Shown here piece by piece: positions 1 to 64,000 of a stretch of DNA of 64,000 bases. Made by a program: the position numbers and the translations under genes. The stretch's first letter is position 1, and each line of letters opens with the position of its first letter. The notes under the pieces are model-generated. The model saw only the letters and a program-made list of their open reading frames with translations. It was not told the DNA's origin and did no database searches. Origin of the DNA: Caldinitratiruptor microaerophilus (GTDB lineage: Bacteria > Bacillota > Sulfobacillia > Symbiobacteriales > ZC4RG38); the NCBI RefSeq assembly GCF_025999835.1, contig NZ_AP025628.1:1-64000 (forward strand), in the 5' to 3' direction.

Positions 1-177
1 GTAGCGGGCCGTGATAAGATGACGATCCTGCGGCGGCGCCGTCGGGCGCCGCCCGCCGGCCGGAAGGCCGGCGGCCCGGTCCTTGAGAACTGAACAGTGT
101 GGGCAGGAAGGAGCCTGCGGACGGAAACCGGGAGGATTCCGGACGACGGGATCGGCTTTCCGGGGGAAAGCGGAAGC
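1..177 (+). other. rRNA operon leader
   Basis: Leader upstream of 16S with no gene. A TAAGAT at 15-20 could be a -10 element, but its -35 partner would lie outside the window. A GC-rich hairpin-forming stretch follows (30-80). From position 80 there is a CCTTGAGAAC-TGAACAG motif that recurs in related form just before 23S (1878-1902). This motif is typical of Firmicutes rRNA leaders and spacers and is probably involved in antitermination or RNase III processing. Confidence 0.6.
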
Positions 178-4922
<4,745 letters not shown>

Positions 4923-4979
4923 GCCAAAGGCGGCGTGCGGTTCCACCTGGGTCGCAGACCCAACGCCTCTGTGCACGAT

Positions 4980-5097
4980 TTCGGGTGCCCATACCGGCGG
5001 GGCCACACCCGGCTCCATTCCGAACCCGGTCGTTAAGCCCGCCAGGGCCGAGGGTACTGGGGGCCCTAGCCCCCGGGAGAGTAGGTCGGCGCCCGAA
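4980..5097 (+). rRNA. 5S ribosomal RNA
   Basis: A 118-nt 5S rRNA 57 nt after 23S. The terminal stem pairs TTCGGGTGCC (4980-4989) with GGCGCCCGAA (5088-5097), allowing one G-U. The internal loop CCGAACCCGG and the ATACCGGCGGGGCCACACCC block are typical. It completes a standard 16S-23S-5S operon. Confidence 0.95.
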
Positions 5098-5136
5098 CTG
5101 CCTTGACGGCCAGGTCCACGGGACCTGGCCGATCCT

Positions 5137-5213
5137 GCGCCCGTAGCTCAATTGGACAGAGCATCTGACTACGGATCAGAAGGCTGGGGGTTCGAGTCCT
5201 CCCGGGCGCGCCA
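5137..5213 (+). tRNA. tRNA-Arg(ACG), first copy
   Basis: A 77-nt cloverleaf with encoded CCA. Acceptor GCGCCCG pairs with CGGGCGC. The anticodon loop CTACGGA gives ACG (inosine-modified in bacteria, reading CGN). The T-loop is TTCGAGT. The discriminator base is G. It lies 39 nt after 5S and is probably co-transcribed with the rRNA operon. It differs from the copy at 5583 at only two positions. Confidence 0.95.
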
Positions 5214-5294
5214 GCAGGCCGGCGGCAGCGGGAAGGGGCGCTCCAGCCCGGGGGGCGGCAGGGCACGAATGCCACGTAGGGCACGATCGCCCTG

Positions 5295-5324
5295 TTGCCC
5301 AGGGGGCGTCCGGTATGCTAAAAT
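5295..5324 (+). promoter_or_regulatory. Sigma-A type promoter for tRNA-Gly/His/Arg
   Basis: TTGCCC at 5295-5300 and TAAAAT at 5319-5324 are separated by 18 bp, within the 159-nt space between the first tRNA-Arg and tRNA-Gly. The -10 region is strikingly AT-rich for this genome. It suggests that the last three tRNAs have their own start in addition to rRNA read-through. Confidence 0.6.
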
Positions 5325-5372
5325 GTGCGATGCTCGGCACGGGGGACCGGCTCTGCCGGGTTCTGTAGTCGG

Positions 5373-5448
5373 GCGGGTTTAGCTCAGTTGGTAGAGCGCC
5401 ACCTTGCCAAGGTGGAGGTCGCGAGTTCGAGTCTCGTAACCCGCTCCA
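5373..5448 (+). tRNA. tRNA-Gly(GCC)
   Basis: A 76-nt cloverleaf with encoded CCA. Acceptor GCGGGTT pairs with AACCCGC. The anticodon loop TTGCCAA gives GCC (Gly, GGY codons). The T-loop is TTCGAGT. Discriminator T precedes CCA, as is usual for bacterial tRNA-Gly. Confidence 0.95.
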
Positions 5449-5471
5449 ACCAAGGGGGCATCCCCCGTCGT

Positions 5472-5549
5472 GGTGGCCGTAGCTCAGCTGGTCAGAGCGC
5501 CAGGTTGTGGCCCTGGAGGTCGTGGGTTCGAGTCCCATCGGTCACCCCA
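5472..5549 (+). tRNA. tRNA-His(GTG)
   Basis: Cloverleaf with encoded CCA. Acceptor GTGGCCG pairs with CGGTCAC, and an extra G(-1) at 5472 faces discriminator C, the identity element of histidine tRNA. The anticodon loop TTGTGGC gives GTG. It is the third of four clustered tRNAs. Confidence 0.95.
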
Positions 5550-5582
5550 CACGAAACCTTCTCCAACGCGAGCGCAGCGAGG

Positions 5583-5659
5583 GCGCCCGTAGCTCAATTG
5601 GATAGAGCATCTGACTACGGATCAGAAGGCTGGGGGTTCGAGTCCTCCCGGGCGCACCA
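5583..5659 (+). tRNA. tRNA-Arg(ACG), second copy
   Basis: A 77-nt cloverleaf with encoded CCA, same anticodon (ACG) as the gene at 5137. Only two positions differ: a C-to-T change in the D-loop (near 5603) and discriminator A instead of G at 5656. The tRNA cluster ends here and is followed by a terminator-like hairpin. Confidence 0.95.
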
Positions 5660-5671
5660 GACCGGAGACCG

Positions 5672-5704
5672 CAGCGACCCGAACGACTGTCGTTCGGGTC
5701 GCTG
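5672..5704 (+). terminator. Rho-independent-like terminator after the tRNA cluster
   Basis: A 14-bp perfect inverted repeat, CAGCGACCCGAACG (5672-5685) with CGTTCGGGTCGCTG (5691-5704), around a 5-nt loop. It is followed by the moderately T-rich TCGTTCTCCTT. It closes the rRNA/tRNA unit. Confidence 0.75.
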
Positions 5705-5739
5705 TCGTTCTCCTTCCAGGTCCCCGCGAGCGCTCGCCG

Positions 5740-6445
5740 CTCTCGGTGACGGGCACGGTCAACGCCGGACGGCTGCAGGGTCTCCGGGTGCGGGGAGTCC
5801 GGGCCCGGGCCCTGGCCGCCCAGGAAGCGGGCCGCACGCTCGAGGAGGTGGACGGTGGCGCTGAGCCCGATGCGGGCGAGGGGCCGGCCAGTTCCTCCCG
5901 CCGCTCCAGGTTCAGGGACAGGTGGACCCCCCGTTTTTCCTCGAGCAGGGCGTGGAGTTCGTCGACGAGGACGGCGCGTACCGTCCGCAGGCCTGCCCGG
6001 GCTCGAGTGGACGTCAGGAGGGGTACAGGGACTCCGGCGCGGTGATGAGGGTGTGCGGCGGCCTGCGCGAGAGGCGCCGGCACGGCTCCGGCGGCGTCTC
6101 GCCGGTCCGGACCGCCACCCCGACTTCACGCAGCGGCACGGCTTCGCGGGCGGCGAGCGCCGAGATCTCCCGGAGCGGCTCGTGCAGGTTGCGCTCGACA
6201 TGGTGGCTGAGCGCCCGCAGGGGCCAGGCGTGGACGACCCGGACGCCCTCGGGCAGGTCGGGTTCCTGCCAGAGAAGGTCGAGGTACTTGGAGAAGGCGG
6301 TCAGGGTCTTGGCCGAACCGGCCGGCGCCGGGATCAGGCAACGCTGCCGCCGGGCGATGGCGGGCCAACCCAGTCGCTGCGGCGGGCTCGGGGTGCCCTG
6401 GCGTTCCCGGAACCACCGCACAGCCAGGGGATGAAAGCCGGCCAT
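5740..6445 (-). pseudogene. Decayed N-terminal fragment of an Lhr-family DEAD/DEAH helicase
   Basis: Three consecutive minus-strand frames together spell the start of an Lhr (long helicase-related) protein. From an ATG at 6445 the first frame has the Q-motif-like PPQRLGWPAIA, then a damaged Walker A (APAGSAKTL, where functional proteins have APTGSGKTL), then ITAPESLY. Near 6027 the frame shifts and continues LLTSTRAR and VLVDELHALLEEKRGVHL (motif II DELH). Near 5890 it shifts again to RIGLSATV and RAARFLGG (motif III SAT). A third shift near 5760 is likely. The roughly 1000 C-terminal residues of a normal Lhr are absent, because the gene ends at the tRNA terminator. Damaged Walker A, at least two frameshifts and the truncation show it is dead. 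The family assignment is from motif recall, not a search. Confidence 0.8.
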
Positions 6446-6583
6446 CACCTCGCCGGCCTCTGCCGGTGCAGGCCGGCCGGGTGTCTTCGAGCGTGCCAGG
6501 CGTTCCCCTTCCCCGTCGGGGTCCTTCCGTCGCCGTCTGAGCCCGGGGCGCCGAGCGTATGAACGCCCCAGGAGGTGACGTTC

Positions 6584-7093
6584 GTGCCCTGGGTGACCGT
6601 ATACGCGCTGGCGCTCCCGGTGCTCGTGACCGGCCTGGCCTGGGCCCTGCGGCGGCAGATGTCGCACATGACGGCGATGGTGCTGGCCATGAGCCTCGGC
6701 ACGGCGGCCGGCCTGTGGGCGGGTTCGGCCGCGGTGGTCCTGGGACTGGGCGATCTGTGGGACGCCGCGCTCCTGGGTGCCGGCGTCGGAGCGGGGTTCG
6801 GGATCGGCGCCGGGCTGTCCGGAGGGCTCTCTCCGACGCTGGACGGCGGGCTCGGGGGGGTCATGGGCGGGATGATGGGTGCCATGCTCGCCGCCATGGC
6901 CCCGGGGCGCGCCACCGCGGCCCTGCGCGCGTCCACGGCGCTGCTCAGTGCCGTGGCCGTCCTGGTGGTCCTGCTGCTCGTGCGCGAGGCCGGCGCTCAC
7001 GAGGTGCGTTCCGCCGTCCGGTCCCGCTGGCTTCTCCTGGCGCTCGTGGTGGTGGCGGGGCTCATCCTGGGAGCCGCGATGGGGGTGATCTGA
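6584..7093 (+). CDS. Small polytopic membrane protein, Gly/Ala/Met-rich
   Basis: About 169 aa. The start is GTG 6584, because AGGAGG at 6570-6575 sits 8 nt before it; the in-frame GTG at 6575 overlaps this ribosome site. It has about five or six hydrophobic segments (residues ~5-20, 30-50, 58-80, 88-112, 118-136, 148-166). Between them is a Gly/Met-rich stretch, GGLGGVMGGMMGAMLAAM, near residues 88-105. No enzymatic motif is seen. Similar Met/Gly-rich small membrane proteins occur in Bacilli, but a function cannot be assigned. It is a lone gene between the helicase relic and a convergent small gene, with a hairpin at 7161-7184 behind it. Confidence 0.8.
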   Translation: MPWVTVYALALPVLVTGLAWALRRQMSHMTAMVLAMSLGTAAGLWAGSAAVVLGLGDLWDAALLGAGVGAGFGIGAGLSGGLSPTLDGGLGGVMGGMMGAMLAAMAPGRATAALRASTALLSAVAVLVVLLLVREAGAHEVRSAVRSRWLLLALVVVAGLILGAAMGVI

Positions 7094-7160
7094 GCGCGAA
7101 CCTCGGACAGGCCCCTGGCCCGGGCGCGGTGGCATCACAGTGGGTCCCGGGACGCGGCGA

Positions 7161-7184
7161 GGGGGCGCCTGGAGAGGCGCCCCC
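7161..7184. terminator. GC hairpin between convergent genes
   Basis: A 10-bp inverted repeat, GGGGGCGCCT (7161-7170) and AGGCGCCCCC (7175-7184), with a 4-nt loop. It lies in the 105-nt gap between the stop of the plus-strand membrane-protein gene and the stop of the minus-strand 69-aa gene. No T-tract follows in either direction, so its activity as an intrinsic terminator is uncertain. Confidence 0.4.
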
Positions 7185-7198
7185 TGGCGGGTCGGGCG

Positions 7199-7408
7199 TC
7201 AGTCACGATGGCCCAGGTGCCACTTCACCACGTCGATGGCGTCCCCATCGATCATGTAGTCGGCATCCGGCGTGTGAAGACGGATGATGCGCTGCTGCGT
7301 GTCGAACTGGGTGTCACCGAGGTGGAGTTCGAACGTCTGACCCGAGGACGTGGTGACCATGACCTCTCCCCACTGCTGGAGTTGACGCTGGACCAGTTCC
7401 ATCTTCAT
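7199..7408 (-). CDS. Small hypothetical protein (69 aa)
   Basis: ATG at 7408 is preceded by GGGAGG about 8 nt upstream on the minus strand, supporting real translation. The product is 69 aa, soluble and mixed acidic/polar, with alternating beta-like segments (VMVTTSSGQTFELHL, RIIRLHTPDADYMIDGDAI). It ends KWHLGHRD. It could be a small beta-barrel-like domain, but no family is recognised. It is divergent from xdhC, and the 240-nt gap (7409-7648) between them must hold both promoters. No clear -35/-10 pair was found there. Confidence 0.7.
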   Translation of the reverse strand: MKMELVQRQLQQWGEVMVTTSSGQTFELHLGDTQFDTQQRIIRLHTPDADYMIDGDAIDVVKWHLGHRD

Positions 7409-7648
7409 GCTCGCTCGCCTCCCGGTTGCGGTTTCCAGTACTCTTCGTCGTTACTTCGTTTCCACGCGGCAAAATGCCTGCCGGTTAGGTTTTCACCGCC
7501 GGCCGGGGCTATGCCGCGGCCTGCCGCCCACCGCGGCCACGGCGTGCCGGGCAGAAAGGAGTTTCGTCCCCGCACTGCCAATTCAAAACCGAAGAAAAGC
7601 GTCCCGGGCGAGCACCGCGTCCGGTGGGTATGGGAGGAGGGAGAGGCG

Positions 7649-8779
7649 GTGGACACTGCCTTTCCGGATCTGATCTCCGTACGGCGGCGTGGCAGGAGGG
7701 GGCTCCTCGCGACGGTGGTCCGGGGCTTCGGCTCGACTTACCGCCGGCCGGGAGCGTCAGCCGTCGTCGTGGAGGGAGGGGAGGTGCTGGGCGCCATCAG
7801 CGGGGGTTGCATGGAGAGCGACGTGCTGGTGGCGGCGAGCGACGTCTTCCTGGGGGCGGCACCCGCTCGCCTGCTCGAGTACGACACGGCGGGCGAGGAA
7901 GACCTCATCTGGGGGACCGGGAGCGGCTGCGGGGGCCGCGTGCAGGTGCTGGTCGCCCCGGTGGCCGACGAGGTGCTGGAGTTCGTGGCCGCGCGCCTGG
8001 AGGCGGGCCGGACCGCCGTCGTGGCGACCGGCCTCGGTTCCCGGCCCGGCCGGCGAATGGCCCTCGGGCTGCCGGAGGGTGCGAGGGACGCGTCCATGGG
8101 GGAGGAGGACCTCGAACGGGCCGGAACCCTGGGGGACCCGGACCTGGACGCAGCGGCCGCGCGGGCGGCGGTCCGTCTCCTCGCCGCCGGGGAGGCGGGG
8201 CCGCTCTGGGTGGAGGCGGGCGGCGAGGCGGTGTTCCTCCAGCGGGTCGAGCCGCGGCCGCAGCTCCTCATCTGCGGCGCCGGCGACGACGCCCGGCCGG
8301 TGGCGCGCCTCGCCCGTCAGGTCGGCTTCCGCGTCGTGGTGGCCGACCACCGGCCGGCCTGGGCGACGCCGGATCGCTTCCCGACGGCCGACGCCGTGGT
8401 GGTGGCGGAGCCGGAGGAGTTGGCCGGGAAGGTCGCCATCCCGGACGGCAGCTACGCCGTGCTCATGACCCACCACTACTTCAAGGACCTCGAGCTCCTG
8501 CGCCGGCTCCTGCCCCTGCCACTGCGGTACATCGGGCTCCTCGGGGCGCGGGAGCGTTCCCGGCGGCTCATCCGGCAGATCGGGGAGGAGGCCCCCGCGC
8601 TCCTGGAGCACGCGCGGGCGCGGCTCCGGGCCCCGGTCGGCCTCGACCTGGGAGCGGACGGTCCCGAGGAGATCGCCGTCAGCATCCTCGGTGAGATCCT
8701 GGCCGTGCGGTCAGGGCGCCCGGCGGTCCCGCTGACGCAGAGCCGCGGCTCCGTCCTCGAGGCGCTGGCGGGCGACTAG
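7649..8779 (+). CDS. XdhC/CoxI family molybdenum-hydroxylase maturation factor
   Basis: A 376-aa XdhC/CoxI family protein. These proteins bind molybdenum cofactor and help insert its sulfurated form into xanthine dehydrogenase or CO-dehydrogenase-type enzymes in the cytoplasm. GTG 7649 follows AGGAGGGAGAGG. The N-terminal XdhC domain carries GAISGGCMESDV (~residues 48-60) with the conserved Cys, then GTGSGCGG (~88-95). The C-terminal Rossmann-like domain has LLICGAGDDARPVARLA (~207-223), MTHHYFKDLELL (~273-284) and YIGLLGARERS (~294-304). No molybdenum hydroxylase subunit is nearby, so the client is unknown. The stop overlaps the convergent yigZ stop by 4 nt. Confidence 0.9.
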   Translation: MDTAFPDLISVRRRGRRGLLATVVRGFGSTYRRPGASAVVVEGGEVLGAISGGCMESDVLVAASDVFLGAAPARLLEYDTAGEEDLIWGTGSGCGGRVQVLVAPVADEVLEFVAARLEAGRTAVVATGLGSRPGRRMALGLPEGARDASMGEEDLERAGTLGDPDLDAAAARAAVRLLAAGEAGPLWVEAGGEAVFLQRVEPRPQLLICGAGDDARPVARLARQVGFRVVVADHRPAWATPDRFPTADAVVVAEPEELAGKVAIPDGSYAVLMTHHYFKDLELLRRLLPLPLRYIGLLGARERSRRLIRQIGEEAPALLEHARARLRAPVGLDLGADGPEEIAVSILGEILAVRSGRPAVPLTQSRGSVLEALAGD

Positions 8780-9474
8780 GCGCCGGCCCGCCCGACCGGT
8801 TCACGGGGCAGGTAGGCGTAGGGGCCCGGGTCGACGCGCGCCTGCCCGGACGTCCACTCGGTCACCTCGCCGGCCACGGTCCGGGCCCGGCCGGCCGGCA
8901 GCCAGGCCGGCAGGACCACGCTTGCGCCGTACTGCGGCTCGCCCGTGTGGACGGCGTGCGCGTGCAGGAGGTACTGGACCTTCCCGAGCAGGGCGTAGGG
9001 CACCTCGACGTCGAGGCGCTGGCAGAGCTGCATCTCCACCACGCCGGCGGCGCGGATGGCCGCCACGGCTGCATCGGTGTACGCGCGCACGAGCCCGGCG
9101 GCACCCAGGAGGGTGCCGCCGAAGTAGCGCGTGACCACGAGCGCCACCCCCCGCAGGTCCTCTTTCTGGAGGACGCCGAGCGCGGGGCGGCCGGCCGTCC
9201 CCGCCGGTTCTCCGCCGTCCGAACAGCTCTCGACCAGAAAGCCCAGCCCGACGCGATACGCGGGAACGTTGTGGGTGGCCCGTGCGTGCAGCGCCGTGCG
9301 CTCGGCGATCCGGGCCTCCGCCTCCTCCCGGGTGGTCACCGGCCACACGGCACCGATGAACCGGGAGCGCTTGATCACGAGTTCGGCCTCCGCCGGGCGG
9401 GCCACCGTGCGGTACGCCGGGGGCGCGTCCGGGCCGGGCGCCGGCACCGCGCCCGGAGGGAGATCGGCGCTCAA
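8776..9474 (-). CDS. yigZ: IMPACT/YigZ family protein
   Basis: A 232-aa member of the UPF0029/IMPACT family (E. coli YigZ; eukaryotic relatives act on translation control), of unknown precise role in bacteria. Hallmarks are [12 protein letters not shown] (~35-46), the THNVPAYR region (~67-74), [15 protein letters not shown] (~86-100) and [20 protein letters not shown] (~113-132), followed by a C-terminal ferredoxin-like half. The chosen start is TTG at 9474, overlapping the ribH stop as TTGA with GGGAGG upstream. This implies translational coupling as the last gene of the riboflavin operon. Its presence there may simply be co-transcription. Confidence 0.9.
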
Positions 9475-10025
9475 CCGGCCTCCCTGCCCGATCCGCCCCC
9501 GGCCCGGGGCGGCCCGCCGCCGGGGCCGGGCAGTATCCGGAGGAGGTTCGCCATCTCGATGGCGGCCAGCGCCGCCTCGGCACCCTTGTTGCCGGCCTTG
9601 GTGCCCGCGCGCTCGATCGCCTGGTCGACGGTGTCCGTGGTGAGCACGCCGAAGGTGACCGGCACGCCGCTCTCCAGGGCGGCGCGCCCGACCCCGCGCG
9701 TGACCTCGCCGGCCACGTAGTCGAAGTGCGGCGTCGCCCCCCGGATCACCGCCCCGAGGGCGACCACCGCGTCGTAGCGGCCCGAGCCGGCCAGGCGGAG
9801 GACCGCCAGGGGCAGCTCGAAGGCGCCGGGCACCCAGGCGACGTCGATGTCCTCTTCCCGCACCCCGTGCCGGATCAGGGCATCCCGGGCGCCGGCGAGG
9901 AGCGAGGACGTGATGAAGTCGTTGAAGCGGGAGACGGCCAGGGCGATCCGCAGACCTGTGCCCACGAGAGAACCCTGATACACGCGATCCAACTCGGCCA
10001 CCTCTTCCGGAGTCTTCCTCGGCAT
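9471..10025 (-). CDS. ribH: 6,7-dimethyl-8-ribityllumazine synthase
   Basis: Lumazine synthase condenses 5-amino-6-ribitylaminouracil with 3,4-dihydroxy-2-butanone 4-phosphate, the penultimate riboflavin step. The family core is visible: [19 protein letters not shown] (~28-46), [11 protein letters not shown] (~65-75), [16 protein letters not shown] (~88-103), [19 protein letters not shown] (~123-141) and [13 protein letters not shown] (~146-158). The 184-aa frame from ATG 10025 has about 15 more N-terminal residues than usual and a weak ribosome site. The TTG or GTG codons shortly downstream (before YQGSL) are alternatives. A Gly/Pro-rich tail extends beyond the usual end. It belongs to the FMN-controlled operon. 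Confidence 0.93.
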
Positions 10026-10046
10026 CCGGGAAGCCCGCCGCGCGGG

Positions 10047-10664
10047 CTAGTCGCCCGAATGAGCGGGGCGGCGGGCCGGCGCCCACGCCAGCGCCCCGTC
10101 GCCGGCCAGGCGCCGGTGCAGCGCGAGCCCGAGCACGCCCGTGAGGGCACCCTTGAACAGGTTGAACGGGGCGATCGCACCGAGAGCCACCGCCCACGTG
10201 CCCTGGTGGATCCCCCATAGCGGCAGGAAGACCAGGGCGTTGGCTGGCACCATGACCGCCGCCATCGCGGCCGTGGCCGCGCCCATGACTGCGCCGCCGG
10301 CGACCCAGTAGCGCAGCGGGGTGGGCCCGCTACCCTCGCCCCCGGCGCCCCGGGCGCCGATCCCTGCCAGGCGGGCCGCCCAGCCGGCCACCACCACGAA
10401 GGTGCCGCCCGCCAGGAGGTTCGCCGCGATCCCCACCCAGCCGGCGTCGGAGCGGCCGGAGGCCAGGAAGAGCAGGTCCTTGAGCGCCTCCACGGCGAGG
10501 CCCGGCCACGGCCCTCCGCCCAGCGCGGCGAGGAGGGCCGGCACCTCGCTGGCATCGTACTTCAGGTAGCCGGGGAAGAGGAACGGGATCGGGAACTCGG
10601 CGAGCATGAGCGCCACGGCGAGGGCCGTCAGGACGCTCAGGCGGGCAAGCGTGCGCAGGGGCAT
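10047..10664 (-). CDS. ribU: Riboflavin ECF transporter S component
   Basis: A 205-aa RibU-type substrate-binding membrane subunit of an energy-coupling-factor transporter, importing riboflavin together with a shared EcfAA'T module (not in this window). It has six hydrophobic segments. The N-terminal LTALAVALMLAEFPIPF is followed by YLKYDASEVPALLAALGGGPWPGLAVEALKD in two parts (Y-K-D-x-S-E-x-P motif near residues 33-42), the RibU signature. The C-terminus has IAPFNLFKGALTG, also characteristic. AAAGGAG precedes the ATG at 10664. Its position between ribBA and ribH, behind an FMN riboswitch, supports the substrate. Confidence 0.92.
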   Translation of the reverse strand: MPLRTLARLSVLTALAVALMLAEFPIPFLFPGYLKYDASEVPALLAALGGGPWPGLAVEALKDLLFLASGRSDAGWVGIAANLLAGGTFVVVAGWAARLAGIGARGAGGEGSGPTPLRYWVAGGAVMGAATAAMAAVMVPANALVFLPLWGIHQGTWAVALGAIAPFNLFKGALTGVLGLALHRRLAGDGALAWAPARRPAHSGD

Positions 10665-10701
10665 GGCCGGTGGCTCGACTCCTTTCGCTGAGAGCGCCGT
10701 A

Positions 10702-11913
10702 TCAGTCGTGGCCCAGGTCCTGGGTGATGAGGTGGCCGAGCTTCTCCCGCTTCGTGCGCAGGTAGCGGCGGTTGACCTCGTTGGAGGGCATCTCCAGGGG
10801 GACCCGCTCGACGATCTCCAGCCCGTAGCCCGCCAGGCTGTACTGCTTGCGGGGGTTGTTGGTCAGGAGGCGGATCCGGCGCACCCCGAGGTGCCGCAGG
10901 ATCTGGGCGCCCACCCCGTAGTCCCTCGCGTCGGGGGCGAAGCCGAGCCGCAGGTTCGCCTCCACGGTGTCCAGGCCCTCGTCTTGCAGGCGGTAGGCCC
11001 GGAGCTTGTTCGCCAGGCCGATGCCCCGGCCTTCCTGGCGCATGTAGAGGAGTACCCCGCGCCCTTCCCGCGCGATGGCCGCCAGGGCGGCCTCGAGCTG
11101 GTCGCCGCAGTCGCAGCGCAGGGAGTGGAAGACGTCGCCGGTCAGGCACTCGGAGTGGACCCGCACCAGGACCGGCTCGGGCGTGGTCACGTCACCCAGC
11201 ACCAGGGCCACGTGGGTCAGGCCCGTGTGCCGCTCCTCGAAGGCGTGGGCGGTGAAGTCGGCGTCCCGGGTGGGCAGGCGGACCGGCGGCAGGGGGTCGA
11301 TCAGGGTTTCGTGCTCGAGGCGGTACCGGACCAGGTCGGCGATGCGGAGGATCTTGAGGCCGTGGCGCTCGGCGAAGGGAATCAGGTCGGGCAGCCGGGC
11401 CATGGTGCCGTCTTCGTTGAGGATCTCGCAGATCACCCCGGCGGGGGTGAGACCGGCCAGCCGGGCGAGGTCGACGGCCGCCTCGGTGTGGCCGGGGCGC
11501 CGCAGCACGCCCCCGGGCTTGGCGCGCAGAGGGAAGACGTGGCCGGGGCGGACGAGGTCCCCGGGGCGGGTCTTCGGGTCGATGAGGGTCCGGATCGTGT
11601 GGCAGCGCTCGTGGGCCGAGATCCCCGTGGTGACGCCCTCCCGCGCGTCGACGGAAACGGTGAAGGCCGTCCCCATGTGGTCGCTGCCCTTCGGCACCAT
11701 GATCGGCAGGTCGAGCTCGTCCAGCCGCTCTCCGGTCATGGGTACGCAGATGAGGCCGCGCCCGTGGGTGGCCATGAAGTTCACGGCTTCCGGCGTGACG
11801 TGCTCGGCGGCCATGACAAGGTCGCCCTCGTTCTCCCGGTCCTCGTCGTCGACGACGATGACCATCCGCCCGGCCCGGATCTCGGCGACGGCTTCCTCGA
11901 CGGTGGCGAACAT
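10702..11913 (-). CDS. ribBA: Bifunctional 3,4-dihydroxy-2-butanone-4-phosphate synthase / GTP cyclohydrolase II
   Basis: A 403-aa fusion of RibB (residues ~1-200, forms dihydroxybutanone phosphate from ribulose 5-phosphate) and RibA (~203-403, opens GTP to the pyrimidine precursor). RibB motifs: [19 protein letters not shown] (~20-38), GRGLICVPM (~51-59), [13 protein letters not shown] (~137-149). RibA motifs: the zinc site [20 protein letters not shown] (~256-275), [13 protein letters not shown] (~289-301) and [15 protein letters not shown] (~321-335). GGGAGG precedes ATG 11913. Length matches Bacillus RibBA (398 aa). Confidence 0.97.
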
Positions 11914-11944
11914 GCCTGTGTGCCTCCCTGTGCGGTGGGCCCGG

Positions 11945-12589
11945 TCAGTCCGCAGGTCCGGCGGCGCCCCGTGGGGTGGATCGGCCCTCCGCGGCGCCCA
12001 GGTGGAGCGAGACGAAACGCTCCACGTACTTGGCGATCACGTCGACCTCGAGGTTCACCGGATCGCCCGGACGGCGGCGGCCCAGGGTCGTGACCGCTGC
12101 CGTGTGGGGGATGAGGCTCACGGTGAAGTGGTCCGAAGCCACGTCCACCACGGTGAGGCTCACCCCGTCGACGGCCACCGACCCCTTCGGCACGAGGTAG
12201 CGCAGGACGCCGGCGGGGGCCCGGATGCTCAGGATGCGGGCGTTCTCCTCCTCCCGGACCGCCGTCACGGTGCCGACCCCGTCCACGTGGCCCTGCACGA
12301 GGTGCCCGCCAAGGCGGCCCGACGGCGAGAGGGGGCGCTCGAGGTTGACCGGCTCCCCCGGCCGCAGGCGGGCCAGGGCGGTCCGGTCGAACGTCTCCGG
12401 CATCACGTCCGCCCAGAACTCGCCCCCGTTCGCCTTCGTCACGGTGAGGCAGACCCCGTTGACCGCCACCGACTCGCCCACCGCGAGCCCTGCCGCCAGG
12501 CTGCCGGCCGAGATCGCCAGCCGCAGCGTGCGGCCTGAGCGCTCCACGGCCCTCACGGTGCCCGTGCCCTCGACGATGCCGGTGAACAG
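11945..12589 (-). CDS. ribE: Riboflavin synthase, probable CTG start
   Basis: A 214-aa riboflavin synthase (dismutation of two lumazines to riboflavin), with two lumazine-binding barrels (~1-97 and ~98-195). The conserved N-terminus of the family ([10 protein letters not shown]) is encoded from a CTG codon at 12589. A G-rich AAGGGGG lies 8 nt upstream, and no ATG, GTG or TTG is in frame nearby. The first canonical in-frame start, GTG 12556, would delete FTGIV, which is nearly invariant. Other motifs are VNGVCLTV (~45-52), [13 protein letters not shown] (~98-110) and VDGVSLTV (~142-149). The gene overlaps the 3' end of ribD by 37 nt, which suggests coupling. Confidence 0.93.
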
Positions 12590-13824
12590 TTCTGTCGCCC
12601 CCTTGCGGTGGGGTACACGATGTCCCCTTCCACGACCAGGTCCCGTCCCAGCCGCCGCGTGTACGGCCGGGCCAGCCGGGGCACCTCCGCGAGGTGCGCC
12701 GCCCCCTCGCCGCCCACGGCTGCAGCGCCGCCCCCGCCCAGGAAGAGGGGGGAGAGGTAGAGGCGCGCCCCGTCCGCCAGGTGCCGGTCGAGCAGGGCGC
12801 CGAGCAGCTGGCCTCCCCCCTCTGCCAGCACGCTGACGACCTCGCGGCGGCCCAGCTCGGCCAGGAGCGCCTCCAGGTCGACCCGGCCGTCCGGGCCGGG
12901 CGGCAGCACGAGCATCTCGGCGCCGGCGGCCTCGAGCTCCCGGATGCGGTCCGCCGGCGCGGCAGGCGTCACGGCGACGATGGCCGGGAACAACCGGGCC
13001 CAGGACGGCGTCCGGGCGTGGCTGTCGACCACGATGCGGAGCGGCTGGCGGGGCTGCCAGGGGTCATCTTCCGGTGCGGCGTCCGCCGGCGCGTTCCGGA
13101 GCCGGCGAGGAAGCCCCCAGCCGAACGCCAGGGGCCCGGGGCGCACCGCGCGCGCCGTGAGGCGGGGGTCGTCGGCCAGAAGGGTGCCAAGCCCGATCAG
13201 GATGGCGTCCGACTGGTCCCGCACCTGGTGCACCTCCTGCCGGGCCGCCTCGCTCGAGATCCACCGCGACTCGCCGGTTCGGGTGGCGATGCGCCCGTCG
13301 AGGGAAGTGGCCACCTTCACCAGGACGTACGGGCGGCCGGTTCGCTTGTAGTGCAGCCAGGGGCGGTTGAGCCGCTCGGCGTGCTCCGCCAGGAGCCCCA
13401 CGTCGACCCGGACCCCTGCCTGGCGCAGGCGCGCGAAGCCCCGGCCCCGCACCCGGGGGTCGGGATCCTCCATCGCTGCCACGACCCGGGCCACGCCGGC
13501 GGCCACCAGCGCGTCCGCACAGGGCGGGGTGAGCCCGTGGTGGGCGCACGGCTCCAGGGTGACGTAGGCCGTCGCGCCCCGGGCACGCGGGCCCGCCTCG
13601 CGCAGGGCGAGCGCCTCGGCGTGCGGCTCGCCCCGCCGGCGGTGGTACCCCCGCCCCACCACCTCGCCGCCCTGCACGAGCACGCACCCCACCTGGGGGT
13701 TGGGGTGGGTGCGGTAGCCCGCCCGGGCTGCGAGGGCGAGGGCCTCGTACATGTACCGGCGGTCTTCGGGGGTGAACGGGTTGCGTGCCGGGGTTCCGGC
13801 CCGGAAGGCAGGCGACGTGGCCAA
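12553..13824 (-). CDS. ribD: Bifunctional diaminohydroxyphosphoribosylaminopyrimidine deaminase / 5-amino-6-(5-phosphoribosylamino)uracil reductase
   Basis: RibD of about 423 aa if started at TTG 13824; the deaminase zinc domain is N-terminal and the NADPH reductase domain C-terminal. Deaminase motifs are HPNPQVGCVLV, HAEALALREAG and LEPCAHHGLTPPC (zinc His-Cys-Cys). Reductase motifs are KVATSLDGRIATRTGESRW, VVDSHARTP and LAEGGGQLLGALL. The family starts about five residues before a conserved Tyr-Met, so ATG 13752 (which is that Met) is too late. TTG 13824 sits at the 3' edge of the leader terminator, with the G-run of the hairpin 8 nt upstream as a possible ribosome site. First enzyme gene of the operon after the FMN riboswitch. 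Confidence 0.92.
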   Translation of the reverse strand: MATSPAFRAGTPARNPFTPEDRRYMYEALALAARAGYRTHPNPQVGCVLVQGGEVVGRGYHRRRGEPHAEALALREAGPRARGATAYVTLEPCAHHGLTPPCADALVAAGVARVVAAMEDPDPRVRGRGFARLRQAGVRVDVGLLAEHAERLNRPWLHYKRTGRPYVLVKVATSLDGRIATRTGESRWISSEAARQEVHQVRDQSDAILIGLGTLLADDPRLTARAVRPGPLAFGWGLPRRLRNAPADAAPEDDPWQPRQPLRIVVDSHARTPSWARLFPAIVAVTPAAPADRIRELEAAGAEMLVLPPGPDGRVDLEALLAELGRREVVSVLAEGGGQLLGALLDRHLADGARLYLSPLFLGGGGAAAVGGEGAAHLAEVPRLARPYTRRLGRDLVVEGDIVYPTARGRQNCSPASSRARAP

Positions 13825-13858
13825 CAGAACAACCCCCCGGGAGCTTACCCTGGGGGGT
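13823..13858 (-). terminator. FMN-riboswitch expression platform (terminator/SD-sequestering hairpin)
   Basis: On the minus strand ACCCCCC (13858-13852) pairs with GGGGGGT (13838-13832), followed by the T-rich TGTTCTGTT. It lies about 100 nt downstream of the aptamer and directly before the probable TTG start of ribD. It can therefore act as an intrinsic terminator and also hide the G-rich ribosome site. This is the expected expression platform for FMN-dependent shut-off. Confidence 0.7.
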
Positions 13859-13961
13859 ATATCGGTGGGACCGTGCTCGCGACCGGAACGCGGTGGCCAG
13901 ATCCACCACTGGCCCCACGTACCCGGCAAGGCGCGCCCCCGCGCCCCACCGGCCGGCCGCA

Positions 13962-14204
13962 AACCTTCTCCCATCCGGACTATACCGTCGGCCCCGGATT
14001 CCCGCAGCGCCGCCGTCCGGGGATTCCCCCGGCGCACCGCTGCGGACCGGCGTCAGCCCCGCCCCCCGGGGGCCCGTGGCCCCAGGCCCCGCACGGGTCC
14101 GGGCGGGGGTCGTGGCGCTCGTCCTGCCGTGCCGGCAGGCTTCACCACCGATCGGGAATTGGCGGCGGGACATCGCCCGCTCGCCTCACCCTGCCCCGAA
14201 GGTT
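13962..14204 (-). promoter_or_regulatory. FMN riboswitch (RFN element) with an enlarged hairpin
   Basis: The minus-strand leader of ribD contains the RFN consensus: AACCTTCGGGGCAGGG at the 5' end (14204 downward), AATTCCCGATCGGTGGT, then GAATCCGGGGCCGACGGT and AGTCCGGATGGGAGAAGGTT at the 3' end. The closing stem pairs AACCTT with AAGGTT. FMN binding is known to terminate or block rib operon expression. Here the normally short GGGTGAAATTCCC hairpin is interrupted between GGGTGA and AATTCCC by an extra 25-nt self-complementary hairpin (14161-14185). A long GC-rich variable arm occupies about 14010-14125. Confidence 0.95.
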
Positions 14205-14234
14205 CGCTCCGCTCTCTATCCAGATGTCGCGGCC

Positions 14235-14263
14235 ATTATAGCACCGGCACCCCGGCGCGGCAA
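14235..14263 (-). promoter_or_regulatory. Promoter of the riboflavin operon
   Basis: On the minus strand TTGCCG (14263-14258), a 17-bp spacer and a perfect TATAAT (14240-14235) place transcription start about 25 nt before the FMN aptamer. This is a near-ideal sigma-A promoter. Confidence 0.85.
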
Positions 14264-14338
14264 CGGCCGTGTGGGGGGTTGTCATCCCCGCCGGGCGGGG
14301 CGCATAGCGTGTTGTGGTCAGCGGCGGTGGGTGGCGCG

Positions 14339-15922
14339 ATGAAGCAGAGGGAGTCGGCGGTCCGGGGGGCCGCGGTCTTGGCCGCATCGGGCCTCTTGAT
14401 CCGCCTTTCCGGGCTCGTCTACCAGGTACCTCTCGCGAACTGGCTGGGTGCGGAGGGCATCGGCCTCTACCGGATGGCGCTGCCGGCCTTCTGGGCCTTC
14501 TACCGGTTGGCCCTGGGCGGGGTGCCCACCGCCGTCTCCACGTTGGTGGCGGAATACGACGGTCGCGGGCGTTCGCACGTCTCCGAGCAGGTCTTCCAGC
14601 TCGGCATGGTGTGGATCGCGGTGAGCTCGGCCGTCGCCTCCGCCGCCCTGGCCCTGGGGGCGGGGCTCGTCGCCCGCCTGGTGGGCGACCCGCGCACCGA
14701 ACTCGTGCTCGTCGCGCTGTCACCGGCGATCTACTTCTTCTCGATCCAGCAGGGTTACGGCGCTTACCTGCAGGGACGCCAGCGGATCACCCCGTGGGGC
14801 GTGGCCGGCCTCATCGAGCAGGGAGGGCGCATCGCCGGCGCACTCGTGGGGGTCATCGCGCTGCGTCCCCGGGGGCTGGCGTGGGGAGCCGCCGGAGCGG
14901 CCCTCGGGAACCTGGCCGGTGGCGTCCTGAGCCTCCTGTACCTGGCCTTGACCTACCGGCGGGTCCGGCGCCGCCCCCGTGCCCGGTGGGACCCGGGTGA
15001 ACCTCTCCACAAGCTCGTCGGGCAGATGGCGCGGCTGGCATGGCCCCTCATGCTGAGCGCGGCCGTGCTGCCGCTCCTGAACCTCCTGGACGTGGCCGTC
15101 ATCCAGCGGGGCCTGCAGCGGGGGGGCCTCAGCCCCGCCGAGGCGACCGCACTGTACGGGCAGTACTCCGGCATGGCCTATGTCCTCGCCACCATGCCCT
15201 CCGTGTTCGCGCTGGCGTTCGGCCACGCCCTTCTGCCAGTCGTGGCGGCCGCCCGGGCGCGGGGCGACTGGGAGCGGGTGCGCAGCCGGTGCCTCGTCGC
15301 GCTCCGGGCGATGGCCCTCCTGGGGCTGCCCTCGGCCCTCGGCATGGCCGTCCTGGCAGTTCCGCTCATGACGGCCACCTTCGGCATGCCGGAGGCGGCG
15401 CGCCTTCTGGTGTGGTCGGCCCCGATCGCCCTGCTCAACCCGCTGATGGTGGTGGCGGCCGCGGCGCTGCAGGGACTCGGACTGACGGGACCGCCGGTCC
15501 GCAACCTGACGGCGGCCCTGGTCCTCAAGGTGGTCCTGGACGCCGCGGTGAGCGGGATCCCCGGCTCCGGCATCTACGCCGTGGTGGCCGGATCCGCCCT
15601 TTCCTACGCGCTCACGGCCTGGCTCAACGTGCGCACGCTCGAGCGCCACCTCGACTGGTCCGTACCCTGGAGCCGGGTCCTGCTGCGCCCGCTCCTGGCG
15701 TCGCTGGTCATGGCGGCCGGGGTGGGCATCCTCCTCGCCGGAGGGTGGGTGCCGCGGGGGCCCTGGGGCCAGATCGGCATGGCGCTCGTCGTGGCCCCGC
15801 CCCTCTATGCCCTGGGTCTGGCCTTCACGGGTGCGCTCGGGCGGGAGGACCTGTACGAGATCGCCGGCCCGGCCCTGCGGCGTCTCGAGCGCTTCGAGTG
15901 GCTAGAGCGGATCCTTCACTGA
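14339..15922 (+). CDS. SpoVB-like MOP-superfamily lipid/polysaccharide flippase
   Basis: A 527-aa polytopic protein with about 14 hydrophobic segments, of the SpoVB/MurJ (polysaccharide biosynthesis, MOP flippase) family. Members translocate undecaprenyl-linked precursors; SpoVB acts in spore cortex formation. The N-terminus shows the family pattern (AAVLAASGLLIRLSGLVYQV, residues ~9-28; WLGAEGIGLYRMALP ~33-47; GGVPTAVSTLVAEYD ~61-75). LNLLDVAVIQRGLQ near 244 and the repeated Gly/Pro loops fit SpoVB and YtgP. ATG 14339 has only a weak GGTGGG upstream. It is a single gene, divergent from the rib operon. Which spore or vegetative flippase it is cannot be told from sequence. Confidence 0.88.
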   Translation: MKQRESAVRGAAVLAASGLLIRLSGLVYQVPLANWLGAEGIGLYRMALPAFWAFYRLALGGVPTAVSTLVAEYDGRGRSHVSEQVFQLGMVWIAVSSAVASAALALGAGLVARLVGDPRTELVLVALSPAIYFFSIQQGYGAYLQGRQRITPWGVAGLIEQGGRIAGALVGVIALRPRGLAWGAAGAALGNLAGGVLSLLYLALTYRRVRRRPRARWDPGEPLHKLVGQMARLAWPLMLSAAVLPLLNLLDVAVIQRGLQRGGLSPAEATALYGQYSGMAYVLATMPSVFALAFGHALLPVVAAARARGDWERVRSRCLVALRAMALLGLPSALGMAVLAVPLMTATFGMPEAARLLVWSAPIALLNPLMVVAAAALQGLGLTGPPVRNLTAALVLKVVLDAAVSGIPGSGIYAVVAGSALSYALTAWLNVRTLERHLDWSVPWSRVLLRPLLASLVMAAGVGILLAGGWVPRGPWGQIGMALVVAPPLYALGLAFTGALGREDLYEIAGPALRRLERFEWLERILH

Positions 15923-15942
15923 CGGGAAGGAACCCCGGGAGC

Positions 15943-16452
15943 TCACGCCCCCGGGGCTTCGACCTGCTGGGCCCCTTCCAGGTACGCGGCCCGGTCCCGC
16001 CGCTTGAGGTCCCGGTAGAGCTTCTCCAGAAGCCGGTAGAGCACGCCACGCTCCTCGGCCGTCCAGACGCGCGACAGGTCGGCCATCTCCTTGGCAAGCT
16101 CCTGCTTGATCTCCCACACGCGAGTTCCCTTGTCCGTCAGCCGGATGTTGACCACACGACGGTCTTCCGTGCTCCGCTCGCGCACCAGCCAACCGTCCCG
16201 CTCCAGCCGGTCCGCCACCCCGGTCAGGTTGCCCCGCGAGCAGTTGAGCTCGTCCGCCAGACCGCCCAGCGTGGTGGCGTCCCCGTACATGGCGGCCAGA
16301 AGCAACATGTACTGGGGCATGGTCAGGCCGTAGCGCTGGCTCAGGAAACGGTGGCAGCGCTTCTCCACCATCGCCGAGATGGTCTGCAGGAGCGGCAGGA
16401 CGTTCTCTGGGTTGAACTTCTCGTTCGCCGCTCCCAGATCCGGCTGCTTCAT
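15943..16452 (-). CDS. MarR-family transcriptional regulator
   Basis: A 169-aa winged-helix repressor of the MarR type. GGAGG lies 8 nt upstream of ATG 16452, so the in-frame GTG three codons earlier is not the start. The winged helix spans ~50-115: TMPQYMLLLAAM, LGGLADELNCSRGNLTGVADRLERDG (shown as the recognition helix region, two parts) and the wing STEDRRVVNIRLTDKG (~94-109). Helices at both ends form the dimer. It converges with the flippase gene. Its target is unknown; MarR proteins usually control themselves and an adjacent gene. Confidence 0.9.
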   Translation of the reverse strand: MKQPDLGAANEKFNPENVLPLLQTISAMVEKRCHRFLSQRYGLTMPQYMLLLAAMYGDATTLGGLADELNCSRGNLTGVADRLERDGWLVRERSTEDRRVVNIRLTDKGTRVWEIKQELAKEMADLSRVWTAEERGVLYRLLEKLYRDLKRRDRAAYLEGAQQVEAPGA

Positions 16453-16797
16453 GACACGCACCTCCCCGGCTCTTGGCCGACGACAACACGATTACAGGAA
16501 ACCCAAAAACAGTCAAACCAAGCAGAAAGTCGCTAGCAGGCAAGGAGGTCGGTTCTGCCTTCTCGGGGCAGTCCAGCGACTCCAACCGTCATGTTTCCCT
16601 GAACGGTTGCCCAGTATGCAATTCAGCCCGTTGCAATTGAGAGCGGACCCGGGTTGCAGCGGGTCCCGGCGTGCCCGCCAGCGAGGCGCGGGCCGGCCTG
16701 TCAGATCGCCTACTTTCTGGTACAGGGTATTTCATGGTGTGGATCGGCAACACCGGTGCGACTGCGCGCAGCGGCAGGGCGTCTGGAAACGCTTCCG
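16453..16797. other. Intergenic region between marR-like gene and DUF47 gene
   Basis: About 345 nt that are less GC-rich than the surroundings (for example 16490-16520 and 16590-16640). It should hold the marR promoter on the minus strand. A TTGACT (16516-16511, minus) is visible, but no well-spaced -10 partner was found. No ORF with coding character, repeat array or RNA gene was recognised. Confidence 0.5.
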
Positions 16798-16825
16798 TTG
16801 AGCGCCCGGGTAACTGCCGTATAAT
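16798..16825 (+). promoter_or_regulatory. Promoter of DUF47-pit operon
   Basis: TTGAGC (16798-16803) and a perfect TATAAT (16820-16825) are separated by 16 bp. Transcription would start about 30 nt before the GTG start of the DUF47 gene. Confidence 0.75.
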
Positions 16826-16863
16826 GGGCTTGGGCTGTCCACGTTTCCAAGAGGTGATGCCGG

Positions 16864-17484
16864 GTGCTCTTCGCGAGTCACCGAGATCGCCAGTTCTTCT
16901 CGCTCCTGAGGGACGCCGCGCAGAACCTGGCGGAGAGCGCCCAGGTGTTCTGGGACCTTTCGCAGGCAACGGGACGGGCGGATGAGTACGCTGCCCGCCT
17001 GAAGGACCTGGAGAAGCGGGGTGACCGTTACACTCACGACCTGATCACCTTGCTGAACAAGCTCTTCGTGACCCCTCTGGACCGGGAGGACATCCTGCGG
17101 CTCGCCGTGGTGCTCGACGACGTGGTCGACGGGCTGGAGGCCGCCGCGTCGCGGATCTTCATCTACCGCGTCGACGAGGACAACCGGTACATCCGGGAGT
17201 TCGCCTCCCTGATCATGGGTCAGGCGGAGGAGGTCGTCCAGGCGGTCGAGCGCCTGCAGACCAAGGACCTCCTCCGGATCCGGGAGAACGCCGTGCAGAT
17301 CAACGTGCTCGAGAACCAGGGCGACGACCTCCTCCGGGAAGCCCTGGCGAACCTGCTCAACCACGAGCAGGACCCGGTCCGGATCATCAAGCTGAAGGAG
17401 ATCTTCGAGACCCTGGAGACGGTCACCGACCGGGCCGAGGACGTGGCCAACGCCCTGGAGAGCGTGGTCATGAAGCATGCCTGA
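16864..17484 (+). CDS. DUF47 family PhoU-like protein (Pit accessory)
   Basis: A 206-aa all-helical DUF47 (PhoU-like) protein. These are commonly encoded next to low-affinity phosphate (Pit) transporters and are thought to regulate them. Repeated helical segments carry acidic motifs such as EKRGDRYTHDLITLLNKLFVTP (~50-71, two parts), LDREDILRLAVVLDDVVDGLE (~72-92) and ETLETVTDRAEDVANALE (~184-201). GTG 16864 follows AGAGGTGAT. It overlaps the pit gene by 8 nt, indicating translational coupling. Confidence 0.93.
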   Translation: MLFASHRDRQFFSLLRDAAQNLAESAQVFWDLSQATGRADEYAARLKDLEKRGDRYTHDLITLLNKLFVTPLDREDILRLAVVLDDVVDGLEAAASRIFIYRVDEDNRYIREFASLIMGQAEEVVQAVERLQTKDLLRIRENAVQINVLENQGDDLLREALANLLNHEQDPVRIIKLKEIFETLETVTDRAEDVANALESVVMKHA

Positions 17485-18469
17485 ACTGACGGGGACCGCC
17501 GTGCTCATCCTTGTGGCCGGATTCGTGTTTGCGTTCACAAACGGGTGGGCCGACGCGGTGAGGTCGATCTCCACGGCGGTGTCGACCCGGGTGTGGAGCC
17601 CCCTGCAAGCCGTGCTGCTGGCGGGCGTGGCCAACGCGCTCGGTGCCCTCTTCGGTTCCGAGGTGGCCCGGGTGGTCGGCCTGTCCATCCTGCCGCCGGG
17701 TCCGGATGCGCCGCCGGTGGCGCTGGCGGCGCTCTTCGCCGGGCTCCTCTGGGTAGCGGTGGCCACCGCGTCCGGGTTTCCCGTCAGCAGTTCCCACGCG
17801 CTGCTCGGCGGCCTCGTCGGCGCGGGGCTGGCGCGGTCCGGCTGGGGCGTGCTCGCCACCAAGGGGTTCAAGCTCGTGCTGGCCGCCGCCGTGCTGGGGC
17901 CCCTCGGGGCCGGTCTGGGCGGGTGGGCGCTCCTGGCGCTCCTGCGTGCTCTCCTGGGCGGGCAGCCCGTCGGCCTGGTCCACCGCTGGCTGCGCCACCT
18001 GCAGGTGCTGAGCGCGGCCGCGCTGTGCGCCGGGCACGGGACCAGCGACGGGCAGAAGGTGATGGGGGTGCTGGCCCTCGGCCTCGGCGCGGCCCCGGTG
18101 CTCGCTCGCTCCGAGGTGCCGGCGCACGTGCGGCTCACGGTCGCCATCGCCCTCGGGCTCGGTACGGCGGTGGGCGGCTGGGCGGTCGTGCGCTCGCTGG
18201 GGGTTCGGGTCCTCCACCTCGACCCTCCGAGCGGATTCGCGACGGAGACGAGCTCCGCAGCGCTCCTGCTGCTGGCCGCGGCGACCGGGGCGCCGGTGTC
18301 TGCCACCCACGCGGTGACGGGTGCGATCCTGGGGGTGGGAGCGGCGGGACGGACGGGGATCGTTCGCTGGGGGCTGGCCGGCCCGGTGCTGTGGGTCTGG
18401 GCGGTCACCCTGCCGGGTGCCGCGGCGGTGGGCTACGCCCTTGTCCGGCTGCAGGCGGTCCTGCCGTGA
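17477..18469 (+). CDS. pit: Inorganic phosphate transporter, Pit family
   Basis: A 330-aa PiT permease that imports metal-phosphate complexes in symport with protons. The two signature repeats of the family are present: FTNGWADAVRSISTAVSTRV (~18-37) near the N-terminus, and GHGTSDGQKVMGVLALGLG (~194-212) in the second half. Each half also carries a Ser/His loop (SGFPVSSSHALLGGLVGAG ~98-116; TGAPVSATHAVTGAILGVG ~273-291). Classical members have F-x-N-G-x-x-D-x-A, and N-G-W-A-D-A here is a normal variant. It is coupled to the DUF47 gene. Confidence 0.93.
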   Translation: MPELTGTAVLILVAGFVFAFTNGWADAVRSISTAVSTRVWSPLQAVLLAGVANALGALFGSEVARVVGLSILPPGPDAPPVALAALFAGLLWVAVATASGFPVSSSHALLGGLVGAGLARSGWGVLATKGFKLVLAAAVLGPLGAGLGGWALLALLRALLGGQPVGLVHRWLRHLQVLSAAALCAGHGTSDGQKVMGVLALGLGAAPVLARSEVPAHVRLTVAIALGLGTAVGGWAVVRSLGVRVLHLDPPSGFATETSSAALLLLAAATGAPVSATHAVTGAILGVGAAGRTGIVRWGLAGPVLWVWAVTLPGAAAVGYALVRLQAVLP

Positions 18470-18564
18470 CAGGGTCCGGTGACGTCGGAGGGCCTGGTGA
18501 CGTCTGCACCGGCGTGGTGCTACAATCGTCCGAGTAACCCTCGCAGATCGAGGTGATGGGCCCG

Positions 18565-19428
18565 GTGACCCGGGTGGCGTTCCAGGGCGAGCGGGGAGCG
18601 TTCAGCGACGAGGCGGTGCGGCTGCACTTCGGTCCGGAGGCGGAGTCCGTCCCGTGCCGGACCTTCGCGGACGTGTTCCACTCCGTGGCCGCGGGACGGG
18701 TCGATTACGGCCTGGTGCCGGTGGAAAACTCCATCGCCGGCGGGATCAACGAGGTCTACGATCTCATGCGCCGCTACGACCTCTACATCCGGGGCGAGCG
18801 GGTCCTGCAGGTGCGCCACTGCCTGCTGGCGCTGCCGGGCCAGTCCCTGGCGGAGATCCGGCGCGTGTACTCCCACCCGGCCGCGCTCGACCAGTGCGAG
18901 GGCTGGCTCCGCGAGGCGGGGGTGGAGGCCGTGGCCCAGTACGACACGGCCGGCAGCGCGCGCCTGGTGGCGGAAGAGAAGCTGCAAGGCGTGGGCGCCA
19001 TCGCGTCGCGGTGGGCGGCCGAGATCTACGGCCTGGCCGTGATCGCCGAGGACATCCAGGACGTGAAGGACAACTACACGCGCTTCGTGGTCCTGGGGCG
19101 CGACGCGCTGCCGCGGCAGGAAGGCCCGGCGAAGACCGCGCTCGTCATGTCCACGGCCCACTCGCCCGGGGCGCTCTACCAGTGCCTGGGGGCATTCGCC
19201 CGCCGGGGGATCAACCTGCTCAACCTCGAGTCGCGTCCCGCCAAGAACCGGCCCTGGGAGTACGTCTTCTACCTCGACCTGGACGGGCACCGGGACGATC
19301 CGGTGGTGGCCGAGGCGCTGGCCGAGATGGCCGCTTACACGAGCTTCCTGAAGGTGCTGGGTTCCTTCCCCAGAGACGTGACCTTCAGCGTCTCCGGTAC
19401 GGGCGACGCCGGAGCGGCCGGCCTCTAG
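18565..19428 (+). CDS. pheA: Prephenate dehydratase
   Basis: A 287-aa monofunctional prephenate dehydratase (prephenate to phenylpyruvate, phenylalanine synthesis) with a C-terminal ACT regulatory domain. Catalytic-domain motifs are VAFQGERGAFSDEA at the start, LVPVENSIAGGINEVYDLM (~51-69) and the TRF motif in DNYTRFVVLG (~170-179). The ACT domain (~190-270) has SPGALYQCLGAFARRGINLL and ESRP, the phenylalanine-binding signature. GTG 18565 is chosen because GAGGTGAT is 8 nt upstream and it gives the standard MTRVAFQG start; GTG 18553 and ATG 18556 are also in frame but overlap the ribosome site. Confidence 0.94.
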   Translation: MTRVAFQGERGAFSDEAVRLHFGPEAESVPCRTFADVFHSVAAGRVDYGLVPVENSIAGGINEVYDLMRRYDLYIRGERVLQVRHCLLALPGQSLAEIRRVYSHPAALDQCEGWLREAGVEAVAQYDTAGSARLVAEEKLQGVGAIASRWAAEIYGLAVIAEDIQDVKDNYTRFVVLGRDALPRQEGPAKTALVMSTAHSPGALYQCLGAFARRGINLLNLESRPAKNRPWEYVFYLDLDGHRDDPVVAEALAEMAAYTSFLKVLGSFPRDVTFSVSGTGDAGAAGL

Positions 19429-19519
19429 CCCGCCCGTACACCAGAGCCGGGACCGGCGCGGGCCGGGCGAACCAGATCCTGGCACTCCCAACAAATTCGA
19501 GGGCGGCGCCTGTACCCTA

Positions 19520-19548
19520 TTGACAGCCTTCCAGGTGCTTGTTACTAT
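19520..19548 (+). promoter_or_regulatory. Promoter of the ilv-leu operon
   Basis: A perfect TTGACA (19520-19525), a 17-bp spacer and TACTAT (19543-19548). An overlapping TATACT at 19546-19551 is a second possible -10. It lies just upstream of the T-box leader. Confidence 0.85.
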
Positions 19549-19555
19549 ACTGCAC

Positions 19556-19917
19556 AAAATACGCCGGAAACGGCGATGACGGGGCCAGTAGGCACCGCAC
19601 AGCGAGCTTCAGAGAGCCGGGGGCGGCCCGCAGGGCCGCAGGGTGCGACCCGGTGCCGCGGCGGCTGCTGAACCTCCCCCCCGAGCTGCCTCCCTGAACC
19701 GGCTGCGCGCCGCAGTAGGGGAGAACGGTGGAGGCCGTTATCCTCCGGGCGCTTCACTGTCTTCCTGGGTGAAGGCGCCCGCAAAGGCCGGGTACGCGTC
19801 CGGTGGGCCGAAGCCCGCCAGGGGAAGCTCCCGGCGAAGTAGGGTGGTACCGCGGGAAGAGACCCGCCCCTACCGCAAGAGGCTGACAGGAGCCTGGCGG
19901 TGGGGGCGGTTCTTTTT
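19556..19917 (+). promoter_or_regulatory. T-box riboswitch leader of ilv-leu operon
   Basis: About 360-nt leader. Stem I features are CCAGTAGGCAC near 19585, AGAGAG near 19612 and a GGGTGCGACCC apical part near 19641. The invariant T-box AGGGTGGTACCGCG is at 19841-19854, and a strong terminator lies at 19864-19917. Uncharged tRNA pairs with the specifier codon and with the T-box bulge to prevent termination. The likely specifier loop is GAACCTCCC (19670-19678), with CTC (Leu, 19674-19676) the best candidate. CTC is the leucine specifier known for Bacillus ilv-leu, but the assignment here is tentative. Confidence 0.92.
19864..19917 (+). terminator. T-box terminator
   Basis: CCGCCCCTACCGC (19864-19876) pairs with GCGGTGGGGGCGG (19897-19909), followed by TTCTTTTT (19910-19917). 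The 5' part overlaps the alternative antiterminator formed with the T-box sequence. Confidence 0.92.
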
Positions 19918-19958
19918 GCACCTGCAGGCGGCAAGGCCGCGAAGGGAGGTGGGGCGGA

Positions 19959-20498
19959 ATGCGACATGTCCTGGCCGTCCTGGTGGAGAACAACCCGGGC
20001 GTCCTGGCCCGGGTGGCGGCCCTCATCCGGCGGCGGGGGTTCAACATCGAGAGCCTGGCCGTGGGCCCCACGGAGGACCGCCGCATCTCCCGCATGACGC
20101 TGGCGGTCGAGGGGGACGACGCCATCGTCGAACAGGTCGAGAAGCAGCTCAACAAGCTCGTCGAGGTCCTCAAGGTGTCGGACCTGGACGCCGAGAACTC
20201 GGTGACCCGCGAGCTCGCGCTCGTGAAGGTCCACGCCGAGCCCTCCCGCAGGGCCCAGATCCTCCAGCTGGCAGACATCTTCCGGGCCCGGGTGGTCGAC
20301 GTGGGGCGCCGGCACATGACCATCGAGGTGACCGGCACCCAGGACAAGGTCGAGGCGCTCATCAACCTCGCCCGGGAGTACGGCATCCAGGAAGTCGTGC
20401 GCACCGGGGTGATCGCCCTGGAGCGCGGCGGCACCGCCGTCAAGTACGAGAAGGAGGACGTGCCGAATGACGCGGCTGTACTACGACTCGGACGCTGA
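19959..20498 (+). CDS. ilvN: Acetolactate synthase small (regulatory) subunit
   Basis: A 179-aa regulatory subunit of acetohydroxyacid synthase, which confers valine feedback on the catalytic IlvB. The N-terminal ACT domain is plain ([26 protein letters not shown], residues ~4-29, in two parts; [18 protein letters not shown] ~30-47). The C-terminal domain has ELALVKVHA (~85-93) and [15 protein letters not shown] (~124-138). Unusually, it is the first gene after the T-box, while ilvB is the last gene of the same operon 6 kb away. Its 3' end overlaps ilvC by 32 nt, so the last ~11 residues are also read in the ilvC frame. The tail after ~165 is longer than typical. Confidence 0.94.
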
Positions 20499-21480
20499 CC
20501 TCCGCTACCTGGAGGGGAAGACCTGTGCGGTGATCGGCTTCGGCAGCCAGGGCCACGCGCACGCCCTGAACCTGCGGGATTCGGGCGTCGACGTGGTCGT
20601 GGGGCTGCGGCCGGGCCGCCCCTCGTGGGAGCGGGCCGAGAAGGCCGGCCTCCGGGTGATGGACATCCCGGCGGCCGCCGAGGCGGCGGACGTGGTCATG
20701 ATCCTGGTCAACGACGAGCGCCATGCCGAGGTCTGGAAGCAGATCGCCCCGCACATGAAGGCCGGCAAGGCGCTGGGCGTCGGCCACGGGTTCAGCGTCC
20801 ACTTCGGTCAGATCCAGCCGCCCGGGGACATCGACGTGTTCATGGTCGCCCCCAAGGCCCCCGGCCACCTGGTCCGCCGGCTCTACACGGAGGGCAAGGG
20901 GACCCCGGCCCTGGTCGCGGTGGCGCAGGACGCCACCGGCAAGGCGCTGCAGATCGCCCTGGCCTGGGCGAAGGCGCTGGGCACCACCCGGGCGGGGGTC
21001 TTCGAGACCACCTTCAAGGACGAGACCGAATCCGACCTGTTCGGCGAGCAGACCGTCCTCTGCGGCGGCATCACCGGGCTCATCAAGGCCGGGTTCGAGG
21101 TGCTCGTCGAGGCCGGCTATCCGCCCGAACTGGCCTACTTCGAGTGCCTGCACGAGATGAAGCTGATCGTCGACCTCATGTACGAGGGCGGCATGGCGTC
21201 GATGCGGTACTCGGTCTCGGACACCGCCGAGTACGGCGACTACACCCGGGGCCCGCGGGTCATCGACGAGTCCGTCAAGGAGCGCATGCGGGAGATCCTG
21301 CGGGAGATCCAGAGCGGTCAGTTCGCCCGGGAGTGGATCCTGGAGAACCAGGTCGGCCGGCCCGTCTTCACCGCCCGCCGCCGCCAGGAGGCCGAGCACC
21401 CCATCGAGGTCGTGGGCAAGAAGCTCCGGGCCATGATGCCGTGGCTCCCCAAGCCGGTCGGAACGGCCGGTAACGAGTAG
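20467..21480 (+). CDS. ilvC: Ketol-acid reductoisomerase
   Basis: A 337-aa class I KARI (isomerisation and NADPH-dependent reduction of acetolactate or acetohydroxybutyrate; valine/isoleucine synthesis). The Rossmann motif is [19 protein letters not shown] (~21-39), followed by the cofactor-specifying loop [13 protein letters not shown] (~45-57). The catalytic domain shows [15 protein letters not shown] (~107-121), [19 protein letters not shown] (~184-202), [20 protein letters not shown] (~221-240) and [12 protein letters not shown] (~246-257) with the metal-binding Asp/Glu. Length and motifs are complete. It overlaps the end of ilvN, with AAGGAGG inside the ilvN 3' end. Confidence 0.97.
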
Positions 21481-21571
21481 CGGGCCGGACCCGTCCGGAC
21501 CCGGCGCACGGGTCTTCCTTCGGCCGCCGTGGCCCCACGTGTGTGGTGAGCGAAACGGGAGGGAGAGGAAC

Positions 21572-23161
21572 GTGTCCAAGCGCATCTACATCTTCGACAC
21601 CACGCTGCGCGACGGGGAGCAGTCCCCCGGGTTCAGCATGACGGCGGCCGAGAAGCTTCAGGTGGCGCGCCAGCTGGCCCGTGTCGGCGTCGACGTGATC
21701 GAGGCCGGGTTCCCGGCCTCCTCCCCCGGCGACTTCGCTTCCGTACAGGAGATCGCCCGGGAGGTGGAGGGGCCGGTGATCGCCGGCCTGGCCCGGTGCA
21801 ACAAGAACGACATCCAGGCCGTGGCCGACGCCGTCCGGCCGGCGAAGAAGCCCCGCATTCATACGTTCATCGCGACCTCGCCCATCCACATGGAGAAGAA
21901 GCTGCGGATGAAGCCCGAAGAGGTCGTGCAGCGGGTGCGCGAGATGGTCGCCTTCGCGAAGTCGTTCGGCATGGAGGTGGAGTTCTCTGCCGAGGATGCG
22001 ACCCGCAGCGACTGGCGTTTCCTGGCGCAGGTCTTCACCGTGGCGGCCCGGGCAGGGGCGACCATCCTGAACGTCCCTGACACGGTGGGTTACACCACCC
22101 CGAAGGAGATGTACGACCTCTTCCGCTACCTCATCGAGCACGTCGACGCGCCCGAGGGCGTCATCTTCTCCTGCCACAACCACAACGACCTCGGCCTGGC
22201 GGTGGCGAACACGCTGGCGGCCATCGAGGCCGGGGTGACCCAGGTCGAGGGCACCTTCAACGGCATCGGCGAGCGGGCCGGCAACGTGGCGCTGGAAGAG
22301 GTCGTGATGGCCCTCAAGACCCGGCACGACCGGTACCCGTACCACACCGGGATCAACACCACCGAGATCTACCGCACCTCGAAGCTCATCCAGAACCTCA
22401 CCGGCATCTCCGTCCAGCCCAACAAGGCCATCGTCGGGGCCAACGCCTTCGCCCACGAGAGCGGCATCCACCAGGACGGCGTCCTGAAGGAGCGCACGAC
22501 CTACGAGATCATGCGGCCGCAGGACGTCGGGGTCCCGGAGAGCGTGCTGGTGCTGGGCAAGCACTCCGGGCGCCACGCCTTCCGCGACCGGCTCGTCAAG
22601 CTGGGCTACGTCCTCAGCGACGAGGAGATCGACCGGGCCTTCGCCCGCTTCAAGGAGCTCGCCGACCGCAAGAAGTACATCACCGACGACGACCTGGAGG
22701 CGATCGTGAGCGACGAGCAGCAGCGCGAGCGTGCCGACGTCGTGCAGCTGGTGTCGTTCCAGGTCGTCTCCGGCACCCACACCCTTCCCACGGCCACGGT
22801 CCAGGTGATCCGGGGCGACCAGCCCTCGCGCCAGGAGGCCGCCTCCGGCGACGGCCCGGTGGACGCCCTGTACCGGGCCATCGACCGGGCGGCGGGGTTC
22901 CAGGGCACGCTCCTGGAGTACCGGCTGAAGGCGGTCACGAGCGGCCAGGACGCCCTCGGCGAGGTGAACGTCCGGGTTCAGTCGAACGGGCGCGTCGCCA
23001 GCGGCCGCGGGGTGAGCACGGACGTCCTCGAGGCCAGCGTCCGGGCCTACGTGGCGGCCATCAACAAGCTCCTCAGCGGTCGGGGCGCGGTGGCCGTGAC
23101 CCCGGCGGCGGAGGAGGGCCAGCCGGCCGAAGGGTGGATGCAGCGGGCCTGGGGGGACTAG
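21572..23161 (+). CDS. leuA: 2-isopropylmalate synthase
   Basis: A 529-aa alpha-isopropylmalate synthase (acetyl-CoA plus 2-ketoisovalerate, first committed leucine step). The catalytic TIM barrel has FDTTLRDGEQSPGFSM (~7-22), the HxH metal motif in SCHNHNDLGLAVANTLA (~200-216) and NGIGERAGNVALEEVVMAL (~230-248). The C-terminal regulatory domain (~390-515, leucine feedback) is present, ending near VRAYVAAINKLLSG. GTG 21572 lies after GGGAGGGAGAGG. It is 91 nt after ilvC and has no terminator in front. Confidence 0.96.
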   Translation: MSKRIYIFDTTLRDGEQSPGFSMTAAEKLQVARQLARVGVDVIEAGFPASSPGDFASVQEIAREVEGPVIAGLARCNKNDIQAVADAVRPAKKPRIHTFIATSPIHMEKKLRMKPEEVVQRVREMVAFAKSFGMEVEFSAEDATRSDWRFLAQVFTVAARAGATILNVPDTVGYTTPKEMYDLFRYLIEHVDAPEGVIFSCHNHNDLGLAVANTLAAIEAGVTQVEGTFNGIGERAGNVALEEVVMALKTRHDRYPYHTGINTTEIYRTSKLIQNLTGISVQPNKAIVGANAFAHESGIHQDGVLKERTTYEIMRPQDVGVPESVLVLGKHSGRHAFRDRLVKLGYVLSDEEIDRAFARFKELADRKKYITDDDLEAIVSDEQQRERADVVQLVSFQVVSGTHTLPTATVQVIRGDQPSRQEAASGDGPVDALYRAIDRAAGFQGTLLEYRLKAVTSGQDALGEVNVRVQSNGRVASGRGVSTDVLEASVRAYVAAINKLLSGRGAVAVTPAAEEGQPAEGWMQRAWGD

Positions 23162-23180
23162 TCGGAAGGAGTGACGCCCG

Positions 23181-24464
23181 GTGGGCATGACCATAACCGA
23201 GAAGATCCTGGCGGCACACGCCGGCAAGAAGGAGGTGCGGCCGGGGGACCTGATCGAGGCCAAGGTCGACCTCGTGATGGCCAACGACATCACGGCGGCC
23301 CCGGCCATCGCCGCCTTCGAGAAGATCGGCGTGGACAACGTGTGGGACCCGGAGCGGGTGGTGCTGGTGCCGAGCCACTTCGCCCCCGCCCGGGACATCG
23401 CCAGCGCCGCGCAGATCAAGCGGATGCGGGAGTTCGCCAGAAGGCTCAACATCAAGTGGTTCTTCGAGCTGGGGCAGGCGGGCATCGAGCACGCCCTGCT
23501 GCCCGAGCAGGGGCTGGCGGTCCCGGGGATGCTGATCCTGGGCGCCGACTCGCACTCCTGCACCTACGGGGCGCTCGGGGCGTTCAGCACCGGCGTCGGG
23601 TCCACGGACGCCGCCGCCGCCATGGCGACAGGCGAGACGTGGCTGCGGGTCCCCGAGTCGAACCTGTTCATCTTCCACGGCAAGCTGCGGCCCTGGGTCA
23701 GCGGCAAGGACCTGATCCTCTACACCATCTCCCAGGTCGGTGACGACGGCTGCCGCTATCAGGCGATGGAGTTCACCGGCGAGGCCATCCGGTCGCTCTC
23801 GATGGAACAGCGCATGACCATCACGAACATGGCCATCGAGGCCGGGGCCAAGAGCGGCATCATCGCCCCCGACGAGACCACGTTGGAGTACGTGAAGCCC
23901 CGGGCCAAGTTCCCCTGGACGGTCTACCAGTCCGACCCCGACGCCCACTACGCCCGGGTGTTCGAGTGGGACGCCTCCGAGCTCGAGCCGCAGGTCTCCT
24001 TCCCGCACCTCCCGTCCAACACGAAGCCCCTCAGCGAGGCGGCCGGTATCGAGGTCGACCAGGTGGTCATCGGCTCGTGCACCAACGGCCGCATCGAGGA
24101 CCTGCGGATCGTCGCCGAGGTCATGCGGGGCCGCAAGGTGCACCCGCGGATCCGCTGCATCATCTTCCCGGCCACGCCGGAGGTGTACAAGCAGGCGCTG
24201 CGGGAGGGGCTGATCGACGTCTTCGTGGAGGCCGGCGCCGTGGTCTCCACCAGCACCTGCGGGCCCTGCCTGGGCGGCCACATGGGCGTCCTCGCCGAGG
24301 GCGAGCGGTGCCTCAGCACCACGAACCGCAACTACGTGGGCCGCATGGGGCACCCCAGGAGCTACACCTACCTGGCCAACCCGGCGGTGGCGGCGGCCAC
24401 GGCGGTGGCGGGGGTCATCGCCGACCCCGACGACGTGATCAAGCGGACGGAGGTGGCCCTGTGA
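23181..24464 (+). CDS. leuC: 3-isopropylmalate dehydratase large subunit
   Basis: A 427-aa aconitase-superfamily subunit carrying the [4Fe-4S] cluster; isomerises 2- to 3-isopropylmalate with LeuD. Cluster cysteines are seen in GSCTNGRIEDLRI (~295-307) and STCGPCLGGHMGVL (~354-367). The substrate loop GADSHSCTYGALGAFSTGVG (~119-138) is intact. At 427 aa it is the shorter, archaeal/clostridial-type LeuC, rather than the ~470 aa E. coli type. GTG 23181 follows AAGGAG by 9 nt; ATG 23187 is in frame. The stop overlaps the leuD start (GTGA). Confidence 0.95.
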   Translation: MGMTITEKILAAHAGKKEVRPGDLIEAKVDLVMANDITAAPAIAAFEKIGVDNVWDPERVVLVPSHFAPARDIASAAQIKRMREFARRLNIKWFFELGQAGIEHALLPEQGLAVPGMLILGADSHSCTYGALGAFSTGVGSTDAAAAMATGETWLRVPESNLFIFHGKLRPWVSGKDLILYTISQVGDDGCRYQAMEFTGEAIRSLSMEQRMTITNMAIEAGAKSGIIAPDETTLEYVKPRAKFPWTVYQSDPDAHYARVFEWDASELEPQVSFPHLPSNTKPLSEAAGIEVDQVVIGSCTNGRIEDLRIVAEVMRGRKVHPRIRCIIFPATPEVYKQALREGLIDVFVEAGAVVSTSTCGPCLGGHMGVLAEGERCLSTTNRNYVGRMGHPRSYTYLANPAVAAATAVAGVIADPDDVIKRTEVAL

Positions 24465-25039
24465 GCGACTGGGACGCGCAGGTCCGGCCGGACGCCGAGG
24501 CCCTGGGCACCGCCGCCGGCGGGCGGGTGCGGGGGCGGGCGCACAAGTTCGGCCCGGACATCGACACCGACGTGATCATCCCCGCGTACTACCTCAACAC
24601 GATCGACCCCGTCGAGCTCGGCAAGCACTGCATGGAGGCGGCCGACCCCGACTTCAGCAAGAAGGTGAAGCCCGGCGACATCATCGTGGCCGGCAAGAAC
24701 TTCGGCTCCGGGTCGAGCCGCGAGCACGCCCCGATCGCCATCAAGGGGTGCGGGATCGGGGCCGTGGTGGCGGAGAGCTTCGCCCGCATCTTCTTCCGCA
24801 ACGCGATCAACATCGGCCTGCCGATCCTGGAGTCCCCGGAGGCAGCGGCAGCCATCCAGGCCGGCGATGAGGTCGAGATCGACTTGGAGGCCGGGCGCAT
24901 CACCGACCTGACCACCGGCCAGACCTTCCAGGCCACGCCCCTGCCGCCGTTCATGATGGAGATCTTCCGGGCCGGAGGGCTGGTCCCGTACCTGCGTCAG
25001 AAGATCGAGCGGCAGCGGGCCGCGGCCCAGGGGGCGTAG
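24461..25039 (+). CDS. leuD: 3-isopropylmalate dehydratase small subunit
   Basis: A 192-aa swivel subunit partnering LeuC. Motifs are [18 protein letters not shown] (~25-42) and [19 protein letters not shown] (~76-94). The GTG start at 24461 overlaps the leuC stop. About 20 N-terminal residues precede the usual start of the family (KFGDxIDTDxI), so an internal start is possible, but the GTGA overlap favours the long form. It is followed 2 nt later by ilvD. Confidence 0.95.
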
Positions 25040-25041
25040 CC

Positions 25042-26712
25042 ATGCGCTCGGACGTCATCAAGCGGGGCGTGGACCGGGCCCCGCACAGGGCCCTCCTGCG
25101 GGCCGCCGGGGTGCGTGACTCGGACTGGGACAAGCCGTTCATCGCCATCGTGAACTCCTACGTCGACATCGTCCCCGGGCACGTGCACCTCAAGGAGTTC
25201 GGCGAGGTCGTTCGCCAGGCCGTGCGCGAGGCGGGCGGCGTGCCCTTCATGTTCAACACCATCGGGGTTGACGACGGCATCGCGATGGGCCACATCGGCA
25301 TGCGCTACTCCCTGCCGAGCCGGGAGCTCATCGCCGATTCCGTCGAGACCATGATCACGGCGCACCAGTTCGACGGGATGATCCTGATCCCGAACTGCGA
25401 CAAGATCACCCCCGGGATGCTCATGGCGGCAGTGCGCACGAACGTCCCGGCGGTCGTGGTCTCCGGCGGCCCGATGAAGGCCGGCCGGCGGCCGAGCACG
25501 GGCGACGTGATCGACCTCATCAGCGTCTTCGAGGGCGTTGGCGCCGTCCAGGCCGGGCGGATGACGCAGGAGGAGCTCCTCGAGATCGAGTCCTACGCCT
25601 GCCCGAGCTGCGGCTCGTGCTCGGGCCTCTTCACCGCCAACTCGATGAACTCGCTGGCCGAGGCCCTGGGGCTGGCGCTCCCCGGCAACGGCAGCATCGT
25701 GGCCCAGGACCCGCGCCGGGACGAGCTTGCCTACCGGGCCGCCCGGCACTTGATGGAGCTCATCGAAAAGGACATCAAGCCCCGGGACATCGTCACGGAG
25801 AAGGCCGTGGAGAACGCCCTCATGCTCGACATGGCCATGGGCGGCTCCACGAACACCGTGCTGCACATGCTCGCCATCGCCCGGGAGGCCGGGATCGACT
25901 TCCCCATGTCCCGCATCGACGAGCTCTCCCGGCGGGTGCCGAACCTGTGCAAGGTGTCCCCGTCCCGCCCCGACGTGCACATGGAGGACGTCGACCGGGC
26001 GGGCGGCATGTCCGCCATCCTCAGGGAGCTGGACCGCGCGGGCCTGCTGCACCGGGAGTGCCTCACCGTCAGCGGCCGGACGATCGGCGAGGTGGTCGCC
26101 GGGGCGGAGATCCGTGACACCGACGTCATCCGGCCCCTGGAGAACCCCTACAGCCGGGACGGCGGCCTGGCGATCCTGAGCGGGAACCTGGCGCCGGAGG
26201 GGTCCGTGCTGAAGACGGCCGGCGTGGACCCGTCGGTTCAGGTCTTCCGGGGCCGGGCCCGCGTGTTCGAGTCGGAGGACGAGTGCCTGAAGGCCCTGGA
26301 TCGCCGGGAGATCAAGGCCGGCGACGTGGTGGTGATCCGCTACGAGGGCCCGCGCGGCGGCCCCGGCATGCCCGAGATGCTCTCGCCGACCAGCATGATC
26401 GTGGGTCAGGGGCTCGGCAAGGACGTGGCCCTCATCACGGATGGCCGGTTCTCCGGCGGCACCCGGGGCATCTGCCTCGGCCACATCTCCCCCGAGGCCG
26501 CCGAGGGCGGGCCGATCGCCCTCGTGCGGGACGGCGACGAGATCCTCATCGACATTCCGAACCGCCGGCTGGAGCTCCTGGTCTCCGAGGAGGAGCTGGC
26601 CCGCCGGCGCCGGGCGTGGACACCGCCCGAGCCCAAGATCAAGCACGGGTGGCTGGCCCGCTACAGCCGCTTCGTCACCTCCGCCCACATGGGGGCGGTG
26701 CTGAAAGCCTGA
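25042..26712 (+). CDS. ilvD: Dihydroxy-acid dehydratase
   Basis: A 556-aa IlvD (dehydration of dihydroxyisovalerate/dihydroxymethylvalerate to keto acids). Fe-S cysteines are in [13 protein letters not shown] (~117-129) and [19 protein letters not shown] (~187-205). The C-terminal [20 protein letters not shown] (~470-489) carries the family signature. Length matches the normal 555-560 aa. ATG 25042 is 2 nt after leuD. Confidence 0.97.
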
Positions 26713-26744
26713 CCGGCCGGGACCGGGAAAGGAGGCAGGACGCC

Positions 26745-28541
26745 ATGGAGGTCACGGGCTCGCAGGCCCTCATCAAGGCGCTGCTGGAGGAGGGTGTGGA
26801 GGTCATCTTCGGTTACCCGGGCGGCGCCATCATGCCGATCTACGACGCCCTGTACGACGCCCCGATCCGGCACGTGCTCACCCGGCACGAGCAGGGCGCC
26901 GTCCACGCCGCCGAGGGCTACGCCCGGACCACCGGGCGGGTGGGGGTGGTGTTCGCCACTTCGGGCCCCGGTGCGATGAACCTCGTCACCGGCCTGGCCG
27001 ACGCCATGATGGACTCGACCCCCCTCGTGGCGATCACGGGGCAGGTGGCCCGCTCGCTGATCGGCCGCGACGCCTTCCAGGAGGCCGACGTCTGGGGCGT
27101 CACCATGCCGATCACCAAGCACAACTTCCTGGTCCAGGAGCCCGCGGACCTCCCCCGCATAATCAAGGAAGCGTTCTACCTGGCGCGGGCAGGCCGCCCC
27201 GGCCCCGTGCTGGTGGACATCCCGAAGGACGTCCAGTACGCGCGCTTCAAGTGGTACTACCCGGACAAGGTGAACCTCCCCGGCTACAAGCCCACCTACG
27301 TCGGGCACGCCGCCCAGGTGGAGAAGGCCGCCGCGGCGATCAAGGCCGCCCACCGGCCGGTGCTCATCACCGGGGGCGGGGTGATCGCCTCTCCCGGCGC
27401 GCCGGAGCGCTTCCGGGAGCTGGCGGAGCGGGTGAACGCGCCCGTGCTGTCGACCCTCACCTCCCTGGGCGCCTTCCCCATGGACCACCCGCTGTTCTTC
27501 GGGCTCGTCGGCATGCACGGGACGTGGGCCGCCAACCGGGCGGTGGCCAACTCCGACCTCCTGGTGGCCATCGGCATGCGCTTCGACGACCGGGTGACCG
27601 GCATGGCGCAGCGCTTCGCGCCGCTGGCCAAGGTGATCCACGTCGACATCGACCCCGCGGAGATCTCGAAGAACATCCCGGCCCACATCCCGATCGTGGG
27701 CGACGCCGGCACGGTGCTGGGACAGATCCTCGACGCGCTCGGCGACTGGCGGGCGCCGGTCCACCGCCCGTGGCTCGATCAGGTCCTCGCCTGGCAGCGC
27801 CAGCACCCGCTCTGGGGCGAGAAGCCGCGGCGCATCCGGGAGCTAGCCGAGCACGCCCGGGAGTCCGCCGGCCTGGCGCTGAGCCCGCCCGAGTTCGAGA
27901 ACGGGGAACGCAACCCGGCCGCGCGGCTGAAGCCCCAGGAAGTGGTCATGGCCGTGCAGGAGACGTTCGGCCCCGAGGCGATCGTGGTCACGGACGTGGG
28001 CCAGCACCAGATGTGGGCGGCGCACTACTGCCTGCGCCGCTACCCGCGCACGTGGGTCAGCTCGTGCGGCCTGGGGACCATGGGCTTCGGCCTGCCGGCA
28101 GCCATCGGCGCCAAGATCGCCAACCCGGACCGGGAGGTCGTGCTGATCACCGGCGAGGGCAGCTTCCAGATGACGATTCAGGAGCTGGGCACGGCGGCCG
28201 CCGAGAACCTGGGCATCAAGATCGTCATCGTGAACAACATGTTCCTCGGCATGGTCCGCCAGTGGCAGCAGCTGTTCTTCGAGGGGCGGTACAAGGACGT
28301 CGACCTCCGGCCCGGCCTGCCGGACTTCGTCAAGCTCGCGGAGGCCTACGGGCACCGCGGCATGATGATCGAGCGGGTGGGCCAGCTCCGTGAAGCCATG
28401 GCGGCGCTCAAGGCCGCAGACGGCCTGTTCATCCTGGACGCCCGGGTCGAGCAGGAGGAGAACGTGTACCCGATCGTGCCGCCCGGCGGCGCCAACGAGG
28501 AGGCCATCGTCCAGCCCGAGCGGGAGGAGGCCACCGTCTGA
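26745..28541 (+). CDS. ilvB: Acetolactate synthase large (catalytic) subunit
   Basis: A 598-aa ThDP-dependent catalytic subunit. Visible motifs are the catalytic-Glu strand LTRHEQGAVHAAEGYAR (~44-60), FATSGPGAMNLVTGLADAM (~67-85), TGQVARSLIGRDAFQEAD (~96-113) and the ThDP/Mg motif GEGSFQMTIQELGTA with VNNMFLGMVRQWQQLFF (~468-500). The start is ATG 26745 after AAAGGAGG. It is the last gene of the operon, separated from its regulatory partner ilvN by five genes, and is followed by a terminator at 28583-28618. Confidence 0.97.
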   Translation: MEVTGSQALIKALLEEGVEVIFGYPGGAIMPIYDALYDAPIRHVLTRHEQGAVHAAEGYARTTGRVGVVFATSGPGAMNLVTGLADAMMDSTPLVAITGQVARSLIGRDAFQEADVWGVTMPITKHNFLVQEPADLPRIIKEAFYLARAGRPGPVLVDIPKDVQYARFKWYYPDKVNLPGYKPTYVGHAAQVEKAAAAIKAAHRPVLITGGGVIASPGAPERFRELAERVNAPVLSTLTSLGAFPMDHPLFFGLVGMHGTWAANRAVANSDLLVAIGMRFDDRVTGMAQRFAPLAKVIHVDIDPAEISKNIPAHIPIVGDAGTVLGQILDALGDWRAPVHRPWLDQVLAWQRQHPLWGEKPRRIRELAEHARESAGLALSPPEFENGERNPAARLKPQEVVMAVQETFGPEAIVVTDVGQHQMWAAHYCLRRYPRTWVSSCGLGTMGFGLPAAIGAKIANPDREVVLITGEGSFQMTIQELGTAAAENLGIKIVIVNNMFLGMVRQWQQLFFEGRYKDVDLRPGLPDFVKLAEAYGHRGMMIERVGQLREAMAALKAADGLFILDARVEQEENVYPIVPPGGANEEAIVQPEREEATV

Positions 28542-28582
28542 CGTGCGTTCCCCCCGCCCCGGGGCGGATCGCCGCCGCGTCG

Positions 28583-28618
28583 GAGCCGTGCCAGCCCCCG
28601 GCAAGGCACGGCTCTTTT
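28583..28618 (+). terminator. Terminator of the ilv-leu operon
   Basis: GAGCCGTGCC (28583-28592) pairs perfectly with GGCACGGCTC (28605-28614), followed by TTTT. It is the only strong intrinsic terminator between ilvB and the aldolase gene. Confidence 0.9.
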
Positions 28619-28718
28619 CGTCCGTCCGGCGGGCTGCCGTGGTAGGAACCGGGGAGGGGATGTACAATCTTTAGCACGTAGAGGCGCCCGCGGGGCGCCC
28701 GCCTCAGGGGGGATGCGA

Positions 28719-29576
28719 ATGCCGCTCGTGCCGCTCAGGCAGCAGCTCGAGGCCGCCGAAGCCGGCGGGTACGCCGTCGGCGCCTTCAACGCGAACAACA
28801 TGGAGATCGTGCAGGCCATCGTCGAGGCCGCGGAGGAGATGGAGGCGCCGGTCATCATCCAGGCGAGCCAGGGCGCGATCAAGTACGCCGGCCTCGACAT
28901 GATCACGGCCATGGTGCAGGCCGTGGCCCAGAAGGCGAAGGTACCCGTGACCCTGCACCTCGACCACGGCACGGACTACGCCACCGTCGTCAGCTGCATC
29001 CGCCGCGGCTTCACGTCCGTGATGTTCGACGGGTCGCAGTGGCCCAAGGAGGAGAACATCGCCCGGACGAAGGAAATCGTGAAGATCGCCCACGCGGTCG
29101 GGGTGTCGGTCGAGGGAGAGATCGGCAAGATCGGCGGCGTGGAGGACGACATCCGCGTCGAGGAGCGCGAGGCGCTCCTGACCCCCGTCTCCGATGCCAT
29201 CGAGTTCTACCGGGCGACGGGCGTGGACGCCCTGGCGATGGCGTTCGGCACCGCCCACGGCCACTACAAGCTGCCGCCCAAGCTGGCGTTCGACCGCATC
29301 GAGGCGGTGCACAGAGAGACGGGCGCCTTCCTGGTCATGCACGGCGGCTCGGGGGTGCCGGACGAGGACGTGCGGCGGGGGATCCAGCTCGGCATCCGCA
29401 AGATCAACATCGATACCGAGCTGCGGGAGGCCTTCGTCGAGGAGCTGCGCCGGCAGATGGCGGAGCATCCCCGGGAGATCGACCCCCGCAAGCTTCTCGG
29501 CCCCGCCCGGGAGGCGATGAAGGCCAAGATCAAGGAGAAGATGCAGCTCTTCGGCTGTGCCGGGCGCGCCCGCTGA
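28719..29576 (+). CDS. fba: Class II fructose-1,6-bisphosphate aldolase
   Basis: A 285-aa zinc-dependent aldolase of the class IIA/FbaA type. Zinc ligands are in TLHLDHGTDY (~80-89), with FGTAHGHYKLPPKLAFDRI (~173-191) and VMHGGSGVPDEDVRRGI (~205-221); NIDTELREAF (~232-241) is the phosphate-binding end. GGGGGG at 28707-28712 fits ATG 28719 better than ATG 28713. A TACAAT at 28663 may be its -10. A tagatose-bisphosphate aldolase cannot be excluded by sequence alone, but it is the likely glycolytic enzyme. Confidence 0.92.
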   Translation: MPLVPLRQQLEAAEAGGYAVGAFNANNMEIVQAIVEAAEEMEAPVIIQASQGAIKYAGLDMITAMVQAVAQKAKVPVTLHLDHGTDYATVVSCIRRGFTSVMFDGSQWPKEENIARTKEIVKIAHAVGVSVEGEIGKIGGVEDDIRVEEREALLTPVSDAIEFYRATGVDALAMAFGTAHGHYKLPPKLAFDRIEAVHRETGAFLVMHGGSGVPDEDVRRGIQLGIRKINIDTELREAFVEELRRQMAEHPREIDPRKLLGPAREAMKAKIKEKMQLFGCAGRAR

Positions 29577-29608
29577 TCCGGTACGGTCCTGCGGCCACGG
29601 CGCCTCGT

Positions 29609-29645
29609 CGTGAGGCCCGCACCCCACCGGGGTGCGGGCCTCACG
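29609..29645. terminator. Strong bidirectional hairpin terminator after fba
   Basis: A 17-nt arm CGTGAGGCCCGCACCCC (29609-29625) pairs perfectly with GGGTGCGGGCCTCACG (29630-29645) around a short loop, followed by TATTTCTTCC. It separates fba from the oxidase relic. Confidence 0.85.
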
Positions 29646-29649
29646 TATT

Positions 29650-29869
29650 TCTTCCGAGTGCGTCTTCTTCGCCTCGCTCATCGGGACGTACCTGAGCTCG
29701 AACCGCGGCCGGCTGGCGGGTCCGGGCCCCGACGAGGTGTTCAACCTCACCCTCACCACGATCACCACGTTCGACCTGCTGATGACGGGTATTCGCCGTA
29801 TTTTTCGCCTCCGGGCTGGTGATCGCCACCCTCGTGGCCGTGGCCCTGAAGGTCCTCATGCGGGCGTAG
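29650..29869 (+). pseudogene. Relic of a second cytochrome c oxidase operon (ctaE 5' part joined to ctaF 3' end)
   Basis: From 29650 to about 29790 the frame reads SSECVFFASLIGTYL, then EVFNLTLTTITTFDLLM. This matches residues of subunit III as encoded by the intact ctaE here (SECLFFASLVGTYL, DVFNIPLTTVSSFVLL). Then the sequence jumps. In another frame 29786-29869 reads RVFAVFFASGLVIATLVAV and ALKVLMRA-stop, which looks like the last membrane segment of a subunit IV. No start codon, ribosome site or middle part remains. It is best explained by an internal deletion of a once-complete oxidase operon. It differs enough from the intact genes at 49282-50224 to be an older paralogue rather than a recent copy. 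Confidence 0.8.
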
Positions 29870-30025
29870 GCGCGGAGGTCAATGCCGGACAACGCGGCAT
29901 GCACGGCCACGTGTATGCCGGGTTGGTTCGGGGGTGGTGGCTAAGGGGCTGCAGGATTGGGAAACTGGTGAAGGGAAATCCCCTTTCGGTGCCAATTCCA
30001 CGGACCCACAGGAGGCATGGACCGG

Positions 30026-31099
30026 ATGGACGACCTGCTGACGATGTACCGCGAGCTGACCGAGGCGCCCGGCGTGCCAGGCTACGAGGCGCCCGTGCGG
30101 GAGATCATGCGGAAGTACCTGTCGCCCCTCGGTGGCATCGAGACCGACAACCTGGGCTCGATCGTCGCCCGGAAGGTCGGGCGAGAGGGTGGCCCCAAGA
30201 TCCTGGTCGCCGGCCACATGGACGAGGTCGGGTTCATGGTCACGACGATCACGGAGAAGGGGTTCCTGAAGTTCCAGCCCCTCGGCGGCTGGTGGGAACA
30301 GGTCATGCTCGCCCAGCGGGTCCTCGTCCGCACGCACAAGGGCGACATCGTCGGGGTCATCGGGTCCAAGCCTCCGCATGTGCTGAGCCAGGAGGAGCGG
30401 AAGAAGGTCGTCGACCGCAAGGACATGTTCATCGACGTCGGAGCGAGCAGCCGGGAAGAGGCGGAAGGCTTCGGCGTCCGGCCCGGAGACCCGATCGTCC
30501 CGATCTGCCCCTTCACGGTGATGCCGAACCCCAAGCTCCTCATGGCGAAGGCGTGGGACAACCGGGCCGGGTGCGCGGTGGCGATCCAGGTTCTCCGGCA
30601 CCTTCAGGGCGCGGAGCACCCGAACGTGGTTTACGCCGGTGCCACCGTCCAGGAGGAGGTGGGGCTGCGGGGCGCCCAGACCCTGGTGAACACGGTGAAG
30701 CCCGACGTGGCCTTCGCCCTGGACGTGGGCATCGCCGGAGACACCCCGGGGATGAAGGAGGGCGAGGTGCAGGCGAAGCTGGGCGGCGGCCCGGTGATCC
30801 TCCTGTACGACGCGACCATGGTCCCGAACGTGCGGCTCAGGGACCTCGTCGTGGAGACGGCCCGCGCCGAGGGCATCCCCGTCCAGTTCGACGCGATGGC
30901 CGGAGGCGGCACCGACGCCGGCCGGTTCCACCTGAACGAGAGCGGGGTGCCGAGCATCGTGATCGGCTTCGCCACTCGGTACATCCACAGCCACGCCTCG
31001 ATCATCCACCGCGACGACATGGAGAACGCCGCCCGTCTGGTGGCGAAGGTCATCCAGAAGCTCGATGCCGCCACGGTGGCGTCGCTCCGGGATGTCTGA
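30026..31099 (+). CDS. M42 family metallo-aminopeptidase (FrvX/YsdC type)
   Basis: A 357-aa cytoplasmic, probably cobalt/zinc-dependent glutamyl/leucyl aminopeptidase or cellulase-M-like M42 peptidase. Metal ligands follow family positions: [12 protein letters not shown] (~63-74), [12 protein letters not shown] (~178-189, bridging Asp), [11 protein letters not shown] (~210-220, catalytic Glu), ALDVGIAGD (~234-242) and the terminal His in [13 protein letters not shown] (~321-333). AGGAGG at 30010-30015 is 10 nt from ATG 30026; ATG 30017 is too close. M42 peptidases usually form dodecameric shells. Confidence 0.93.
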
Positions 31100-31182
31100 G
31101 GTGGGGCCACCCGGCAGGAACGCGGCGCCGCGGCGGCCAATTCGTAAGGTCAGCGAAGACCGCGGCACCCGGGGGCGTGTCG

Positions 31183-31968
31183 ATGCCTGCTCCTGTCAGA
31201 CGTAGCGCCGACTGGATCGCCGTGGCCCCCCCGCCTTCCGGCGGGTGGGGCCCGTGGCTCCGCGGGGTATACGACCGGCTCCTCGCCCACTTCGGATACC
31301 AGCAGTGGTGGCCGGCCGAGACGGCGTTCGAGGTCATCGTTGGCGCGTACCTGACCCAGAACATCGCCTGGTCCAACGTGGACCGCGCCATCCGCGCGCT
31401 GCGGGGCGCGGGGCTCCTGGAGCCGGCGGCGCTTCACTCCGCGCCGCCGGAGCTGGTGGAGACCCTCATCCGCCCGGCGGGGTACTTCCGGCAGAAAACG
31501 CGGCGGCTCAAGGCCTTCCTGGACCATCTCTTCACCTGTTACGGCGGTGACCTCCAGGCGCTCCTCCGCCGCCCCGCGGACGAACTGCGCGGCGAACTCC
31601 TGACCTTGCCGGGGGTGGGGCCCGAGACGGCCGACTCGATCCTGTGCTACGCGGCAGGCCGGCCGGTCATGGTGGTCGATGCCTACACCCGCCGTACCTT
31701 CCACCGCCTGGGGGCGTTCACCGGCCCCGACACGCCGTACGATGCCATGCAGGCGTTCTTCCACGCCCACCTCCCCCGGGACGGGGTGCTCCTTGGGGAC
31801 TTCCACGCCCAGATCGTCGCTCTGGGCAAGGAGATCTGCGTGAGCCGTCAGCCTCGCTGCGACGCGTGCCCGCTCGCGGACGTCTGCGCCTACCCACGGG
31901 AGCGGCGGGCGGCGGCAGGAGGGGAACTCGTTGGGACCGCTGATCGGGATCACGTGCAAGCTCGCTGA
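31183..31968 (+). CDS. Endonuclease III-like DNA glycosylase with Fe-S cluster
   Basis: A 261-aa HhH-GPD superfamily base-excision glycosylase. It has FEVIVGAYLTQNIAWSNVDRAI in the N-terminal helical part (~47-68), the helix-hairpin-helix LLTLPGVGPETADSILCYAAG (~145-165), and VMVVDAYTRR (~168-177), where the Asp is the conserved catalytic aspartate. The Lys of bifunctional Nth just before it is not obvious. The C-terminal cluster Cys-x6-Cys-x2-Cys-x5-Cys is intact (CVSRQPRCDACPLADVC, ~226-242). It is similar to the EndoIII-related proteins of thermophiles. The start is uncertain (weak SD). It overlaps the next gene by 38 nt. Confidence 0.88.
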   Translation: MPAPVRRSADWIAVAPPPSGGWGPWLRGVYDRLLAHFGYQQWWPAETAFEVIVGAYLTQNIAWSNVDRAIRALRGAGLLEPAALHSAPPELVETLIRPAGYFRQKTRRLKAFLDHLFTCYGGDLQALLRRPADELRGELLTLPGVGPETADSILCYAAGRPVMVVDAYTRRTFHRLGAFTGPDTPYDAMQAFFHAHLPRDGVLLGDFHAQIVALGKEICVSRQPRCDACPLADVCAYPRERRAAAGGELVGTADRDHVQAR

Positions 31969-32692
31969 GGACCAGACGGAGTGGTTCGTGCCCCGTCCCT
32001 ACGTCGAGGCGGTCGAGGCGGCGGGCGGGGTGCCCGTGCTCCTGGCGCCCCCGGGGCCCGACGTCGAGGTGGAAGGGCCGCCCGGCGGGGAGCCCGGCCC
32101 CGCCCTGGCGGAGCGGGTGCGGGCGCTCCTGGACCGGCTGGACGGGCTCCTCCTCACCGGCGGCGGGGACGTGGACCCGGCGTGGTTCGGCCAGCCGGAG
32201 AGGGAGAAGCCGCGCCTGAAGCAGCCCCTGCGGGACCGGTTCGAGATCCCGCTCGTCCGGGAGGCCCTGGCACGGGACATGCCGGTGCTGGGAATCTGCC
32301 GTGGGCACCAGGTCCTCAACATCGCCGCCGGAGGCGACATCTACCAGGACGTCCGCCTGGCCGTGCCTGCCCCCCTCGACCACTGGCAGTCCGGGGAGAA
32401 GGCCGCCCACGGGGTTGCCCTCGCACCGGGCAGCCGCCTGGCCGGTATCCTGGGGGGCGCGGAGTGGATGACGAACTCGGTGCACCACCAGTCCGTGGGC
32501 CGGATCGCCCCGGGATTCACGGCGTGCGGGCTGGCGCCCGACGGGATCGTGGAGGCGATCGAGGCTCCCGGCCTCCGGTTCGCCGTGGGGGTGCAGTGGC
32601 ACCCGGAACTCCTGTGGCGCGCGGCACCCGAGCAGGCCCGCCTCTTCGCCGCGTTCGTGGACGCGGCCGCCCGCGCGGCGCGGCCGGCGTGA
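31931..32692 (+). CDS. Class I glutamine amidotransferase-like hydrolase (peptidase C26, PuuD type)
   Basis: A 253-aa gamma-glutamyl-gamma-aminobutyrate hydrolase-like protein. TTG 31931 follows GGAGGGG and starts MGPLIGITCK. The nucleophile Cys sits in VLGICRGHQVLNIAAGG (~118-134). The His-Glu pair is GVQWHPELLW (~219-228), and LLTGGGDVDPAWFG (~75-88) fits the PuuD/gamma-Glu hydrolase group. It may hydrolyse gamma-glutamyl amides; the substrate is unknown. Translationally overlapping the glycosylase gene suggests an operon 31183-33514. Confidence 0.9.
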   Translation: MGPLIGITCKLAEDQTEWFVPRPYVEAVEAAGGVPVLLAPPGPDVEVEGPPGGEPGPALAERVRALLDRLDGLLLTGGGDVDPAWFGQPEREKPRLKQPLRDRFEIPLVREALARDMPVLGICRGHQVLNIAAGGDIYQDVRLAVPAPLDHWQSGEKAAHGVALAPGSRLAGILGGAEWMTNSVHHQSVGRIAPGFTACGLAPDGIVEAIEAPGLRFAVGVQWHPELLWRAAPEQARLFAAFVDAAARAARPA

Positions 32693-32740
32693 CGGCCCCC
32701 GCGGCGGCGCGGCCCTGCTCGACCGGAGGTGTGCCCTCCC

Positions 32741-33514
32741 ATGCGGATCGTGTCCATCTGCCCGAGCAACACGGAGATCGCCTGGGCGCTGGGGCTCGGC
32801 GGCGAGATCGTCGGGATCGACGATTACTCCGACTGGCCGCCCGAGCTCCAGCACCTGCCGCGCGTGGGCTCAGACCTCGCCGTGGACCTGGACGCCATCC
32901 GGGCGCTCCGCCCGGACCTCGTCCTGGCGTCGCTGACGGTTCCGGGCATGGAGCGGAACGTGGAAGCGCTGCGGGCGGCCGGCATCCCGCACTGGGTGAG
33001 CGATCCGAAGGACCCGACCGGGATCCTGCAGGAGATCCGCGAGCTGGCCGCCCTGACGGGGCGGCGCGAGGCGGGCGAGCGGCTCGTGGCCGAGCTGGAG
33101 GCCCGCACGGCGGCGCTGCGGGCCCGGGTGGCCGGGCTCGCCCCCGTGCGGGTCTTCTGGGACTGGTGGCCCAGCCCGCTCATGACCCCGGGGCGGGACA
33201 ACTGGCTCACCGCGGTCACCCGCTGGGCCGGCGGCGAGAACGTCTTCGCCGATCAGCCGGGCCCGCAGGTCCGCCCCCGCCACGAAGAGGTGGTGGCCCG
33301 GGCGCCGGAGGTCATTCTGGCCTGCTGGCCCGGGGTTCCCACCGAGAAGATCGACGTGCGGCGGATCGCCGGCCGGCCCGGCTGGGACCGGATTCCGGCC
33401 GTGCGGGAGGGGCGTATCCACGTGGTGGAAGAGGGCCTCTACTGCCGGCCGTCCCAGCGTCTCTGGGACGGAGCGGAGGCGCTGGTTGCCCTCCTGCACC
33501 CGGAGGCGGCGTGA
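32741..33514 (+). CDS. BtuF-like helical-backbone metal/cobalamin-binding protein without signal peptide
   Basis: A 257-aa TroA/BtuF fold (periplasmic-binding family class III): RIVSICPSNTEIAWALGLGGEIVGIDDYSDWP (~2-33, two parts), LRPDLVLASLTVPGM (~56-70), and VRVFWDWWPSPLMTPG then NWLTAVTRWAGGENVFAD in the second lobe. It starts directly at the first strand with no signal sequence or lipobox, so it would be cytoplasmic if the start is right; similar leaderless copies are common in Firmicutes and actinobacteria. No ABC permease or ATPase is adjacent. Its last 203 nt are antisense to the ftsW 3' end. Confidence 0.85.
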   Translation: MRIVSICPSNTEIAWALGLGGEIVGIDDYSDWPPELQHLPRVGSDLAVDLDAIRALRPDLVLASLTVPGMERNVEALRAAGIPHWVSDPKDPTGILQEIRELAALTGRREAGERLVAELEARTAALRARVAGLAPVRVFWDWWPSPLMTPGRDNWLTAVTRWAGGENVFADQPGPQVRPRHEEVVARAPEVILACWPGVPTEKIDVRRIAGRPGWDRIPAVREGRIHVVEEGLYCRPSQRLWDGAEALVALLHPEAA

Positions 33515-34667
33515 AGGCCGCCCCGGCAGCCAACCCGCCGGCCTGGGCGCTCCGTGGCGGCAGGCGGCTGATGGCGAGCAAGATGCCGACCATGCCCATG
33601 TTGGCGATCATGGACGACCCGCCGTACGTGATGAAGGGCAGGGGGATGCCCGTCGGCGGCAGGCTGGCGGTCACCACGGCGATGTTGAGGATGGTCTGCA
33701 GTGCCAACATGCTCGTGAGGCCGAAGGCCACGAGCTGGGTGAAGCGGTCGGGGGCCTCCGCGGCGATGCGCAGCCCCCGCCAGAACACCACGGCGAAGAG
33801 CAGGAGGACGGTGAGGGCGCCGACGAACCCCAGCTCCTCGGCGATGACCGCGAAGATCATGTCCGTGAACTCGTACGGCAGCCACCCGAGCTTCTGCTTG
33901 CCGCTGCCGAGCCCGACGCCCAGCCAGCCCCCGGAGCCGATGCCGTAAAGGGCCTGCGCCACCTGGAAGCTGGCGCCCTGGGCGTCCCGGAGGGGGTCCC
34001 ACCAGGCGGCGCTCAGCCGCCTCGCCCGGTACCCGTGGGCGAAGGCCAGGTAGTACAGGGCGGGCAGGCCACCAGCCGCCAGCAGGGCGAGGTGGGTGAG
34101 GGGGACCTCGGCGACGAACAGCATGAGGCCGGCCGTGGCGGCGATGAGGGCGGCCGTGGAGAAGTTGGGCTGCTTGTAGATCAGAAAGGCGACGAAGGCG
34201 ACCACCGCCGTCAACGGCAGGGTCACCTCGGTGAGGTGCCGGAGCCGGTGGCTCTTGCGCGCGAGGAAGTTGGCGGCGAACAGGACGACGAGCGGCTTGG
34301 CGAACTCGGACGGCTGGAGGAGGAAGGGGCCCAGGTCGATCCACCGGGTCGCCCCGTTGATGGGGTCGACGATGCCGGGGATCGGCCGGAGCACGATGAG
34401 GAGGAGCCCCACCCCGGCCGGGAACAACCAGGGCAGGGCCCGCGCCCACCGGTGCGGCTCCACGGCGAGGGCGGCCAGCATCGACGCGACTCCCAGACCG
34501 ATCCAGGCGACCTCCCGCCGCAGGTAGAAGAACGGGTCCTGCTGCACCGTCTGGGCCGAGTAGAAACTCGAGCTGAACACCATGACGGCCCCGATCCCCA
34601 CGAGCGCCATGACCGCGCCCAGGAGCACGTAGTCCGGGGGTCTCCTTCCGGTGTCCACGCCCTCCAT
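33312..34667 (-). CDS. FtsW/RodA/SpoVE family lipid-II polymerase with long C-terminal tail
   Basis: A 451-aa SEDS protein (peptidoglycan glycosyltransferase of division or sporulation). About ten membrane helices. Motifs are MVFSSSFYSA (~29-38), RWIDLGPFLLQPSEFAKPLVVLF (~107-129, in two parts), QALYGIGSGGWLGVGLG, FAVIAEELGFVGA, and PLPFITYGGSSM near 350. The conserved core ends near residue 375 (about 33540). The last ~75 residues are Pro/Gly/Ala/Arg-rich and lie antisense to the 3' end of the BtuF-like gene, a 203-nt convergent overlap. Core membership is clear; whether it is FtsW or SpoVE is not. ATG 34667 is weakly preceded by GAAAGG. Confidence 0.92.
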   Translation of the reverse strand: MEGVDTGRRPPDYVLLGAVMALVGIGAVMVFSSSFYSAQTVQQDPFFYLRREVAWIGLGVASMLAALAVEPHRWARALPWLFPAGVGLLLIVLRPIPGIVDPINGATRWIDLGPFLLQPSEFAKPLVVLFAANFLARKSHRLRHLTEVTLPLTAVVAFVAFLIYKQPNFSTAALIAATAGLMLFVAEVPLTHLALLAAGGLPALYYLAFAHGYRARRLSAAWWDPLRDAQGASFQVAQALYGIGSGGWLGVGLGSGKQKLGWLPYEFTDMIFAVIAEELGFVGALTVLLLFAVVFWRGLRIAAEAPDRFTQLVAFGLTSMLALQTILNIAVVTASLPPTGIPLPFITYGGSSMIANMGMVGILLAISRLPPRSAQAGGLAAGAAFTPPPGAGGQPAPPLRPRDAGTAGSRGPLPPRGYAPPARPESGPSRAGRRSAARRSSRWEPRASRPE

Positions 34668-34684
34668 GCCGGTCCGACGACCTT

Positions 34685-35062
34685 TCAGTTCGGGTTGACC
34701 TCGACCCGGATGCCGGCCTCGGGCAAGGCGGCCGGGTCATTCAGTTCGGGCCGGAAGTGCTCCACGAGGGAGCGCAGCGCGGCCCTGCGCTCCTCCGGGT
34801 CGGCGAGTTCCGCGTACGAGTAGGCGCAGTTGCCCGTGCGCACGAGCTCCTGGACCCGCGGGTCCGGCGCGGTCGACACGAGGTGGGCGATGAGCGCCTC
34901 GTACAGGTTTTCGGCCTCGCCGACCAGGACTACCCGCCAGGAGCCGTCTGCCTCGCGGAAGTGCAGCTTGAAGACGCCCGGGCGGTGGGGGACGTCCACG
35001 ATGTCGAACGAGTGCGTGTAGGGGCCGCCCTTCCAGTCCAGCCCGATGATGCGTACAGGCAT
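34685..35062 (-). CDS. Small hypothetical protein, possibly a degenerate GIY-YIG-fold domain
   Basis: A 125-aa protein starting at ATG 35062 after GAGGAGGATT. It is not assigned confidently, but its layout follows GIY-YIG nuclease domains: RPGVFKLHF where a G-x-Y strand is expected (~24-32), then VVLVGEAENLYEALIAHL in place of the Y-x-G-x-A-x-x-L-x-x-R segment (~40-57), a segment NCAYSYAELADPEERRAAL (~72-90), and a terminal HFRPELND (~94-101) that resembles the closing P-x-L-N. The catalytic Arg after the second motif is absent, so a nuclease activity is unlikely. It lies between ftsW and a spore-protein gene on the opposite strand. Confidence 0.75.
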   Translation of the reverse strand: MPVRIIGLDWKGGPYTHSFDIVDVPHRPGVFKLHFREADGSWRVVLVGEAENLYEALIAHLVSTAPDPRVQELVRTGNCAYSYAELADPEERRAALRSLVEHFRPELNDPAALPEAGIRVEVNPN

Positions 35063-35207
35063 CGCGCGCAATCCTCCTCGTCCGGGCCCGCAGCCCCGAT
35101 CCCTGACCAATGCACGGCGTTCGATATTCTCCCTGCAATGGTCTCAATCCTTCCGGCTGCTGTGGTTGCCGGCCCGTCCGGGGACACTAGGGCCGGAGGT
35201 GTTGCGC

Positions 35208-35438
35208 GTGGCCAGAGCCAAGCGGGGAGCCAGACCGAAGCCCCCCACGCCCCTGGACCTGCTGAAGCTCCAGATCGCCGAGGAAGTGGGGCTGGGGGAC
35301 AAGGTGCGCGAGCAGGGCTGGGGGATGCTCACCGCGGCGGAATCGGGCCGGGTGGGAGGGCTCCTGGGCCGGCGCCTGCGCCAGATGGGCCTCACCGTCG
35401 GGCCCCGGGGCACGCTCCTGCGGGCGGAGGGCTCCTGA
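35208..35438 (+). CDS. Alpha/beta-type small acid-soluble spore protein (SASP)
   Basis: A 76-aa SASP, DNA-binding protein that saturates spore DNA. Core motifs are LDLLKLQIAEEVGL (~16-29) and AAESGRVGGLLGRRLRQMG (~43-61), corresponding to the family K-x-E-I-A-x-E and N-G-x-V-G-G-x-x-x-R/K blocks. GTG 35208 follows GGAGGT by 7 nt. The germination protease GPR normally cleaves after Glu before Ile-Ala in SASPs; here that position is Gln (LQ-IA). A 15-residue basic N-terminus and a Gly/Arg-rich tail extend the core. It indicates an endospore-forming organism. Confidence 0.85.
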   Translation: MARAKRGARPKPPTPLDLLKLQIAEEVGLGDKVREQGWGMLTAAESGRVGGLLGRRLRQMGLTVGPRGTLLRAEGS

Positions 35439-35458
35439 GGCGACCCAACCGCCGCGCG

Positions 35459-35491
35459 AGGGCGGCAGGCCCCTGCCGGGCCTGCCGCCCT
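35459..35491 (+). terminator. Hairpin after the SASP gene
   Basis: AGGGCGGCAGGCCC at 35459-35472 pairs with GGGCCTGCCGCCCT at 35478-35491, followed by a weakly T-rich TGTGTGCTCG. It also lies behind the convergent DUF2619 gene. Confidence 0.6.
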
Positions 35492-35506
35492 GTGTGCTCG
35501 GGGCGG

Positions 35507-35776
35507 TCACGGGCTCCCGCGCGTCCCGAGAAGCACCAGCAGCACCCCCAGCGCCACCAGCCCGAAGCGCGCCGGGGATACCCGGCCGGCGAGGGCCGTC
35601 AGGCCCAGAGCGCTGACGAGGAGGAAGACCGTCGGGCCCACCAGGCCCAGGAGGGCGTTGAGGCGCAGCACCTGCTCCGCCCGGTTGAGCCGCAGCATGG
35701 CCGCGGCCGCCCCGACCTCGATGCAGGCCGAGATCACCCGCAGGGCGATCATGCCGCGTACGAGCGGCTCCTCCAC
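35507..35776 (-). CDS. DUF2619 family membrane protein (YqhV-like)
   Basis: An 89-aa protein from GTG 35776 with GAGGGGG upstream. It matches the YqhV/DUF2619 pattern: LRVISACIEVGAAAAMLRLN (~12-31) and ALLGLVGPTVFLLVSALGLTAL (~42-63, in two parts), with three membrane helices. YqhV in Bacillus lies near sporulation stage III genes, and the family is confined to spore formers; its function is unknown. Confidence 0.8.
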   Translation of the reverse strand: MEEPLVRGMIALRVISACIEVGAAAAMLRLNRAEQVLRLNALLGLVGPTVFLLVSALGLTALAGRVSPARFGLVALGVLLVLLGTRGSP

Positions 35777-35792
35777 GCGCGGACGCCCCCTC

Positions 35793-36245
35793 TCACAGGC
35801 GGCCGAGAAGCCGCAGCAGGACCGCCGTGAACCCCGCCGCGGCGAGCGGGCCGACCGGGATGCCCCGCAGGAGGACCACCCCCAGGACGGACCCGATCAC
35901 GAGCCCGACGATCACCTCGGGCCGCCCCTGGAGGAGGGCGATCCCCCGCCCGGACAGGGCGGCCGCCAGCATCCCACCGGCGATGGCCGCCAGCCCGTCG
36001 GCGGAGAGGATGGCGCCGCGGATCTCCTCCACCCCGATCCGGCCCGAGGCGAAGGGCACCAACACGGCGATGAGGAGGAGGATGAGGCCGAGCTCGACTC
36101 CCCGCTCCTCGAGGTGCGGGTAGAGCGCGTCCAGCCGCAGGTGCTGGAGCACGATCAGGAGAGCCGCGGAGACCACGATCAGGCCGTTTCGCGCCACCAC
36201 GCCGAGGATCATGAGGAACAGGAGGATGAGCCGCTCGTCCCCCAC
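35793..36245 (-). CDS. DUF441 family membrane protein (YeaL-like)
   Basis: A 150-aa protein with four or five membrane helices, from GTG 36245 after GGGGGGAAGG. It closely follows E. coli YeaL: the EERGVELGLILLLIAVLVP region (~45-63), SGRIG then LSGRGIALLQGRPEVIVGL (~98-116), and GSVLGVVLLRGIPVGPLAAAG (~119-139). Function unknown. It is probably co-transcribed with the DUF2619 gene (16 nt apart). Confidence 0.88.
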   Translation of the reverse strand: MGDERLILLFLMILGVVARNGLIVVSAALLIVLQHLRLDALYPHLEERGVELGLILLLIAVLVPFASGRIGVEEIRGAILSADGLAAIAGGMLAAALSGRGIALLQGRPEVIVGLVIGSVLGVVLLRGIPVGPLAAAGFTAVLLRLLGRL

Positions 36246-36366
36246 CGCCTTCCCCCCGCTGCCCCGTGGCTTGCCCGCTGGTAAAGGCTATGGTGCAGCG
36301 CAGGCCGCATGACTGCGCATCCTAACGCCGGAGCCGGCGACGGCGCCGGCAGGGGAGGGATGGCCC

Positions 36367-37836
36367 GTGCGCGCCCGGGTCGCCTGGCAGCTGGCTGCGC
36401 TGTGCACGGTCCCGTTCATCATGGTGCTCGGCAACTCGATGCTGATCCCGGTGCTCCCGGGGATGCGGGAAGCGCTGCACCTGACCCGGGCACAGTCGGG
36501 CCTGGCCATCACGGCGTTCTCCATCCCGGCCGGGATCGCCATCACCCTGGCGGGGTACCTCTCGGACCGCTACGGCCGCAGGGTGGTGATCGTCCCCGCC
36601 CTCGCGGCGTACGCGCTGGGGGGGGTGATCGCCTTCCTGGGGGCGGTGGGCCTCGGGGACAAGGCCTTCCCGGTGGTGCTCCTGGGCCGCGCCGTCCAGG
36701 GGATCGGGGCGGCGGGGACCGCCCCCGTCGCGATGGCGATGGCCGGGGACATCTTCCAGTCGAGCGAGCGCGCGCGGGCACTGGGCGCCCTGGAGGCGTC
36801 CAACGGGCTGGGGAAGGTGCTCTCCCCCATCCTGGGTTCGGCGATCGGCCTCCTGAGCTGGTACGCGGTGTTCCTGGGCTACGCGCTCCTGACCGTGCCC
36901 GCCATCGCCGCCGTCTGGTTTCTCACGCGTGAGCCCGCCGTGGGGCGCGCCCAGCCCGCGCTCGGCGGCTACCTGCGGCGGGTGTGGGCCGTGTTCCGCG
37001 ACAAGGCAGGATCGCTGGCCGCGGCCTTCCTGGCCGGGACGGTGGCGCTCTCGATCCTCTTCGGCATCCTCTTCTACCTCTCCGAGACGCTCGAGGTCAA
37101 GTACGCCCTCGACGGCATCCCCAAGGGCGGCGTCCTGGCCATCCCCGTCCTGGCCATGTCCGTCACCTCGTACCTGACCGGTAACCGCCTGGTCTCGAGC
37201 CAGCGCCTGCTCAAGCCCGCCGTCGTGGGGGGCCTTGGGCTGGGGGCGGCGGCGATGCTCCTCGTGCCGCTCCTGGGAGGGGCCCAGCCGGCCCGGGGGG
37301 CCGCCGACTGGGTGTTCTTCGCCGGCATGGTGGTCCTGGGGGTCGGCACGGGCCTGGTGCTGCCCACCCTGAACACGCTGGTCACGTCGGCCGTGGCCGA
37401 GGAGGAGCGGGGGATGCTCACGGCCACGTACAGCGCGGCGCGCTTCTTCGGCGTCGCACTCGGTCCCCCGGTGTACGGCATCCTCATGGGCATGGGTCGC
37501 GCCGTGCCCTTCTACTTCTCGGCCCTGGTGCTGGGCACGGCCGGACTCGTCGCCCTGGCCATGCTGAGCCCGACAGAGCTCATGGGCGCGGCGGCCACCG
37601 GTGCGTGGGCGCCCGGACGGGCCGGGGTGCGGGCCGTGGACCCCCCGCCCGCCGGGGCGGCCGGCGCCCACACGGTGGGGGTCGGGCCGGCCTCGGTCCA
37701 GCAGAGGATGGTGCCGGCCGCCGGGCGCTGGCGTCCTCCGCCGGCGGCGATCGAGCGCGATCCCGGGCCGCCGCCCTTGCCGCCGGTTCCGGGCGACACC
37801 GGCAGCGGCCAGGGTCCCCGTCCCGAGGCGCACTAG
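36367..37836 (+). CDS. Major facilitator superfamily exporter
   Basis: A 489-aa MFS transporter of the drug-efflux (DHA1-like) type. It has 12 hydrophobic segments up to ~residue 400. The loop 2-3 signature GYLSDRYGRRVVIVPAL (~59-75) and motif C-like GLGKVLSPILGSAIG (~151-165) suggest a proton antiporter. VFFAGMVVLGVGTGLVLPTLN lies near 320. The last ~85 residues are a Pro/Gly/Ala-rich cytoplasmic tail of low complexity. Substrate unknown. GTG 36367 follows GGGAGGGAT. Confidence 0.88.
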   Translation: MRARVAWQLAALCTVPFIMVLGNSMLIPVLPGMREALHLTRAQSGLAITAFSIPAGIAITLAGYLSDRYGRRVVIVPALAAYALGGVIAFLGAVGLGDKAFPVVLLGRAVQGIGAAGTAPVAMAMAGDIFQSSERARALGALEASNGLGKVLSPILGSAIGLLSWYAVFLGYALLTVPAIAAVWFLTREPAVGRAQPALGGYLRRVWAVFRDKAGSLAAAFLAGTVALSILFGILFYLSETLEVKYALDGIPKGGVLAIPVLAMSVTSYLTGNRLVSSQRLLKPAVVGGLGLGAAAMLLVPLLGGAQPARGAADWVFFAGMVVLGVGTGLVLPTLNTLVTSAVAEEERGMLTATYSAARFFGVALGPPVYGILMGMGRAVPFYFSALVLGTAGLVALAMLSPTELMGAAATGAWAPGRAGVRAVDPPPAGAAGAHTVGVGPASVQQRMVPAAGRWRPPPAAIERDPGPPPLPPVPGDTGSGQGPRPEAH

Positions 37837-37842
37837 CAAAAA

Positions 37843-37864
37843 ACCTACCGTCCGGTCGGCAGGT
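37843..37864. promoter_or_regulatory. Palindromic operator upstream of fadN
   Basis: A 22-bp imperfect palindrome with core TACCGTCCGGTCGGCA lies 66 nt before the fadN start and just after the MFS stop. The arms ACCT..CCG.CCGG are typical of TetR-family operators, and TetR repressors that sense acyl-CoA control fatty-acid degradation operons in several thermophilic and Gram-positive bacteria. No TetR gene is in the window. The AAAAAAC at its left edge may belong to the promoter. Confidence 0.55.
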
Positions 37865-37929
37865 AATTCGCCCCCGGCAGCGAAATGAGTTGGCAGCAGC
37901 TCAGCACCGCTGCGAGGGGGGAATTTCGC

Positions 37930-40293
37930 GTGGCCACGACCATCCGCCGGGCCGCGGTCCTGGGCGCCGGCCTCATGGGTTCCCAGATCGCGGCCCTCCT
38001 GGCCAGTTGCGGGCTCGAGGTGCTCCTCCTCGATATCGTGCCGGATTCTCTCACTCCGGAGGAGCAGCGCCGGGGCCTCACCCTGTCCGATCCCCGGGTC
38101 CGGAGCCGTCTTGCCACCCAGGCCGTGGAGCGGCTCCGGAGGATGAAGCCGCCGCCCCTGTTCACCGCCGAGGCGGCCGACCGGATCACCCCGGGCAACC
38201 TCGAGGACGATCTGCCCCGGCTGCGCGAGGCCGACTGGGTGCTCGAGGCCGTGGTGGAGGACCTGGGGGTCAAGCAGGACCTGTGGCGCCGGGTGGCGCC
38301 CCACGTGCAGCCGGGCACCGTGCTCAGCTCGAACACGTCGGGCCTGTCCATCGCCGCCCAGGCGGAGGCCCTGCCCGCCGAGCTTCGCCCCCATTTCCTG
38401 GGCACCCACTTCTTCAACCCGCCGCGCTACCTGAAGCTCCTGGAGGTCATCCCGACGCCGGATACCGACCCCGAGGTCGTGTCCTTCGTCCGGTCCTTCG
38501 CCACCCGGGTGCTGGGCAAGGGCGTGGTGATCGCCCGTGACACGCCGAACTTCATCGCCAACCGGATCGGCACCTACGGGCTGGCGGTCACCCTGCGGGC
38601 CATGGCGCGGTTCGGCCTGGGCGTCGACGAGGTGGACGCCATCACCGGCCCCGCGATGGGGCGGCCGAAGAGTGCGACCTTCCGCACCCTCGACCTGGTC
38701 GGACTGGACGTGTTCGCGCACGTCGCCCGCAACACGCGGGCCCGGGTGGCCGATCCGGCGGAGCGCGATGCCCTCGAGCTGCCGCCGTACATCGAGGAGA
38801 TGCTGCGCCGCGGCTGGACCGGCGACAAGGCCGGCCAGGGCTTCTTCAAGAAGGTGAAGGGCGCAAGCGGGGAGAGCGAGATCCTGGCCCTCGACCTCCA
38901 GACGCTCGAGTACCGGCCCCGGAAGAAGGTCCGCTTCGCCTCCCTGGACCAGGCCCGGAACGTCGCCGACCCGGGGGCGCGCCTGCGCGCGCTCGTCTCG
39001 GCCGGCGACCCGGCCGGCCGCTTCGCCTGGGAGGTCCTGCGAGACGTGCTGGCCTTCTGCGCCGCCCGGCTGGACGAGATCGCCGGCGGCGACGTGGCGG
39101 CTGTCGACCGGGCCATGCGGTGGGGCTTCGGCTGGGAGCTCGGCCCGTTCGAGGCGTGGGAAGCCCTGGGGGTCCGGGAGACCGTGGTCCGCATGGAGGC
39201 CGAAGGGGTGCAGGTTCCCGACTGGGTGCGCGAGAAGGACCGCTTCTACCCGCCCGGCCCGCGGGCCGACGGGCCCCTCAGCTTCACCGTGCAGAAGGCC
39301 GACCCGACCCGGGTCGTGAAGGCCTGGCCCGGCGCCACCCTGGTGGATCTGGGCGACGAGGTCCTGGGCCTGGAGCTGCACGGGCCGAAGCAGGCGATCG
39401 GCCAGGACTACGTGGCGGCCGTGCGCTTCGCCGCCGGCGAGGTCCTGCGGAACTGGCGCGGCCTCGTCATCTCCGCGGAGGCGCCGAACTTCAGCGTGGG
39501 CGCCAACCTGGTGCTCATCCTCATGGCGGCCCAGGATGAGGACTGGGACGAGATCGACCAGGCCGTGCGGGAGTTCCAGTCCGCCAACATGACGCTGCGC
39601 TACCTGCCCCGGCCCGTCGTGGTGGCGCCCTACGGGATGACGCTGGGCGGCGGGGCCGAGATCGCCTTCCACGCTGACCGGGTGGTGGCGGCGGCCGAGC
39701 TCTACATGGGGCTCGTGGAGGTGGGGGTGGGCCTCATCCCCGCCGGCGGCGGCACCAAGGAGATGGCGGTGCGGATGACCCGGCAGGTGCCCAGGGTGCA
39801 GAGCCAGCTGCCGGGGCCGGTCGATGCCCAGCCCTTCGTCAACCGCGCGTTCGAGGCCATCGCCACGGCGCGGGTGTCGGGGTCGGCCGCCGAGGCCGCG
39901 CAGCTCGGGTACCTGCGGGCGACGGACCGGATCGTCATGAACCGGGACCTGCTCCTCGCCGAGGCGAAGGCCGAGGTCCTGGCGCTCGACCGGGCGGGGT
40001 ACGTGCCCCCGGCGCCGGAGCGGATCCCCGTCCTGGGCCCCGACGGCCGTGCCGTGCTGGAGCTCGGCATCTACACGCTGCGCAACGCCGGTCAGGCCAC
40101 CGAGCACGACGCGAAGGTGGCCCGCAAGATCGCCCACGTCCTCACGGGCGGCGACCTGCCGGCCGGCACCCTGGTCGACGAGCAGTACCTCCTGGACCTC
40201 GAACGCGAGGCGTTCCTGAGCCTGTGCGGCGAACCCCTGAGCCAGGCCCGCATGGCGCACCTCCTGCAGACGGGCCGCCCGCTGCGGAACTGA
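37930..40293 (+). CDS. fadN: FadN-type bifunctional 3-hydroxyacyl-CoA dehydrogenase / enoyl-CoA hydratase
   Basis: A 787-aa fusion resembling B. subtilis FadN (789 aa). The NAD-binding domain is N-terminal with VLGAGLMGSQIAALLASCG (~10-28). The dehydrogenase has SNTSGLSIAAQAEALP and HFFNPPRYLKLLEVIPT (~155-172), the C-terminal HAD domain follows (~195-450), and the crotonase domain comes last (~490-720; SAEAPNFSVGANL ~517-529 and MTLGGGAEIAFHADRVVAA). Start GTG 37930 after GAGGGGGG. Together with fadA and fadE downstream it forms the yusLKJ-type beta-oxidation operon. Confidence 0.95.
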   Translation: MATTIRRAAVLGAGLMGSQIAALLASCGLEVLLLDIVPDSLTPEEQRRGLTLSDPRVRSRLATQAVERLRRMKPPPLFTAEAADRITPGNLEDDLPRLREADWVLEAVVEDLGVKQDLWRRVAPHVQPGTVLSSNTSGLSIAAQAEALPAELRPHFLGTHFFNPPRYLKLLEVIPTPDTDPEVVSFVRSFATRVLGKGVVIARDTPNFIANRIGTYGLAVTLRAMARFGLGVDEVDAITGPAMGRPKSATFRTLDLVGLDVFAHVARNTRARVADPAERDALELPPYIEEMLRRGWTGDKAGQGFFKKVKGASGESEILALDLQTLEYRPRKKVRFASLDQARNVADPGARLRALVSAGDPAGRFAWEVLRDVLAFCAARLDEIAGGDVAAVDRAMRWGFGWELGPFEAWEALGVRETVVRMEAEGVQVPDWVREKDRFYPPGPRADGPLSFTVQKADPTRVVKAWPGATLVDLGDEVLGLELHGPKQAIGQDYVAAVRFAAGEVLRNWRGLVISAEAPNFSVGANLVLILMAAQDEDWDEIDQAVREFQSANMTLRYLPRPVVVAPYGMTLGGGAEIAFHADRVVAAAELYMGLVEVGVGLIPAGGGTKEMAVRMTRQVPRVQSQLPGPVDAQPFVNRAFEAIATARVSGSAAEAAQLGYLRATDRIVMNRDLLLAEAKAEVLALDRAGYVPPAPERIPVLGPDGRAVLELGIYTLRNAGQATEHDAKVARKIAHVLTGGDLPAGTLVDEQYLLDLEREAFLSLCGEPLSQARMAHLLQTGRPLRN

Positions 40294-40321
40294 GTCGCTG
40301 CTGAGCAGGGAGGGGATCTTC

Positions 40322-41497
40322 TTGCAGGACGCGGTGATCGTCGCCGGCGTGCGGACCCCGATCGGCAAGGCCCGGGGGGCCCTCGCCACCGTGCGGCCCG
40401 ACGACCTGGCAGCCCTGGCCATCCGGGAAGTGCTCGCCCGGACGCCCGGGCTCGAGCCGGGCGAGGTGGAGGACGTGATCCTGGGCTGCGCCATCCCGGA
40501 GGGCGAGCAGGGGATGAACGTGGCCCGGATCGCCTCGGCCCTCGCCGGGCTGCCGGCGAGCGTGCCGGCCATGACCGTGAACCGGTTCTGCTCGTCCGGG
40601 CTCGAGGCCATCGCCATGGCCGCGCACCGGGTGATGACCGGGACCGTCGACGTCGCGGTGGCCGGCGGGGTGGAGAGCATGAGCCGGGTCTACATCCCGG
40701 GCTTCAAGATCGCCCCGAACCCGCGCCTCATGGAGTCGGCCCCGGCGTACTACATGGCCATGGGCCACACCGCCGAGGAGGTGGCCCGGCGCTTCGGCAT
40801 CGGCCGGGAGGAGCAGGACGCCTTCGGCCTCGAGAGCCACCGGCGTGCCGCCGCGGCGATCCGGGAGGGGCGCTTCCGGGAGGAGATCGTGCCGGTGCCG
40901 GTCCGCCGCGTGCGGATGGACGGAGGCCGCCCGGTGGCCGAAGAGCGGCTGGTGGACACGGACGAGGGCGTGCGCACGGACACCTCCATGGAGGCCCTGG
41001 CCGCCCTCAAGCCGGCCTTCGCCGCGGGCGGGACCGTCACGGCCGGGAACTCCTCGCAGATGAGCGACGGGGCGGCCGCGGTGGTCGTCATGTCGGCCCG
41101 GCGGGCGCAGGAGCTGGGCCTGAGGCCGCTGGCCGTGTTCCGGGGCTACGCCACCGCCGGGGTCGACCCGGACATCATGGGCATCGGCCCGGTCCTGGCC
41201 GTGCCGAAGGCGCTGCGCAAGGCCGGCGTCACCCTGGACCAGGTGGACCTCATCGAGCTGAACGAGGCGTTCGCCTCGCAGTCCCTCTACGTGATTCGTG
41301 AGCTGAGCCTCGACCCGGCCCGCGTGAACCCGAACGGCGGCGCCATCGCCCTGGGCCATCCCCTGGGCTGCACCGGCTGCCGCCAGACCGTGACCCTCAT
41401 GCACGAGGCGCGCCGCCGCGGGGCCCGGTACGGCGTGGTCACCATGTGCGTCGGTGGCGGCATGGGCGCGGCCGGCGTCTTCGAGTTCGTCGCCTGA
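40322..41497 (+). CDS. fadA: 3-ketoacyl-CoA thiolase
   Basis: A 391-aa thiolase for the last beta-oxidation step. Catalytic Cys in [18 protein letters not shown] (~82-99), NEAFASQ (~313-319), His in [20 protein letters not shown] (~344-363), and the final Cys in [16 protein letters not shown] (~374-389). TTG 40322 follows GGGAGGGG. It lies 28 nt after fadN and 38 nt before fadE, in the Bacillus order. Confidence 0.96.
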
Positions 41498-41535
41498 CCA
41501 TCCGAGACCCGTCCGACGAGGGAGGAACACCGGTC

Positions 41536-43314
41536 ATGACCCGACACAAGGGCGGCAGTTTCCTGATCGAAGCGGCGGCGCCGGAGGACGTCTTCACCCC
41601 GGAGGACCTGTCCGCGGAGCAGCGGGCGATCGGCGACACGGTGCGGGAGTTCGTCGAGCGGGAGGTGTGGCCCGCGCTCCCCGCGATGGAGCGGCACGAG
41701 TTCGAGCACAACGTCCGGCTGCTGCGCCGGGCGGCGGAGCTCGGCTTGACCGGGATCGAGATTCCCGAGGAGTTCGGGGGTCTGGGGCTGGACAAGGTCA
41801 CGGCGGCGGTCGTGACCGAGAACATGGGTCCCGGCGCGTCCTTCGCCGTCACCTTCGGCGCCCACACGGGGATCGGCACCCTGCCGATCGTCTTCTTCGG
41901 GAACCGCGACCAGAAGGCGCGCTACCTGCCGGCGCTGGCCAGCGCCGAGAAGATCGCGGCCTACGCGCTGACCGAGCCCGAGTCGGGGTCCGACGCGCTG
42001 TCGGCCCGCACCACGGCCCGGCTCAGCCCCGACGGGCAGCACTACATCCTGAACGGCACCAAGCAGTGGATCTCGAACGGCGGCTTCGCGGACGTGTTCG
42101 TCCTTTACGCGAAGGTCGACGGCGAGAAGTTCACGGCCTTCATCGTGGAGCGGGGCTTCCCCGGGGTCAGCACCGGCGCCGAGGAGCACAAGATGGGGCT
42201 CCTGGGGTCGTCGACGGTCCAGGTGATCCTCCAGGACGCGCAGGTCCCGGTGGCCAACGTCCTGCACGAGGTGGGCAAGGGCCACCAGGTCGCCTTCAAC
42301 ATCCTGAACATCGGCCGGTTCAAGCTCGCCGCCGGCTGCGTCGGGTCGTCGAAGCACGTCCTGGGTCTGGCGGCGCGGTACGCGCAGGAGCGGCACCAGT
42401 TCGGCCGGCCCATCGCCTCGTTCCCCCTGATCCAGCAGAAGCTCGCCGACATGGCCGTCCGCACCTACGCGGCCGAGAGCATGGTCTACCGCACGGCCGG
42501 CCTCCTGGAGGAGGGGCTGGCGGAGATCGACCCCGGCGCGGAGGATGCCGGTCGGCTCTCGGCCCGGGCCATCCACGAGTACGCGGTGGAGGCCTCGGCC
42601 AACAAGGTCTTCGCCTCCGAGGTCCTCGACTTCGTGGTGGACGAGGGCGTGCAGATCCACGGCGGCTACGGCTACATGCGGGAGTACGAGGTGGAGCGGG
42701 CCTTCCGTGACGCACGGATCAACCGCATCTTCGAGGGCACGAACGAGATCAACCGGCTGCTGGTCCCGGGCGAACTCGTGCGCCGCGCCCTGAAGGGCGA
42801 CCTGGCGCTCCTGCCGGCGATGGAGCAGCTCCAGCGCGAGCTCGTCACCCTGGTTCCGCCGGTACCGGCCGGCGCGGTCCCCCTGGAGGTGGAGTCCTGG
42901 CTCGTCGAGGCCGCCCGCAAGCTGACCCTCATGGTGGCCGGGCTCGGCGTGCAGAAGTACGGGACGGCCCTCGAAGGCGAGCAGGAGCTCCTCGCCGGGG
43001 TGGCCGACATGGTCATCGACCTCTTCGCCATGGAGAGCGCCATCCTCCGCGCCCGCAAGGCGGTCCTCCGGTCGGGCCCCGAGGACGCCCAGGGCCACGT
43101 CGACCTGGCCACGGCGGCCACGCACGACGCGTTCGACCGGATCGAGTCGACCGCAAGGAGGCTCCTGGCCGCCATCGAGGAAGGCGACGCGCTCCGCAGC
43201 CAGCTCGCCGTGGTGCGCAAGCTCGCGCGGCGCGATCCCGTCAACCGGGTCGCGCTGGGCCGGCGCATCGCCCGGCGGGTGCTGGCGGCCGGCGGTTACA
43301 CGGTCGCCGGGTAG
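41536..43314 (+). CDS. fadE: Acyl-CoA dehydrogenase
   Basis: A 592-aa FAD enzyme introducing the 2,3 double bond. ACD motifs are YALTEPESGSDALS (~140-153), WISNGGFADVFVLYAKV and EEHKMGLLGSSTVQV (~216-230). The putative catalytic-base region has QIHGGYGYMREYEVERAFRD (~373-392), followed by INRIFEGTNEINRLL. An extra C-terminal alpha-helical domain (~430-592) makes it the FadE/YusJ-like long form. ATG 41536 follows GGAGGA. Confidence 0.95.
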   Translation: MTRHKGGSFLIEAAAPEDVFTPEDLSAEQRAIGDTVREFVEREVWPALPAMERHEFEHNVRLLRRAAELGLTGIEIPEEFGGLGLDKVTAAVVTENMGPGASFAVTFGAHTGIGTLPIVFFGNRDQKARYLPALASAEKIAAYALTEPESGSDALSARTTARLSPDGQHYILNGTKQWISNGGFADVFVLYAKVDGEKFTAFIVERGFPGVSTGAEEHKMGLLGSSTVQVILQDAQVPVANVLHEVGKGHQVAFNILNIGRFKLAAGCVGSSKHVLGLAARYAQERHQFGRPIASFPLIQQKLADMAVRTYAAESMVYRTAGLLEEGLAEIDPGAEDAGRLSARAIHEYAVEASANKVFASEVLDFVVDEGVQIHGGYGYMREYEVERAFRDARINRIFEGTNEINRLLVPGELVRRALKGDLALLPAMEQLQRELVTLVPPVPAGAVPLEVESWLVEAARKLTLMVAGLGVQKYGTALEGEQELLAGVADMVIDLFAMESAILRARKAVLRSGPEDAQGHVDLATAATHDAFDRIESTARRLLAAIEEGDALRSQLAVVRKLARRDPVNRVALGRRIARRVLAAGGYTVAG

Positions 43315-43389
43315 GCAGGCCGGCCGGGGGCATCCTCCGGCGGCATGGCGTATGCTGGACCGATCCTCCTACCAGGAAGGGATGGGTCG

Positions 43390-44445
43390 GTGGTGTTCGA
43401 CGTGTGGTCCATGGTGCCCTTCGGCGTGAGCGGCCCCGTGGGACCGGTGCCCGTGGGGCTGTGGGGCGTTCCCTGGGCCCCCGTGGTCGCCTGGACGGCT
43501 CTTCCGGCCATTCCCGCCCCCGCGTGGCCGCTCCGTGCGGTGACCGGCTCCGAGGAACGCGACCCGGACGAGTTCGCCGGGTCCGCGGAGGCCGGCGATC
43601 CGATCGAGTGGCTGGGCTGGTGGCGCTTCCCGGCGGGCGCGACGGACGACGCTCCGGCACTTGCCGTCTTCCGTGACACGCTCTGGGCGGTGGTCAAGGG
43701 CACGGACGACCGGATCTACTTCAACCGGTTCGACATACGGTCCGGGTGGACCGGGTGGACGGAGGTCCCGGGCGAGGGCCGGACGCCGGCGGCCCCGTCT
43801 GCCGCGGTCCAGGCCGGCCGCCTGCACGTGGTGGTGCGGGGCACCGATGACCGCATCTACATCAACTCGGTCGACGCCGGCGGCCGCTGGACCGGCTGGA
43901 GCGAGGTCCCCGGCGCCGGGCGCACGCCCTCGGCCCCGGCCGCGGCCGAGTTCCTCGACAACCTCTACGTGGTGGTGCGCGGCACCGACAACCTCGTGTA
44001 CCTGAACCGGCGCGACGCCCAGGGCCGCTGGTCCGGCTGGTCGCGCGTGCCGGACGACGTGCGGACGGACGCGGCACCGGCCGCCATCGCCTTTGCGGGC
44101 CGGCTGGTGGTCTTCGTGCGGACCCCCGGCGGTGAGGTGCGCTGGAACCGCATGGACCGGCGCGGCGACTGGGCTGGCTGGCGAGACGTGCCGGGGACGG
44201 AGGGAACCCCCACCGCGCCCGCGGCGGCCCTATGGCGGGGCAACCTGTACCTGTTCACCACCACGCGCGAGCAGGTCGTCCGCAACCGGGCCCTGACGCG
44301 GTGGTGGACGTGGGGCCCCTGGTTCACGGTGCCCGAGGGGCGGACGCCCTCGGCTCCCGCGGTGGTGGGGTGGCACGACCGCATCCACTTGGTGGTCCGG
44401 GGCACGGACAACGGCATCTGGGTGAACGTGCTGACCGAGGTGTGA
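43390..44445 (+). CDS. PLL-like beta-propeller protein (six-blade, lectin-like)
   Basis: About 351 aa from GTG 43390 (AGGAAGGG is ~9 nt upstream); an upstream ATG at 43345 is in frame but lacks a ribosome site and has a TATGCT at 43351 that looks like a -10. From ~residue 75 there are five ~47-residue repeats of the type VVVRGTDDRIYINxxD, GRWTGWSEVPG and RTPSAPAA; a partial sixth ends the protein and could close onto an N-terminal half blade (WLGWWRFPAGATDDAPA). This gives a six-bladed propeller like PLL/AAL-type sugar lectins. No signal peptide is visible. Ligand unknown. Confidence 0.85.
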   Translation: MVFDVWSMVPFGVSGPVGPVPVGLWGVPWAPVVAWTALPAIPAPAWPLRAVTGSEERDPDEFAGSAEAGDPIEWLGWWRFPAGATDDAPALAVFRDTLWAVVKGTDDRIYFNRFDIRSGWTGWTEVPGEGRTPAAPSAAVQAGRLHVVVRGTDDRIYINSVDAGGRWTGWSEVPGAGRTPSAPAAAEFLDNLYVVVRGTDNLVYLNRRDAQGRWSGWSRVPDDVRTDAAPAAIAFAGRLVVFVRTPGGEVRWNRMDRRGDWAGWRDVPGTEGTPTAPAAALWRGNLYLFTTTREQVVRNRALTRWWTWGPWFTVPEGRTPSAPAVVGWHDRIHLVVRGTDNGIWVNVLTEV

Positions 44446-44482
44446 GGCCGGCCCGGGGAGGGCGCGGGTTCACCGCTCCGGA

Positions 44483-44508
44483 GGGCAGCCCGCTGGGGCT
44501 GCCCTTTT
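44483..44508 (+). terminator. Terminator after the beta-propeller gene
   Basis: GGGCAGCCC (44483-44491) pairs with GGGCTGCCC (44496-44504), followed by TTTT (44505-44508). Confidence 0.88.
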
Positions 44509-44609
44509 CGCGTCCTCGTGCCAGCTTCGGGGCGCGGGCAGCGGGGAGACGAGCGGTCGTCCGACTATGGTAACAAACGTGTTCCGTTGATTTTTTACCT
44601 CGCGTGCGG

Positions 44610-44618
44610 GTTTTGAGG
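44610..44618 (+). repeat. Left target-site duplication (GTTTTGAGG)
   Basis: A 9-bp GTTTTGAGG directly before the left inverted repeat; an identical copy at 46232-46240 directly follows the right inverted repeat. Confidence 0.92.
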
Positions 44619-46231
44619 GGCCGGATAACATTTCGGGAGGAGATGGTGGGGACAACAAAGAATGAGACCTCACCTGGTAGGTTGCGGTAGCAACCATCCC
44701 GACAAGGCCTGGTAATGGGTGAGGTCTCGATGTGGCTAGTTCGTGAGATCATGGACCTAATCCTGCTGCTGGTGCATGGGATCTCGGAGTTGCTGCGGAC
44801 CCGCCACGACTTCATGGAACTGGAGAAGGGGATCTTCCGGCTGGTGCAGGAGGTGGCGCGACGGGCGCTGGTGCTGGCGTTGCACCGGCTGGACGACGAG
44901 CTGATGCGCCGGCGGGACGCGGCGCGATATGAGTTGGTGCACAGCAAGCCGCGGACGATCGTGACGCCGTTTGGGAAGGTGCAGGTGCGGCGGCGGTACT
45001 ACCGGGACCGTCAGAGCGGGGAAGGCCATTTCCTGCTGGACGAGGCGCTGGGGTGGACAGCCCGCCAGCGGCTGTCGCCGTGGGCCACAGAACTGGCGGT
45101 GGCGATGGCCGCGGAGATGCCGTACCACCGGGCGGCGGCGGTGCTGGCGAAGCTCACGCTGGGGGGCATGGATGTCCGAGCGATGAGCGTCTGGCGTGAG
45201 GTCCAGGAGGTGGGCGCTGTACGGGTGGAGCAAGCCGAAGCGCAGCGCCGTGCAGTGTTCGACCGTGGCGAGGTGCCGGCGGGGCAGCGGCGGACCGAGC
45301 GGTTGCGGATTGAGGTGGACGAGGTGGTGGTCCAAGGCCGTGGTCCCCGGGGAGCCCACAGGCACCTGGGGCTGAAGCTGGCGGTCGGCTATGAGGGCAA
45401 AGAGCAAGTCGGGCAAAACCGGTGGCAACTGGTAGAGCGCCGGGTGACCGCAGGCTTGGCCAGTGCGGAGGTCTTCTCGGAGCAGACGTATGCGGATTTC
45501 GGCAGCAAGTGGGATCTGAGTGCGGTACAGGACGTGGTGGTGGGCGGCGACGGTGCCCCGTGGGTGAAGCAGTGGGCGGGGACGTTTGCCGGAGCGAGGT
45601 ACCAGCTGGACCCGTTCCACCTCCGCCGGGCGCTGCTGGAGGGTCTGTCGCATGACGAGGAGGCCTACCGGAAGGCGGTGGAGGCCCTGAAGGTCAAGGA
45701 CTGGAGCCAGGTGGAGCAGGTGCTGGCGACGGCCGAGCGGGCCAGTCGTGGGGCGCAGCGCAAGCGTGTGGCAGGGCTGCGGAAGTACCTGCAGGAGAAC
45801 TGGGACGGCATCTGCCGTTCCGGGGCCGCAGACAGTTTGGGCACCATTGAGGGGCAGGTGTTCCACCATGTCGCCCGACGGATGAAGCGCCATGGAGCGC
45901 AGTGGAGTGACAGGGGAGCGGACCATCTGGTGCGGCTGCTGGCGGCCCGGGCGAACGGGGAATTGGCGGTGATGGGGCGGCAGGCCTGGCCGATGCAGTC
46001 GGAGGTGTTGCGCCAGGCAACCGGCTCGACGGCGATTCGGGTGCAGCCCGGGGAACTGAATGATCCGGAGGCATGGCTGCGGGTGAACCTGCCGGCGCTC
46101 AGCGGACCAGCTGCCGGCTCGCCGTGGGTCAAGTACGTGCTACGTGAGCTTGTGAGGGCGCTGCCGCGGAGTGCATAACGAACCAAAAAATTCGGGCCTT
46201 GTCGGGTCACCTACCGAAGCTTGACACGGCC
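44619..46231 (+). mobile_element. ISLre2-family insertion sequence (1613 bp, complete)
   Basis: The element is bounded by imperfect terminal inverted repeats: GGCCGGATAACATTTCGGG begins the left end and the right end begins, on the complementary strand, GGCCGTGTCAAGCTTCGGT. About 16 of 24 terminal positions match. A 9-bp duplication (GTTTTGAGG) on both sides proves insertion by transposition. A second conserved box CCCGACAAGGCC occurs inside both ends (44697-44708 and, inverted, 46192-46203). It carries one intact transposase gene. It lies between the propeller-gene terminator and the ctaC promoter and spares both. Confidence 0.93.
44715..46178 (+). CDS. ISLre2-family (UPF0236) transposase
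   Basis: A 487-aa transposase, full length and apparently functional. Family features are the N-terminal helical region, VRRRYYRD, the LRIEVDEVVVQGRG strand (~197-210, acidic), VVVGGDGAPWVKQWAG (~276-291) and QLDPFHLRRAL (~297-307), with acidic residues spaced as in DDE-type enzymes. A second ATG at 44730 has a better-placed GAGG upstream than ATG 44715 and may be the true start. The gene is less GC-rich than its neighbours, consistent with recent arrival. Confidence 0.93.
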   Translation: MGEVSMWLVREIMDLILLLVHGISELLRTRHDFMELEKGIFRLVQEVARRALVLALHRLDDELMRRRDAARYELVHSKPRTIVTPFGKVQVRRRYYRDRQSGEGHFLLDEALGWTARQRLSPWATELAVAMAAEMPYHRAAAVLAKLTLGGMDVRAMSVWREVQEVGAVRVEQAEAQRRAVFDRGEVPAGQRRTERLRIEVDEVVVQGRGPRGAHRHLGLKLAVGYEGKEQVGQNRWQLVERRVTAGLASAEVFSEQTYADFGSKWDLSAVQDVVVGGDGAPWVKQWAGTFAGARYQLDPFHLRRALLEGLSHDEEAYRKAVEALKVKDWSQVEQVLATAERASRGAQRKRVAGLRKYLQENWDGICRSGAADSLGTIEGQVFHHVARRMKRHGAQWSDRGADHLVRLLAARANGELAVMGRQAWPMQSEVLRQATGSTAIRVQPGELNDPEAWLRVNLPALSGPAAGSPWVKYVLRELVRALPRSA

Positions 46232-46240
46232 GTTTTGAGG
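46232..46240 (+). repeat. Right target-site duplication (GTTTTGAGG)
   Basis: Identical to 44610-44618, immediately outside the right inverted repeat of the insertion sequence. Confidence 0.92.
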
Positions 46241-46247
46241 GCCCAGA

Positions 46248-46276
46248 TTGCCATTTAGGATACTTTCGCTTACTCT
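46248..46276 (+). promoter_or_regulatory. Probable promoter of the caa3 oxidase operon
   Basis: TTGCCA (46248-46253), a 17-bp spacer and TACTCT (46271-46276), 44 nt before the ctaC start. It begins 8 bp beyond the insertion-sequence target duplication. Confidence 0.6.
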
Positions 46277-46319
46277 AGATCACAGATGACCTGCCCGAAA
46301 GGACTACGGGGGTGGTTCG

Positions 46320-47324
46320 ATGGGACGATCTCGCCCCAGGCGACTCCTGGCGGCTCTGGTGGGGGCCCTGCTCGTGGCAGGCTGCGCGCGTGCGCCGCAG
46401 TCGATCCTGGACCCGGCAGGACCCGTGGCCCGCGCCCAGTACCGGCTCTTCACGTTTGACGTCGCCATGGTGACCGGGATCGGGGTGGTCATGGCCTTCC
46501 TCATCCTCTACGCCGTGTTCCGGTTCCGGCGCCGCGGGTCGGCGGGCGGCCTGCCGCCGCAGGTCGACGGCAACCGACGCCTCGAGATCGGTTGGACCCT
46601 GGCTGCGGTGCTGGTGCTCATCCCCCTGGCCGTCGAGCCCATCAAGGACGAGTTCGCGCTGGCCGCCCCTCCGCCGGGTCAGGACGTGCTCCAGGTCCGG
46701 GTCGTGGGCCACCAGTGGTGGTGGGAGTTCGAGTACCCGGACCTCGGCATCGTCACCGCCAACGAGCTTCACATCCCGACGGGGCAGCCGGTGCAGCTCA
46801 CGATCACGTCGGCCGACGTGCTCCACAGCTTCTGGGTACCCCGCCTCGGCGGCAAGATGGACGCGGTTCCGGGGCGGCAGAACAAGCTCTGGCTCCAGGC
46901 CGACGAACCCGGTACGTACCTGGGCCAGTGCGCTGAGCTGTGCGGCACTTCGCACGCCAACATGCGGCTCCGGGTGATCGCCCAGACGGCGGCGGAGTTC
47001 GAGGCCTGGGTCCGGACGCGGCAGAATCCCGTCACCCAGCCCCAGAGTGACCTGGCGGCGCGCGGCCAGGCGAAGTTCCAGCAGACGTGCGCCGCGTGCC
47101 ACACGGTCGACGGCACACCCGCCAAGGGCAAGGTGGGGCCCAACCTCACCGGGGTAGGGAGCAGGACCACCATCGCCGCCGGGATGCTGCAGAACACGGA
47201 CGAGAACCTGGCCCGCTGGCTCCAGAACCCGCCGGCTGTCAAGCCCGGCGCGCTGATGCCAAACTTGAACCTCAAGAAAGAGGAAATTGAAGCTTTGGTC
47301 GCCTACCTCAGGGGACTCAAATAA
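46320..47324 (+). CDS. ctaC: Cytochrome c oxidase subunit II, caa3 type with fused cytochrome c
   Basis: A 334-aa lipoprotein subunit. The signal peptide ends in a lipobox (LLVAGCA, ~17-23), then two membrane helices and WTLAAVLVLIPLAVEPIK. The CuA site is complete: HSFWVPRLGGKMD (~169-181) and GQCAELCGTSHANMRL (~201-216) with two Cys, His and Met. A C-terminal c-type domain has CAACH (~256-260) and axial Met in GALMPN (~310-315). This fusion is the hallmark of caa3 oxidases. Electrons pass from cytochrome c heme to CuA to CtaD. Confidence 0.97.
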   Translation: MGRSRPRRLLAALVGALLVAGCARAPQSILDPAGPVARAQYRLFTFDVAMVTGIGVVMAFLILYAVFRFRRRGSAGGLPPQVDGNRRLEIGWTLAAVLVLIPLAVEPIKDEFALAAPPPGQDVLQVRVVGHQWWWEFEYPDLGIVTANELHIPTGQPVQLTITSADVLHSFWVPRLGGKMDAVPGRQNKLWLQADEPGTYLGQCAELCGTSHANMRLRVIAQTAAEFEAWVRTRQNPVTQPQSDLAARGQAKFQQTCAACHTVDGTPAKGKVGPNLTGVGSRTTIAAGMLQNTDENLARWLQNPPAVKPGALMPNLNLKKEEIEALVAYLRGLK

Positions 47325-47386
47325 AAGGCAACGATTGAATGGATAGCGTATACATTTAATTTCCATCCGGAGAGAGGTGGCGAGAT

Positions 47387-49285
47387 GTGGCGGTAGGTGC
47401 CGAGAAGCTCGTCGGCACGCTCCGCAAACCCCGTGAAGAGACCGGGCTGTGGAGCTGGCTGACCACCGTCGACCACAAGCGCATCGGCATCCTGTACCTG
47501 GCGACCGGGTTCGCCTTCTTCCTGATGGGCGCTGTCGAAGCGCTCCTGATCCGGCTCCAGCTCGCCCGGCCCGGCGGTGGGGTTCTGAGCGCGCAGACGT
47601 ACAACCAGGTCCTCACCATGCACGGGACCACGATGATCTTCCTCGCCGCGATGCCCCTGATCGCCGGGTTCTTCAACTACATGATGCCGATCTTGATCGG
47701 CGCACGGGACGTCGCCTTCCCCCGGATGAACGCGCTGAGCTACTGGCTCTTCCTGGCGGGCGGCATCATCCTCAACTCCAGCTGGTTCCTGGGCGGGGCG
47801 CCGGCCGCCGGGTGGTTCAACTACGCCAACCTCAGCGGCCCCCAGTTCAGCCCGGGTCGTGGAATCGACTTCTACCTGCTGGGGCTGCAGGTTTCCGGCA
47901 TCGGGACGCTCGTCTCCGCCATCAACTTCATCGTTACCATCCTCAACCTGCGCGCCCCCGGCATGCGGCTCATGGACATGCCGCCCTTCGCCTGGGCGAC
48001 CCTGTTCACGTCGGCGATCATCCTGTTCGCCCTGCCGCCGTTCACCGCCGGCATGATCCTCCTCATGTTCGACCGCTGGTTCGGCACCGGGTTCTTCGTG
48101 CCCTCCGCGGGCGGCGACGTCGTGCTGTGGCAGCACCTCTTCTGGATCTTCGGCCACCCCGAGGTGTACATCCTGGCGCTACCGGCCTACGGCATCATCT
48201 CGGAGGTCATCCCGACCTTCTCCCGCAAGCCGTTCTTCGGGTACACCTCCATGGTGATCGCTCTCACGGCCATCTCCGGCCTCAGCTTCCTGGTGTGGGT
48301 GCACCACATGTTCACGGTCGGACTCGGGCCGTGGGTGAACACCCTGTTCGCCATCACCACGAAGGCCATCTCGGTCCCGACGGGGATCCTGATGTTCAAC
48401 TGGATCGCCACCATGTGGGGCGGTGACCTGCGCTTCACCACGGCCCTGCACTACGCGGTGGGTTTCCTGGTGGTCTTCACCATCGGCGGGCTGAGCGGCA
48501 TCGTCAACGCCACCTCGGCGCTCAACCCGCAGCTCCAGGACACGTACTGGGTGGTGGGCCACTTCCACTACGTGGCCATCGGCGGCGTGCTGTTCTCCCT
48601 CCTGGCCGGCCTGTGCTACTGGTGGCCCAAGATCACCGGGCGGCTCCTGGACGAGCGCCTCGGCCGTCGGAGCTTCTGGCTCGTGTTCATCGGCTTCAAC
48701 CTCATCTTCTTCCCGTTCCACATCCTCGGGGTCCTGGGCATGCCGCGGCGGATCTACACGTATGCCCCGGAGCTGGGCCTGAGCGTGTGGAACGCGGTGG
48801 CGACCGCCGGCGCGTTCGTGATGGGCACCGGGATCCTCCTCCTGGCCTACAACCTGGTGACGAGCCTGGTCCGGGGCCAGCCCGCCGGAGCCGACCCGTG
48901 GGACGGCCGGACCCTGGAGTGGTCGATCCCTTCCCCGCCCCCGGTCTACAACTTCGCCCGCCTGCCGCTGGTCCGGGGCCGGGACGCGTTCTGGCTGGAG
49001 AAGCGGTCTGGAGGCGGAACGATGCAGCCCGCACCCGAGGAGGAGCACGGACATGCAGGCGGTGGCCACGGCAAAGGCGGCCACGGCCATGCCATCCACA
49101 TGCCATCGCCATCCTACATGCCGGCGGTCGTGGCCCTGGGTCTTACCGTGGCGTCGTACGGTGGCATCTTCCGGTCGCTTCTCGTGGCGCTGATCGGGCT
49201 GGCCATCCTCGCTTTCGGGATCTTCGGGTGGATCTTCGAGGATGACAGCGGTTACCTGCTGGAGCTGGAGGAGGACGTCGCATGA
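47387..49285 (+). CDS. ctaD: Cytochrome c oxidase subunit I
   Basis: A 632-aa heme-copper subunit (low-spin heme a and the heme a3-CuB centre). Ligand regions are LTMHGTTMIF (~78-87), GHPEVYILALPAYG (~254-267, the His-Tyr of CuB), VHHMFTVGL (~304-312) and VVGHFHYVAIGG (~387-398), typical of A-type oxidases (the E-x-x-x-x-x proton-entry Glu is in GHPEVY). After the twelve-helix core comes a His-rich loop (EEEHGHAGGG and HGKGGHGHAIHMP, ~550-575) and two more helices. GTG 47387 follows GAGAGG. Confidence 0.96.
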   Translation: MAVGAEKLVGTLRKPREETGLWSWLTTVDHKRIGILYLATGFAFFLMGAVEALLIRLQLARPGGGVLSAQTYNQVLTMHGTTMIFLAAMPLIAGFFNYMMPILIGARDVAFPRMNALSYWLFLAGGIILNSSWFLGGAPAAGWFNYANLSGPQFSPGRGIDFYLLGLQVSGIGTLVSAINFIVTILNLRAPGMRLMDMPPFAWATLFTSAIILFALPPFTAGMILLMFDRWFGTGFFVPSAGGDVVLWQHLFWIFGHPEVYILALPAYGIISEVIPTFSRKPFFGYTSMVIALTAISGLSFLVWVHHMFTVGLGPWVNTLFAITTKAISVPTGILMFNWIATMWGGDLRFTTALHYAVGFLVVFTIGGLSGIVNATSALNPQLQDTYWVVGHFHYVAIGGVLFSLLAGLCYWWPKITGRLLDERLGRRSFWLVFIGFNLIFFPFHILGVLGMPRRIYTYAPELGLSVWNAVATAGAFVMGTGILLLAYNLVTSLVRGQPAGADPWDGRTLEWSIPSPPPVYNFARLPLVRGRDAFWLEKRSGGGTMQPAPEEEHGHAGGGHGKGGHGHAIHMPSPSYMPAVVALGLTVASYGGIFRSLLVALIGLAILAFGIFGWIFEDDSGYLLELEEDVA

Positions 49286-49902
49286 CGATCGGGAGCGCAG
49301 CCCGGCCCCTGCGCGAGGCGGTGACGCCCCACCGGGCGCCGGCGCCCCTGGAGAACGTCAAGTTCGGGTTCTGGCTGTTCCTCGCCTCCGAGTGCCTCTT
49401 CTTCGCCTCCCTCGTGGGCACGTACCTCGCCCTGCACGGAAGGAGCCTGACCGGTCCCTTCCCGCAGGACGTGTTCAACATCCCCCTCACCACCGTCAGT
49501 AGCTTCGTGCTGCTGACGAGCAGCCTCACCATGGTGCTCGCCGTCGCCGCCATCCAGCACGGGGACGTGGCGGCCATGAAGCGGTGGCTGGCGGTCACTG
49601 CGTTCCTCGGGCTCGTCTTCCTGGGGTTCCAGGCCTACGAGTTCACCGAGTTCGTCCACGAAGGGCTCACGCTGCGCACGAACGTCTTCGGCGCCAGCTT
49701 CTACACCCTGACGGGCTTCCACGGGGCCCACGTGGCGATCGGGGTGATCTGGCTCGTCACGCTGCTGCTCCACGCGCTACGGGGCGGCATCACCCGCGAC
49801 AAGGCAACTGCCGTGGAGGTCGCCGGCCTCTACTGGCACTTTGTCGACGTCGTCTGGATCGTGATCTTCACCGTGGTCTACCTGCTGGAGTTCGCTCGCT
49901 GA
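49282..49902 (+). CDS. ctaE: Cytochrome c oxidase subunit III
   Basis: A 206-aa subunit III with five hydrophobic segments: FGFWLFLASECLFFASLVGTY (~29-49, split), FVLLTSSLTMVLAVA, WLAVTAFLGLVFLGFQAYEF, GFHGAHVAIGVIWLV (~150-164) and VDVVWIVIFTVVYLLEF. The conserved E (ASECLFF) and H (FHGAHV) are present. ATG 49282 overlaps the ctaD stop by 4 nt (ATGA). Confidence 0.95.
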   Translation: MTIGSAARPLREAVTPHRAPAPLENVKFGFWLFLASECLFFASLVGTYLALHGRSLTGPFPQDVFNIPLTTVSSFVLLTSSLTMVLAVAAIQHGDVAAMKRWLAVTAFLGLVFLGFQAYEFTEFVHEGLTLRTNVFGASFYTLTGFHGAHVAIGVIWLVTLLLHALRGGITRDKATAVEVAGLYWHFVDVVWIVIFTVVYLLEFAR

Positions 49903-49948
49903 CGACCCGTCCGGACGGAACCCCGGGGAAGGAGGTATCGGCAGGTCC

Positions 49949-50224
49949 ATGGCGCACCCGACGACCGCCACCTACGTCGCCATCGCCCTGGTGCTCACCG
50001 TCGTCACCCTCATGGAGTTTGCGGTGCTATACGTGCACGGCCTCGCCGGGATGATGGTGCCCATCCTCCTGGCGCTGTCGGCGATCAAGTTCGCCCTCGT
50101 GGCCCTCTTCTACATGCACCTCCGCTTCGACCGCCCCCTGTACCGGCGGGTGTTCGCAGGCGGCCTCGGCCTGGGGGTGCTGGTGGCCGTGTCCCTCATG
50201 CTGCTCAGTCACATGCCGATGTGA
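49949..50224 (+). CDS. ctaF: Cytochrome c oxidase subunit IV
   Basis: A 91-aa small subunit with three membrane helices (residues ~8-26, 32-52, 63-83), including ALVAIFYMHL-like LVALFYMHLRFD (~47-58) typical of CtaF/CyoD-like subunits. ATG 49949 follows AAGGAGGT. It lies 46 nt after ctaE. Confidence 0.9.
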   Translation: MAHPTTATYVAIALVLTVVTLMEFAVLYVHGLAGMMVPILLALSAIKFALVALFYMHLRFDRPLYRRVFAGGLGLGVLVAVSLMLLSHMPM

Positions 50225-50356
50225 GGCGGGGGCAGCAAAGAGCAGAACGGGCGGGAGGAACTTACGAAACACGATTGTGCAGGAACCACGCCAGGCCACG
50301 TCCAATACAAACGGCGACGCCTGCGCGGCGCAGGGAAAGGAGGGCCTCCTCCCCGC

Positions 50357-52162
50357 ATGCCCTCTCAGACATTCCGTCGGTTGGCCTGGGCAACGGTGAT
50401 CGCGACATACCTCCTGATCGTCCTGGGAGGCGCTGTCAAGGCGTACGGCGCCGGCCTTGCCTGCCCCGACTGGCCTCTCTGCCACGGACGGGTCATCCCG
50501 CCGCTGGACGGCCTCGTCCTGCTCGAGTACGGCCACCGGCTCGGGGCGACGGTCGTGACCGCCCTGGCGGTGGCGACCACCGTGGCGGCGTTCCGCAGCC
50601 CCGGCCCGAGAGGCCCCTGGGTGCGGGGCAGCCTGCTGGCCCTGTTCCTCCTGGCGGTGCAGATCGTCCTCGGGGGCCTGACCGTCCTCTACACCCTACC
50701 GCCCGCCATCGTCTCCTCCCATCTGGGGGTGGCGAGCGCCTTCCTGTCCGTCTGGATCGTGATGGCCGTCTCGGCCGGGACGGCCACCGGAGAGCGCCAG
50801 ACCTCCGCCCGGCGGCCCGTGTGGGTGGCGACCCTCGTGGCGGCGCTCGCCGTCTACACGACCATGGTGGTGGGCAGCTACATGAAGTCCGCCGGGGCCG
50901 GCCTGGCGTGCACCGACTGGCCGCTTTGCGGCGGGCGGCTGATCCCGGAGGGCGGCTGGGCCGTCATGCTGCACTTCGGTCACCGGGTGGCGGCGCTGGT
51001 CGCAGGGGTGCTGGTGCTGTACGCGGCGTACCAGGTGGTCCGGCACGCAGCCAACGTCCTGGCGCTCGTGGTTCCTGCCGGGGCCGCCGCCGGACTCGTG
51101 TTCATCCAGGTGCTCCTCGGGGGTGCCGCCGTACGGCAGGCCTTGCCGCCGGCGCTGACCGTGACTCACCTGGCGGTGGCGGCGGGCCTTCTCGCCACCC
51201 TGGTGGCGCTGACCACCGCCGGCTACCGACTGGCTCCCGCCGGGACCGTTCCGCTGGACCTGGAGGAGCGCCCGACCGAGTCGGAGCGGCGCCGCCCCGG
51301 CGTGGTGGCCCTCGACTACATCCGCCTGATGAAGCCCCGGATCGTGCTGCTCCTCCTCATCACCGGCTACGCGGCGATGTGGCTGGCCGCGCGGGGAGCG
51401 CCTCCCCTGCGGCTCACGCTTCTCACGCTCGCCGGCCTCTCCCTCACCTGCGGCGGCGCCAACGCGGTGAACATGTGGTGGGACCGGGACATCGACGCCG
51501 TCATGACCCGGACCCGTTCCCGGCCGCTTCCCGCCGGCCGGATCCCCCCCACCGGGGCGCTGGTCTTCGGGCTCGCCGCGGGCATGATTGGTGTCCTGGT
51601 CCTCGCCTTCGGCGTCAATCTCCTGGCCGCAGCGCTTGCCCTGTCCGGTTACCTCTTCTACGTGCTGGTCTACACGATGTGGCTCAAGCGCTCGACGGCC
51701 CAGAACATTGTTATCGGCGGCGCCGCCGGGGCCGTGCCGCCCCTCGTGGGCTGGGCGGCGGTGACCGGGACCGTGGGGCTGGCCGCCCTGCTGATGTTCC
51801 TGGTCGTATTCCTCTGGACCCCGCCCCACTTCTGGGCCCTGGCGCTCTTCCGCAACGACGACTACCGCCGCGCCGGCGTCCCCATGCTGCCCGTGGTGCG
51901 GGGCGAGAACCACACGAAGTGGCAGATCCTCATCTACACGCTGCTCGTGGTGCCGGCCTCGCTCCTCCTGTACTGGACCGGCGTGGTGGGGCCGTTCTAC
52001 CTCTGGGTGGCGGCGCTCCTCGGGGCCTGGCTCATCTCCGCCTCCATCGCCCTTCTGCGGGAGCGGCTCCCCGCCCAGCGCTGGGCGCACCGGGTCTTCG
52101 GCTACTCCATCCTGTACCTGGCCTTCCTCTTCCTGGCGATGGTCGCCGATGTGCAGCCGTAG
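50357..52162 (+). CDS. Fused heme A synthase - protoheme IX farnesyltransferase (CtaA-CtaB)
   Basis: A 601-aa single polypeptide. Residues ~1-300 form a CtaA/Cox15 heme A synthase (oxidises heme O to heme A) with GAGLACPDWPLCHGR (~32-46), its repeat GAGLACTDWPLCGGR and HFGHR-type His pairs. Residues ~315-601 form a CtaB/Cox10 heme O synthase (farnesylation of heme B) with the prenyltransferase motif NMWWDRDIDAVMTRTRSRPL (~371-390), TPPHFWALALF (~494-504) and YRRAGVPMLPVVRG (~508-521). The two activities are sequential, so the fusion may channel heme O. ATG 50357 has a hairpin over the SD (AGGAGGGCCTCCT). It lies in the oxidase operon. Confidence 0.93.
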   Translation: MPSQTFRRLAWATVIATYLLIVLGGAVKAYGAGLACPDWPLCHGRVIPPLDGLVLLEYGHRLGATVVTALAVATTVAAFRSPGPRGPWVRGSLLALFLLAVQIVLGGLTVLYTLPPAIVSSHLGVASAFLSVWIVMAVSAGTATGERQTSARRPVWVATLVAALAVYTTMVVGSYMKSAGAGLACTDWPLCGGRLIPEGGWAVMLHFGHRVAALVAGVLVLYAAYQVVRHAANVLALVVPAGAAAGLVFIQVLLGGAAVRQALPPALTVTHLAVAAGLLATLVALTTAGYRLAPAGTVPLDLEERPTESERRRPGVVALDYIRLMKPRIVLLLLITGYAAMWLAARGAPPLRLTLLTLAGLSLTCGGANAVNMWWDRDIDAVMTRTRSRPLPAGRIPPTGALVFGLAAGMIGVLVLAFGVNLLAAALALSGYLFYVLVYTMWLKRSTAQNIVIGGAAGAVPPLVGWAAVTGTVGLAALLMFLVVFLWTPPHFWALALFRNDDYRRAGVPMLPVVRGENHTKWQILIYTLLVVPASLLLYWTGVVGPFYLWVAALLGAWLISASIALLRERLPAQRWAHRVFGYSILYLAFLFLAMVADVQP

Positions 52163-52589
52163 CCGTCTCACCGCCCTGGTCCTGGCTGTCCTCCCGCTGC
52201 TCCTGGCCGGATGCTCGCGGTCCGGCGCGGCGGCACCGGCCGGCAGCCCCGCGCACCCGGCGGTCGAGCAGGCCGTGGCCGGGGCCGACGTCGTGGTGGA
52301 GGTGCACTTCCGGCAGCCGGCGGGGAAGGACGCCCGCTGGGCGATCGAGCCCGCGCGGATCGAGGTCCCCCTGGGGAGCCGGGTGGCCCTCGTCGCGGCG
52401 AACGATGAACCCCTGCCCCACGACCTCGTCATCGGTGAGCCCTACAACCAGAAGACCGTGCTGGTCCGGCGCGGCGAGAAGGCAGCCGTCGTGTTCACGG
52501 CCGACCGCCCCACTGCCGGCACCCCCGTCTGGTGCTCGGTGCCGGGCCACCGGGAACTGGGGATGGAGGCCGTGCTGGTGGTGCGATGA
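52149..52589 (+). CDS. Cupredoxin-domain lipoprotein
   Basis: A 146-aa protein that starts at ATG 52149, overlapping ctaAB by 14 nt. The signal peptide ends in LLLAGCS (lipobox, ~18-24). A cupredoxin-like beta-sandwich follows (~45-145), with a type-1 copper set visible: His in LPHDLVIGEP (~82-91), Cys and His in WCSVPGHRELGM (~129-140) and Met. It may serve as a small copper electron carrier to the caa3 oxidase or in copper delivery, as inferred from its place behind the oxidase genes. Confidence 0.8.
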   Translation: MCSRSRLTALVLAVLPLLLAGCSRSGAAAPAGSPAHPAVEQAVAGADVVVEVHFRQPAGKDARWAIEPARIEVPLGSRVALVAANDEPLPHDLVIGEPYNQKTVLVRRGEKAAVVFTADRPTAGTPVWCSVPGHRELGMEAVLVVR

Positions 52590-52903
52590 GGGGGAGACCG
52601 CCCCGCCGCTGCGCCCGTCCCGTCTTGCTCGGGCTGGCTCTCGGCTTCGCCGCAGGGATGCCCTTCTTCGAGGTCAGCGCACTGGTGGTCCTGGCCGTCC
52701 ACCGTCACCTGGTGGACGCGTCCGGGGCCATCCGCTTCTTCTCGGACTCGGCGAACGTGCTGGGGTTCCTGACGGCGTGGCACGTGGCCACGGCGGCGGC
52801 CGGGGCGCTGCTCGGCGCGTTGTGGCAGTGGCGCGAGCGTGGGCGGCGCCCGCGCCTGCGCGTCATCCGGGGAGGGGCGGGGCGCCGCCGGCGGGCCGGG
52901 TAA
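52586..52903 (+). CDS. Small two-helix membrane protein
   Basis: A 105-aa protein; ATG 52586 overlaps the previous stop (ATGA). It has hydrophobic segments at ~14-36 (PVLLGLALGFAAGMPFFEVS in part) and ~60-80 (WHVATAAAGALLGALW) and a highly basic C-terminus. Not recognised. It probably belongs to the oxidase operon as its last gene. Confidence 0.65.
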   Translation: MRGRPPRRCARPVLLGLALGFAAGMPFFEVSALVVLAVHRHLVDASGAIRFFSDSANVLGFLTAWHVATAAAGALLGALWQWRERGRRPRLRVIRGGAGRRRRAG

Positions 52904-53098
52904 CGGAGTGCGCGGTGGGCACGGACATAGGAACGCACCCGTCTCATGGAGTCTGAATCGTTGTCCGAATTATTGAAAGGAATCTCCCCGTGGAGGTCGT
53001 AAGAGGACTAATAGATGCACTAGACCGAGAGGAGGAGCGAAAGAGGGTCCAGGGAAGCACCCGCACCCGCACTCAGGCTCAAAGAGAGGAGGCTGGCC

Positions 53099-54586
53099 AT
53101 GGCTCGCACCGCAACGCAGGAGTTGGGCAATGAGAGCGTTCGCATGGGTCTGGGTCCGCCGATGGACCTCGCAGAACTGCCGGCACCGCCGCCATTCAAT
53201 TTGCGTAACTTCGTCAAGATGCTCGGCGTCGGTGCCATCCTGGTGAGCGTTTCGATCGGCAGCGGCGAGTGGCTGCTGGGTCCGGCGGCCGTGATCCAGT
53301 ACGGCCCACAGCTCCTCTGGATCGTGACCATCGCCACCATCCTGCAGACCGTCTTCAACCTGGAAACCCAGCGGTACACGTTGTACACGGGAGAACCCGT
53401 GATGGTGGGGCTCATGCGCTTGCCCCCCGGACGCTGGCTGTGGGGGCCGCTGTGGATCCTGCTCACCGTCGTCTCCATCGGTCCCGGCTGGGCGCTCGCC
53501 TCCGCCACGGCCCTCGCCGCCATGGCCCTGGGGCGGATGCCCGAGCAGGCGGACAAGGCGTGGGTGATCGCGCTCGGCATCGTCGCCATGGTCCTCGTGA
53601 TGGCCGTCGTGTCGTTTGGCCAGCGCGTCGAGCGTACGCTGGCACGCGTGTCGACGGTTGCCATCGTCTTCATCTTTGCCAGTCTCCTGATCTTCGACCT
53701 GTGGCTCGTCCCCTTTGAGTGGTGGGGAAAGATCGCGGCAGGATTCTTCAACTTTGGATTCCTCCCTGCGGCCAAGGGCGGGCAGGGGGTCGACTGGATC
53801 CTGCTCGGTGGGTTTGCCGCTTACGCCGCGACGGGCGGCATCTTCAACATGGCGACCTCCAACTGGATGCGTGATCGCGGCTGGGGGATGGGCAGCCAGG
53901 TCGGTTACATCCCCTCGCTGATCGGCGGGCGCAGGATCGAGGTGTCGGAAACCGGAAAGGTATTCCGGCTCACGGAGGAGAATCTGCGGCGATTCTGGGA
54001 GTGGATGCGTTACGCCCGCTGGGAGCAGTGGACGCTGTACTTCATCGGGTGCATGCTGGGGATGTACTTCTCCGTCCTGCTGGCGGCAGGGCTCATCGCC
54101 CCGGGCACGAAGGTGGGCGGCTGGGCGGTGGCCGCGCGGCAGGCGGAGGCAGTGGCGCAGCACCTGGGCACGTTCGGCTGGTACTGGGTGCTGTTGATCG
54201 GTTTCTGGGTCCTGTGGGGGACGCAGCTCAACGCCACGGACGCGGCCGTCCGGCACCTGACGGACCTCCTGTGGAACCTGGGGCCGGCCTTCCGGCGGCT
54301 CGCCCGGCAGGACATCCGCCTCATTTACTACGTGATCCTGGCGGTCGTGACGCTCTGGATGGCCTACCTGTTCGTCGTCGGCACCCCACTCGGGCTGGTC
54401 CTGCTGGTTTCGAACGCGGCCGGTCTGGTGTTCGTCATCGGGGGCCTCATGGTCCTGTGGCTCAACAGCACCCTTCTCCCCCGGGAGCTCCGGCCGAACT
54501 GGGTCAACCAGCTCCTGCTGCTGTTGCTCGCGGTGTTCTACGGATTCTTCGTGTACAAGGCGATCGCGGCAGCGCTGGCAGGGTAG
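53099..54586 (+). CDS. Nramp-like (APC-fold) membrane transporter without the DPGN motif
   Basis: A 495-aa polytopic protein with about 11 hydrophobic segments. The first helix is VGAILVSVSIGSGEWLLGP (~44-62), where canonical Nramp (Mn/Fe) transporters have Asp-Pro-Gly-Asn; here that site is GSGEW. Other parts resemble the Nramp core: GPGWALASATALAAMALGR (~128-146) and GFAAYAATGGIFNMATSNWMRD. The substituted metal site suggests a different or non-metal substrate. The family placement is moderate. A 195-nt upstream region (52904-53098) has no gene; AGAGGAGG precedes ATG 53099. Confidence 0.75.
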   Translation: MARTATQELGNESVRMGLGPPMDLAELPAPPPFNLRNFVKMLGVGAILVSVSIGSGEWLLGPAAVIQYGPQLLWIVTIATILQTVFNLETQRYTLYTGEPVMVGLMRLPPGRWLWGPLWILLTVVSIGPGWALASATALAAMALGRMPEQADKAWVIALGIVAMVLVMAVVSFGQRVERTLARVSTVAIVFIFASLLIFDLWLVPFEWWGKIAAGFFNFGFLPAAKGGQGVDWILLGGFAAYAATGGIFNMATSNWMRDRGWGMGSQVGYIPSLIGGRRIEVSETGKVFRLTEENLRRFWEWMRYARWEQWTLYFIGCMLGMYFSVLLAAGLIAPGTKVGGWAVAARQAEAVAQHLGTFGWYWVLLIGFWVLWGTQLNATDAAVRHLTDLLWNLGPAFRRLARQDIRLIYYVILAVVTLWMAYLFVVGTPLGLVLLVSNAAGLVFVIGGLMVLWLNSTLLPRELRPNWVNQLLLLLLAVFYGFFVYKAIAAALAG

Positions 54587-54611
54587 CACGGCATCCACGG
54601 AGCCCACGAAG

Positions 54612-54643
54612 CGGCCAGCCTCCGGCAGACCGGAGGCTGGCCG
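54612..54643. terminator. Hairpin after the Nramp-like gene
   Basis: A 13-bp arm CGGCCAGCCTCCG (54612-54624) pairs perfectly with CGGAGGCTGGCCG (54631-54643). The following TTCACGC is only weakly T-rich. It lies between convergent genes. Confidence 0.65.
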
Positions 54644-54679
54644 TTCACGCGGTCTGGACGGAAACGGACGGCGGCGCGC

Positions 54680-55852
54680 CTAACGGAACAAACCCAGCCG
54701 GCCGATCCGCCGGGCGGCCTCGGCCAGGCGGTCGCCGGGAACCGTGAGCGCCACACGAACGTAGCCCTCGCCGTGGGCGCCGAAACCCGTGCCGGGGGCG
54801 ACGACCACGTGGGCTTCCCGCAGCAGGCGGTCGGCGAAGCTCTCCGCGGTGTACCCGGCCGGGACGGGGCACCAGGCGAAGAAGCTTCCGGCCGGGGGCT
54901 GGACCTCCCACCCGATGGCCCGGCAGGCGGCGACCCAGGTGTCCCTGCGCTCCTGGTAGAGGTCCCGCAGGGCCCACACGGAATCCTGCGGCCCCGTGAG
55001 CGCCCCCGCTGCCGCCACCTGCACGGCGCCGAACTGGCTGCAGTGCAGGTGGTCCTGGAGGAGCTCGAGCAGGCGGATGATCTCCCGGTTGCCGGCGGCG
55101 AAGCCGATCCGCCACCCCGCCATGTTGTACGACTTCGACAGCGTGACGAACTCGATGCCGACCTCCCGGGCGCCCGGGGTCTGGAGGAAGCTGACCGGCC
55201 TGCGGCCGTCGTAGACCAGGTCGCCGTATGCCAGGTCGTGCGCCACGGCGATCCCGTAACGCGCCGCGAACTCCACCGCGTGGGCGAAGAACTGCGGGCC
55301 GGCCACCGCGCCGGTCGGGTTGCCGGGGAAGTTGAGGAACATGAGGCGAGCCCGGGCAGCGATGTCCGGAGGGACCTCGTCGAACCGGGGAAGGAACCCG
55401 GCCTCGCGGCGAAGCGGCAACGAGTGCGGACGGGCACCGGCGAGCGCGATCCCCGAGAGGTAGTCGGGATATCCGGGATCCGGCACCAGGCAGACGTCGT
55501 CCGGATCCAGCAGGGCGAGGCTGATCTCCTGCAGCCCGATCTTCGAGCCGATGAGGATGCAGATCTCCCCGTCGGGATCGAGTTCCACGCCGTACCGGTC
55601 GCGGTACCAGGTCGCGGCGGCTTCCTTCAGGATCCGCAGGCCCGTGAAGGGGATGTACCGGTGCAGGGCCGGGTCCCGGGCTGCCTCCTGCAGCCGCTCG
55701 ACGATGTGGGCCGGGGTCGGTCGGTCGGGATTGCCCTGCCCGAGGTTGATGACGTCGTGGCCGGCGGCGGTAAGGTCCTGCGCGGTCTTCACGATGCGGG
55801 CGAAGAACTGGGCGGGCAGCCGCTCGATGCGGCTGGCGGCTCGGAAGGGCAC
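54680..55852 (-). CDS. Class I/II PLP-dependent aminotransferase (DapL/aspartate-aminotransferase-like)
   Basis: A 390-aa fold-type I aminotransferase. Motifs are VINLGQGNPDRPTPAHIV (~34-51), YIPFTGLRILKEAAATWY (~66-83), LNFPGNPTGAVAGPQFF (~172-188), the PLP lysine in TLSKSYNMAGWRIGFAAGN (~238-256) and the C-terminal Arg loop GEGYVRVALTVPGDRL (~361-376). The SKSYNMAGWR motif resembles LL-diaminopimelate/alanine aminotransferases of Firmicutes. The exact amino acid is not assigned. GTG 55852. Confidence 0.9.
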   Translation of the reverse strand: MPFRAASRIERLPAQFFARIVKTAQDLTAAGHDVINLGQGNPDRPTPAHIVERLQEAARDPALHRYIPFTGLRILKEAAATWYRDRYGVELDPDGEICILIGSKIGLQEISLALLDPDDVCLVPDPGYPDYLSGIALAGARPHSLPLRREAGFLPRFDEVPPDIAARARLMFLNFPGNPTGAVAGPQFFAHAVEFAARYGIAVAHDLAYGDLVYDGRRPVSFLQTPGAREVGIEFVTLSKSYNMAGWRIGFAAGNREIIRLLELLQDHLHCSQFGAVQVAAAGALTGPQDSVWALRDLYQERRDTWVAACRAIGWEVQPPAGSFFAWCPVPAGYTAESFADRLLREAHVVVAPGTGFGAHGEGYVRVALTVPGDRLAEAARRIGRLGLFR

Positions 55853-55935
55853 GGACGGGGGCCTCCTTCGGTCGGTACGGTACGGCGTGGACCCACGCAG
55901 CCGGCCCGGCGGCAGAAAGCGGCCGGCCGGGCGCC

Positions 55936-56286
55936 CTACAGCCGGGCCTCCAGATACTCTTTCAGCGCCACGGCGTGGTTGTGTTCCGGATCTCTGGCGC
56001 CGTAGAGGAGGGTCAAGGTGTCACCGGCCCGGGCCGCCGCGAGCAGGGACTCCCACGCCTGCGGGTGGGCGTCGAGTTCGGCGAAGTAGCGCCGGCGGAA
56101 CTCCTCCCACCGGGACGGGTCGTGGCCGAACCAGCGGCGCAGGGCGCCGGAGGGCGCCACGTCACGCAGCCAGCCCGCCAGCGGCAGGTGGTCCTTCCGG
56201 ATCCCGCGCGGCCAAAGGCGGTCGACCAGGTAGCGGGTGCCGTCGTCGGGCGTGGGAGGATCGTAGACCCGCTTCACCCGGATCAT
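55936..56286 (-). CDS. DUF488 family protein
   Basis: A 116-aa protein of the DUF488/YeaO family, with the signature [17 protein letters not shown] (~18-34), [18 protein letters not shown] (~39-56) and [18 protein letters not shown] (~91-108). Function unknown. ATG 56286 follows GAGAGGGGG. It lies downstream of and opposed to nothing obvious; a GC hairpin at 56313-56350 may be its leader or the hutG terminator. Confidence 0.88.
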
Positions 56287-56427
56287 GCCAGGTCCCCCTC
56301 TCGCCGGCCTGCAGATGTTCGTCCCGCGCTCCGTTTCGGGGCGCGGGACCGGGGAGACGGAAACTGACCCTATTCTACCACAGGCGTACAGACCGTGGGG
56401 GACCGGCCCGGTTCGCCGCGCGGCCCC

Positions 56428-57495
56428 CTACCGGGCCTCCGGTTCCTGCGAGTGACCGGTTCCGTACGCGAGGGCCATCGCCTCCACGGCGAGCCGGGCG
56501 GCCAGGAGCGAGGTCACGCCTCCGGGGTCGAGGTACGGATTGACCTCCACGACGTCGAGGCCTGCGAGGGGTCCGGCCTCCGTGACCGCCTGCAGCACCG
56601 CCCGCACCTCCTCGTACGTGAGGCCGCCCGGCTCCGGGCTCGACGTGCCGGGCGCGACGGACGGGTCCAGGCCGTCGACGTCGAGGCTCACGTAGAGGGG
56701 CTCACCGCGGGGGAGGTGACCCAGCGCGGCCTCGATCCCTGACCGGCGCACCTCCCGCATGGTGACGATCCGGTTTCCCCGGCCCACCGCCGCCGCGTAC
56801 GCCTCCGGGTTCGTCCGGATCCCGCGCACGCCCACGACCGTGATGGTGCCGACGAACGGAAGCTCGGCCGCCCGGCGGAAGGGGCTCGAGTTGGAGCGGG
56901 CGTAACCGGCCACGGTGTCGGTGAAGTCCAGGTGGGCATCGATCTGCACCACGTGGAGCCTGCGGCCCGCCCAGACGCCGCCGGACTCGAAGATCGGGGT
57001 GAGCGCGCGCAGGACCGGGTACGTCACGGAGTGGTCGCCGCCGAGCACCACGGGCACCGCGCCGGCCGCCAGGACCGCGGCGATGACGGCCGCCACGCTG
57101 CGGTCGAGGTGCTCGAGGTCGGTGTAGAGGGGGTCGGCGTCACCAACGTCGACCAGCCGGCAACCGGCCAGGTACCAGCGTCCGTCCTGGATGTCCCAGT
57201 AGCCGGGGTTATCGGGGCCCCAGGGCAGGGCGTAGCGGGTGGAGAGGTCCCGGATCGCCCGGGGGGCCAGGCGCTGGCCCGGGCGGTATCCGACCGCGCC
57301 GTCGAACGGCACGCCGAAGACGGCGAAGTGGGCGTCGCCGGGCCTGAGAAGGTCCGGGGCGACGTGCGGGGCCCGGGCGAAGGTCGCGATGCCGACGTAG
57401 GGAAGGTCGGCGCGGGGGACGGCCGGCTGGAGAGCGCCGGGGCCAGCCGGAGCCGGCTCGCCGGCCGGGGAAGGGGGCCGGAGCGCACGGCTCAT
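56428..57495 (-). CDS. hutG: Arginase-family ureohydrolase, probable formimidoylglutamase
   Basis: A 355-aa binuclear-Mn ureohydrolase. Metal-binding motifs are GGDHSVTYPVLR (~150-161), VQIDAHLDFTD (~179-189) and SLDVDGLDPSVAPG (~266-279). The extra ~40 N-terminal residues are Pro-rich. ATG 57495 overlaps the hutI stop (ATGA). Agmatinase-like enzymes share this fold, but the hut context argues for N-formimino-L-glutamate hydrolysis to glutamate and formamide. It is the last gene of the hut operon. Confidence 0.88.
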   Translation of the reverse strand: MSRALRPPSPAGEPAPAGPGALQPAVPRADLPYVGIATFARAPHVAPDLLRPGDAHFAVFGVPFDGAVGYRPGQRLAPRAIRDLSTRYALPWGPDNPGYWDIQDGRWYLAGCRLVDVGDADPLYTDLEHLDRSVAAVIAAVLAAGAVPVVLGGDHSVTYPVLRALTPIFESGGVWAGRRLHVVQIDAHLDFTDTVAGYARSNSSPFRRAAELPFVGTITVVGVRGIRTNPEAYAAAVGRGNRIVTMREVRRSGIEAALGHLPRGEPLYVSLDVDGLDPSVAPGTSSPEPGGLTYEEVRAVLQAVTEAGPLAGLDVVEVNPYLDPGGVTSLLAARLAVEAMALAYGTGHSQEPEAR

Positions 57496-58802
57496 CGTTC
57501 CCACCCGCCCGCCGGTGCGATCTTGCCGGCCTTGAGGACCGCCGCCACCCGGGCGGTACCCAGGCGGTAGGCGAGGTGCTCGTAGGACGGGGCGCCCAAG
57601 ATCACCAGGTCGGCCTGCTTCCCCGGCTCGATGCTGCCGATGCGGTCGGCCCGCTCCAGGGCGTGGGCCGCGCCCAGGGTGGAGGCCACCAGGGCTTCCG
57701 CCGGGGTGAGGCCCATCCCGAGGCAGGCGATGGCCATCACCAGCGCCATGTTGCCGGAGGGCTGGGTGCCCGGGTTGTAGTCGCTGGCCAGGGCGACAGG
57801 CACCCCCGCCGCAATGAGCTTGCGGGCGGGCGCGAAAGGCTCCCCCAGGAACAAGGCCGTCCCGGGGAGGAGCGTGGCCACCGTCCCGGCCGCGCGGAGG
57901 CGCGGGATGTCCTCGTCCCGGATGCGGAGGAGGTGGTCGGCCGAGGCGGCGCCGAGCTCGGCCGCCAGGCCGGCGCCGCCCAGGGGCGCCAGCTCGTCGG
58001 CGTGCAGGCGCGCCCGGAGGCCCAGAGCCTGCGCCGCCCGCACGACCCGGCGCGTCTGGTCGAGGTCGAAGACGCCGGCCTCGCAGAACACGTCGACGTA
58101 CTCCGCCAGGCCCTCCCGGGCCACGGCGGGCAGCATCTCGTGCACGACCCGGTCGACGTAGGCGTCCGGGTCGCCGCGGAACTCCGCGGGGACGGCGTGG
58201 GCGCCCAGGAAGGTCGGGACCACCTCGGGCAGCACGAGCCCCTCGCAGGGCCAGGTGCCGTCCAGGTCGTCGCCCGGGTCGGCCGCCCGGCGGATCGCCC
58301 GCAGCATCTTGAGTTCGTCGGCGGTGGTGAGGCCGTAGCCGCTCTTGACCTCCACCGTGGTGGTGCCGAAGCGGAGGACCTCCAGGAGGCGCTCCCGGAC
58401 GAGGCCGGCAAGCTTCACCTCGGAGGCGGCGCGGGTGTGCCGCACCGTGTCGAGGATGCCGCCCCCTGCCGCGAGGATCTCCTGGTAGGTGGCTCCCGCC
58501 AGGCGGCGGCCGAACTCCTCGGCCCGCCAGCCGGCGAAGCAGAGGTGGGTGTGCGGGTCCACGAAGCCGGGCAGCACCGTGCGGCCCCGGGCGTCGAGGG
58601 TGGCTGCCGGCTCGACCCGGGCGGCCACCTCCGCGTAGGGTCCCACGTCCACGATCCGGCCGCCCCGCACCGCCACGGCGCCGCCGGGGATCAGGCTCAG
58701 GCGGCCCTGGGCCGGCCCTGCCGGGGGCCGGCCGTCTCCTCCCACCGGAGTGGCGACCTGGGCGGCCGGACCCACGAGGAGGTCCACGCGCTGGCGCGCC
58801 AT
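57492..58802 (-). CDS. hutI: Imidazolonepropionase
   Basis: A 436-aa amidohydrolase that opens imidazolone propionate to formiminoglutamate. Metal motif FVDPHTHLCFAGWRAEEF (~77-94), the substrate loop TTVEVKSGYGLTTADELKML (~147-166, split), and His/Asp in LHADELAPLG and ADHLLRI. VALASDYNPGTQPSGNM (~331-347) holds the metal Asp. ATG 58802 follows GGGAGGTGAGG. Confidence 0.95.
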   Translation of the reverse strand: MARQRVDLLVGPAAQVATPVGGDGRPPAGPAQGRLSLIPGGAVAVRGGRIVDVGPYAEVAARVEPAATLDARGRTVLPGFVDPHTHLCFAGWRAEEFGRRLAGATYQEILAAGGGILDTVRHTRAASEVKLAGLVRERLLEVLRFGTTTVEVKSGYGLTTADELKMLRAIRRAADPGDDLDGTWPCEGLVLPEVVPTFLGAHAVPAEFRGDPDAYVDRVVHEMLPAVAREGLAEYVDVFCEAGVFDLDQTRRVVRAAQALGLRARLHADELAPLGGAGLAAELGAASADHLLRIRDEDIPRLRAAGTVATLLPGTALFLGEPFAPARKLIAAGVPVALASDYNPGTQPSGNMALVMAIACLGMGLTPAEALVASTLGAAHALERADRIGSIEPGKQADLVILGAPSYEHLAYRLGTARVAAVLKAGKIAPAGGWER

Positions 58803-58810
58803 CGCTGGCC

Positions 58811-59680
58811 TCACCTCCCCGCCGGGGCCTCGGGGCCCCGGATGTGCGCCTCGGCAGCCGCCAGGACGGGCGGGAGGGTGCCCTGCAGGCGGCCCCGGAG
58901 GTCGGCGGCGGCGCCGCGGAATTCCTCCGCGGCCCGGGCGGCCTCCGGGACGCCGAGCCGGACCAGGCTGCCGGCGTTGATCTCCACGTTGAGGAGCGCT
59001 CCCAGCACCGCCGTCTGGATGAGGTGGGCGGCCACCGCAGCGTCGCTGGCGGAGGCGGGATTCCCCCGCTCCGCCACGGCGGCCGCCAGGGGCACGAGCT
59101 CGATGGCCGTCCGGGCCACGTCCAGGGGCACACGGGCGGCGCCCATGAGGGCGCCGGCGATGGCCGCGGCCCGGGCGGCCTTCTCCGCGTCCGTGTCCTT
59201 CGGCAGCTTGTAGGCCGCCATGACCCGGTCGAACGCCGCGCTGTCGGCGTCCGCCAGGTCCAGGAGGCGGGACCGGCGCACGTCGGCCTCCCGGGCGACC
59301 CGCGCCATCTCTCCGGCGACCTCCGCGAAGCGCTTCCCTTGGCTCAGGCGGGCGACCATGGCGATGAGCCCTGCCGCCATCGCCCCGGCGAGGGCCGAGG
59401 CGGTGCCGCCGCCCGGGGCAGCGGTGCCGGCGGCGAGCGCATCGATGAACGCACCCAGCGCCATGTGGGCGAAGGAGGGGGCGGACGCCTCGCCGGCGCC
59501 CCCGGCGCCCGTTCCCGCCTGCCCCGTCGCGGCCAGGAAGGCCTCGGTGACCCGGTTCTCGAGCACCTGCTCCCGGACGCCCGGGCCGCGGCAGGCCGCG
59601 ACCAGGGCGTCCACCACCTCCTGCCGCCGGCCCTCGCTGAAGTTGGGGACACACTGGACGACCTCGACCACCGGGGCCAC
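58811..59680 (-). CDS. Formiminotransferase-cyclodeaminase with most of the transferase domain deleted
   Basis: A 289-aa protein. Residues 1-35 (VVEVVQCVPNFSEGRR, then ALVAACRGPGV) are the unmistakable start of a glutamate formiminotransferase, but the remaining ~250 residues of that domain are missing. The frame goes on with VREQVLENRVTEAFL, which looks like the end of the transferase, and from ~70 a complete cyclodeaminase (FchA/FTCD C-terminal): FIDALAAGTAAPGGGTASA (~79-97), MVARLSQGKRFAEV and SASDAAVAAHLIQTAVL. So the transferase is lost by in-frame deletion while the cyclodeaminase reading frame is kept. GTG 59680 follows TAGGAAGG. It is the second gene of the hut operon. Confidence 0.9.
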   Translation of the reverse strand: MAPVVEVVQCVPNFSEGRRQEVVDALVAACRGPGVREQVLENRVTEAFLAATGQAGTGAGGAGEASAPSFAHMALGAFIDALAAGTAAPGGGTASALAGAMAAGLIAMVARLSQGKRFAEVAGEMARVAREADVRRSRLLDLADADSAAFDRVMAAYKLPKDTDAEKAARAAAIAGALMGAARVPLDVARTAIELVPLAAAVAERGNPASASDAAVAAHLIQTAVLGALLNVEINAGSLVRLGVPEAARAAEEFRGAAADLRGRLQGTLPPVLAAAEAHIRGPEAPAGR

Positions 59681-59684
59681 CTTC

Positions 59685-61352
59685 CTACATGTTGATCCCG
59701 AGGGACGGCATCTTGATGCCGCGCTCCCGGGCCACCTGCCGGGCGTGCTCGTAGCCGGCGTCGGCGTGGCGGACGACGCCCATGCCGGGGTCGGTGCGCA
59801 GGACGTGGGCGAGACGCCACTCGGCGTTCTCGCTGCCGTCCGCCACCACGACCTGCCCGGCGTGGATGGCGTAGCCGATCCCGACCCCGCCGCCGTGGTG
59901 GACGGACACCCAGGAGGCGCCGGCGGCGGTGTTGATCAGGGCGTTGAGGATGGGCCAGTCGGCGACGGCGTCGGAGCCGTCCAGCATCCCCTCGGTCTCC
60001 CGGTTCGGTGAGGCCACCGACCCGGCGTCCAGGTGGTCCCGGCCGATGACGATCGGCGCCCTGAGCTCGCCGGTCTTCACCATGTGGTTGAACAGGAGGC
60101 CGGCCCGGTCCCGCTCGCCGTAGCCCAGCCAGCAGATGCGGGCGGGGAGGCCCTGGAAGGGCACCTTGTGCCGGGCCAGGCGCAGCCACCGGGCGAGGCC
60201 CTCGTTCTGGTCGCCGAACTCCTTCAGGATGACCTGGTCGGTCTTGTGGATGTCCTCGGGATCGCCGGAGAGCGCCGCCCAGCGGAAGGGGCCCTTGCCC
60301 TCCTCGAAGAGCGGCCGGATGTAGGCCGGCACGAAGCCCGGATAGGCGAACGCCTCCTCGAAGCCGGCCTCCTTCGCCTGGCCCCGCAGGTTGTTGCCGT
60401 AGTCGAAGACCACGGCCCCGGCCTTCTGGAAGTCGACCATCGCCCGGCAGTGCACGGCCATGCTCGCCATGGCCCGCTTCACGTAGTCCTTCGGGTCCCT
60501 CGCCCGGAGCGCCTCGGCCTCGGCCACGGTGAGACCGGCGGGCACGTAGCCGTTCAGCGCGTCATGGGCCGAGGTCTGGTCGGTCACCACGTCGGGGATC
60601 CAGCCCCGGCGCACCAGTTCGGGTTCCACCTCGGCGCAGTTGCCCAGCAGGGCGACAGAAAGGGGCTCCTTCTTGCGCTTCGCCTCATCGACCCACCGGA
60701 GGGCTTCCTCGAGGTCGGCCGTCCAGCGGTCGCAGAAGCCCGTGTCGACCCGGCGGCGGATGCGCCGCTCGTCGACCTCGATGATGAGCCCCACGCCGCC
60801 GTTCATCGTGATGGCGAGCGGTTGGGCGCCCCCCATGCCGCCGAGGCCACCGGTGAGGACGACCCGGCCGGCGAGCGAGCCGCCGAAGTGCTTCCGGGCG
60901 AGGGAGGCGAGGGTCTCGTAGGTGCCCTGGATGATCCCCTGCGAACCGATGTAGATCCAGGACCCGGCCGTCATCTGGCCGAACATGATGAGGCCCTTGC
61001 CTTCCAGCTCCCAGAAGTGCTCCCACGTCGCCCACTTCGGGACCAGGAGCGAGTTGGCGATCAGCACCCGCGGCGCCTTCTCGTGGGTCTCGAACACCGC
61101 GACGGGCTTGCCGGACTGGACCAGCAGGGTCTCGTCGTCCCGCAGGACCTTCAGAGTCTCGACGATCTTCTCGAAGGCCTCCCAGTTCCGGGCCGCCTTG
61201 CCGGCACCGCCGTACACGATGAGCTGATCCGGCTTCTCGGCCACCTCCGGGTCCAGGTTGTTCATGAGCATCCGCATGGCCGCCTCCTGCTGCCAGCCCC
61301 GGCAGGTCAGGGTTGAGCCACGGGGTGCCCGGACGGTCCGTGCCACTGCCAT
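59685..61352 (-). CDS. hutU: Urocanate hydratase
   Basis: A 555-aa urocanase with tightly bound NAD+ (urocanate to imidazolone propionate). Hallmarks are [19 protein letters not shown] (~42-60), the Rossmann-type [18 protein letters not shown] (~163-180), [17 protein letters not shown] (~235-251), [16 protein letters not shown] (~399-414) and [19 protein letters not shown] (~477-495). Length is standard. ATG 61352 follows GGGAGGCGGAG. No histidase (hutH) is seen in the window. Confidence 0.96.
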
Positions 61353-61391
61353 GATCTCCGCCTCCCTTGGCTGCGGGTCACCGCAAACGGC

Positions 61392-62249
61392 TCAGAGCGG
61401 CCGATCGGTGCCCGTCGCTCGTTCCCGTGCGGGCGGGCCGTCCGGCCGCGGGGCGACCGGGCCGGCGCGCCGCTGGGCCAGGTCCCGGGTGACCGCGTCC
61501 GTCGCCTCGCGGAGGGCGCTCAGGATCTCGGGCACCCGTTCGTCGCCCAGGCGGAACCGGGGGCCCACGACGCACATCCCCGCCACCACCCGTCCCTCCG
61601 GGTCCCGGACGGGCATCGAGATCGACCGGACGCCCCGGTCCATCTCCTCGTCGCTGATGGCGTAGCCCCTCTCGCGAACCTCCTGCAAGACGGCCTTCAG
61701 GCGGTCCGGGTCGGTGATCGTGTTCTCGGTGTAGCGCGGCAGCCCCACGGAGCGGATGACGGCGTCGACCTCCTCCGGCTCCAGGTAGGCCATCAGCACC
61801 CGGGCCGAGGCGCCTGCGTGGAGCGGCAGCACGACCCCCCGATCGAAGGAGAGGCGCACCACTTGCCGGCTTTCCACCCGCTCCAGACAGATCGCCTCGT
61901 GGCCGCTCACCTGGGTGAGAAGGACCGTTTCCTCCAGCCGCCGGCTGAGGGCGGTCATGTGCGGGCGAGCCACCGCCACGAGCTCCCTTTCCGCCGGAAC
62001 CTTCCCGGCCAGGGAGAGCAGGCGGTTGCCGAGCCAGTACCGGCTCGAGCCCGGCGTCGACGTCACGAGGCCCCAGGCGGAGAGCTTCCGCAGGTACCGG
62101 TAGACGGTGGAGGCCGGGATTCCGGCCTCCGCAGCGATCTCCGCCGCGGTCAGCCCTTCCGGGAATCGTTCGAGGGCGAACAGGATCTGCAGCCCGCGCT
62201 CGAGCGACGCGAGACTGTCTTTATCACTCTGTGATAAATGCTTTCTCAT
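61392..62249 (-). CDS. IclR-family transcriptional regulator of the hut operon
   Basis: A 285-aa IclR protein: winged helix (~15-75; SLERGLQILFAL, LTAAEIAAEAGIPASTVYRYLRKL split) and the effector-binding domain (~90-260; GVVLPLHAGASARVLMAYL, GRVVAGMCVVGP). It lies 39 nt upstream of hutU and is likely the local regulator. The start codon is uncertain: ATG 62249 has a poor SD and lies inside a palindrome. It reads co-directionally into the hut genes. Confidence 0.88.
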   Translation of the reverse strand: MRKHLSQSDKDSLASLERGLQILFALERFPEGLTAAEIAAEAGIPASTVYRYLRKLSAWGLVTSTPGSSRYWLGNRLLSLAGKVPAERELVAVARPHMTALSRRLEETVLLTQVSGHEAICLERVESRQVVRLSFDRGVVLPLHAGASARVLMAYLEPEEVDAVIRSVGLPRYTENTITDPDRLKAVLQEVRERGYAISDEEMDRGVRSISMPVRDPEGRVVAGMCVVGPRFRLGDERVPEILSALREATDAVTRDLAQRRAGPVAPRPDGPPARERATGTDRPL

Positions 62250-62257
62250 AATATGAG
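62220..62257. promoter_or_regulatory. Pair of palindromes at the iclR start (possible autoregulatory operators)
   Basis: TTTATCACTCTGTGATAAA at 62220-62238 is a perfect 19-bp inverted repeat, and CTCATAATATGAG at 62245-62257 is a perfect 13-bp palindrome overlapping the ATG. Both are AT-rich in a GC-rich context. IclR proteins bind such repeats, so these may be their sites; alternatively the regulator starts further downstream. Confidence 0.5.
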
Positions 62258-62302
62258 CATTCGTTCCCGACGTGGCAATTCCCTGCTGGCCATGTCAGCG
62301 GC

Positions 62303-62341
62303 GAAGAAAAAACAGGCGCCCCCCGGAAGCTCCGAGGGGCG
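62303..62341 (-). terminator. Terminator of chdC on the minus strand
   Basis: On the minus strand CGCCCC-TCGG pairs with CCG-GGGGGCG, followed by CCTGTTTTTTC (forward GAAAAAACAGG at 62305-62315). It lies 20-58 nt after the chdC stop. Confidence 0.75.
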
Positions 62342-62360
62342 GGACCGTGGCGCCGGGCGT

Positions 62361-63119
62361 CTAGACGCCGAGGTACTCCGGCAGGTCCTCCGGTTGGAGG
62401 CGCAGGCCCACGTAGAACGGGCCGAAGACGGCGTAGCGGGCGCTCACCTCGTCGAACCGCATCTCGTAGACGAGCTTCTTGAACTGCAGCGGATCGTCCG
62501 CGAAGAGCGTGACGCCCCATTCCCAGTCGTCGAGCCCCATCGCCCCGGTGATCACCTGCGTCACCAGACCCGCGTACTTCCGCCCGGTGGCCCCGTGTGC
62601 GGCCATGAGCTCGGCCCGCCGCTCCGGCGGGAGCATGAACCAGTTGTCCTCGCCTTCGCGCTTCTTGTTCATCGGGTAGAAGCAGATGTGCGAGGTGTCC
62701 GGGATCCGGGGCTTCAGGCGGCGCTGCAGGTACGCCTGTGTTTCCGGGCTTGCCGTCTCCCCGCCGCGGGCGCCTTCCCCGTGCCGGCTCAGCTCGACCA
62801 CCGAGACGAAGGAGGTCGTCTGGCGGGTGACGCCCGCCAGCCGGGTCTTGTCGAAGGCCAGCTCAAGGTCCCGCAGGTCCCGGAGAGTCGGGCGGAAGTG
62901 GAGGATCAGGAGGTCGCCCTTGTGGCCGAGCACGCTGTAGATGGCGCTGCTGCCTTCCGGGCTGTCCTCCACCTTCTGGCAGGATGTGAAGAAGGCAACG
63001 GCTTCCTTCACGGCATCGTCCCGCTGGCCGGGGGAGAGGCGCTTCCACGCCTCCCAGTCGACCTTCCGCAGGTCGTGCAGGGCGTACCATCCCTCGAGGG
63101 TCTCGGGGGCCGATGGCAT
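62361..63119 (-). CDS. chdC: Coproheme decarboxylase (HemQ/ChdC)
   Basis: A 252-aa chlorite-dismutase-fold enzyme that converts coproheme III to protoheme (last step of the Gram-positive heme pathway). The catalytic Tyr lies in ICFYPMNKKREGEDNWFML (~144-162) and the proximal His in AAHGATGRKYAGLVTQV (~173-189). The N-terminal half has GWYALHDLRKVDW (~10-22). Heme made here would feed the CtaB/CtaA synthase of the oxidase operon. GGGAGGGG precedes ATG 63119. Length normal. Confidence 0.95.
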   Translation of the reverse strand: MPSAPETLEGWYALHDLRKVDWEAWKRLSPGQRDDAVKEAVAFFTSCQKVEDSPEGSSAIYSVLGHKGDLLILHFRPTLRDLRDLELAFDKTRLAGVTRQTTSFVSVVELSRHGEGARGGETASPETQAYLQRRLKPRIPDTSHICFYPMNKKREGEDNWFMLPPERRAELMAAHGATGRKYAGLVTQVITGAMGLDDWEWGVTLFADDPLQFKKLVYEMRFDEVSARYAVFGPFYVGLRLQPEDLPEYLGV

Positions 63120-63164
63120 GGCAAATCCCCTCCCGTGGGTATCGGTGCAGCGCCGGTGCTCCGC

Positions 63165-64000
63165 CTAGGCCCGCTCCGGGCCGGCGGGGCCACGCGCTAC
63201 CGAGCGCGTGAACGCTGCGATCGCTGCGAAGTCCTGATCGCCGAGGCCGGCGGCACGGGCCGCTGCGTACGCCCCGTGCGCCGCAGCCGCCGCGGGGAGC
63301 GCCGTCCCCAGCCGGTGGGCCTCCAGGAGGGCCAGACCCAGGTCCTTCTCCATCCAGCGGAGCTGAAAGGCGGGCGGGAAGTCCCCCGACTGCATGAGCG
63401 GGGCCTTCATCCGGACGATGGGAGCGCCTGCCGGACCTTCCATGAGCATCCGAACGATCGCGTCCCGCTCGAGGCCGAGCCCGTCGGCCAGCGCCAGCGC
63501 CTCGCCCAGCGCGGCGACGAGGGTGCCGGTGAGCATGTTCGCCACGATCTTGGCCGCGGCCCCCTGTCCCGCGGCACCGAAGTGGTGCACGCTCTGGCCC
63601 ATGGCGTCGAGAACCGGTCGCGCCCGGGTGAGCGCCTCCGGGTTCCCGCCCACCAGGAACGTGAGCGTACCGTCGGTCGCGGGCTTCACGCTGCCCAGGA
63701 CCGGGGCGTCCAGGTACTCCACGCGGGCTCTTGCAGCCGCCTCCGCCATCTCCCGGGCCGCCGACGGGCCGATGGTCGAGGCGTCGATCCACACGGCGCC
63801 ACTCCGGCAGGCGGCGAGGAAGCCGTCCGTCCCCAGGGCGACCTGCCGGACCGCGGCCGGGTCGCCCAGCATGGTCACGATGAAATCGGCCCCGCGAACG
63901 GCTTCCCGGGGAGTGCCGGCCAATCGCCCGCCGGCCTCCACCAGCGGCTGGCCCTTCTCGGGAGTCCGGTTCCACCCGGTGACGGAAAAGCCCTTGCGCT
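63165..64000 (-). CDS. 3-hydroxyisobutyrate dehydrogenase-like beta-hydroxyacid dehydrogenase (N-terminus cut by the window)
   Basis: The frame continues through the window end (residues RKGFSVTGWNRTPEKGQPLVEAGG are visible upstream, split as GFSVTGWNRT), so the Rossmann dinucleotide motif lies outside. Visible motifs are DAPVLGSVKPATDGTLTFLVGG (substrate-binding, in two parts), GAAGQGAAAKIVANMLTG with the catalytic Lys and Asn, and MQSGDFPPAFQLRWMEKDLGLAL. It belongs to the 3-hydroxyisobutyrate/glyoxylate-succinic-semialdehyde reductase family. Stop codon at 63165, 45 nt before chdC. Confidence 0.85.
   Translation of the reverse strand, partial: RKGFSVTGWNRTPEKGQPLVEAGGRLAGTPREAVRGADFIVTMLGDPAAVRQVALGTDGFLAACRSGAVWIDASTIGPSAAREMAEAAARARVEYLDAPVLGSVKPATDGTLTFLVGGNPEALTRARPVLDAMGQSVHHFGAAGQGAAAKIVANMLTGTLVAALGEALALADGLGLERDAIVRMLMEGPAGAPIVRMKAPLMQSGDFPPAFQLRWMEKDLGLALLEAHRLGTALPAAAAAHGAYAAARAAGLGDQDFAAIAAFTRSVARGPAGPERA

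Follow-up and report, generated by a model that had tools for sequence, protein, structure and literature searches.

The gene at 58811-59680 on the reverse strand of the window, the 64,000-nt stretch of DNA analyzed here, is, on the evidence of DNA and protein alignment, descended from a full-length fused formiminotransferase-cyclodeaminase (FTCD) gene via an in-frame deletion of ~760 bp. We consider it likely that the formiminotransferase (FT) domain was lost in frame as redundant, and that the cyclodeaminase (CD) domain was left either as a stand-alone cyclodeaminase/methenyl-THF cyclohydrolase without a formimino-folate supply or in the course of being lost itself. The window belongs to Caldinitratiruptor microaerophilus JCM 16183, a hot-spring bacterium with a closed PacBio assembly (PMC9933637) that consists of a single contig of 3,599,694 bases. 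The elements of the gene are as follows.

58811..59680, reverse strand: truncated FTCD gene, 289 aa, with a GTG start more likely at 59668 than at 59680
59576..59668, reverse strand: FT N-terminal remnant, residues 5-35, VEVVQCVPNFSEGRRQEVVDALVAACRGPGV, by DNA and protein homology to locus L190
59573..59575, reverse strand: deletion junction, CGG (Arg36), 3 bp replacing L190:4617-5378 (762 bp) in the DNA alignment
59530..59572, reverse strand: FT terminal-helix remnant, EQVLENRVTEAFL, 43 bp with 86% DNA identity to the L190 FTCD
58838..59464, reverse strand: complete CD domain, residues about 73-281, by Pfam, invariant residues, and predicted fold

The 289-aa protein opens with 35 residues from the FT N terminus; the FT terminal helix comes next, and a linker then leads into a complete CD. 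The Pfam FTCD_C model matched residues 76-239 with 179.8 bits (cut-off, 24.5), and the PGGG, D, D, N, and N residues that are invariant in the PF04961 cyclodeaminase/cyclohydrolase family were all retained (P89, G90, G91, G92, D146, D213, N231, and N235), which places the protein in that family. FTCD_N was matched only over positions 1-26 of 176 (residues 7-32; 23.3 bits, under the cut-off of 27) and TIGR02024 FtcD only over model positions 3-27 of 298, and a complete FT domain (FTCD_N plus the C-terminal FT subdomain, TIGR02024) is not present. Furthermore, the FT motif and the PGGG motif of CD are 74 residues apart here versus 306 to 356 in the intact fusions measured. The gene starts 4 bases past the stop codon of hutU and lies between hutU and hutI, all on the reverse strand. 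Of the two GTG codons, the one at 59668 is preceded by a better-spaced Shine-Dalgarno-like GGAAGG than that at 59680, as read from the sequence, and it may be the translation start.

The closest homologue found is the full-length, 553-aa FTCD at locus L190 of G452. This genome, from another class, is a single contig of 3,817,036 bp and may be Limnochorda-like. The 289-aa protein matched residues 6-42 and 297-551 of this homologue and lacks residues 43-296. At the DNA level, homology at the FT start spans 59576-59670 of the window (95 bp, 84% identity), and 762 bp of L190 are replaced by 3 bp, so that the net loss is 759 bp, or 253 codons, with the frame intact. Both FT ends and CD are collinear with the L190 FTCD, as a descendant of the fused enzyme would be. 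This alignment, which fixes the ends of the deletion, bears out the first-pass annotation, made from the letters of the window, in its claims that almost the whole FT domain had been lost in frame, that some 35 FT residues were followed by the FT terminal helix, and that a complete cyclodeaminase remained. When the whole genome was searched in six frames with the full-length FTCD as the query and E values up to 10, only the two known FTCD pieces were matched; the missing FT residues thus lie neither in a different frame nor at any other place in the genome, and the frameshift artefact that had been named as a refutation was ruled out, as was a hidden FT. Nor was a second copy of FT or CD found in the whole genome. 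The FT stub has an identity of 0.87 over 31 residues, which places it near the 86th percentile among pairs of intact FTs with similar CD divergence. Because the FT remnant is undecayed, a recent deletion is probable; alternatively, translation may depend on the stub as its start. Domain loss is unusually easy to see in this case because a distant relative has kept the full form.

Relative to known systems, the protein shares with bifunctional FTCD (PDB 1tt9/2pfd; L190) the domain order, the CVPNFSEGRR motif, the FT terminal helix, and CD, and the L190 gene also lies between hutU and hutI; in contrast to these enzymes, it is without FT residues 43-296 (G452 numbering), which should make FT activity impossible. 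With stand-alone FchA (formimino-THF cyclodeaminase/methenyl-THF cyclohydrolase; 1o5h and 7vg4) it shares the CD fold, the invariant residues, and the absence of an FT domain, but it carries a 72-residue leader made up of FT and linker and scores under the curated FchA cut-off (NF045657 equivalog, 151.7 versus 275 bits). Clusters of the Symbiobacterium family, from the same order of bacteria (L121, L123, and L124), also keep FT and CD within the hut cluster, but there FT and CD are encoded intact by two different genes that flank hutI, and their CD is 43 to 47% identical to that of the window.

The genes around the truncated FTCD gene are those of histidine utilization.

59685..61352, reverse strand: hutU, urocanate hydratase, upstream neighbor, by profile, with 90% aa identity to the L190 hutU
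57492..58802, reverse strand: hutI, imidazolonepropionase, downstream neighbor, by profile
56428..57495, reverse strand: arginase-family protein, presumed HutG (formiminoglutamase), whose sister-genus orthologue is encoded next to hutI
61392..62249, reverse strand: IclR-family regulator by profile, probable hut regulator by position only

The first-pass annotation had taken the arginase-family neighbor for a HutG that hydrolyzes formiminoglutamate. Its score fell below the cut-offs of both TIGR01227 hutG (128.7 versus 229.15 bits) and TIGR01230 agmatinase (162.5 versus 174.3 bits), and its best solved relative is named agmatinase. However, its orthologue stands next to hutI in the two sister-genus genomes, which have neither FT nor a HutF over the cut-off, and the window genome likewise has no HutF over the cut-off. 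Given its location and this lack of HutF, the protein is presumably a formiminoglutamase.

We propose that a ~760-bp deletion removed FT residues 43-296 (G452 numbering) and that what stayed behind was the start region with a short stub of FT, followed by the terminal helix and by a CD that the event did not touch. The SHPRMGALD region holds the catalytic histidine of characterized FTs, and since the deleted part includes this region, FT activity is gone. Its loss would be tolerable because the arginase-family protein, whose gene is the second one downstream, presumably hydrolyzes formiminoglutamate. Without FT, formimino-THF would no longer be made by the FT route; CD, predicted to fold like FchA, would then, if active, work beside FolD mainly in the hydrolysis of methenyl-THF. 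In this account, the order of events, like the functions of HutG and CD, is inferred. In bacteria without 5-formyl-THF cycloligase, that enzyme is replaced by FT (PMC3223725), and the loss of FT therefore predicts a cycloligase in C. microaerophilus; its motif did not turn up in the stretches examined, which amount to about 2.06 Mb, or 57% of the genome.

The hut clusters of relatives are consistent with this account. The window genome has the order hutU, truncated FTCD, hutI, hutG, and in G452 the hutU, FTCD, and hutI genes are followed by one for a D-Ala ligase. In the sister genus (G001 and G002), hutI is followed by hutG, whose product is 63% identical to that of the window, and neither FT nor CD is present. 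Symbiobacterium-family genomes have hutU-FT-hutI-CD, and their arginase-family proteins are only distant ones. FT plus CD and HutG thus look like alternatives, and the window genome looks like an intermediate between the two routes, that of the sister genus with hutI-hutG and that of Symbiobacterium, in which FT and CD are retained and no close hutG is present. These gene orders support the earlier proposal that a fusion enzyme is being reduced because its transferase is redundant, insofar as the HutG role, itself deduced, holds. Fusion enzymes are well known to shed domains that have become redundant, and the present case is one genome; it is a clean example of a fused enzyme being dismantled, in which related genomes allow the unshortened form to be set beside the shortened one and beside complete loss, and it serves as a natural experiment on the usefulness of CD in the absence of FT. 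Next to hutU, the sister genus has another, divergent hutU-like gene (L133:1268-2929 on the reverse strand and L161:13-1275 on the forward strand), whose product scores below the thiourocanate hydratase cut-offs and possibly acts on another substrate; in G002, this gene, an AraC-type regulator gene, hutI, and hutG stand in a row.

AlphaFold2 predicted CD with a pLDDT of 90 to 99 over nearly the whole domain, mostly 94 to 99, and Foldseek matched the model to FchA 7vg4 (TM score of 0.93 on the target), FTCD 1tt9, and TM1560 1o5h. Only 3 of 29 conserved CD columns differ, and two of these three also vary in Chloroflexi FTCDs; a dead domain is thus unsupported. Divergence from G452 was compared between CD and HutU by NG86 dN/dS and at four-fold sites. 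CD is 67% identical to its G452 counterpart while HutU is 90% identical, and other pairs with a HutU identity of 88 to 93% have a CD identity of 75 to 89%. The dN/dS is about 0.34 for CD, whose synonymous sites are at saturation, versus 0.13 for HutU. CD may therefore already be under weaker constraint. Whether it is simply useless, a transitional remnant heading for the complete loss seen in the sister genus and adding nothing to FolD, we put at somewhat below an even chance. The absence of FT and CD from the sister genus, the lack of any remaining formimino-THF source, the presence of FolD, and a CD that diverges faster than HutU would predict are what such a remnant would show. FolD and Fhs (formate-THF ligase) are both present in the genome, which speaks for our main account, but with FolD present no essential role of CD is apparent, which, like the seemingly weaker constraint on CD, counts against it. 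On the other hand, the open frame, the operon position, and the invariant CD residues are all retained, and identity to outgroups is barely below that of the G452 CD (41.8 versus 43.5%). We favor a CD that, as modeled, is folded and potentially active, and of little or optional use.

Common ancestry of hutU and FTCD with a lineage of another class, which goes beyond what the first-pass annotation had seen, is indicated by the L190 comparison, in which DNA identity is 87% over 1640 bp of hutU and 73% in CD. HutU is 90% identical to that of G452 and 74% to that of the sister genus, whereas HutI is about 57 to 59% identical to that of the sister genus and 55% to that of G452; these unequal identities within one operon therefore point to a mosaic, whose hutU-FTCD end was probably exchanged horizontally with a Limnochorda-like lineage. 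At four-fold sites, 39% differ in HutU (saturation, 50%) and 54% in CD (saturation, 55%), which supports unequal histories of the two, and in the FT remnants 52 ± 10% of such sites differ, a value assignable to neither history. A more elaborate history, which we hold to be possible but rather doubtful, is that a hutU-FTCD segment shared horizontally joined a resident hutI-hutG pair, that FT was then deleted as redundant, and that the orphan CD was recruited as a methenyl-THF cyclohydrolase expressed via the old FT start.

That the deletion is unnatural, introduced either by faulty assembly or by a mutation that became fixed while the sequenced strain was in culture, appears quite improbable to us. 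The truncated architecture was found in no second genome among 154 from its class, a sample of 398 from the phylum, and 73 from the class of G452, and in none of the retrieved genome-collection loci or plasmids searched; confinement to one genome and an undecayed FT remnant would fit such an origin. The assembly is, however, a single closed PacBio contig (PMC9933637), the junction is exact and in frame, no FT sequence lies elsewhere in the assembly, and an in-frame gap of 759 bp is an atypical error for PacBio data, which speaks for our main account. Equally unlikely is that the FT stub and helix still serve a function, whether in oligomer contacts, docking of a partner, or coupling of translation to hutU, and form the new CD architecture that had been raised at first: the stub residues are well conserved and hold the start signals next to hutU, but the stub and linker are predicted with low confidence (pLDDT of 37 to 73) and the stub without any strand, a recent deletion accounts for the conservation, and the architecture is absent from any second genome among those searched. 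No paper on such a truncated protein turned up in the literature searched.

Several other genes were noted along the way. The hutH gene is located at G000:C1:3204750-3206120, about 455 kb on the circle from the other hut genes, and lies near glycolate oxidase genes and the formate-THF ligase gene. At 53099-54586, the window encodes a hydrophobic, transporter-like protein of 495 aa without a Pfam match at an E value of 0.001. At 50357-52162, one 601-aa protein combines a CtaA/COX15 heme A synthase domain with a UbiA (CtaB-type) prenyltransferase domain.
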